A stretch of DNA of 32,739 nucleotides from Alphaproteobacteria bacterium bin52 (GTDB taxonomy: Bacteria > Pseudomonadota > Alphaproteobacteria > Thalassobaculales > Thalassobaculaceae). Numbering within the stretch: position 1 is the stretch's first letter; every line of letters begins with the position of its first letter. Location: positions 1 through 32,739 of the forward strand of contig MPMT01000050.1 of assembly GCA_002238645.1 (NCBI GenBank), given 5' to 3'. Of the stretch, positions 1 through 32,739 are shown piece by piece. A program made the translations under genes and the position numbers. The notes below the pieces were generated by a model, which made no database searches, was not told the origin of the DNA, and saw only the letters and a program-made list of their open reading frames with translations.

Positions 1-765
1 CACCAGAGTGCTTCAGTCTACATCGTTACCTCCGTAAACCGCCCTGGCTGCTACCAACCGAAGCGACAACTGTTGGGTGGGGTTTGCACCCACTAGGAAA
101 ACGCACCTTTCCACGGCGCACGTTAAAGATGGGTTAAATTGCGTCGTGCGCTCTTCTCAACGTCAGGATGTGGGTAATTGAAAGCCGCAAATCAGCGTTT
201 GGACCGACCATCAACCGGATAGGAAGATCTGCCGGGCAAACTGGACAGCGGAATGGGGTTGCAGCAACGTCCTCACGTGCGCCACGGATTGCAGGTTCGA
301 CGCTGGTTCGCGTATCGACTTGTCGACGACTTTCGGAAATCTCTTCAGGGGTGGCGTGGGTGGAACTGCAACCTGTTCATTTGCCCGCCGACAGCGTGCT
401 GTCGGCTCAAGGGTCGCTCCCCGCAGTGGCCCTTGCCTCGGTGCCCTTGTTGCGGTGGATCGAAGCAACGAACGACAGCGCGTTGCCCGTCCCGGAAGTG
501 ACGAGCCTGCTTTCCGGCTCTCTGGAAAACCCACTATATCGCGTGTCGCGCTGAACCACGGTCACATGGCGACAGCGCAACACCACGGAGCAGTGTGATT
601 TGCTCTGGTTTGCAGTGCGACAAACAGCCTCAAACTCAAGCGACAATCAGGTTGAGATGGAGGAGGACGGCGGCCCGGAACGGTGGATTCGCCGTTCGGG
701 CCTGCTCCGCAGTAGTCCGGGTCCGGGTCGATGGAACCCGAGGATTCCGTGCGGTGGTGTACTGG
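1..765. other. Gene-poor left end, no supported gene
   Basis: Short open frames exist on both strands here, but none resembles a protein family I recognise. Most overlap one another on opposite strands, as expected by chance in GC-rich DNA. The first 170 bases are less GC-rich than the rest of the window. Two secondary structures are visible: a 20-base palindrome at 387-406, and an imperfect hairpin at 674-700 (GAACGG pairing with CCGTTC, then CCC with GGG, one bulged G). The second lies about 65 bases past the stop of the leftward transglutaminase gene and might end that operon, but it has no T run. Confidence 0.6.
387..406. repeat. 20-bp perfect palindrome
   Basis: GCCGACAGC, a two-base centre GT, then GCTGTCGGC, which is the exact reverse complement of the left arm. 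It lies in non-coding DNA and could be a protein-binding site or a hairpin. Nothing around it indicates which. Confidence 0.4.
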
Positions 766-1746
766 CTACTGGTCCGCGTTCGACGATGCCGGCGCCTGTA
801 CCGCATGTCTGTGCCATGGCAGGCCCGTCATCCGTGGTTGTTCGGTCGGTTCAGGCGCACGAGGCGGCGGCGATGCCGCCTGGTCGAGCTCGTCGACGAT
901 GACCGCCACCGTGACCCGGGCGGTGGCGCCGGCCAGGACCGCGCCGCGTGTTGGAGCAGCATCGTCGTAATCGCGTCCGTGCGCGATCCTCACGTGGCGA
1001 TGATCGGCCCGGGTGTTGTTGGTGGGATCGAGTCCGATCCAGCCGAGGTCAGGCAGCCAGAACTCTGCCCAGGCGTGACTGGCGCCCTCCGGGGTCTGTT
1101 CGCCGCTGACCCCCTCCAGGTGCAGGTAGCCCGATACATAGCGTCCCGGAATGCCCCAGCTGCGCGCCAGCGCGATCATGACGTGCGTGTAGTCCTGGCA
1201 GACCCCTTCGCTACTCTCGAGGATGACGTCGATCTCCGAGTTCACCGTGGTGGCTCCTGGGGCATAGGTAAACGACCGGTACAGCGCGCCGCAGGTCTCG
1301 AGAAGAGTCGTGAGCGGGTCTGGACCCGGCCGAATGTTGTTGCGCTCGACAAAGCCGTCCAGTGCTGGGCCCGGGCGAGCGAAACGGCTCGGCGCAAGCC
1401 AGGTCCACAGTTCGGGAGAACGTGCCGCGGTCGCGAGCCGGTCCCAGTCGACCGCTTCCAGCCGGTCGGGCAGGGCAGGCGGATCCGTGGTTTCGACCAC
1501 CGCCGAAGATCTCAGCGTTGCCCGGTCGTGACGGCGATGGATGGTAAACAGATGGCACAGGTTGCCAAACCCGTCGTCGGACGCTACCGGTACCACCTCC
1601 GGATCGATCCTGATCCCGAAGCCGTGCAGCCGCTGCCCGCGGTCGTTGAACGGACAGAGCCGGGCGAGCATGACACAGCCCGGAATGGTCTGCTCATAAG
1701 AGAAGACCGATTCGTGCGTGATCGAGAAACGGCGGCTGGTGCTCAT
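766..1746 (-). CDS. Transglutaminase-like cysteine protease family protein
   Basis: A 326-residue protein of the bacterial transglutaminase-like superfamily, with a papain-type fold used for peptide cleavage or acyl transfer. The N-terminal half has the beta-rich 'bact_transglu_N' look (opening with a YEQT-type strand). The catalytic triad is visible: Cys183 in SSEGVCQDYTHVM, His224 in GASHAWAEFW and Asp240 in GLDPTNN. There is no signal peptide, so it is probably cytoplasmic. The start ATG overlaps the stop of the alpha-E gene by four bases (ATGA), so the two are translationally coupled. It is third in the ATP-grasp/alpha-E/transglutaminase operon, and family knowledge (Iyer, Aravind and colleagues on ATP-grasp amidoligase systems) suggests it trims or modifies a peptide made by the cassette. 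The last 40 or so residues are proline-rich and look disordered. The substrate is unknown. Confidence 0.88.
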   Translation of the reverse strand: MSTSRRFSITHESVFSYEQTIPGCVMLARLCPFNDRGQRLHGFGIRIDPEVVPVASDDGFGNLCHLFTIHRRHDRATLRSSAVVETTDPPALPDRLEAVDWDRLATAARSPELWTWLAPSRFARPGPALDGFVERNNIRPGPDPLTTLLETCGALYRSFTYAPGATTVNSEIDVILESSEGVCQDYTHVMIALARSWGIPGRYVSGYLHLEGVSGEQTPEGASHAWAEFWLPDLGWIGLDPTNNTRADHRHVRIAHGRDYDDAAPTRGAVLAGATARVTVAVIVDELDQAASPPPRAPEPTEQPRMTGLPWHRHAVQAPASSNADQ

Positions 1747-2738
1747 CTGGACTGTCCGGCAGACATGTCCCGGACGGCGTACCTGAAGTACGCCTGTTCG
1801 AGATCGGTGTGAAACCCCAGACAGGCCTGCAGGAGCGCCTTGACCATGGCCCGGGTCGCGGCATCATCGTGGGCGTTGCGGATCGGCCAGTCATAGGTGA
1901 TCAGGGCCCGGGCGCGCCCGACACGGCGACGCACGATACGGGCGGGTTCATCCTGTCTCTCGCCGCCGATGACATCGCAGGCGGCGGCAACCGTGGCCAG
2001 CGCGTGGGCGATCGAGCCCGAAAGCGCGGGATCCGCGACCAGAAAGTCGACCGTCGTCCCGGGCGGATATTCGTTCGAGTGGACCCGGCGGAATGCCCCC
2101 CGGGCCTCGCAGACCCGAAGCAGTGATCCCCAGTCGAAGACCCAGTGCCGTTCCTCCGTCGGAAACAGGCCGATGTGGGCATCGAGCAGCGCCAGGTGTC
2201 GCTGCGCACGTTCGATGGAGCGGCCGAGCAGGAAAAAGTGCCAGACCTCGTCACGGTACATGGTCGCGTCGGCGATGCCGCTGAAGGTCGTGGCCGTCGA
2301 GGCGACATCGCGAAAGAAACCCTGCGGCTGGTCGATCCAGATGTCCTGGAGCCGGACTCCGCGCATTTCAAGAAAGGCCACGTTCAGGCACGACCACATC
2401 TCGTGGCTGATGACACTGCGCACCTGGCGGGCATTTTCGCGCGCCTGTGCCATGCACGACATCAGCGCATTCGGGTTGGACGGTTCGAAGGTGAGGTCGT
2501 CGACCAGCGTGAAGGCGTCAAGCAGCATCTCGTCGACGTTCTCGCCGCCGGCGATCAACTCGCCGCCGCCGGGAGAGCGGTCCATCGCGGTGTAGATGCG
2601 CTGCCAGCCCCGTTCGATGGCGCCGAGCGGGCGGTCCTGCACCGCATCCAGCTGTTCCAGCACCAGTCGGGCGACGTGGCCGGCCCGTTCCATGTACCGG
2701 CTCATCCAGTAGATGCCCTCGGCATCGCGCGACAGCAT
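1743..2738 (-). CDS. Alpha-E domain-containing protein
   Basis: A 331-residue, all-helical alpha-E (DUF403) protein. It opens with the hallmark MLSRDAEGIYWMSRYMERA and keeps the family's conserved RxxE and arginine/tryptophan-rich helices (YRDEVWHFFLLGRSIERA and WSCLNVAF are visible). Its biochemical role is unproven. Family knowledge places it next to circularly permuted ATP-grasp proteins, presumably as a partner in making or ligating a small peptide. The open frame runs further upstream to 3125, but only inside the ATP-grasp gene. The ATG at 2738 shares one base with the ATP-grasp stop (TGATG), a typical coupled start, and gives the usual family length. It overlaps the transglutaminase gene by four bases downstream. 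No membrane segment is evident. Confidence 0.9.
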   Translation of the reverse strand: MLSRDAEGIYWMSRYMERAGHVARLVLEQLDAVQDRPLGAIERGWQRIYTAMDRSPGGGELIAGGENVDEMLLDAFTLVDDLTFEPSNPNALMSCMAQARENARQVRSVISHEMWSCLNVAFLEMRGVRLQDIWIDQPQGFFRDVASTATTFSGIADATMYRDEVWHFFLLGRSIERAQRHLALLDAHIGLFPTEERHWVFDWGSLLRVCEARGAFRRVHSNEYPPGTTVDFLVADPALSGSIAHALATVAAACDVIGGERQDEPARIVRRRVGRARALITYDWPIRNAHDDAATRAMVKALLQACLGFHTDLEQAYFRYAVRDMSAGQSR

Positions 2739-4201
2739 CACTCCGGCTCGTCCAGCACCCAGAGATCCTTGCCGCCTCCGCCCTGGCTCGAATTCACCAC
2801 CAGGGAACCGGGGGTCAGCGCGACCCTGCAGAAGGCGCCCGGAACGATGCGCGTCTCGCGCCCTTGCAGGATGAACGGTCTGAGATCGACGTGCCGCGGG
2901 GCGGCGCGTCCGCTTGCAAGGCACGGCGCCCTGGAGAGTGCAAGTGTCGGCTGGGCGATGAAGTTTGCCGGATCCTCCCGGACCCTCTCGGCGTAGGCGC
3001 TGCGTTCCGCCCTGGAAGCATGGGGCCCGATCAGCATGCCGTAGCCACCTGACTCGCCAACCATCTTGACCACCAGCGTGTCGAGGTTGTCGAGCACGTA
3101 GGCCAGGTGTTCCGGGTCCCGGCACAGGTAGGTCTCGACATTGGCCAGGATCGGTTCTTCGGCGAGGTAGTAGCGGATCATGTCTGGAACGTACCTGTAG
3201 ACCGACTTGTCGTCGGCAACCCCGCCACCCGGCGCGTTGGCGATCCCGACATTGCCGAGCCGCCAGGCATGAAACAGCCCCGGAACGCCCAGTTGGGAGT
3301 CGGGCCGGAAGACAAGCGGGTCGAGGAAGTCGTCATCGATGCGCCGGTAGATCACGTCGACCTGGCGCAGTCTTCCGGTGGTACGCATGAACACGTGTCC
3401 GTCATGCACCAGCAGGTCGCTTCCCTGAACCAGCTCGATACCCATCTCCCGGGCCAGGAACATGTGCTCGTAGTAGGCCGAGTTGTAGATTCCGGGCGTC
3501 AGCAGCACCATGCAGGGATCGGAGTTGCCCCGCGGTGAGAGGTCGGCAAGAGTCTGGCGCAGCATGCCGGTGTAGTGCTCGATGCCCCGGACCGAGTGGC
3601 GCCGGAACAGGTCGCGCAGTCCGGTCTTTACCGCCTGGCGGTTCGCCAGCATGTAGGAAACGCCGGACGGCGAGCGAAGGTTGTCCTCGAGCACCTTGAA
3701 GCCGCCGCCGTCGCGGATGATGTCGGTGCCGCACACGGAGACATGGATGCCGTGCGGCAGTTCGACCCCGCGCATCTGCACCCGGTACTGGGGGCACCCG
3801 AGAACCATGTCGACGGGAATGACGCCGTCGTTCAGGATGCGGGCGGCACCGTAGACGTCCGCGAGGAACATGTTCAGCGCCTTGACCCGCTGCGCCAGAC
3901 CGGTCTCGAGCTGGCGCCAGTCGCGGGCGCTCACGATTCGGGGCAGGAAGTCGATCGGGATGATGCGTTCCTGGGCGCCGTCGTCCCCGTAGACGGCAAA
4001 GGTGATACCGTCGCGCATGAACGAGCGTTCAGCCTGTTCCTGCATGGCGACGATCTGCCTGGCGGGCATCGCCCTGAGCGCGGCCCACAGTTCCCGGCAC
4101 TGCGGATGCGGCTCGCCGTCGCAGCCAAACATCTCGTCCGGGAACTCGGGCGCGATCTCGTAGTCCGAGAACAGGTCGTCGGTGTGGCCATCTTGCGCCA
4201 T
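2738..4201 (-). CDS. Circularly permuted type 2 ATP-grasp protein
   Basis: A 487-residue protein of the CP_ATPgrasp_2 family (DUF404/DUF407 region), predicted to ligate an amine to a carboxylate using ATP. Visible family signatures include GGGFKVLEDNLRSPSGVSYM, the VLLTPG.YNSAYYEH block, DVIYRRIDDDFLDP, the glycine-rich GESGGYGMLIG loop, and the C-terminal VVNSSQGGGGKDLWVL end typical of the family. It heads a three-gene minus-strand operon with alpha-E and transglutaminase-like genes, each overlapping the next. The ATG at 4201 lacks a clear ribosome binding site, so the exact start is uncertain. The 148-base gap upstream is shared with the divergent TIGR02300 gene. The product of this ligase family is not known, to my knowledge. 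It is unlikely to be glutathionylspermidine synthase itself, although the fold is related. Confidence 0.92.
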   Translation of the reverse strand: MAQDGHTDDLFSDYEIAPEFPDEMFGCDGEPHPQCRELWAALRAMPARQIVAMQEQAERSFMRDGITFAVYGDDGAQERIIPIDFLPRIVSARDWRQLETGLAQRVKALNMFLADVYGAARILNDGVIPVDMVLGCPQYRVQMRGVELPHGIHVSVCGTDIIRDGGGFKVLEDNLRSPSGVSYMLANRQAVKTGLRDLFRRHSVRGIEHYTGMLRQTLADLSPRGNSDPCMVLLTPGIYNSAYYEHMFLAREMGIELVQGSDLLVHDGHVFMRTTGRLRQVDVIYRRIDDDFLDPLVFRPDSQLGVPGLFHAWRLGNVGIANAPGGGVADDKSVYRYVPDMIRYYLAEEPILANVETYLCRDPEHLAYVLDNLDTLVVKMVGESGGYGMLIGPHASRAERSAYAERVREDPANFIAQPTLALSRAPCLASGRAAPRHVDLRPFILQGRETRIVPGAFCRVALTPGSLVVNSSQGGGGKDLWVLDEPE

Positions 4202-4279
4202 GATGCGCCGATACTACCGTTGCGCGGTACCCGCCGGAAGTACCTTGCCGCGGGCCGGCCGGGAAGTCCGATTTACCTT

Positions 4280-4308
4280 TTGACACCCCTTCAAATTGCG
4301 GATATGCC
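4280..4308 (+). promoter_or_regulatory. Sigma70-like promoter for the TIGR02300 gene
   Basis: TTGACA at 4280-4285, a 17-base spacer, then TATGCC at 4303-4308. The -35 is a perfect consensus match and the -10 is weak. Transcription would begin near 4315, leaving about 35 bases of leader before the GTG start at 4350. Upstream in-frame start codons (for example TTG at 4296) lie inside this promoter and are therefore unlikely. Confidence 0.45.
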
Positions 4309-4349
4309 CGCGCCGCGTTCAGGAGGGGTCAGGTACGGGGAGACGGGGA

Positions 4350-4772
4350 GTGGCGAAGCCGGAATGGGGATCGAAGCGGTTCTGCCAGAGCAAGGAGTGC
4401 GAGGTTTACTCGTACTACGACTTCGACAGGGAACCGGTCCACTGCCCGGCATGCGGCATGGGATACGATCCGGAAACCGTGCTGAAGAGCAGACGGGCGC
4501 GGAGCGTTCCGGCCGAAGACCCGAAGAACGAGAGCGAGGAGGAGGAGGCCGAGGACGATCTCGACGACGAGGATGGTGCGGATGAAGAAGGCGAGGACGG
4601 GTCCGGTGACGACGACACGGTACTCTCCGACGAAGACGAACCGGGCGAGGTCGTGCCCAAGATCGACGAAGACCGGCTGGGAGAGGCCGATGACTCCGAT
4701 GACCTGGTCGATGACGGCGATCTCGACGGGTCGGAGGACTCGAGAGGAGATCGGGACGACGAGACATACTGA
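4350..4772 (+). CDS. TIGR02300 family (FYDLN acid domain) protein
   Basis: A 140-residue protein with a short N-terminal zinc-ribbon-like head followed by a long, strongly acidic Glu/Asp tail. The head starts VAKPEWGSKRFCQ, which matches the family's AKPEWGTKR opening. It carries paired cysteines: one in FCQ and one in KEC, then a CPAC pair. The family's FYDLN motif reads YYDFD here, so this is a divergent copy. The tail from about residue 60 is almost entirely acidic and likely disordered. Function is unknown. The GTG at 4350 follows a GGGGAG site and lies downstream of the promoter. This family is, as far as I know, largely alphaproteobacterial and often sits near tRNA-Ala, which fits the tRNA about 260 bases downstream. 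Confidence 0.82.
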   Translation: MAKPEWGSKRFCQSKECEVYSYYDFDREPVHCPACGMGYDPETVLKSRRARSVPAEDPKNESEEEEAEDDLDDEDGADEEGEDGSGDDDTVLSDEDEPGEVVPKIDEDRLGEADDSDDLVDDGDLDGSEDSRGDRDDETY

Positions 4773-5031
4773 CGCATCGCCGGCGACGGTTTCGTGACCG
4801 TGCTGTTGCACGCGGCGGGAAGGATCGCTATGGGGGACACGCTGCGGCGTCACCCGGATTGACCGTGGCATGAGAAGATGGAAACATGCGGGGGCTGGTG
4901 ACGGTGCACGGGAAAGAATCGGCCGTTGGGCGCCCGGTGAACCGTGAGGCCGGCCCGGAAGTCCGCCGTGGCTTCATGAAACATGTCCCGTATCCGGGAA
5001 CAGGCGCCTGCTGGACGGCTGGATGCGCGAC

Positions 5032-5107
<76 letters not shown>

Positions 5108-5108
5108 C

Positions 5109-5138
5109 CGGCCCTTTCCGGGATACCGGAAAGGGCCG
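5109..5138 (+). terminator. Hairpin terminator after tRNA-Ala
   Basis: A perfect 13-bp stem (CGGCCCTTTCCGG pairing with CCGGAAAGGGCCG) around a GATA loop, starting two bases after the tRNA CCA end. The following bases (ACCTGTTTC) contain only a short T run, so it may act as a 3' processing or stabilising hairpin as well as a terminator. Confidence 0.7.
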
Positions 5139-5193
5139 ACCTGTTTCAGGGGCTGGCCCGTGCAGGACGCGTGCACATCCCGGGGAGGAGATC

Positions 5194-6207
5194 ATGACCC
5201 GTTCCATTCCCGCCATCGACCTGGCGCCGTTCCGGTCCGGGGACGCAGCCGGCGGGGACCATGTCGCCGCAGAGCTCAACGAGGCGCTCACGACGCTGGG
5301 GTTTGCCGTCATCAGGGGTCATGGGCCTGATCCGCGGGTCGGCGAGGCGCTGCACGAGGCGGCCCTGCGGTTTTTCGATCTCCCGCGAACCGAGAAGCTG
5401 CGGGTCCGCCGGCCGCGCAATGACCAGAACCGCGGATACATCCCGTTCGGAGAAGAGACCCTGGTGCGCATGGCGGGCGGGGACGGCCCGCCCGATGTCA
5501 AGGAGGTCTTCGCGATCGGTCCGGAGGGGTTTCCCCCGGACGATCCCTATTTTGCCGGTCCGGCCAGCTACCCGAACTTCGCTCCCAACCTGTGGCCGGA
5601 AGCTCCTGCCGATCTCAGGGAACGGATGCGCGCCTACTGGGCCGGGATGGAAGAGCTGATGCGGACCGTTGGCGAAGTGATCGCTCGTGGTATCGGGATG
5701 CCGGACGACACGTTTGACGACATCCTCGGGTCGGCCCACACCAGCCAGTTGCGCCTGCTGCACTATCCGGCCGTTGACCGGCCGGTCGAGCCGGGTCAGC
5801 TGCGGGCCGGCGAACATACCGACGTCGGCATGATGACAATCCTGCGTAACGATCCCGCGCCGGGCGGACTCCAGGTGCGGGGACCGGATGGACACTGGAT
5901 CGAGGCGCCGGCCATTGCCGACACCTGGATCCTGAATATCGGCGATCTCCTGATGCGCTGGACCAACGACCGGCTGGTGTCGACACCGCATCGGGTCGTG
6001 ATCCCGCCGGCCGACGCGGGGACGCGGTCACGGCGCCTGTCGATCGGGTTCTTCGTCGGTCCGCGCTACGACGCCGTCGTCTCCTGTCTGCCAAGCTGTC
6101 ACGACGAGCGTGATCCACCGCGCTATCCACCGGTGACGGTGCATGACTACCGCACCGCCCGGTTCGCCGCAGGGGCCGGGGACAACCGGCCGTTTCACGC
6201 TGCCTGA
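5194..6207 (+). CDS. Isopenicillin N synthase-type 2OG-Fe(II) oxygenase
   Basis: A 337-residue non-heme iron dioxygenase of the isopenicillin N synthase/gibberellin oxidase-like family, with DIOX_N then 2OG-FeII_Oxy domains. Iron ligands are clear: His208 and Asp210 in GEHTDVGMMT, and His266 in STPHRVV. Arg281 and Ser283 in RRLSIGFF form the R-x-S site for the 2-oxoglutarate carboxylate. The N-terminal region has the usual GFAVIRGHG and NRGYIPFGEE motifs. The ATG at 5194 follows GGGGAGGAG, a strong ribosome binding site, and lies past the tRNA hairpin. Longer frames would start inside the tRNA. A dehydrogenase gene follows after 44 bases and may share the transcript. Substrate specificity cannot be read from sequence; bacterial members are often annotated generically. 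Confidence 0.9.
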   Translation: MTRSIPAIDLAPFRSGDAAGGDHVAAELNEALTTLGFAVIRGHGPDPRVGEALHEAALRFFDLPRTEKLRVRRPRNDQNRGYIPFGEETLVRMAGGDGPPDVKEVFAIGPEGFPPDDPYFAGPASYPNFAPNLWPEAPADLRERMRAYWAGMEELMRTVGEVIARGIGMPDDTFDDILGSAHTSQLRLLHYPAVDRPVEPGQLRAGEHTDVGMMTILRNDPAPGGLQVRGPDGHWIEAPAIADTWILNIGDLLMRWTNDRLVSTPHRVVIPPADAGTRSRRLSIGFFVGPRYDAVVSCLPSCHDERDPPRYPPVTVHDYRTARFAAGAGDNRPFHAA

Positions 6208-6251
6208 GCGGCAGGCTCCGCTCGCCTGGCGACTCACCTGGAGATGGAACG

Positions 6252-7157
6252 ATGAAGGTTGGAATGATCGGTCTCGGCGGCATGGGCAGGCCAGTCGCCG
6301 AGTGCATCCTGCGTGCGGGTTTTCCGCTCGTGGTCGCGGACCTGCGGCAAGAGCCGGTCGCGGCACTGACCGCCGCCGGCGCCTCATCGGCAGCGTCCCC
6401 GGCCCGGGTGGCGGAGTTGTCCGATGTGGTGATTGCGTCCCTGCCGTCGAATGCGGCGAGCGAGGAGGTAGCCCTGGGACCGGACGGAGTGCTTGCCGGG
6501 GCGAGTCAGGGCGACGTGTACATCGACACCAGCACGATCTCGCCCGAGGTGATCCGGCGGGTCGCCGAACGGGCGGCGGACAGCGGCATCGGTGTGCTCG
6601 ATGCCCCGGTGAGTGGTGGCATCCGCCAGCGCCGCGACGGCGACCTGACGGTGATGGTGGGCGGCGAGGCGGCCGACTTCGAGCGCGCCGAACCGGTGCT
6701 CAGGGCCTTCGGCAGCACCGTTGTTCACGTTGGCGGTATCGGGGCGGGAGCGACGGTCAAGCTGGTGAACAACCTTATCATGGCCTGCAATGCGGCGGCG
6801 GCGATCGAGGGGGTGCTGCTCGGCGTGAAGGCCGGACTTGATCCCCGGATCATCCACGAGGTGGTGAGCGTGAGTACCGGCGGGAGCCGGATATTCGACA
6901 ACGTGGTCGGGCGCATGCTCGACACCCCCTCCGCACCGAAGCCCGGAACTGTTGCGGCCCAGGGACTGCACACCGTCAGCAAGGATGTCCGTCTCGCCAT
7001 GGATCTTGCCCAGTCCAATGGCGTTCCGGTTCCGATGGGTGCCGCCGCTGCCCAGATCTGGCTCGCCGCCGAGGCCCGGGGGCTTTCGCGGCACGAGATC
7101 TGGTCACTTGCCGAGGTCCTCGAGGAACTGACCGGAGTTCGCGTCGCGCAACGCTGA
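6252..7157 (+). CDS. NAD(P)-dependent 3-hydroxyisobutyrate dehydrogenase-type reductase
   Basis: A 301-residue beta-hydroxyacid dehydrogenase, the family of 3-hydroxyisobutyrate dehydrogenase, tartronate semialdehyde reductase (GarR/GlxR) and related enzymes. The N-terminal Rossmann motif GLGGMG is at residues 7-12. The substrate-binding DAPVSGG motif, and the catalytic lysine in GATVKLVNNLIMACN, are present. Length is typical. A GGAG site lies just upstream of the ATG at 6252. It follows the oxygenase gene in the same direction and converges on mntR, whose stop is 14 bases away. Exact substrate is not predictable. Context with an oxygenase suggests oxidation of a hydroxy acid, but this is inference only. 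Confidence 0.88.
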   Translation: MKVGMIGLGGMGRPVAECILRAGFPLVVADLRQEPVAALTAAGASSAASPARVAELSDVVIASLPSNAASEEVALGPDGVLAGASQGDVYIDTSTISPEVIRRVAERAADSGIGVLDAPVSGGIRQRRDGDLTVMVGGEAADFERAEPVLRAFGSTVVHVGGIGAGATVKLVNNLIMACNAAAAIEGVLLGVKAGLDPRIIHEVVSVSTGGSRIFDNVVGRMLDTPSAPKPGTVAAQGLHTVSKDVRLAMDLAQSNGVPVPMGAAAAQIWLAAEARGLSRHEIWSLAEVLEELTGVRVAQR

Positions 7158-7171
7158 CGCCAGGGCAGAAT

Positions 7172-7705
7172 TCAGTCCTGGTCAAGCCTCGCGGTGAGCC
7201 GTTTCAGCGCCGTGACGGTCTCGTCGCTCAGATGGTGTTCCAGCCCTTCCGCATCAGCTTCGGCGGTTTCCGGCGCGATGCCGAGCGCGTGCAGGAAGTC
7301 GAGCACCACCCGGTGCCTGGCCCGGGACCACTCGGCGAGTTCCCGTCCCCTGCGGGTCAGGAAGATGGCGCGGTAGGGCCGGGAGTCGACGTAGCCGTCC
7401 TTCTGCAACCTCTGGACTGTCGCGTTGACGGTCGGGGGCGTGACACCGAGCAGGGCGGCGAGGTCGACGAGCCGCGCCTCGCCGTGGTGCTCGATCAGGT
7501 CAGAGATCAGTTCGACGTAGTCCTCGGCGATCTCGACGCTGTGGTCGTCGCGAACCCGCTGGAACAGGGCTGCACGCCGTCCGGAATCGGCGAGGTCGAT
7601 CACGGGTGTCCGCGAACCCTCGTCCGGCGAACCGCTGCGGCCCCGTTTCACCAAGGCCGCACGTCCGGGAGATCCGACGACTTGACGCACATTGTTTGCA
7701 TGCAC
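7172..7705 (-). CDS. mntR: Manganese-responsive DtxR-family regulator MntR
   Basis: A 177-residue DtxR/MntR repressor: winged helix (about residues 57-115) followed by a dimerisation domain. The match is to the E. coli-type MntR. Metal-binding positions known from MntR are kept: Asp and Glu in AEDYVELI, His in RARHRVV, and the Glu, Glu and His of DAEGLEHHLS. It should sense intracellular Mn2+ and repress the divergent importer operon. The longest frame starts with GTG at 7705. The first 50 or so residues are poorly conserved, so a later GTG (for example Val35, before IDLADSG) is possible. A TATAAA sequence on the minus strand at 7719-7714 would place transcription almost at the GTG, giving a leaderless or very short leader. 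Confidence 0.85.
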   Translation of the reverse strand: MHANNVRQVVGSPGRAALVKRGRSGSPDEGSRTPVIDLADSGRRAALFQRVRDDHSVEIAEDYVELISDLIEHHGEARLVDLAALLGVTPPTVNATVQRLQKDGYVDSRPYRAIFLTRRGRELAEWSRARHRVVLDFLHALGIAPETAEADAEGLEHHLSDETVTALKRLTARLDQD

Positions 7706-7748
7706 TAACTTTCTTTATATGTTACGAAGTTGATGCGGACATACAAAG
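7696..7748 (+). promoter_or_regulatory. Candidate promoter and MntR operator region of the metal operon
   Basis: The 80-base gap between mntR and the importer is AT-rich compared with its surroundings. In the rightward direction TTGCAT (7696-7701) and TATGTT (7718-7723) are separated by 16 bases. Two inverted repeats overlap this promoter: AACTT (7707-7711) with AAGTT (7727-7731), and CTTTATATG (7713-7721) with CATACAAAG (7740-7748), matching at 8 of 9 positions. Either could be the MntR site. I cannot match them to a defined alphaproteobacterial MntR box from memory. Confidence 0.35.
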
Positions 7749-7785
7749 CAACGCGTGCGGATGGCCTGCCGGTGCTTGACGAGCA

Positions 7786-8784
7786 ATGAGCCTACACCAC
7801 ATTCACACCCGACGTCGAACGTGCATGGACCGGCCTCAGGGCCCGGCATCATGGCGGGTTGCCGCGTGGGTCTGCCTGTGGCTCCTGGCCGGTGCGGTTC
7901 CGGCGCAGGCCGGACTGTCTGTCGTCGTCACGATTGCGCAGATCGGCGAACCGCTGCGCGAGATCGTCGGCGACCATGGCGAGGTGATCAACCTGGTGGG
8001 AGAGGGGGTCGATCCGCACCTCTATCGGCCCACGCGGTCCGACATGGCGCGCCTGGTTCGGGCGGACGCCGTCTTCTGGAACGGACTGAGGCTCGAGGCG
8101 AAGATGGAAGAGGTCCTGCGGGACCTGGCGGCCAGCCGGCCGTCAGTGGCGCTGGCCGAGGAACTGCCGCCGCGGCGTATTCGCGGCGCCGCGCTGCCTG
8201 ATCCGCATATCTGGATGAACCCGGACCTGTGGCGTGAGGCGCTTGCCCGGGCTGTGACCGTGCTTTCCTCTCTCTCGCCCGAGGCTGCCGACGAGTTTTC
8301 TGATAGGGCGGAGCGCTATTTCGCCAGGCTCGAGGAGCTTGAGGCGCGGGTCGAGACCATGACCCGGACCGTGCCGGCCCGTCAGCGGGTGCTGGTCACC
8401 GCCCACGACGCCTTCGGATATTTCGGTGACCGGTTCGGTTTCGAGGTGGTCGGGATTCAGGGTCTCAGTACCGACAGCGAGACCGGGCTGCGGCGCATCG
8501 AGCAGATCGTCGACATGCTCGTCAGCCGCGATATCCCGGCGGTTTTCGCCGAGACTTCCGTATCGGAGCGTGATGTCCGGGCCCTGATCGAGGGTGCTGC
8601 TGCGGCGGGGCACCGGGTGCGATTCGGCGGTCGGTTGTTCTCCGATGCCATGGGCGCGCCGCACAGCCCCGAGGGCACCTATGTCGGCATGATCGAACAC
8701 AATGCCAGAACCATTGTCGGCGCCCTGGGCGGCTCCGTTTCGCGGCGACACCTTGCAGGGGGAACGGTTAATGGTCGGTTCTGA
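7786..8784 (+). CDS. Metal ABC transporter substrate-binding protein (TroA/ZnuA-like)
   Basis: A 332-residue periplasmic metal-binding lipocalin-unrelated 'cluster A-I' binding protein. A signal peptide with hydrophobic core VCLWLLAGAV ends at AQA (about residue 42). The four ligands align with TroA: His78 in VDPHLY, His141 in PDPHIWMN, His207 in AHDAFGYF and Asp287 in RLFSDAMG. The third ligand is His, as in TroA, rather than the Glu of PsaA. No histidine-rich ZnuA loop is present, and MntR control suggests manganese (possibly also zinc). The ATG at 7825 gives a more compact signal peptide and is an alternative start; neither has a strong ribosome binding site. It is the first gene of a four-gene operon and overlaps the ATPase gene by 14 bases. 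Confidence 0.9.
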   Translation: MSLHHIHTRRRTCMDRPQGPASWRVAAWVCLWLLAGAVPAQAGLSVVVTIAQIGEPLREIVGDHGEVINLVGEGVDPHLYRPTRSDMARLVRADAVFWNGLRLEAKMEEVLRDLAASRPSVALAEELPPRRIRGAALPDPHIWMNPDLWREALARAVTVLSSLSPEAADEFSDRAERYFARLEELEARVETMTRTVPARQRVLVTAHDAFGYFGDRFGFEVVGIQGLSTDSETGLRRIEQIVDMLVSRDIPAVFAETSVSERDVRALIEGAAAAGHRVRFGGRLFSDAMGAPHSPEGTYVGMIEHNARTIVGALGGSVSRRHLAGGTVNGRF

Positions 8785-9559
8785 AGCGGTACCGCCGGCC
8801 GGACGCGCGCTGTCGACAACCGATCTGCCCCTCTACGTGCAGGGACTTAACGTTGCCTACGGTTCACGCCCGGTGTTGTGGAACGTCGAGTTCAGTGCCG
8901 CGGCCGGTTCCCTTACCGCGGTAGTCGGCCCGAACGGTGCCGGAAAGTCGACACTGCTGCGGGCGGTTATCGGGCAGGTTCCGCGGCTTTCGGGACACGT
9001 CCGGGTGTTCGGCAGGCAGTTCGAGCCCGGCGACGGAACCGTCGCCTACGTCCCGCAGCAGGGCGTCGTCGACTGGGAGTTTCCCGCCTCGGCCCTCGAC
9101 GTGGTCGCGATGGGCCTTTACGGCGACATCGGCTGGTTCCGACCGGTGCGCCGCAGGCATCGGACCCGGGCCCTGGAGATGCTCGACCGGGTCGGTCTCG
9201 CGGACAGCGCCGGGCGCCAGATCGGCCAGTTGTCGGGCGGGCAGCGCCAGAGGATGTTCGTTGCGCGTGCCCTGGCCCAGGATGCGGAGATCTACCTGCT
9301 CGACGAGCCCCTGGCCGGGGTCGATGCCGTTACCGAGACGCGGATCATGACGATCCTGCGTGAACTTGCGGATGCGGGCCGGACAATCGTCGTGGTCCAT
9401 CACGACCTCGAGACCCTGCAGGAGTACTTTACCCACGCACTGCTGCTCAACGGCCGCGTGGTCGAAGCCGGACCTGTGGGGGGCGTCGTCGCCTCCGCGT
9501 CCCTCAGCCGGACCTACGGCAGGTTCGCAACCGCCGGAGCCGGCATCGGCGCCGGTTGA
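8771..9559 (+). CDS. Metal ABC transporter ATP-binding protein
   Basis: A 262-residue ATPase that powers the Mn/Zn importer. It has Walker A GPNGAGKST at residues 53-61, a Q-loop region around YVPQQGVVDWEFP (characteristic of Tro/Mnt/Znu ATPases), ABC signature LSGGQRQRMF from residue 154, Walker B IYLLDEPLAGVD, and an H-loop in VVHHDL. The ATG at 8771 is preceded by GCAGGGGGAAC and overlaps the end of the binding-protein gene by 14 bases. A longer frame from 8702 lies wholly inside that gene and is unlikely. Its stop shares one base with the start of the next permease gene (TGATG). Confidence 0.93.
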   Translation: MVGSEAVPPAGRALSTTDLPLYVQGLNVAYGSRPVLWNVEFSAAAGSLTAVVGPNGAGKSTLLRAVIGQVPRLSGHVRVFGRQFEPGDGTVAYVPQQGVVDWEFPASALDVVAMGLYGDIGWFRPVRRRHRTRALEMLDRVGLADSAGRQIGQLSGGQRQRMFVARALAQDAEIYLLDEPLAGVDAVTETRIMTILRELADAGRTIVVVHHDLETLQEYFTHALLLNGRVVEAGPVGGVVASASLSRTYGRFATAGAGIGAG

Positions 9560-10767
9560 TGGAAGTTTCCGGGCTGGCCGGACTTGCCCGTATCCTGGTT
9601 CTTGACGCCGGTTACAACACGGCGCTGGTCATGGCGGGCTCAACGGTGTTGGGCGTTGCCGCCGGTGTGATCGGCTGTTTCACCATGCTGCGACGCCGGT
9701 CGATGATCAGCGACGCTATCAGCCACGCCACCCTGCCTGGCATCGCGCTGGCCTTCCTGTTCGGCCTGGCGGTTTTCGGATCCGGACGCAATATCGTGCT
9801 GCTGTCGACAGGTGCTGCAGCAACCGGGGTCCTCGGAATCCTGGCCGTGCACTGGATCAGGGAGAGGACGCGTCTCGGCGAGGATGCGGCGATCGGCACT
9901 GTACTGAGCGGTTTCTTCGGCGCCGGCGTGGTGCTGATGAGCCATGTCCAGACCCTGCCTGCTGCCGGCCAGGCCGGTCTCGACGGATTCCTGCTCGGTG
10001 CGACTGCGACCATGACCGCCGACGAGGCCGTGGCGATCACGGCGGCGGCACTCCTGGTCATGACGGTAACCCTGGCGTTGCTGCGGCCGTTCGCCGCCGT
10101 GTGTCTCGACGAACAACATGCGTCAGTCCTGGGACTCGGGGTCGTAACGATCGACATGGTAATGACCGCGCTGCTGCTCCTCGTCGTGGTGACCGGGCTG
10201 AAGACCGTCGGCCTCATCCTGGTGATCGCACTTGTGATCATTCCCCCGGTCACGGCGCGGTTCTGGACCGATCGACTGGGCGTGATGCTGGTAATCTCGG
10301 GCCTTGTCGGGGGAGGCGCCTGTTATGCAGGCAGTGCCGCATCCGCATTCTGGCCCGACATGCCGACCGGAGCGGTCATCGTCATCATGGCGGCGACAAT
10401 CTGCGCGGTCTCGGTTGCAGTGGCTCCGACGCGCGGCGTGATCTCGCGTCTGGTGCACGCGCGACGTTTTCGCCGTCGCGTCATCTTCCGCCAGGCACTG
10501 CTTGCCTGCTCGCGTGGTGAGCGGCCGGAAGGTGCCGCGCGGCGCATGCTGCGCTCGGCCGGCGTGCTCGGTGCCGATGCGGAACTCACGCTGCGAGGGC
10601 ATGCGCAGGCCGAGGCGACCGCCAGTGACTGGCGACTGTGGGAGCTATACCTCGAGTGGTATCCGGAACGGGCGCTCGCGACACCCGAGTGGGGCAGCAG
10701 GCCGATCGGCGAGGTGCTTCCCGCCGACACGGTTGCGGAGCTTCGTGCGAGGGCGGGGTCCGAATGA
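9559..10767 (+). CDS. Metal ABC transporter permease with C-terminal DtxR-like extension
   Basis: A 402-residue ABC-3 family permease, over 100 residues longer than the usual 280-300. Residues 1 to about 295 hold the hydrophobic segments and the conserved TVGLILVIALVIIPPVTAR coupling region. Residues from about 300 to 402 are soluble and resemble a DtxR/MntR C-terminal half: from residue 343 LTLRGHAQAE, then RLWELYL at 359-365 and DTVAELRA near the end. They align with LTRRGRELAE, RVVLDFL and ETVTALKR in the MntR at 7172-7705. MntR metal ligands (His before RVV, and the E..EHH group) are not kept. The ATG shares one base with the ATPase stop, and the gene overlaps the next permease by four bases. 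The tail may give intracellular regulation of transport, which is inference. Confidence 0.9.
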   Translation: MEVSGLAGLARILVLDAGYNTALVMAGSTVLGVAAGVIGCFTMLRRRSMISDAISHATLPGIALAFLFGLAVFGSGRNIVLLSTGAAATGVLGILAVHWIRERTRLGEDAAIGTVLSGFFGAGVVLMSHVQTLPAAGQAGLDGFLLGATATMTADEAVAITAAALLVMTVTLALLRPFAAVCLDEQHASVLGLGVVTIDMVMTALLLLVVVTGLKTVGLILVIALVIIPPVTARFWTDRLGVMLVISGLVGGGACYAGSAASAFWPDMPTGAVIVIMAATICAVSVAVAPTRGVISRLVHARRFRRRVIFRQALLACSRGERPEGAARRMLRSAGVLGADAELTLRGHAQAEATASDWRLWELYLEWYPERALATPEWGSRPIGEVLPADTVAELRARAGSE

Positions 10768-11690
10768 CGCTGCAGGAATTCCTCGTGCTGGACCTTCCGG
10801 CAATCCTGACCGCCGTGCTTGCCTGTGTGGCCTGTTCCCTGGTCGGGAGCTTCCTGGTGTTGCGTCGCCAGGCCCTGCTGGCGGATGCGGTCAGTCATGT
10901 TGTCCTGCCGGGCATCGTCGGTGCCGTACTGGTGACCGGCGCGCTGACCGGTGTCGCGATCATGGCCGGCGCACTGGTGGCGGCCCTCGTGGCCGTGGCA
11001 GCGATTGAACTGTTGCGCGCTTGCGGGCGGCTCGAGGCCGGTGCCGCCATGGGGACGGTGTTCACCACCATGTTCGCCGTCGGCGTCGCGATGCTCGAGT
11101 GGTCCGACGTCGCCGATGGCTACATTGACGCCCGGCATGTCGTATTTGGCAGTCTCGAGACCGTGCTGTGGATGTCGCCCGGAGACCTGACGGCAGTACC
11201 GAGGCAGATCGTCACCCTCGCGGTCGTGCTTGCAATTCTTGCCGGTCTTTGCGGCTGCTTCCACAAGGAACTGGCGGTCTCGACCTTTGATCCGGCACTG
11301 GCCGCCCTGCTGGGATTCCGACCGCGTCTGGTCGCGATTGCACTTGTCACGGCGACCGGGGCGGCCGCCGTGGCGGCGTTCGAGGCGGTCGGCTCGATCC
11401 TGGTGATCGCGATGTTCGTCGGTCCACCGTGTGTCGCGCGCATGCTGACCGACCGCCTGTCCCTGCAGGTCTGGGTTTCGGTCCTGGTCGCCGCTGTCGC
11501 AGCCATAGTCGGATATGCCCTCGCAGCCTTCGGCCCGGGACTTTACGGAAGTCCGAATTCCCTGAATGCGGCCGGCACCATTGCCGTCACGGTCGGGATC
11601 CTGCAGCTGCTGTCGATGCTGTTCGCCCCGCGCTACGGCGCGCTCTTGGCAACCCGGCGGCGTCAGTCAAGCCAGTCGGCCACGAGGTAG
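10764..11690 (+). CDS. Metal ABC transporter permease (second subunit)
   Basis: A 308-residue ABC-3 family permease with eight or nine hydrophobic segments. It contains the family's early LADAVSHVVLPGI motif and FEAVGSILVIAMFVGPPCVAR near the end. It is of standard length, without the extension seen in its partner. The ATG at 10764 overlaps the upstream permease stop (ATGA), so the two are coupled. A binding protein, an ATPase and two different permeases is the arrangement of TroABCD, SitABCD and MntABCD systems, supporting Mn (or Mn/Zn/Fe) import. Its 3' end overlaps by 28 bases the end of a small convergent gene on the other strand. Confidence 0.92.
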   Translation: MTLQEFLVLDLPAILTAVLACVACSLVGSFLVLRRQALLADAVSHVVLPGIVGAVLVTGALTGVAIMAGALVAALVAVAAIELLRACGRLEAGAAMGTVFTTMFAVGVAMLEWSDVADGYIDARHVVFGSLETVLWMSPGDLTAVPRQIVTLAVVLAILAGLCGCFHKELAVSTFDPALAALLGFRPRLVAIALVTATGAAAVAAFEAVGSILVIAMFVGPPCVARMLTDRLSLQVWVSVLVAAVAAIVGYALAAFGPGLYGSPNSLNAAGTIAVTVGILQLLSMLFAPRYGALLATRRRQSSQSATR

Positions 11691-11869
11691 CATGCCCTCG
11701 AGGCGGGAACCTCCGGGTGATGGTGCCGAAAGACCGAGACCGCGGACTTGAATGAAACTTCTTCTGTTGCGCCACACTCGCGCAGTCGCCGGTAGGCCGT
11801 GGTTACCGCCCGATAACAGACATCGGCGGGCGCGCAACCCGGATCCTGTCGCGCATCTTTCGAACTCAT
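11663..11869 (-). CDS. Small conserved-looking hypothetical protein (68 aa)
   Basis: I do not recognise a named family. The protein is helical, with an amphipathic stretch VTTAYRRLRECGATEE followed by FKSAVSVFRHHHPEVPASRACYLVADWLD. This resembles small uncharacterised alphaproteobacterial proteins that share an 'AY..LR..G......A..V.RHHHPE' pattern, though I recall this only loosely. Support for a real gene: a GGAG ribosome binding site six bases before the ATG, a plausible promoter just upstream (11897-11924), and the same direction as the SufU-like and SufE genes. The three consecutive histidines and two cysteines could bind metal, but there is no direct evidence. It converges with and overlaps the metal permease by 28 bases. 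Confidence 0.55.
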   Translation of the reverse strand: MSSKDARQDPGCAPADVCYRAVTTAYRRLRECGATEEVSFKSAVSVFRHHHPEVPASRACYLVADWLD

Positions 11870-11896
11870 GTCAGGCTCCAGGCAAGACGATGCCGC

Positions 11897-11924
11897 ACTG
11901 TAGCGAACCGGTCACGGCATGCAA
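11897..11924 (-). promoter_or_regulatory. Candidate promoter for the 68-aa gene
   Basis: Read on the minus strand, TTGCAT (11924-11919), a 16-base spacer, then TACAGT (11902-11897). Transcription would start about 20 bases before the ATG at 11869. This would let the small gene be expressed separately from the SufU-like gene, whose stop is 132 bases upstream. Confidence 0.33.
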
Positions 11925-12001
11925 CGATTTTCTTGACAGGCGTGGCGTGCATGGATGTGTCCGACATCCTGCCGACGCGATGACCGGACGCATCGACGGC
12001 C

Positions 12002-12439
12002 TCAGCCGGCATCCGATGCCAGGCGCGCCGCTGCGACGGTCGCATCGAACGGCAGCATGATAGACTGGTGACGGTTGGTGAAGACACGGGCCGGTTCAAG
12101 CAGGGCCAGATCGGACCAGTCACCATCCGGCGGGGGACCCTCTCCGGCAAGCATTGCCCGCATGGTGTCGCGAACCCGGCGAATCTCGGCCACCTTCTTG
12201 CCGATCACTGCACGGGCGAAGATCGATGACGACGCGCTGCCGAGCGCACAGGCATCCACGGTCTGGCCATAGTCGACAATTACGTCGTCAGCGAGATCGA
12301 TGTCCACCGTTACCGAGCTGCCGCAGGAACGGGACACAACCGTGGCGGTGGCATCCGGGTCGGCAAGCCGTTCGGTACGCGCAATCTCGCCCGCAAGGGC
12401 AAGCAAACGGTCCTGGTAGAGCTCGTCAAGCGCGGTCAT
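12002..12439 (-). CDS. Iron-sulfur cluster assembly scaffold protein (SufU/IscU-like)
   Basis: A 145-residue SufU/IscU-fold protein. Two of the three cluster-ligand cysteines of IscU are present: Cys39 in SRSCGSS and Cys64 in VDACALGSASSS. The third, normally in a KLHC-type motif, is missing. The matching region reads FTNRHQSIMLPFDA. A form with R-H-x-S-x-M-L-P-F is, as far as I recall, common in alphaproteobacterial homologs, so this is a subfamily trait rather than damage. It may act as a sulfur-accepting or modified scaffold with SufE. Its ATG overlaps the sufE stop by four bases, so the two are coupled. Cytoplasmic, no transmembrane segment. Confidence 0.85.
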   Translation of the reverse strand: MTALDELYQDRLLALAGEIARTERLADPDATATVVSRSCGSSVTVDIDLADDVIVDYGQTVDACALGSASSSIFARAVIGKKVAEIRRVRDTMRAMLAGEGPPPDGDWSDLALLEPARVFTNRHQSIMLPFDATVAAARLASDAG

Positions 12440-12948
12440 GGATGTCGGGCAGACTCCTCGAATGCAAGGCGGGCCCGGGTACGGATTGCTCCCAGCATGG
12501 CACCCAGTCCGTTCTTGCGGGTCGGACTCAGGTGGTCCGCGAGCCCGATCTCGATGATGAAATCCGGTTCGGTCTCCAGGATCTCCCGCGGTGTCCGGTT
12601 CGAGTAGACCCGGAGCAGCAACGCGATCAGCCCGGAGACGATGGCGGCGTCACTGACGGCGCGGAAGACCAGCCTGTCCCCGGTCCGTTCGCCGACGAAC
12701 CAGACCTGGGACTGGCAACCCTTGAGCTTGAACTCGTCACGCAGATACGCATCCGGCATCGTCGGCAACTTGCGGCCGAGGTCGATCAGGTACTGGTAGC
12801 GGTCCATCCAGTCGTCGAAGAACCCGAACTCGGCGATCAGTTCGTCCTGGGCCTCGCGGATGGTCTCCTCGGGCAGTGCGGGTTCGGCAACGGCGGCCAT
12901 GCTGTCCGGTTTCTCCTGGCGAGGGTCGTCATCGGTTGCGGCAGACAT
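12436..12948 (-). CDS. sufE: Cysteine desulfuration protein SufE
   Basis: A 170-residue SufE-family protein that accepts persulfide sulfur from a cysteine desulfurase (SufS-type) and passes it to a scaffold. The active cysteine is Cys78 in KLKGCQSQVWF. The DRYQYLIDLGRKLP start of the core domain and the C-terminal SPTRKNGLGAML motif are typical. The first 25 residues are a poorly conserved extension. The ATG at 12948 is used here, but the internal ATG at 12900, preceded by AGGAG at a longer distance, is a reasonable alternative. A frame extending to 13458 overlaps the neighbouring PLP enzyme and is a shadow. The stop overlaps the scaffold gene by four bases. No sufS, sufB, sufC or sufD lies in this window. 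Confidence 0.9.
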   Translation of the reverse strand: MSAATDDDPRQEKPDSMAAVAEPALPEETIREAQDELIAEFGFFDDWMDRYQYLIDLGRKLPTMPDAYLRDEFKLKGCQSQVWFVGERTGDRLVFRAVSDAAIVSGLIALLLRVYSNRTPREILETEPDFIIEIGLADHLSPTRKNGLGAMLGAIRTRARLAFEESARHP

Positions 12949-12980
12949 GAGTATCCGCGTCGCCGCTGTCAATGGTGCAG

Positions 12981-14105
12981 TCAGAAGCCGGCACCGCGAG
13001 CACCGACCGGCCAGATCGTTTCCACGGTTCCGTTGCGGATACCGACGTACCAGTCGTGGAGATTGACCGTCGGGTCGCAGTGCCCGGGCACCAGGCGCAG
13101 TTTCTGTCCGAGAGCCAGTTCGGGTGCCCGCGGCCCCAGGGTCAGCGTGCCGTGCTCGTCCGAGGCGCCGACGTAGGTAACGTCCTCGAGGCCTGCCGGC
13201 CGCGGCAGGCCCGAATCGACCGAGGCCGCCTTGAGCCCCGCGTCGGTCACGGCGCGGTCGCGGGTGGGGCGGCTCATCACGGTTGCCAGCACGAACAGGC
13301 TCTGCCGGAAGGTGGCATCCTGTTCGCCGTCGGCATCGAGATTGAGTTGGTAGTCGGCATCCATGAAGCAGTACGACCCGGCCTGAATCTCGTTCCAGAC
13401 GCCGGTTTCGGCCTCGAACGGGTAGGTTCCGGTCCCCGCACCTGTCACCAGCCGGCACGCGAGACCCGCCGCCTCGAGTGCGGCCACCGTCTCGCGTACC
13501 AGTTTGGCCGCATGCAGGATCGCCTGTCGCCGCTCCCCGTGGCCACGGATGTGCTGCGCCCGGCCCTGGTAGGCCTGGAGACCCGCGAAGGTCAGTGAGG
13601 GCGCGGCTGCCACCTGTTGCGCCAGCGTTACTGCCGGCGCGCCGGGCATGGTGCCACAGCGCTCGGCGCCGATGTCGATCTCGACCAGGACGTCAAGCTC
13701 GGTACCGAACCGCCGGGCGGCTGCACTCAGATCGGCGACGTTTTGCGCATCGTCGACACAGACCGCGATCCGTGCCTCGCGGGCTAGTGCGGCGAGTCGA
13801 TCGATCTTGCGTTGCCCGACGATCTGGTTCGACACCAGGATGTCCTGGACGCCCCCGGCGACCAGGACCTCGGCTTCGCCCACCTTCTGGCAGCACTGTC
13901 CCACCGCGCCGGCAGCAACCTGGCGTCGCGCGATATCGGCCGACTTGTGGGTCTTGGCATGGGGGCGGTGCGCGATGCCGAGCGAGCGGACGGTTTCGGC
14001 CATGTGCGCGAGATTGGCCTCGAACACGTCAAGATCGATGATCAGTGCAGGGGTATCTACATCCTGCTCGGCCATGCCGATTTCTGCGGGTGGTCGCACG
14101 AACAT
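12981..14105 (-). CDS. DSD1-family PLP-dependent enzyme (D-threonine aldolase/D-serine dehydratase-like)
   Basis: A 374-residue fold-type III PLP enzyme, with an alanine racemase-like N-terminal barrel and a D-serine dehydratase-like C-terminal domain. The PLP lysine is likely Lys51 in HRPHAKTHKS. The C-terminal metal site of the family is seen as His and Cys in GHCDPTVNLHD. Relatives act on D-threonine, D-serine or D-threo-3-hydroxyaspartate, and sequence alone does not settle which. The ATG at 14105 is preceded by GGAGGAGACC, a strong site. It lies 62 bases after meaB and 32 bases before sufE on the same strand. No link to either neighbour is obvious. Confidence 0.87.
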   Translation of the reverse strand: MFVRPPAEIGMAEQDVDTPALIIDLDVFEANLAHMAETVRSLGIAHRPHAKTHKSADIARRQVAAGAVGQCCQKVGEAEVLVAGGVQDILVSNQIVGQRKIDRLAALAREARIAVCVDDAQNVADLSAAARRFGTELDVLVEIDIGAERCGTMPGAPAVTLAQQVAAAPSLTFAGLQAYQGRAQHIRGHGERRQAILHAAKLVRETVAALEAAGLACRLVTGAGTGTYPFEAETGVWNEIQAGSYCFMDADYQLNLDADGEQDATFRQSLFVLATVMSRPTRDRAVTDAGLKAASVDSGLPRPAGLEDVTYVGASDEHGTLTLGPRAPELALGQKLRLVPGHCDPTVNLHDWYVGIRNGTVETIWPVGARGAGF

Positions 14106-14167
14106 GTCGGTCTCCTCCGCTGCGAGTGGTGTTTGCCGGACCGGTATACACCGCCGGCCCGTCGCGG

Positions 14168-15193
14168 TCAGGCGGTTCCGCTGCCGGGTATCGACCCGAA
14201 GGCGGCAAGCACGCGGGCGGCGGCCACCCGGGGCGGCACTCTGTTCTCGGCCACGGCCGGTTCGACCTGATCGAGAATCGCCTTGACCGCCTGGTCGTGA
14301 TCAAGTGCGTGCATCAGCTGGCCGCGGATGGTCGACCACATCCAGCGAACCCGCTGGGCACGCCGCCGTTCGTCGAATTCGCCGGTATCGCCGAGAGTCC
14401 GGCGATGGTCGCCGATCCGCTTCCAGATCGTTTCCAGGCCCGCCCCGGTCAGCGCACTGCAGGTCTCGACCGGCGGGCGCCACGCCGGGCTGGCGGGGGT
14501 GATGATCTCGAGTGCCCGGCGGTATTCCGCGGCCGCGCGCCCCGCCGCCTCGGCCGTGGCGCCGTCGGCCTTGTTGATCGCGATCATGTCAACCAGTTCC
14601 AGCAGGCCCTTCTTGATGCCCTGGAGCTCGTCGCCGGCGCCCGGCAGCATCAGCGCGAGGAAGAAGTCGACCATGCCGGCGACCTCGGTCTCCGACTGCC
14701 CGACCCCGACGGTTTCCACCAGGATCACGTCGAACCCGGCCGCCTCGCAGATGATCATGCTCTCGCGGGTTGCCTGGGCAACCCCGCCGAGCACACCCGA
14801 GGTCGGCGAAGGGCGGATGTAGGCATCGGGATCGCGCCCGAGCTCCTGCATCCTGGTCTTGTCGCCCAGGATGGAGCCGCCGGTCCGCGCGCTGGTCGGA
14901 TCGACGGCGAGCACCGCCACCCGATGCCCCGACCTGGTGAGCATCCGCCCGAAACCCTCGATGAAGGTGCTCTTGCCCACTCCCGGTACCCCGGTTATCC
15001 CGATCCGCGTTGCCGCGCCGGCATCGGGAAGCAGCGTGGTCAGCAGCTGGTCGGCGGTCCGCCGGTGGTCGGGGTGGCGGGACTCGACCAGGGTGATGGC
15101 ACGCGCGAGCGTGGCCCGGTGACCGGCACGGACTGCGTCGGCGAGTGCCCCGACATCCGCAATCGCGATCCGGCGCGCGCCTTCGCCCGGCAT
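14168..15193 (-). CDS. meaB: Methylmalonyl-CoA mutase-associated GTPase MeaB
   Basis: A 341-residue G3E-type P-loop GTPase that protects and reloads methylmalonyl-CoA mutase with its B12 cofactor. Walker A GVPGVGKS is at residues 68-75, the switch region reads ETVGVGQSE, and the NKADG base-recognition motif follows. The usual DPTSARTGGSILGDKTRM block is intact. The gene starts eight bases after the mutase large-subunit stop, in the same operon, fitting its chaperone role. No strong ribosome binding site precedes the ATG, so coupling to the upstream gene is likely. The C-terminal dimerisation arm is present. Confidence 0.95.
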   Translation of the reverse strand: MPGEGARRIAIADVGALADAVRAGHRATLARAITLVESRHPDHRRTADQLLTTLLPDAGAATRIGITGVPGVGKSTFIEGFGRMLTRSGHRVAVLAVDPTSARTGGSILGDKTRMQELGRDPDAYIRPSPTSGVLGGVAQATRESMIICEAAGFDVILVETVGVGQSETEVAGMVDFFLALMLPGAGDELQGIKKGLLELVDMIAINKADGATAEAAGRAAAEYRRALEIITPASPAWRPPVETCSALTGAGLETIWKRIGDHRRTLGDTGEFDERRRAQRVRWMWSTIRGQLMHALDHDQAVKAILDQVEPAVAENRVPPRVAAARVLAAFGSIPGSGTA

Positions 15194-15201
15194 GGCGCCG
15201 G

Positions 15202-17346
15202 CTACCCGGCGTCGACCGCGGCTTCCAGTCGATCGAGGAGGTCGAGCGCCGCCTCGGCGATCATGGTGCCGGGGGGGAAAATCGCGGCGGCTCCGGCCGC
15301 CAGCAGATCGTCGATATCGCCTGGTGGAATCACGCCGCCCACAACGATCATGATGTCGTCGCGCCCGTGTGCGTACAGGTGGTCCCGCAGTTCCGGCACC
15401 AGTGTCAGGTGGCCGGCGGCAAGCGAGCTGGCGCCGATGACGTGGACATCGTTCTCGACCGCCTGGCGGGCTGCTTCTTCCGGGGTCTGGAACAGTGGGC
15501 CGATGTCGACGTCGAAGCCGAGATCGGCGAAGGCGCTGGCGATCACCTTCTGGCCGCGGTCATGGCCATCCTGGCCCATCTTGGCGATCAGGATCCGCGG
15601 TCGCCGGCCCTCCCGGCGCTCGAACCGGGCAGCGCGCTCGAGTACCCGTGCCGCGGCCCCGGCATCGGTGCCGACTTCACCGGCATAGATGCCGGATACG
15701 GTGCGTGTCCGGGCCACGTGCCTTCCCCAGACCTTCTCCAGTGCATCCGACATCTCGCCGACCGTTGCCAGGGTGCGCGACGCCTCGACGGCGAGTTCGA
15801 GCAGGTTGCCGTCGCCGGTCCCGGCGCAGCGGGTGAGGCGGTCGAGTGCGGCGTCCACGGCGGTCGGGTTGCGTTCGGCGCGCAGCCGTTCGAGCTTCTC
15901 GATCTGCTGGCGGCGCACGGCGGCGTTGTCGACCTTCAGTACCTCGATCGGCTCGTCATCGTCGGTCCGGTAGCAATTGACCCCGACGATGGTCTGACGC
16001 CCGGAGTCGATCCGGGCCTGGGTGCGTGCGGCCGACTCCTCGATACGCATCGTGGGAATACCGGCATCAATGGCCTTCGCCATGCCACCGAGTGCCTCTA
16101 CCTCGTCGATGTGGCCGAGGGCGCGGGCAGCGAGATCGTGCGTCAGGCGCTCGACATAGTAGCTGCCGCCCCAGGGATCGATCACCGAGCAGATGCCGGT
16201 TTCCTGCTGGATCAGCAGCTGGGTATTCCGGGCGATGCGCGCGCTGAAGTCGGTCGGCAGCGCGAGCGCCTCGTCGAGTGCGTTGGTATGCAGTGACTGG
16301 GTATGTCCGTGGGTCGCGGCGAGAGCCTCGACGCAGGTCCGGGTCACGTTGTTGAACACGTCCTGGGCAGTGAGGCTCCAGCCGCTGGTCTGGCAGTGGG
16401 TGCGCAGCGACAGCGACCGCGCGTCCTGCGGATCGAACTGCTTCATCAGCCGTGCCCACAGCAGCCGCGCCGCACGCATCTTGGCGATTTCCATGAAGAA
16501 GTTCATGCCGATCGCCCAGAAGAACGAGAGGCGCGGGGCGAAGGAGTCGATGTCGAGGCCCGCGTCGACCCCGGCCCTGACGTACTCGATGCCGTCGGCG
16601 AGCGTGTAGGCGAGTTCCAGGTCGGCGGTCGCCCCGGCCTCCTGCATGTGGTAGCCGGAAATGCTGATCGAGTTGAACCGCGGCATCCGCGCCGAGGTGT
16701 GGGCAAAGATGTCGGAAATGATCCGCATCGATGCCGCCGGAGGATAGATGTAGGTGTTTCTGACCATGAACTCCTTGAGGATGTCGTTCTGGATGGTCCC
16801 GGCCAGTGCCCGTCTCGGCACACCCTGTTCCTCGGCGGCGTGGATGTAGTGCGCGAGCACGGGCAGGACCGCACCGTTCATGGTCATCGAGACGCTCATG
16901 CGGTCGAGCGGAATACCGTCGAACAGTTCGCGCATGTCGAGTATGGAATCGATCGCGACACCGGCCATGCCGACGTCGCCGGCGACCCGCGGGTGATCGG
17001 AGTCGTAGCCGCGGTGGGTTGCGAGGTCGAACGCGACCGACAGCCCCTTCTGGCCGGCCGCCAGGTTGCGCCGGTAGAACGCGTTCGAGTCGGCAGCCGT
17101 CGAGTAGCCCGCGTACTGGCGAATGGTCCAGGGCCGAGTCGCGTACATGGTCGGGTAGGGGCCGCGCAGGAAAGGGGCGATGCCGGGCCAGCCACCCAGG
17201 AAATCGAGCCCCCGGGTGTCGTCCTCGGTGTACAGCGGCTTGAGTTCGATTCCTTCCGGCGTGGTCCACCGGCTGTTTCCGGCAGGTGGCGGACCCGGTT
17301 CGGGGCCGTGAAGGGAGAGGGTGCTGAAGTCGGGCAGGATGCTCAT
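15202..17346 (-). CDS. scpA: Methylmalonyl-CoA mutase, large (catalytic) subunit
   Basis: A 714-residue B12-dependent mutase interconverting (R)-methylmalonyl-CoA and succinyl-CoA. Residues 1 to about 560 form the substrate barrel, with the active-site tyrosine in [10 protein letters not shown], the arginine of KEFMVRNTY and the histidine of SGYHMQEAG. The C-terminal cobalamin domain carries DGHDRG at about 593-598, whose histidine (about 595) coordinates cobalt in the base-off mode. Length is standard. It overlaps the small-subunit gene by four bases (ATGA) and is followed by meaB, forming a complete mutase operon. No propionyl-CoA carboxylase or methylmalonyl-CoA epimerase gene is in the window. 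Confidence 0.97.
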
Positions 17347-19358
17347 GGCCGGGTCATCCCGAGGTCGGTTGCAAGTCTGGTCAGTGTGGAGAGCATGTCA
17401 TCACCGGCATGGATGAAGAAGTCGACACCGGCCGAGCGCAGTGTCCCCTCGTCCTCGCCTGGCCCGCCGGCGAGCAGCACTCTCGACGCCCCCGATGCCT
17501 TCAGGCCGGCCGCGGCCGCGGCAGCCGAGGCGGCGTAGACCGTGTCCGACGAGCACAGGACCACGAGGTCCACGTCGTGGACCGCAAGCGTGTTTCCCGC
17601 CTGTTCCGCGGTTTCCACCGGGACCTCGATCGCTCCGATACCGGCGGCGGCGAGGTAGCTCTTCGCGAACACGCTGCGCTCGGTATACTCGGCCGGTGTG
17701 CCCAGCTGAACCAGCAGGGCGGCCGGGCGCCGTCCGTAACGGGTCCGCCAGCGGTCGCTCGCGTCGCGCAGCACCTCGAAGGCTTCGCCAAGACGATGCT
17801 GATTCACGGCGTTCATGATCAACGGCTCGCCGTGTAACGGTGTCAGCAGCGTGGCGAGGTCCGCGCCCGCGGCCGCGGCCCTGACAAGTGCGGCGGGATC
17901 GCCGTCTCCCGGGACGTCGAACCGGCGTGCGGACCTGACGGGGGCGGGTGTTTCGACCTCGGCCAACGGGACGGCCGCCTCGTCGAGATCGGGAAACCGC
18001 GAGACCCCGGTCACCACGTCGCGGCCACGTGCAAGCGCACCCAGGCGCCGCTCCCACGCCTGTTCGAGCATGGTGGTGACACGGCCGCTCGCAAGCGCAC
18101 GGGCCATGCCTCCGCTTCCCTCGAGGTCCTGGAACAGCGACCAGGCCTGCTCGGCGTAGTCGCTCGTGAGGCGCTCCGCGTAGTAGGAACCGCCGGCCGG
18201 ATCCACGACCCGGGCAAGCCCGGATTCGCGCATCAGGATTGTCTGGGTGTTGCGCGCAATGCGCCGGGCGCGGGCTTCGGGAACTCCCAGGGCATGCGAG
18301 TAGGGCAGCACGGTCACACTGTCCGCACCTCCCACCCCCGCGGCGAGGCAGCTCGCGGTGGCGCGCAGGGCATTCACCCATGCATCGCGTCGGCTCATCA
18401 TTCGTGCCGCGGTGGTCGCGGCCAGGGTGGTGATGCGCGCCTGCATTCCGCCGCCGGACGCCTCGATGATCCGCGCCCAGATCCGGCGCAGGGCGCGCAG
18501 CTTGGCGATCGCCTGGAACACGTCGGTGCCGACCGAAAGGCAGAACCCGACCTGGCGGGCAGCGTCGTCGACCGACATGCCGGCGTCGGTGAGCGCGCGC
18601 AGATAGGCGACACCGGTCGCGGCGGCGAACGCAATGTCCTGGGTTTCGGTGGCTCCGGCCGCGTGGTAGGCGCCTGTATCGATCTCGATCGCGCGCATGC
18701 CGGGCAGATGGCCTGCGCACCAGCGTGCGAGGTCGCCTGTCGCCTCCAGCTGGTCGGCCACGGGTGCCGGCAGCCGTCCGTCGCGTGCGAGGCCTGTGAG
18801 CGGATCGGCTCCGAACGAACCCGTCAGGCTTGAGGGCGGCACGCCCTGGCGGTCGGCGCAGGCGAGGAGTTGCGCCGCCGCGGCCGGCGTCGATGCCCCG
18901 GCCCGCAGACCGATCGCTACCGCGGCGAGGTCGACACCGTGGAACAGGACCAGCCAGTCCTCGAGCGAGCGCAGCACGATGCCATCGGTGCCGCACTCGG
19001 CCGGTTCGCCGCGCCGTGCTTCAGAATCGAGTCCGAGCAGCACCGCATGGGCGCCACCCTCGATGTCGGCGCGAATATCGGCATTGCCCTGCGACGGGTC
19101 GGGATGGCAGTGCAGCTGGCGAATGTCCCAGCGGTCGCGATCATCCGGACACGGGATGGCTGCACGCGCCGCAGCCGCACCCGGGGTCAGGTCGTCTGCC
19201 CGGTAAAGCGGCTTCAGTGTCACACCCTCGGGCGTGTCGGTCGAAAGCGCTTCCTCGACCGGTCGTCCGCGCAGCGCCCTGGTCGCGAGCTCTTCCCACT
19301 CGGCCCGATCGGGTGCCGCGAAACCGTCGGCAAGCGGTATGTCAGGTCCGGCGCTCAT
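17343..19358 (-). CDS. mutA: Methylmalonyl-CoA mutase, small subunit
   Basis: A 671-residue partner subunit of the heterodimeric mutase, homologous to the catalytic subunit but not catalytic. In the cobalamin-domain region the base-off motif is lost: the position of DGHDRG in the large subunit reads TPAEYTERS here, so no cobalt-binding histidine remains. A barrel with [17 protein letters not shown] and GSGGMARAL motifs is intact. An ATG with GGAG eight bases upstream starts the gene. It overlaps the large subunit by four bases. The gap to the upstream monooxygenase gene is only 51 bases, too short for a cobalamin riboswitch. Confidence 0.93.
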
Positions 19359-19409
19359 GGCCCGTGCTCCTGCCGGCGTATCCGGAAGGGATGCATGCCC
19401 GCCGCCCGC

Positions 19410-20726
19410 TCAGTCCTCGCCGGGGGGCACGGCGGATCCGCGTTGCCCGGCCAGAGGATCGCGCGCCGGAACCGTGATGTCGGCGGCCGCGTGGTGCAGG
19501 GAGCGTGACGACTCGTCCTGTTCGGTCTGCACGATGTTGCGGCCGAAGGCGCTGATCACCGGAATCTCGTGTTCCTCGAGCGGCCGCATGCGCGGCTTGC
19601 GGGCGAGCGCGGCCTCGATGAAGGGCGCCAGTTCGGCCGATTTCCGGGCCTCGAGCTCGGCTTCCCGCTCCTTGAAGTGCGGCATTACCTCGGCGGCGAA
19701 CAACTCCATCGCCTCGCAGATGTGCTCGTGGCGGTTCTTCCCGCCCTGCTGGATGAAGATGACCTGGTCGACCCCGGCATCGGCAAACTCCTGAAGGTGG
19801 TCCCGCACCTCGTCCGGCGTGCCGATGCCGCTGCCCTTGCCGACATCGTCCATGCTTTCGCGTGCCCGTTCGAACTGCTCCCACAACGGGGTTACCCCAG
19901 GCTGGTGGTCGCCGAAGACGTAGTAGTGGCCGAGGGAGTAGCCGAAGTAGCGGAATCCGTCGGCACCGCGGCGTTTCGCCTCCTCCACATCGTGATGCAC
20001 CGAGAACCCGGTGCACATGGCGATGTTGGCGTTGACCGAGTGGCCGATCGGAACACACTCGTCCGACCTGATGATCGCGTAGTACTCGTCCACCCACTGG
20101 CGTGCGACCTGCGGGTTGACGAAGGCGAAGGTCAGTGCACCGATCCCGGCGCGCGCGGCGGCGTGGATGGTCTCCATGCGCGAACAGGCAACCCACAGTG
20201 GCGGATGCGGTTGCTGGTAGGGTTTGGGCAGCACGTTCCTGCACGGCATCGAGAAGAACCGGCCCTCGAAACCGGGGTAGGGTTCCATGGTCATCATGTT
20301 GGCCGACTGTTCGGTCGCCTCGGCCCACATCGCCTTCTTGTCTTCCATGGTCACGCCGAAGGCGTCCATCTCGACCCGCGAGGCACTCTCCCCGGTACCC
20401 CAGTCGACCCGGCCATGGCTGATCAGGTCGAGTGTCGCGATCCGCTCCGCGACCCGGGCCGGGTGGTTGTACGGCGGCGGCGAGAGCACCACGGCGTGCC
20501 CCAGCCGGATCTGTTTGGTGTTCCGGGCGCAGGCGGCCAGGAACACTTCCGGGGCGGAGGAGTGGGAGTACTCCTCGAGGAAATGGTGCTCGTTCTCCCA
20601 GATGTAGTCGAAGCCCAGGCGGTCGGCGAGTTCGACCTGCTCGATCGCCTCGTGCAGCAGGTCGTAGTCTGATCTTTCCGTCCAGCTGCGCGGCAGCTGG
20701 TGTTCGTAAAGAAGTCCGAATTTCAT
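19410..20726 (-). CDS. LLM class flavin-dependent oxidoreductase
   Basis: A 438-residue luciferase-like monooxygenase (bacterial luciferase alpha/beta-barrel family), using F420 or reduced FMN. The opening MKFGLLYEHQ, the WENEHHF loop, the RLGHAVVLSPPPYNHPARVAERIATLD block and GRVDWGTG(E) are characteristic. An AGGGGG site lies eight bases before the ATG. It is longer than many members through a C-terminal extension of around 60 residues containing MRPLEEHEIPV. It sits 15 bases after the MFS gene and 51 before the mutase small subunit, so it is probably cotranscribed with both. Substrate unknown. Such enzymes often oxidise or cleave alkanes, ketones, sulfonates or heterocycles. Confidence 0.9.
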   Translation of the reverse strand: MKFGLLYEHQLPRSWTERSDYDLLHEAIEQVELADRLGFDYIWENEHHFLEEYSHSSAPEVFLAACARNTKQIRLGHAVVLSPPPYNHPARVAERIATLDLISHGRVDWGTGESASRVEMDAFGVTMEDKKAMWAEATEQSANMMTMEPYPGFEGRFFSMPCRNVLPKPYQQPHPPLWVACSRMETIHAAARAGIGALTFAFVNPQVARQWVDEYYAIIRSDECVPIGHSVNANIAMCTGFSVHHDVEEAKRRGADGFRYFGYSLGHYYVFGDHQPGVTPLWEQFERARESMDDVGKGSGIGTPDEVRDHLQEFADAGVDQVIFIQQGGKNRHEHICEAMELFAAEVMPHFKEREAELEARKSAELAPFIEAALARKPRMRPLEEHEIPVISAFGRNIVQTEQDESSRSLHHAAADITVPARDPLAGQRGSAVPPGED

Positions 20727-20741
20727 CCGGGAGACCCCCTG

Positions 20742-21926
20742 TCAGTCATCGCCGCCGACGGCGGTTTCGAGCGCGGTGCGTTGCCTGCCGGGCAGGGCGG
20801 CGACGGCAAACGTGATGATCACCGCGGCTCCGGCTGCAACGGTAAACATGGTCGGAAAGCCGCCGCCACTGTCGTACAGCCACGAGATCGACGGGACCGC
20901 GGCGGCAGACACCGTAAAGGACAGCACGTACTTCACCGAAAATACCCGGCCGCGCCACGCATCCGGCGTGTGGCGGGCGATCAGGGTGTCGTTGATCGGA
21001 ATCTGTCCGAACACCATCACCATCACCAGCACGGCGATCGCGACCATCATCCAGCCTTCGGAGTTGATGGCGGCGTAAAGCGCGATCGCCTGTCCCGCCA
21101 TGAGGCCGAGGAAGATCGGCTTGATGGCGAACCGGTCGATGGCTCGTCCGACCGCGACCTGGGTGAAGGCCGCTGCAGCGTAGACCAGTGACGCGATCGC
21201 CCCGACTTCGGTGGCGGACAGCTGGTAGACGGCGAGGCGGTCATCGAGCACCTTGGGCATCGAGACCGTCATCGCGTTGAAGATGAAGCCGCCGATGGTG
21301 GTGGTGATGAACACCACCGCAAGGACACGTTTCCAGTCGAGCGACGGCGACGCATCGCGCTTGCGGGCCGCCCCTGCGGCGAGCCGGTCGGCGCGCGTCA
21401 GGCGGGTCCAGCCGATGCCGAGAACGATGGAGACCAGGCCCGCGGTCAGGAATGCCTCGCGCCAGCCGGCGAAATCGGCGAACAGGCCGATGGAAATCGC
21501 CGAGGCGGCGACTCCCATGTTGCCCCAGACCCCGTTCACGCCGATGCGGCGACCGACATCGCCACCGCCGCGGGCAACCATTGCAAGGCCGACCGGGTGG
21601 TAGATGGCGGCAAACATGCCGACCAGGGTCAGCGTGACCGCGATGTGCCACGACTCGGTGACCAGGCCGGTCAGGATCATTGCCCCGCCGATGCCGATGA
21701 AGAAGATCGACAACATGATCTCGCGGCTGAACCGGTCGGCGAGCCACCCGGCCGGGAGCGAAAAGGCGCCGAACGCGATGAAGCTGCCGGTCGCGAGCGT
21801 GAGCAGTTCCCCGTACCCGGCGCCCAGGTCCGCGGCTGCGAGCGCAGCCACGGCCGGGAACATCAGCATGAACAGATGATCGATCGAATGTCCGACGTTC
21901 AGGTAGAGGAACCGTGTTCCGGTCAT
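20742..21926 (-). CDS. MFS transporter
   Basis: A 394-residue major facilitator superfamily protein with about 12 predicted membrane segments. The first loop contains GWLADRFSREIML, a variant of the MFS A-motif (G-x-x-x-D-R). A middle cytoplasmic loop (ADRLAAGAARKRDASPSLDW) separates the two halves. The start at 21926 has GGAG seven bases upstream and begins MTGTRFLYLNVGHS. The frame extends upstream to 22070, but that part is Pro/Arg-rich and unlike MFS N-termini. It precedes the LLM monooxygenase by 15 bases, suggesting import of that enzyme's substrate or export of a product. Substrate cannot be assigned. Confidence 0.88.
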   Translation of the reverse strand: MTGTRFLYLNVGHSIDHLFMLMFPAVAALAAADLGAGYGELLTLATGSFIAFGAFSLPAGWLADRFSREIMLSIFFIGIGGAMILTGLVTESWHIAVTLTLVGMFAAIYHPVGLAMVARGGGDVGRRIGVNGVWGNMGVAASAISIGLFADFAGWREAFLTAGLVSIVLGIGWTRLTRADRLAAGAARKRDASPSLDWKRVLAVVFITTTIGGFIFNAMTVSMPKVLDDRLAVYQLSATEVGAIASLVYAAAAFTQVAVGRAIDRFAIKPIFLGLMAGQAIALYAAINSEGWMMVAIAVLVMVMVFGQIPINDTLIARHTPDAWRGRVFSVKYVLSFTVSAAAVPSISWLYDSGGGFPTMFTVAAGAAVIITFAVAALPGRQRTALETAVGGDD

Positions 21927-22459
21927 CCGTCGTCTCCCCGGCACGGACAGCGGTCTCGCGGGACGGGCTGGTACACGTGCAGCATAGACCAGAACGCGCG
22001 GTGCCGGAACTCCGGGCACCGTCCCGGAGCCCGGACGTTCCGTCATCGCCACCGGTGCCGGCCGGGGCACGGGGCAGCCCGCGGTGTTGCGTGATCAACG
22101 GGAAGCCGGCCCGCAGATGCAGGACGGCGACAATGGTCTGCGGAGACGATACCAGTCGCGGGTGCATCATGGCCGCGCCGCGCCGGATCACGCGGTTCTG
22201 CGCCGGCCGCAGGTACCTCCCGACGGCCTGGCCGCACGCAATCGAGCGCGACGGCGGCGATCGGCGAACCCGGTCGGGCGACACGGCGTGGCGCCGCTCT
22301 GTGCGGGTACCGGGTTCGGTACGCCTGACCGGGAGCCGGGTGCACGCGACGCCCGGCGAGGTCAGCAACGTCCCTGGGCCGTTCCGATCGCCTGCCGACC
22401 GGGGCACTGTTCGATCCGGGAAACCCGCTGCCCGGCGCCGTACCCGGCCCGGGTCGGGA
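21927..22459. other. Intergenic region, no gene found
   Basis: About 530 bases between the MFS start and the thiolase stop. Open frames here have Arg/Pro-rich translations and no family likeness. On the minus strand, just upstream of the MFS gene, two overlapping hairpins can form: GGTGCC with GGCACC (7-bp stem, 21999-22005/22015-22021) and CTCCGGG with CCCGGAG (7-bp stem, 22010-22016/22023-22029). They share bases and so exclude each other. A smaller hairpin, GTACCG-GGTT-CGGTAC, lies further up. Whether these regulate anything is unknown. Confidence 0.5.
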
Positions 22460-23668
22460 TTAGACCCGTTCGATGACGGTCGCCATCCCCTGGCCGACAC
22501 CGATGCACATTGTGCACAGTGCGTAGCGTCCACCCGTCTCCTCGAGTTCCTGGGTCGCGGTCAGGAGCAGGCGGGCTCCGGAGGCGCCGAGCGGGTGGCC
22601 GAAGGCGATGGCGCCGCCGTTCGGATTGACCCGCCGATCGTCATCGGCGACACCGAGCTCGCGCAGTGTCGCCAGCGCCTGGCTGGCGAAGGCCTCGTTC
22701 AGTTCGATCACGTCCATGTCGGAGGTGTCGAGACCCGCGCGCTCAAGCGCCTTGCGCGACGCCGGGGCCGGGCCGATGCCCATGATGCGGGGCTCCACCC
22801 CGGCCGTGGCGCAGGCCACCACCCTCGCACGTGGAGTGAACCCGTGTTCCCGGGCCGCAGCCTCGCTGGCAACCACCATTGCGGCCGAACCGTCGTTGAC
22901 ACCGCTCGCGTTGCCCGCGGTCACGCTGCCGCCCTCCCTGCGAAACGGGGTCGGGAGCTTGGCGAGGCCTTCCATGGTGGTGCCGTGGCGTGGATGCTCG
23001 TCGGTATCCACGATGGTGACGGCGCCGCGGCGCCCCTTCACCTCCACCGCAACCAGCTCGCGGGCGATGCGACCCGATTCCATGGCGGCTTGCGCCCTGT
23101 GCTGGCTTCGCAGGGCGAAGGCGTCCTGGTCCTCGCGCCGGACCTGGTACTTCTCGGCGACGTTCTCTCCGGTCTCCGGCATCGAATCCGAACCGTACAT
23201 GCCGTCAAGCTTCGGGTTGACGAACCGCCAGCCGATGGTGGTGTCATAGATCTCGGCCGACCGGGCAAACGCGGTCTCGGCCTTCGCCATGACGAAGGGG
23301 GCCCTGCTCATGCTCTCGATCCCGCCGGCGACGAAGAACGATCCTTCGTCGGAACGGATCGCCCGGGCGGCGGCATTGACCGCCTCCATCCCGGAGGCAC
23401 ACAGCCGATTGACGGTTGCCCCGGGCACGTCGGGCGACATCCCGGCGAGCAGCAGCGCCATCCGAGCGACGTTCCGGTTGTCCTCACCGGCCTGGTTCAC
23501 GCATCCGTAGTAGACATCATCCACCCGGGTCCAGTCGGCGCCGGAATTCCGCTTCATCAGTTCGGCGATCGGCACCGCCGCGAGATCGTCCGTCCGGACC
23601 GATGAAAGGGAACCGCCATAGCGGCCGATCGGTGTGCGGACGGCGTCGCAGATGAATGCCTCGGTCAT
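22460..23668 (-). CDS. Acetyl-CoA C-acyltransferase, 3-oxoadipyl-CoA thiolase (PcaF)-like
   Basis: A 402-residue thiolase closely resembling PcaF, which cleaves 3-oxoadipyl-CoA to succinyl-CoA and acetyl-CoA in the beta-ketoadipate pathway. The nucleophile is Cys90 in VNRLCASGM. The NEAFASQ motif, the histidine of GGAIAFGHPLGASGAR and the C-terminal acid/base cysteine in TMCIGVGQG complete the active site. The long match to PcaF sequences (MTEAFICDAVRTPIGRYGG start, GEDNRNVARMALL) is by memory, not by search. GGAGG lies eight bases before the ATG. The upstream frame extension to 24070 is a shadow. Because thiolase specificity is hard to read, I leave the symbol blank. No pcaIJ or other ring-cleavage gene is nearby. 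Confidence 0.9.
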   Translation of the reverse strand: MTEAFICDAVRTPIGRYGGSLSSVRTDDLAAVPIAELMKRNSGADWTRVDDVYYGCVNQAGEDNRNVARMALLLAGMSPDVPGATVNRLCASGMEAVNAAARAIRSDEGSFFVAGGIESMSRAPFVMAKAETAFARSAEIYDTTIGWRFVNPKLDGMYGSDSMPETGENVAEKYQVRREDQDAFALRSQHRAQAAMESGRIARELVAVEVKGRRGAVTIVDTDEHPRHGTTMEGLAKLPTPFRREGGSVTAGNASGVNDGSAAMVVASEAAAREHGFTPRARVVACATAGVEPRIMGIGPAPASRKALERAGLDTSDMDVIELNEAFASQALATLRELGVADDDRRVNPNGGAIAFGHPLGASGARLLLTATQELEETGGRYALCTMCIGVGQGMATVIERV

Positions 23669-24109
23669 TTCATGTCCTCCAGGAACCGCGGATGGTGCAC
23701 TGCGGAATGGTCGCACGGGGGCGGAAGCGAGGTCAAACCGGCGGCACTCGCACGCCGGACTGCCGGCTGCCGACCTGTAGCCTGTCCGGATGCAAGGCAT
23801 TGCAAGTGCGCCGCATGGCCGGAACCTGTCCGGGAGAGCCGCGCGGCGGAAAGGTTGCCCATGGCCCGGACGGGACGAGATCACTCCGGCAACCGGTGTC
23901 CTGTTTCCAGGGAACGCATGGCGCGGCTGCATGCTGCATCCGAGACGGTCCCGTCGGTCCCGGTTTCGCCGGTCCCCCGTCGGCAGCTCGCGTGGCCGCG
24001 GAGGCGCCGGCTCCGTCTTGAATCCCGGTCGACGCATTGGGTATGGTCTTCCTCCTGTGCCCGGGCACAACGCCCGTCACGACAGGGAACGCTGCGTGGA
24101 GACAGCAAG
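23669..24109. other. Divergent intergenic region, no gene found
   Basis: About 440 bases between the leftward thiolase and the rightward ABC binding-protein gene. Frames here are shadows or extensions of the flanking genes. No TPP or other riboswitch consensus was recognised before the binding-protein gene. A candidate rightward promoter is at 24018-24047. Confidence 0.5.
24018..24047 (+). promoter_or_regulatory. Candidate promoter for the NMT1-type ABC operon
   Basis: TTGAAT (24018-24023), an 18-base spacer, then TATGGT (24042-24047). This leaves about 55 bases of leader before the ATG at 24110, which has its own GGAG site. Confidence 0.32.
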
Positions 24110-25135
24110 ATGATCTATTCGGGATGGCGTGCGTCCGTTGCAGCAATGGTCATGGCGGCCGTGCTGGGCCTTACCGCCTCGGTTGCCCTGGCCCAGGACA
24201 AGGTTCGACTTGGAGCCCTCAGGTTCACCTCGCATTCGGGTGCCTTCGTGGCTTTCGAAAAGGGGTATTTCGAGGAGGAAGGTCTCGACGTCGAGTTTCA
24301 CTTCTTCCAGGCGGCGGCACCCATGGCAGTGGCGATCGCGTCCGGTGACATCGACTACGGCGTGACCGCGATCTCGGGAGGCCTGATCAACCTGGCGGGC
24401 AAGGGGGCCATCAAGGTGATCGGGGGCGCTCTTGTCGAGGAAGTCGGCGTGGATGGCCAGAAGATCCTGGTATCGAACCAGGCCTGGGACGACGGAGTGA
24501 CCACACCCGCAATGCTCGCCGGCCGGTCGTTCGGTATCACCCAGACCGGCTCGTCGTTTCACTACATGATCTCGCAGATCGCCGCAATGGAAGGCTTTGC
24601 GCTGTCCGAGGTCAGCCTGAAGCCGCTGCAGAAGGTCGGCGCGGTCATCGGCGCACTGAAGTCCGGCCAGATCGATGGCTGGACCATTGTTCCGCACATC
24701 GCCAAGGCACTGGCCGGCGGCGGGGCGGTCAGGATCATCGGCAATGTTGCCGACTACATCGACACCTACCAGGTGACCGCCATCTTCACATCCAGTGCCA
24801 ACGCCTCGGACAAGCGAGACCTGACCACGCGGTTCCTGCGTGCCTATTCGAAGGGGATTGCCGACTTCAACGCGAACATGGTCGACCGGACCGGGGGCGA
24901 GGCGGGGCTCGAGAGCACCACGCGGCTGATCCACCGGTATGTCTATACCTCGCGCCCCTACGAGAAGGCGGCACCGTCCATCCGCAACGGTTCGATGCGG
25001 CTGCAACCGGACGCCCGGCTCAATCTCGCTTCGGTCAGGCACCAGCTCGAGTGGTTCAAGTCCGAGGGACTGGTGGATGAAGGGATCACCATCGACCAGC
25101 TGGTTGACACGAGCTACGTAGAGATAGACGACTGA
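24110..25135 (+). CDS. ABC transporter substrate-binding protein, NMT1/SsuA-like
   Basis: A 341-residue periplasmic binding protein of the NMT1/SsuA/TauA superfamily. A signal peptide with core VAAMVMAAVLGLTASVALA ends before QDKVRLG. The family motif follows: GYFEEEGLDVEFHFF, then ASGDIDYGVTAISGG and ALKSGQIDGWTIVPH. The ATG at 24110 has GGAG eight bases upstream. Longer frames run back into the thiolase promoter region. Ligands in this superfamily include sulfonates, nitrate, thiamine precursors and aromatic acids, and sequence does not single one out. ATPase and permease genes follow directly, giving a complete importer. Confidence 0.88.
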   Translation: MIYSGWRASVAAMVMAAVLGLTASVALAQDKVRLGALRFTSHSGAFVAFEKGYFEEEGLDVEFHFFQAAAPMAVAIASGDIDYGVTAISGGLINLAGKGAIKVIGGALVEEVGVDGQKILVSNQAWDDGVTTPAMLAGRSFGITQTGSSFHYMISQIAAMEGFALSEVSLKPLQKVGAVIGALKSGQIDGWTIVPHIAKALAGGGAVRIIGNVADYIDTYQVTAIFTSSANASDKRDLTTRFLRAYSKGIADFNANMVDRTGGEAGLESTTRLIHRYVYTSRPYEKAAPSIRNGSMRLQPDARLNLASVRHQLEWFKSEGLVDEGITIDQLVDTSYVEIDD

Positions 25136-25156
25136 GCACAGGGCGGACCGTGGCGG

Positions 25157-25924
25157 ATGCAGCTGCGGATCGAACGCCTCTCGCACCGGTACGGTGACGT
25201 CGCGGTTCTTGACGATGTTTGTCTTGTCGTGGATGCCGGGCGCATCGCCTGTATCGTGGGGCCATCGGGATGTGGCAAGTCGACACTGCTCCGGCTGGTC
25301 GGAGGGCTTGAAGAGCCGGCCTCAGGCCAGGTCCTGCAGGTCGGTGAGCCGCCCGAACGTTCGCTGAACCCGCTCACCTACATCTTCCAGGACTTCGCCC
25401 TGCTGCCGTGGCGGACTGTGGCGGGCAACGTCAGCCTGGTACTGGAGGACCATGGGCTGTCGCGCGACGACCGCGAGGCCATCGTCGGTGACGTGCTGGC
25501 ACGCACCAGGCTTGCCGATTTCCGCGATGCGTTCCCGAGGCAACTGTCGGGTGGCATGAAGCAGCGGGTGGCCATTGCCCGCGCCCTTGCCGTGCGGCCC
25601 GCGGTCCTCCTGATGGACGAGCCGCTCTCGGCACTCGACAGCCAGACCCGCGAACTGATGATGGACGACCTGGTCGACCTGTGGAAACGCGAAAACCTGA
25701 CCGGGATATACGTGACCCACAACCTGCACGAGGCAGTACGTCTCGGTCACCGGATCGTCGTGATGTCACGCCGGCCGGGCCGGGTCCTCGAGACGGTCGA
25801 GATCGACTCACCGATCTGGGACCGCGATCCCTCCGACCCCGCGCTCGAGATCACGCGGCAACACCTGTGGACGGTCATGCGCGACGAAGCACGCGCCGTT
25901 GACCTGGAGCTGACCGGTGACTGA
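25157..25924 (+). CDS. ABC transporter ATP-binding protein (SsuB/TauB-like)
   Basis: A 255-residue ATPase with Walker A GPSGCGKST (near residue 37), Q-loop YIFQDFALLPWRTV, signature LSGGMKQRVAIARA, Walker B VLLMDEPLSALD and the H-loop YVTHNLHEA. The FQ.F.LLPW Q-loop and THNLHEA are characteristic of the nitrate/sulfonate/taurine importer group. The gene starts 21 bases after the binding-protein stop with only a weak ribosome binding site, and overlaps the permease gene by eight bases. Together they form an importer energised from the cytoplasmic face. Confidence 0.93.
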   Translation: MQLRIERLSHRYGDVAVLDDVCLVVDAGRIACIVGPSGCGKSTLLRLVGGLEEPASGQVLQVGEPPERSLNPLTYIFQDFALLPWRTVAGNVSLVLEDHGLSRDDREAIVGDVLARTRLADFRDAFPRQLSGGMKQRVAIARALAVRPAVLLMDEPLSALDSQTRELMMDDLVDLWKRENLTGIYVTHNLHEAVRLGHRIVVMSRRPGRVLETVEIDSPIWDRDPSDPALEITRQHLWTVMRDEARAVDLELTGD

Positions 25925-26720
25925 CACCCGGGAACGCGCCCGTCGGGTCCATTTCCGCGGCGGCGGGTTTGCGCCCCGGCCCGTGCGTCTGGTCGGTCCC
26001 GCCGTGTTCCTGGTCCTGGTCGCAGCCTGGGAAGCGGGGGCCCGTACCGGCGTGATCTCGCCGCTGGTCCTGCCGGCCCCGAGCGAGGCGGTTGGCGCAC
26101 TGGTCGAGCTTTGGGTATCAGGCGAACTGTGGGAGCACCTCGCCGCGTCACTCAGCCGGCTGCTGCTCGGATGGGTGAGCGGCACGGTACTCGGCGGACT
26201 GATCGGTCTGGCCATCGGGCTGTTCTCCCTGGTCCGGGCCGGACTCGCCCCGTTGGTCGCAGCGCTGTTTCCAATTCCGAAGATCGCCCTGCTGCCGCTG
26301 TTCATCATCTGGTTCGGTATCGGAGAGGAATCCAAGGTTGCGCTTATCCTGTTCGGAACCCTGTTTCCGACCGTGATCTTCACCTATGGCGGGGTTGACA
26401 ACGTCGATCGCACCCTGATCCGGATGGGCCAGTCGTTCGGTCTCGGCTGGTTCTCGATCGTGCGCAAGATCATCCTGCCGGGAGCCCTGCCGGCCATCCT
26501 GTCCGGCATGCGAGTTTCCACGGCGATCGCCATCATCCTGATCGTTGCCGCCGAACTGATCGCGGCGGAACGGGGGATCGGTGCCTATATCCAGATTGCA
26601 GGGTCACTGTTCGCCACCGACCAGCTGATCGCCGGCGTGGCACTGCTCTCGGTGTTCGGCCTTACGGTGAACTGGATGATCGCGCGGGCCGAACGCCTGT
26701 TGCTGCGGTGGCGGCCGTGA
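25917..26720 (+). CDS. ABC transporter permease (SsuC/TauC-like)
   Basis: A 267-residue BPD-type permease with about six membrane segments and the EAA-like loop FGLGWFSIVRKIILPGALPAILSGMRV. The start is GTG at 25917, inside the ATPase gene, with GGAG seven bases upstream. The first 25 residues are polar and arginine-rich before the first membrane segment. It ends the operon and converges with the cysQ-like gene, whose stop is eight bases away. No second binding protein or regulator is attached. Confidence 0.92.
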   Translation: MTDTRERARRVHFRGGGFAPRPVRLVGPAVFLVLVAAWEAGARTGVISPLVLPAPSEAVGALVELWVSGELWEHLAASLSRLLLGWVSGTVLGGLIGLAIGLFSLVRAGLAPLVAALFPIPKIALLPLFIIWFGIGEESKVALILFGTLFPTVIFTYGGVDNVDRTLIRMGQSFGLGWFSIVRKIILPGALPAILSGMRVSTAIAIILIVAAELIAAERGIGAYIQIAGSLFATDQLIAGVALLSVFGLTVNWMIARAERLLLRWRP

Positions 26721-26727
26721 CCCGGGC

Positions 26728-27495
26728 TCAGGAATTCCGGCCGCGGACCAGGAACCAGCCGTTACGAAAGTCCGGCTTGCCATAGGTGAAGCTGGCGCCG
26801 TCGAACCGTTCGACGCTGCCACCGGCGGCAAGCACGATCGCGTGGCCCGCTGCCGTGTCCCATTCCATGGTGGGGCCGGTGCGCGGATAGAGATCGGCTT
26901 CGCCGGCGGCGACGAGGCAGAACTTCAAGGCCGAGCCGCGGGCAACCGAGGCGACAACGGGCAGACCCGCAATGTACTCCTCGAGTTCGGGACTGCGATG
27001 CGACCGGCTGGCAACCACGGTGAGCGCGTCCGGCTCGGCAACACGGGTCCTGATCTTCCGGCGCGCCCCCCGGTGCGGCTCGGTGAAGGCACCGGTGCCG
27101 GCGACCCCGGCCCAGATCCGTCCGTCAACCGGCGTCGCCACGACTCCGAGTGCCGGTTCACGATTCCTGACCAGCCCGATATTGACGGTAAAGTCGCCGT
27201 TCCGGCTGATGAACTCCCTGGTGCCATCAAGCGGATCGACCAGCCAGAACGGTCCGTCGGCGATCGTCGCCGCGTCTCCGGCTTCCACCCGTTCTTCCGA
27301 GATCACCGGGATGTCCGGGGTGAGCGCGACAAGTGCGGGCACAATGACCGCGTCCGCCGCATGATCGGCCGCGGTCACCGGAGAGCCGTCGGCCTTGTTC
27401 CTGATTTCCGCACCGGTGTGGTAGTGCGCCATGATCGCCTCGCAGGCCGCGCGGGCGATGGTGATGACGGGTTCCAGAAGGTCATCGTCGGACAT
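26728..27495 (-). CDS. cysQ: 3'(2'),5'-bisphosphate nucleotidase CysQ-like
   Basis: A 255-residue member of the lithium-sensitive Mg2+-dependent phosphatase family (inositol monophosphatase superfamily). Metal-binding motifs are present: the acidic pair of VISEE, DPLDGTREFI, and WDTAAGHAI near the C-terminus. CysQ removes the 3' phosphate of PAP, the by-product of sulfate assimilation. The ATG at 27495 (MSDDDLLEP) gives the family length. The longer frame to 27534 adds an unconvincing Cys/Pro-rich leader. It stands alone on the minus strand. It may be an inositol-phosphatase-like relative, but the length and the FISRNGDFTVNIGL motif favour CysQ. Whether it relates to the neighbouring importer of possibly sulfonate type is speculation. 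Confidence 0.88.
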   Translation of the reverse strand: MSDDDLLEPVITIARAACEAIMAHYHTGAEIRNKADGSPVTAADHAADAVIVPALVALTPDIPVISEERVEAGDAATIADGPFWLVDPLDGTREFISRNGDFTVNIGLVRNREPALGVVATPVDGRIWAGVAGTGAFTEPHRGARRKIRTRVAEPDALTVVASRSHRSPELEEYIAGLPVVASVARGSALKFCLVAAGEADLYPRTGPTMEWDTAAGHAIVLAAGGSVERFDGASFTYGKPDFRNGWFLVRGRNS

Positions 27496-27687
27496 CCGCT
27501 CGGCTCGCTCGCATCCGGTGGGGGGACAGTCCACATCCTACCGGTCGGGGTCTGGCTGTACAGGGCACAGGGCGGGGCTGCGCGCAACGGGGTTTCGGAT
27601 CGGGCCCGATCCGCTAAGCTGCGCCAGCCGGACGGTGTACCGGCGCAAGGTACGGTCAGGCAGTCCAATCAGGCGAAGGCACGTCCC

Positions 27688-29196
27688 ATGTCACGGAAAC
27701 GTTTCGTTGCCGCGCTCATGCGCCACGAGACCAACAGCTTCTCCCCGGTCCCGACACCGCTGTCGTCATTCGGACGCATCGGGTCCACCGGCGCGCCGGC
27801 CCGGGGCGAGACCGCGATCAGGCACTATCGCGGCACCAACAACCCGCTGGCTGCCTACATCGACATTGCCGAGCGGGAAGGCGCCGAACTGGTGGTTCCC
27901 GTTGCCGCGAACGCCCACCCGAGCGCTCCGGCGGCCGACAGCGTCATCGATTACGTGGTGACCCTGGTGCTGGAAGAGATCAGGCGCGGATGTGACGCGT
28001 TGTTCCTCGATCTGCACGGAGCAATGGTGACGGAGGGGTACGATGACGGTGAGGGCGAACTGCTGCGGCGGTTGCGGGCCGAGGCCCCCGACCTGCCGAT
28101 CGCGGTGGCCCTCGATTTCCATACTAATCTGACCCGTGATCTCGCGACGCTGCCAAGCGTGCTGGCCGGCTACCGCACCTACCCGCATGTCGACATGTAC
28201 GAGACCGGCCAGAGGGCCGGCGAGGCCCTGCTGCGGGTCATGGCCGGGGAACGGGTGTCGACGGCCTGGCACTCGCTGCCGCTGTTGCCGCACATGAACG
28301 TGCACGCGCCATCGCGACCGCCAATGCAGTCGATCATGGACCGCGCCCGCGCCGCCGAAGCCAGCGGCGAGGTCATGCTGGCATCGGTGTTCGGGTGCTT
28401 TCCGCTCGCCGACATCGAGCACGTCGGCATCTCGGCCGTGGTGGTCGGACCGCGGGACCGGGCGGAACGGCTCACCTTCGACCTGATGCAGGAGGCCTGG
28501 GACAATCGCGAGGGGTTCATCTTCGAAATCGAACCGATGCAACAGTCGCTTGCACGGGCCGCGACCCTGACCGGGGGACCGGTGGTGCTGGTCGATCACG
28601 GCGACAACACCGGTTCCGGCGGCAACCAGGACGTGATGGCGGCATTGCGTGAGGTGCTTGCGCTCGGACTCGAGAATGTGGTCGCCGGCCCGATCGCCGA
28701 TCCGGAGGCGGTCGCGCAAATGATCCGGGCGGGAGTGGGTGCGGACGTCGAGATCGAGATCGGCGGCAAGACCGACATGCCGGCCATGGGACTGACTGGC
28801 GAGCCGCTGCCGGTGAAGGGCCGGGTTCGGCGGATCACGGACGGCGTGTTCACCGTTACCGGTCCGATGATGACCGGGGTGACGCTCAGCATCGGGCGCA
28901 CCGTGGTGCTCGATACCGGTTCGGTGGAGATCGTGGTCTCGGAGGACCGCTACGAACCATTCGATACCGGCTGCTTCACCCACTGCGGCATCGATCCGTC
29001 AGGCAAGGACTTCGTGCTGATCAAGTCACGCCAGCACTTCAGGGCGGGCTTCGAGCCGATTGCGCGGCACATCGTAATGGTGGCCGGACCCGGTCCGACG
29101 GCATCGGACTACAGCCTGTTTCCGTGGAAGAATCTCCGCCGTCCGCTCTATCCCCTTGACCCGGACATTCCGTCCAACCTGCCCAGCCAGGCGTGA
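27688..29196 (+). CDS. M81 family metallopeptidase (MlrC-like)
   Basis: A 502-residue M81-type metallopeptidase related to MlrC, the last enzyme of microcystin breakdown. Conserved features include the RHETNSFSP start, FLDLHGAMVTEGYDDGEGELL, the ALDFHTNLT histidine and VDHGDNTGSGGNQD, which hold the zinc site and helper residues. Family size is about 490-510. The ATG at 27688 has GAAGG upstream. Longer frames run back over the opposite-strand cysQ gene. MlrC-type proteins are common outside microcystin degraders, so this does not imply toxin breakdown; hydrolysis of a small peptide or cyclic amide is more likely. A VOC gene follows after 16 bases. Confidence 0.9.
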   Translation: MSRKRFVAALMRHETNSFSPVPTPLSSFGRIGSTGAPARGETAIRHYRGTNNPLAAYIDIAEREGAELVVPVAANAHPSAPAADSVIDYVVTLVLEEIRRGCDALFLDLHGAMVTEGYDDGEGELLRRLRAEAPDLPIAVALDFHTNLTRDLATLPSVLAGYRTYPHVDMYETGQRAGEALLRVMAGERVSTAWHSLPLLPHMNVHAPSRPPMQSIMDRARAAEASGEVMLASVFGCFPLADIEHVGISAVVVGPRDRAERLTFDLMQEAWDNREGFIFEIEPMQQSLARAATLTGGPVVLVDHGDNTGSGGNQDVMAALREVLALGLENVVAGPIADPEAVAQMIRAGVGADVEIEIGGKTDMPAMGLTGEPLPVKGRVRRITDGVFTVTGPMMTGVTLSIGRTVVLDTGSVEIVVSEDRYEPFDTGCFTHCGIDPSGKDFVLIKSRQHFRAGFEPIARHIVMVAGPGPTASDYSLFPWKNLRRPLYPLDPDIPSNLPSQA

Positions 29197-29212
29197 AGGA
29201 GGCGCCCTGACC

Positions 29213-29584
29213 ATGACGCTGACCATGCTGCAGCACGTCAACATCGTGACCGACAAGCTCGACGAGACGGTCACGTTCTACGAGGACATCCTCGGGTTCA
29301 CCAACGGTGACCGCCCCGCATTCGACTTTCCCGGAGCCTGGCTCTACTGCGGCCCCGAGGCGGTGATCCACCTGATCGGGGTCGACGACCAGTCCGAACG
29401 CGGGTCGGGCGTGATCGACCACGTGGCGTTCGCGGCCGACGGCTTCGACCGGTACACGGCCTTCCTGACCGAGAAGGGGTACGAGCACGAGACCCGGCTC
29501 GTGCCCGGGGGAAAGCTGCGGCAGATTTTCATGCGGGATCCGAACGAGGTCCTGATCGAGCTGAACTTCGTGGCCGACGAGTAG
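29213..29584 (+). CDS. VOC family protein (glyoxalase-like)
   Basis: A 123-residue single vicinal-oxygen-chelate domain with the usual opening LQHVNIVTDKLDETVTFYEDILGF. Likely metal ligands are the early His of LQHVN, the His of DHVAFAADG and the late Glu of VLIELNF. The ATG at 29213 has AAGGAGG ten bases upstream, inside the end of the M81 gene leader region, so the two are probably cotranscribed. VOC proteins include glyoxalase I, ring-cleavage dioxygenases and resistance proteins, and the specific role is not readable. It converges with the oxidoreductase gene after seven bases. Confidence 0.87.
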   Translation: MTLTMLQHVNIVTDKLDETVTFYEDILGFTNGDRPAFDFPGAWLYCGPEAVIHLIGVDDQSERGSGVIDHVAFAADGFDRYTAFLTEKGYEHETRLVPGGKLRQIFMRDPNEVLIELNFVADE

Positions 29585-29591
29585 TCGTCGA

Positions 29592-30605
29592 TCAGTCCTG
29601 CGCCACGGTGATCACCAGCTTGCCGAAGTGACCGGCCGCGCGCATCGCATGGTAGGCGGCCCGGGCATCCGCAAGGTCGAAGCACCGGTCGATGACCGGT
29701 CGCATGCCGTGGTGGGCGATCGCCCGGTTCATGTCCTCGAACATGCGACGGCTGCCGACATACACGCCCTGCAGGCGCAGGGACTTGCGCATGATCAGGG
29801 TGGGATTGATCGTGCCGCCGGTCAGCACCCCGATCAGTCCGATGGAACCGGCTATCCGTGTTGCCGCAATCGAGCGTGCGAGTGTCCCGGCTCCACCGAC
29901 CTCGACCGTGTGGTCAACACCCCTCCCGTCGGTGAGCCTGACCACCTCCCGATCCCACTCCGGGGTGCGCCGGTAATTGACCGTCGCCCAGGCGCCGAGT
30001 TCCGCGCACCGCTCAAGCTTCACGTCGCTCGATGAGGTGATGATCGCCCGCGCACCCAGCATGCCGCAGAACTGCAGCGCCATGATCGAGACCCCGCCGG
30101 TGCCCAGCAGGAGTACCGTGTCGCCCGGGCCGACCCGGCCGACCTCGACCAGGGAATGCCAGGCGGTGAGGGCCGCGCAGGGCAGCGTCGCGGCGTCCCG
30201 GCCCGACAGCCCCGGTGGCGCGTGGACCAGCCCGTCCTCGGGCAGGACCCGGAGTTGCGCAAGCATGCCCTCGGCCGTGCCGCCAAGAGCCCGGCCCATG
30301 TCGAGGGCGGTGATCGGGCCGTCGATCCAGCCCTGGAAGAAGGTGCCGCAGACGAGGTCGCCGGTCGAAAACCGGGTGACACCGTCCCCGGTTGCGATCA
30401 CCGTTCCGGCTCCGTCGGAATTCGGGATCCGGGGATACGGGATGCTCCGGGGTGCCGGGTCCTCGATAGTGGTGAGGTCGCGGTAGTTGATCGAGGAGGC
30501 GGTGATCCGCACCAGGACCTCGCCCGGTCCCGGTTCCGGGTCTTCGCGTTCGGACAGGGTGAGGGCGTCGATGCCGCCGTCACCACGAATTTCCCATGCC
30601 TTCAT
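29592..30605 (-). CDS. Zinc-free MDR-family NAD(P)-dependent oxidoreductase
   Basis: A 337-residue medium-chain dehydrogenase/reductase of the quinone-oxidoreductase or 'alcohol dehydrogenase-like' type. The Rossmann motif is LLLGTGGVSIMALQ. The catalytic-zinc cysteine and GHE motif are absent: the region reads YPRIPNSDGAGTV, and the four-cysteine structural-zinc lobe is also missing. This points to a zinc-independent enzyme. GGGAGG lies nine bases before the ATG at 30605. The upstream frame to 30998 is a shadow. It follows the BKACE gene by 59 bases on the same strand and may be cotranscribed. Substrate unknown. Confidence 0.88.
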   Translation of the reverse strand: MKAWEIRGDGGIDALTLSEREDPEPGPGEVLVRITASSINYRDLTTIEDPAPRSIPYPRIPNSDGAGTVIATGDGVTRFSTGDLVCGTFFQGWIDGPITALDMGRALGGTAEGMLAQLRVLPEDGLVHAPPGLSGRDAATLPCAALTAWHSLVEVGRVGPGDTVLLLGTGGVSIMALQFCGMLGARAIITSSSDVKLERCAELGAWATVNYRRTPEWDREVVRLTDGRGVDHTVEVGGAGTLARSIAATRIAGSIGLIGVLTGGTINPTLIMRKSLRLQGVYVGSRRMFEDMNRAIAHHGMRPVIDRCFDLADARAAYHAMRAAGHFGKLVITVAQD

Positions 30606-30664
30606 CGCTCCGGGCCTCCCGTGGTGCCAGTGATGGGGTCCTGATGCAGGCGCTGCTGCCGCGG

Positions 30665-31582
30665 CTACAGGTGTCCCCCCGCGCCGTCGGATGCCTGGAA
30701 CTCGTTGCGTGACAGCCCGAAGACCTGCCGGGCTTCGGCCGAATCGGCCACCGACCCGCCGATGCTCTCGATGATGGTGACGGCGCGTTCCACCAGCTGC
30801 CCGTTGCCGCTCGCGAGCTGGCCGCGCGCGATGTAGAGGTTGTCTTCCAGCCCGACCCTCGCGTGTCCGCCGAGAGTTGCCGCCTGTGCCACCATCGGGA
30901 ACTCGGCACGCGAGATGCCGAAGCCGGACCAGGGTGCACCCTCCGGCAACAGGCTCTTCATGAAGCTCATGCCTTCCGGCGTGGCCGGGGCGCCCCACGG
31001 AATGCCGAGGCAGAGCTGGAACAGCGGGGGTTCGGCGATCACACCCTCACGGATCAGCTGGTTGGCGAGCAGCACGTGGCCCGTATCGAACACTTCGAGC
31101 TCGGGCTTCACTCCCATTTCGCGGATGCGGCCGGCCATGGCGCGCAGGTGTTTCGGGACGTTCACCATGGCGTGTTCGCCGAAGTTCATGGTCGAGACGT
31201 CGAGCGAGCAGATGTCCGGGCGCAGGTCGTCGACATGCTCGAGCCGGACTTCCGGTGAGCGCATCGTCGAGCCGGGCGCCATGTCGACCGGCTCGGTATC
31301 GCCGGGAATGAACCTGGCGCCCGGTCCGGTTGTCAGGTTGATGACCAGGTCGGATCCGCTGTCGCGGATGCGGGCCACCACCTCGCGGTAGAGAGCCGGG
31401 TCCATCGAGGGCTTGCCGGTTTCCGGGTTGCGCACGTGGATGTGGACCACCGCCGCGCCGGCCGAGCCGGCTTCGAGGCAGGAGTTTGCGATATCGACCG
31501 GGGTAACCGGGACCGCCGGGTTCCTGTCCGCGGTATCCGCGCCGCCGGTCACGGCACAGGTAATGATGGTCTTGCCCGACAT
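30665..31582 (-). CDS. BKACE family protein (DUF849, 3-keto-5-aminohexanoate cleavage-type)
   Basis: A 305-residue beta-keto acid cleavage enzyme (BKACE), a Zn-dependent TIM barrel that reacts a beta-keto acid with acetyl-CoA. Visible motifs: ITCAVTGG, PVTPVDIANSCLEAGSAGA, the zinc-site His47 and His49 in VVHIHVRNPETG, and GGHARVGLEDNLYIARGQ near the end. Family members act on 3-keto-5-aminohexanoate, dehydrocarnitine and other keto acids, so the substrate cannot be given. I choose the ATG at 31582 (MSGKTIITC), which has GGAGGGGA upstream. The longer frame from 31618 adds an unrelated leader. The neighbouring MDR enzyme could act on the same pathway. Confidence 0.9.
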   Translation of the reverse strand: MSGKTIITCAVTGGADTADRNPAVPVTPVDIANSCLEAGSAGAAVVHIHVRNPETGKPSMDPALYREVVARIRDSGSDLVINLTTGPGARFIPGDTEPVDMAPGSTMRSPEVRLEHVDDLRPDICSLDVSTMNFGEHAMVNVPKHLRAMAGRIREMGVKPELEVFDTGHVLLANQLIREGVIAEPPLFQLCLGIPWGAPATPEGMSFMKSLLPEGAPWSGFGISRAEFPMVAQAATLGGHARVGLEDNLYIARGQLASGNGQLVERAVTIIESIGGSVADSAEARQVFGLSRNEFQASDGAGGHL

Positions 31583-31634
31583 GTTGTTCCCCTCCGCTCT
31601 CCAATGCCTGCCCGGCACGCCGCCGGTCCCCCCG

Positions 31635-31661
31635 CTTATGCCGGATGTGGTTTCTCGTCAA
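31635..31661 (-). promoter_or_regulatory. Candidate promoter for the BKACE gene
   Basis: On the minus strand TTGACG (31661-31656) lies 15 bases from CATAAG (31640-31635). The spacing is short and the -10 is weak. It would give a leader of about 45 bases before the ATG at 31582. Confidence 0.25.
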
Positions 31662-31793
31662 TCGGACCGACCCGTGCTGACAGTGGTCCAGCGGTCATGA
31701 GTGTCCGTCATTACGGAAGCTGACGGAAAATACGCGCGGAAGACCCATGCCTTCGGTGGTGCATGTCTCGCACCTCTGCGCCTGTCTCGCAGG

Positions 31794-31834
31794 GCAAGGT
31801 TCACTGCCAGACCGCGAATCCCGGTGAACCTTGC
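31794..31834. repeat. 11-bp perfect inverted repeat with 19-base loop
   Basis: GCAAGGTTCAC (31794-31804) and GTGAACCTTGC (31824-31834) are exact reverse complements, 19 bases apart. It lies in non-coding DNA about 210 bases upstream of the BKACE gene. It could be a regulator site, an RNA stem, or the end of a lost element. No T run follows on either strand. Confidence 0.5.
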
Positions 31835-32087
31835 AGGCCGGCAGCCGGTGGATGCTCCGGTCGTCGACAGGTGCCTGACGTGGCTTGCTCGTGCGCAATG
31901 CCCGGCGCGCGCGTTCCGACGGGTGATGTGGTTCAACTCATGCCGGGCGCATCGTTCTGCCTTGTACGTCTGTGCACGCTCGACGTTCGAAGACGGACAA
32001 AGGACGACGGTGAGCGTTTGCGTTGATCGGCTCTGGTTCCGCGCGAGAGAGGCTTCCGGTCCATTCCTGAAGATCGGAGGAGTTTCC

Positions 32088-32429
32088 ATGGGTGAAAGAT
32101 ATATCGGCCACGACGGGTGCAGTGCCAGCAAGTGTATCGCAGCCACGAAGCGGCGTCGCCTGATGTCCGGTTTGGAGGTCCCGGATGGCACCAGGGCTGG
32201 CTTCTGCAAGGCTCGAGGCGCGCGTTCGAAGACGTTTCGGACTTGGCCCCGCCGCTTGGGTCTGGTCACGCGGAGCGAGTCAGGCACGCCCGGTGGCTTC
32301 GTCGAGTTCGCGGTCTCGTCCGGTTTGGTTCGGGATGCCGAGCTTTCGCTCGGCGATGGTGTCGCCCTTCGCATGTGGCGGTTCCTGCTGCCGCCGGCCC
32401 GCGTTCGACAACCGGTCGCGCCCGCTTGA
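32088..32429 (+). pseudogene. Possible IS110-type transposase N-terminal remnant
   Basis: A 113-codon frame with an excellent ribosome binding site (GGAGGAG, five bases before the ATG). Its first 25 or so residues, MGERYIGHDGCSASKCIAAT, resemble the start of IS110-family transposases: Y-I-G-x-D followed by a Ser, Cys and Ala pattern, with the first catalytic Asp of the RuvC-like domain in place. A later 'RRLMSG' also fits weakly. The rest does not resemble a transposase and is far too short for the usual 300-400 residues. Read as a decayed fragment, or a chance frame. No inverted ends or target duplications were found. Confidence 0.22.
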
Positions 32430-32525
32430 GCGAACCTGTCATGTGAAGAGCCGAGTGAGTTATCCGCGCAAATTCGGGTCTTCTGAGGAAGGGGCTCGGC
32501 AATAACCACTACTGACCGCACAATA

Positions 32526-32566
32526 TGCAAGTATTATTTGCAATATATCGACCATCAGGCTACAGT
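32526..32566 (+). promoter_or_regulatory. Promoter with overlapping palindrome upstream of the AAA ATPase
   Basis: TTGCAA (32538-32543), a 17-base spacer, then TACAGT (32561-32566). Only five bases separate the -10 from the ATG at 32572, so the transcript would start at or next to the start codon, i.e. leaderless. An inverted repeat TGCAA-N7-TTGCA (32526-32542) overlaps the -35 and could be an operator. The surrounding 50 bases are unusually AT-rich for this window. Confidence 0.42.
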
Positions 32567-32571
32567 GGGCC

Positions 32572-32739
32572 ATGATCAACCGCGAGATTGCACCCTGCCT
32601 GGTCGCGTTGTTCGAGCAGTACCCGTTCGTCACGGTGACTGGACCGCGGCAGTCCGGCAAGACCACGCTCTGCCGCGCCGCCTTCCCGCATTTCGACTAT
32701 GTCAATCTGGAAGCGCCGGATCAGCGGGAATTCGCGGAG
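32572..32739 (+). CDS. AAA-family ATPase (AAA_14/DUF4143-like), N-terminal part, cut by window edge
   Basis: The frame stays open to the end of the window, giving 56 residues: MINREIAPCLVALFEQYP, then VTVTGPRQSGKTTL, then FPHFDYVNLEAPDQREFAE. The Walker A motif GPRQSGKTT, and the Y-V-N-L-E-x-P-D-x-R stretch, are characteristic of the small ATPases usually annotated 'ATP-binding protein, DUF4143 domain', which have an AAA_14 domain and a C-terminal nuclease-like fold. Function of this family is unknown. The start follows the -10 by only five bases, so no ribosome binding site is present. The rest of the gene lies outside the window. Confidence 0.85.
   Translation, partial: MINREIAPCLVALFEQYPFVTVTGPRQSGKTTLCRAAFPHFDYVNLEAPDQREFAE

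Follow-up and report, generated by a model that had tools for sequence, protein, structure and literature searches.

A degenerate C-terminal tail of apparent DtxR/MntR-type repressor origin on a metal importer permease in Alphaproteobacteria

For the Mn/Zn-type ABC importer encoded in the window (the whole analyzed stretch of 32,739 nucleotides from Alphaproteobacteria bacterium bin52), the question is what the residues behind the membrane domain of its first permease are, and what they may do. The open reading frame is real, with an ATG at 9559, 402 encoded residues, and a stop codon at 10765–10767 that overlaps the start codon of the second permease (ATG at 10764). The ABC-3 family (PF00950) matches residues 24–288 (190.4 bits against a cut-off of 20.1, E = 5.6e-56), which leaves a C-terminal tail of 114 residues (10423–10764). 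These results confirm the initial annotation, which had noted about 100 extra residues, and extend them slightly beyond the 10480–10767 it proposed. Solved Mn/Zn ABC permeases of the same family (PDB 7kyp, 7kyo, and 9oko) match residues 27–293 or 29–285; their chains have only 260–290 residues, and the match stops short of the tail or just where it begins.

The genes around this permease (Table 1) form a standard metal importer set, with a divergent mntR, a substrate-binding protein, an ATPase (which we take to be one also from its sequence motifs), and two permeases. The same layout is present in Azospirillum ramasamyi, for which the PLSDB table names "mntR" and labels both permeases as "metal ABC transporter permease." Because the second permease has no such tail, one tail is expected per two-permease transporter. 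A scan for inverted repeats around the gap between mntR and mntA found a single 75% palindrome, just inside the substrate-binding protein ORF. Elsewhere in the window (14168–17346, minus strand), there are two adjacent, ordinary-looking ORFs, presumably a methylmalonyl-CoA mutase-like gene beside one for a MeaB/ArgK-like GTPase.

Table 1. Coordinates of the importer genes and of the parts of the first-permease tail in the window.
Feature	Coordinates	Strand	Basis or remark
mntR, divergent; ligand segments ARHRVV and EGLEHH intact	7172..7705	-	PF01325, PF02742, and PRK11050 (NCBIfam MntR), all over cut-off
Substrate-binding protein of the importer	7786..8784	+	ORF as listed, true start may be slightly inside; operon position as in Azospirillum
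ATPase subunit	8771..9559	+	Approximate start (the listed ORF begins at 8702); same place in the annotated operon of Azospirillum
First permease of the Mn/Zn-type ABC importer, ABC-3 plus apparently DtxR-derived tail	9559..10767	+	402 aa; PF00950
C-terminal tail, residues 289–402 (114 residues), apparently from a DtxR/MntR-type repressor	10423..10764	+	Profile comparisons, alignment
Putative DNA-binding-half remnant, residues 289–335; retains the long first helix, with a reading head shorter by about 20 residues	10423..10563	+	
Putative wing remnant and dimerization-like half, residues 336–401	10564..10761	+	Alignment, omega 0.11
Second permease (308 aa); has no such tail	10764..11690	+	

Searches with the window tail alone returned no Pfam match (including PF02742) and no NCBIfam match. 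BLASTP against the window MntR gave only a chance match in the wrong register (E = 0.99), so these two sequences by themselves show no likeness beyond chance. A phmmer search of PDB sequences with the tail gave one meaningless match (E = 1.5), and a profile of 12 tails found no match in the same sequences. Because the tail by itself shows no relation, orthologs were collected; profiles and an ortholog are needed to see it.

Permease matches were found in 18 of 36 genomes from the order (E = 1e-20), in 33 of 385 genomes sampled from the class (1e-30), and, when the L018 permease described below served as the query, in 21 of 398 genomes of a phylum sample (1e-40). The set compared here has 51 permeases: the Azospirillum homolog and 50 ORFs from the genome searches with BLASTP E-values of 1e-40 or better to the window permease. 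Weaker matches (L019–L026, L051–L054, and L106), duplicate fetches, and four class-search matches without a locus were left out of these 50, and a distant Phycisphaerales permease (L007) was not used. Among the excluded loci inspected, L106 has a tail with only a winged helix-turn-helix (wHTH), and the others stop no more than about 50 residues past the last membrane helix.

Within the 51 permeases, a degenerate tail is present in 39, a tail with intact ligands in one (L018), and a wHTH-only tail in one (L049). The degenerate form is the rule in the sampled lineage and not peculiar to the window. The other 10 orthologs have no tail, which indicates that it is dispensable for this transporter type. 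The tree brings the degenerate tails together (6 changes, where shuffling gives a mean of 11.0); its backbone is left open and so speaks neither for nor against a single origin of the loss, and the only intact-ligand tail found, that of L018, sits on this open backbone.

Profile–profile comparisons provide the evidence on descent. When 10 window-like tails (a set of 12 minus the two short ones of L042 and L044, which remain among the 39) were compared with 30 MntR sequences (34 matches minus duplicates and one misread row), the score was 23.6 (E = 0.0019), with a maximum of 18.9 for 100 column-shuffled MntR profiles. This alignment pairs LTLRGHAQAE with LTRRGRELAE, RLWELYL with RVVLDFL, and DTVAELRA with ETVTALKR, and thus recovers the register that the initial annotation had proposed and that pairwise BLAST missed. 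The L018 permease, an ortholog from a genome of the same family (G030), has a tail that passes PF02742 (37.5 bits, cut-off 27; E = 2.3e-9) and shows H/D/E/H in the ligand columns. It is matched by the 10 window-like tails with a score of 41.5 (E = 8.1e-7; maximum of 100 shuffles, 18.2), and it in turn matches the MntR profile (E = 7.8e-6). Because the profile scores exceed those of all 100 shuffles, both directly and via L018, the tail is, on these alignments, DtxR-derived. The window tail shares common descent with DtxR/MntR repressors, as judged from sequence, despite having no PF02742 match of its own. The similarity of the tail to the DtxR family that the initial annotation expected is therefore detectable, at the level of profiles and through an L018 tail that lies over the family cut-off.

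The strength of this similarity varies across the group. All 39 degenerate tails together match L018 (score 37.8, shuffled maximum 21.6), and their score against MntR is 19.5, which is not convincing. The Rhodobacter-like tails alone have no match above the shuffles to MntR or L018 (score of 15.9 against L018, shuffled maximum 20.4), and their membership in the group rests only on alignment with the other tails. In a whole-genome scan, PF02742 weakly matched one degenerate tail (genome G380; 16.1 bits, E = 0.06). A separate Pfam scan of 12 tails gave a PF02742 match for one of them (E = 0.015), as the top family of that scan.

Structure prediction is compatible with this origin and is not evidence for it. 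The tail model, built from two near-identical sequences, has a pLDDT of 66.7 and is all-helical, with predicted helices at 2–29, 34–44, 50–61, 66–78, 80–85, 94–97, and 100–112 (numbered from residue 290), as a reduced DtxR layout may have. Foldseek and VIA-align with this model gave a best Z of 4.2, to unrelated sensor domains, and no PDB match was trusted; no DtxR chain is among the matches shown for the 20 chains compared, a result that excludes nothing. The full-length model (pLDDT 42) is unusable.

What the tail has lost can be read from the alignment. The C-terminal metal ligands of PF02742 are, as we take them, His77, Glu99, Glu102, and His103 (B. subtilis MntR numbering). At the H/D/E/H columns of L018, the window has W358, R381, G384, and E385 (MAFFT alignment, not structure), such that the replacement of MntR ligands claimed in the initial annotation is borne out. 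The survey of related permeases for ligand conservation that it had proposed found the full four-ligand set in none of the 39 tails, with the columns taken from the MAFFT alignment, in which L042 and L044 are gapped at three of the four. The DNA-reading head is also shortened in all 39 tails: about 20 residues are missing, and the winged helix-turn-helix is incomplete. The span from helix 1 to the LT..G motif is 24–38 residues (median 34) in these tails versus 60 in L018; the corresponding helix 1-to-wing span has a median of 55 in 29 of the 30 MntRs, a comparison that is approximate given a slightly different marker residue. With the C-terminal ligands and part of the reading head lost, metal-dependent repression in the known way would no longer be possible. 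The proposal that the tail is a copy of the dimerization half of MntR holds in part, in that this half is present, but the tail also contains the first helix and the wing of the DNA-binding half.

Other positions are well kept. Residues 336–401 of the window permease include LT..G (T344 and G347), RLWELYL, and, at the position of the ligand helix, WGSRPI..VLP.D.V.EL. Across the 39 tails, T344, G347, and G293 are invariant, followed by D390 (37), W361 (36), I383 (34), P382 (32), and D357 (32). Acidic residues are frequent at the old ligand columns (E in 25 of 39 at H77, and E or D in 27 of 39 at E102 and in 19 of 39 at H103). For the window copy, "metal-blind" appears to be a fair reading at the classical site; for the whole group, these acidic residues leave it unproven. 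They also suggest that a rebuilt acidic site might let the tail sense a metal or some other ligand and gate the transporter directly, an idea that the conservation of D357 and D390 would fit. Considering that the window copy itself has W/R/G/E at the old columns, such a sensor seems unlikely.

The tail is under purifying selection. Between the window and its close homolog L006, Nei–Gojobori omega is 0.13 in the permease core, 0.59 for residues 289–335, and 0.11 for residues 336–401, and in 12 other close tailed pairs omega is 0.00–0.27 in both tail halves; because the stretches are short and some pairs have synonymous distances above 1, the estimates show constraint and their values are imprecise. 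These patterns bear on the explanation that the tail is a dying remnant without function, for which truncation has yet to happen. Loss of the ligands and reading head, the 10 tail-less orthologs, and the higher omega of residues 289–335 in the window pair all agree with decay. However, the low omega of the dimerization-like half speaks against a dead remnant, as do the constraint on both halves in the other 12 pairs and the invariance of T344 and G347 in tails from many families. We consider a decaying remnant improbable.

Another explanation starts from the pairing with MntR suggested in the initial annotation: by binding the adjoining MntR, the tail would retain or titrate that repressor at the membrane, such that transporter abundance would be coupled to repression. 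The dimerization-like half is indeed the better conserved one in the window pair; mntR lies divergently beside the operon in the window, and where a tailed case has an MntR (22 cases), the distance is within about 5 kb in 20. Proteins over the PF02742 cut-off occur in 64 of the 385 class genomes and in 10 of 28 selected genomes. A protein of this kind accompanies 22 of the 39 tailed permeases, counting the annotated mntR of Azospirillum, and is absent for the other 17; MntR presence does not differ from that in tail-less cases (4 of 10; Fisher p = 0.48). In one family (f23), the tail is present in all 11 sampled genomes, whereas PF02742 matches nothing in any of them at E = 0.1. The genome with the intact fused tail (G030) also has a separate MntR adjoining the operon. 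With 17 tails in genomes that lack a protein over the PF02742 cut-off, pairing with an adjoining MntR cannot be the general role, and tail state shows no simple link to a neighboring MntR; as an account of the tail, pairing now seems quite unlikely. An internal gate, the other role that the initial annotation suggested, or a scaffold may apply instead. The novelty had been sought in the degenerate ligands and the neighboring regulator: the ligand loss stands, but it is common to many relatives, and the regulator has no simple link to the state of the tail.

Regulatory neighbors and fusions were also noted at other loci. G030 has two further PF02742 proteins (C33:192114-192278 and C8:9252-9425), one of them next to the operon. 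In Paracoccus aestuarii, where the permease belongs to another subtype, the operon neighbor is a Fur-family regulator; a plasmid of this species (L120:2965-5058) contains one annotated ORF of 697 aa that seems to be two ABC-3 permeases end to end. Two loci from one genus (L073 in G321 and L079 in G398, minus strand) have an apparent MntR–peptidase fusion, in which the MntR frame (PF01325 and PF02742) runs on, uninterrupted by a stop codon, into a prolyl-oligopeptidase-type partner (PF02897 at residues 161–562 of the 647 tested in L073; by eye in L079).

Winged-helix-like tails are also found on other ABC-3 permeases, namely on both permeases of L049, on the first permease of L106 and L122, and on the second permease of the Deinococcus loci L118, L119, and L121. 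These wHTH-only tails keep the winged helix without the dimerization half, and thus the opposite half to that of the window tail; the winged-helix reading was made by eye, with an MntR profile match for two of them. On the Deinococcus plasmids L118 (5040–5384) and L119 (4989–5384), a very small annotated metal-dependent regulator of 114 and 131 aa, respectively, directly follows the second permease gene, with an overlap in L119, and resembles an unfused neighbor of the fusion.

The closest known system is YtgCR of Chlamydia, in which an N-terminal ABC-3 metal permease is joined to a C-terminal DtxR-like domain within a metal importer operon, and in which YtgR (139 aa) keeps its metal ligands, is cleaved from YtgC, and represses its own operon (PMC5599777; PMC6504234). 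The expectation in the initial annotation that permease–DtxR fusions exist is thus supported. The window permease has the same architecture as YtgCR in these accounts, but its tail has neither the ligands nor a full reading head, and a separate intact MntR adjoins its operon. By analogy, the tail may be released by proteolysis and then bind DNA or serve as an antirepressor in the cytoplasm. The shared architecture, a basic linker (RRFRRR) in the window permease, and the cleavage of YtgR from YtgC in these accounts are in favor of release; the short reading head and the loss of the full ligand set in all 39 tails make it very improbable. Permease–repressor fusions were reported from 11 phyla by Thompson et al. 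(2012), as related in PMC5599777. They have the same architecture, and L018 looks like one of them, whereas the degenerate, lineage-wide form is absent from their account in the consulted portions of PMC5599777.

In comparison with MntR itself (DtxR family, PRK11050), the tail shares descent and the order of conserved segments, and differs in its replaced ligands, its shortened reading head, and its fusion to a membrane protein. Given the YtgCR-like architecture and the failure of the defining repressor features, it is classed as a conserved, degenerate permease–repressor fusion. A literature search by title and abstract opening returned no description of degenerate permease-borne DtxR tails in Alphaproteobacteria, which is weak evidence.

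ABC-3 permeases end in the cytoplasm, and the tail would be located there. The best explanation may be that a DtxR/MntR-type repressor was once fused to the permease, as in the permease–repressor fusions, and that the C-terminal metal ligands then disappeared in this lineage, as did part of the DNA-reading head. Selection would keep the tail as a cytoplasmic protein–protein domain of the importer, which may steady or tune the transporter through contact with the ATPase or a neighboring tail. In the absence of a complete reading head and classical ligands, and with non-ligand residues conserved, a role in transporter contact is the simplest reading. From the sequence comparisons, we give about even credence to a retired repressor domain having been reused as a non-DNA-binding cytoplasmic domain that probably steadies or tunes the transporter by contact. 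More tentatively, and with somewhat less confidence, a fused repressor may have become a built-in post-translational regulator of the transporter in one large proteobacterial lineage, keeping the dimer-forming half and dropping the DNA-reading and metal-binding functions.

If true, control of metal uptake would have moved from the transcriptional to the post-translational level. Permease–repressor fusions raise the question of how a membrane-tied repressor works. That the repressor features are lost and the tail is nevertheless selected suggests a second job on the transporter, either original or gained. Annotations that read "metal ABC transporter permease" hide an unnamed conserved domain.
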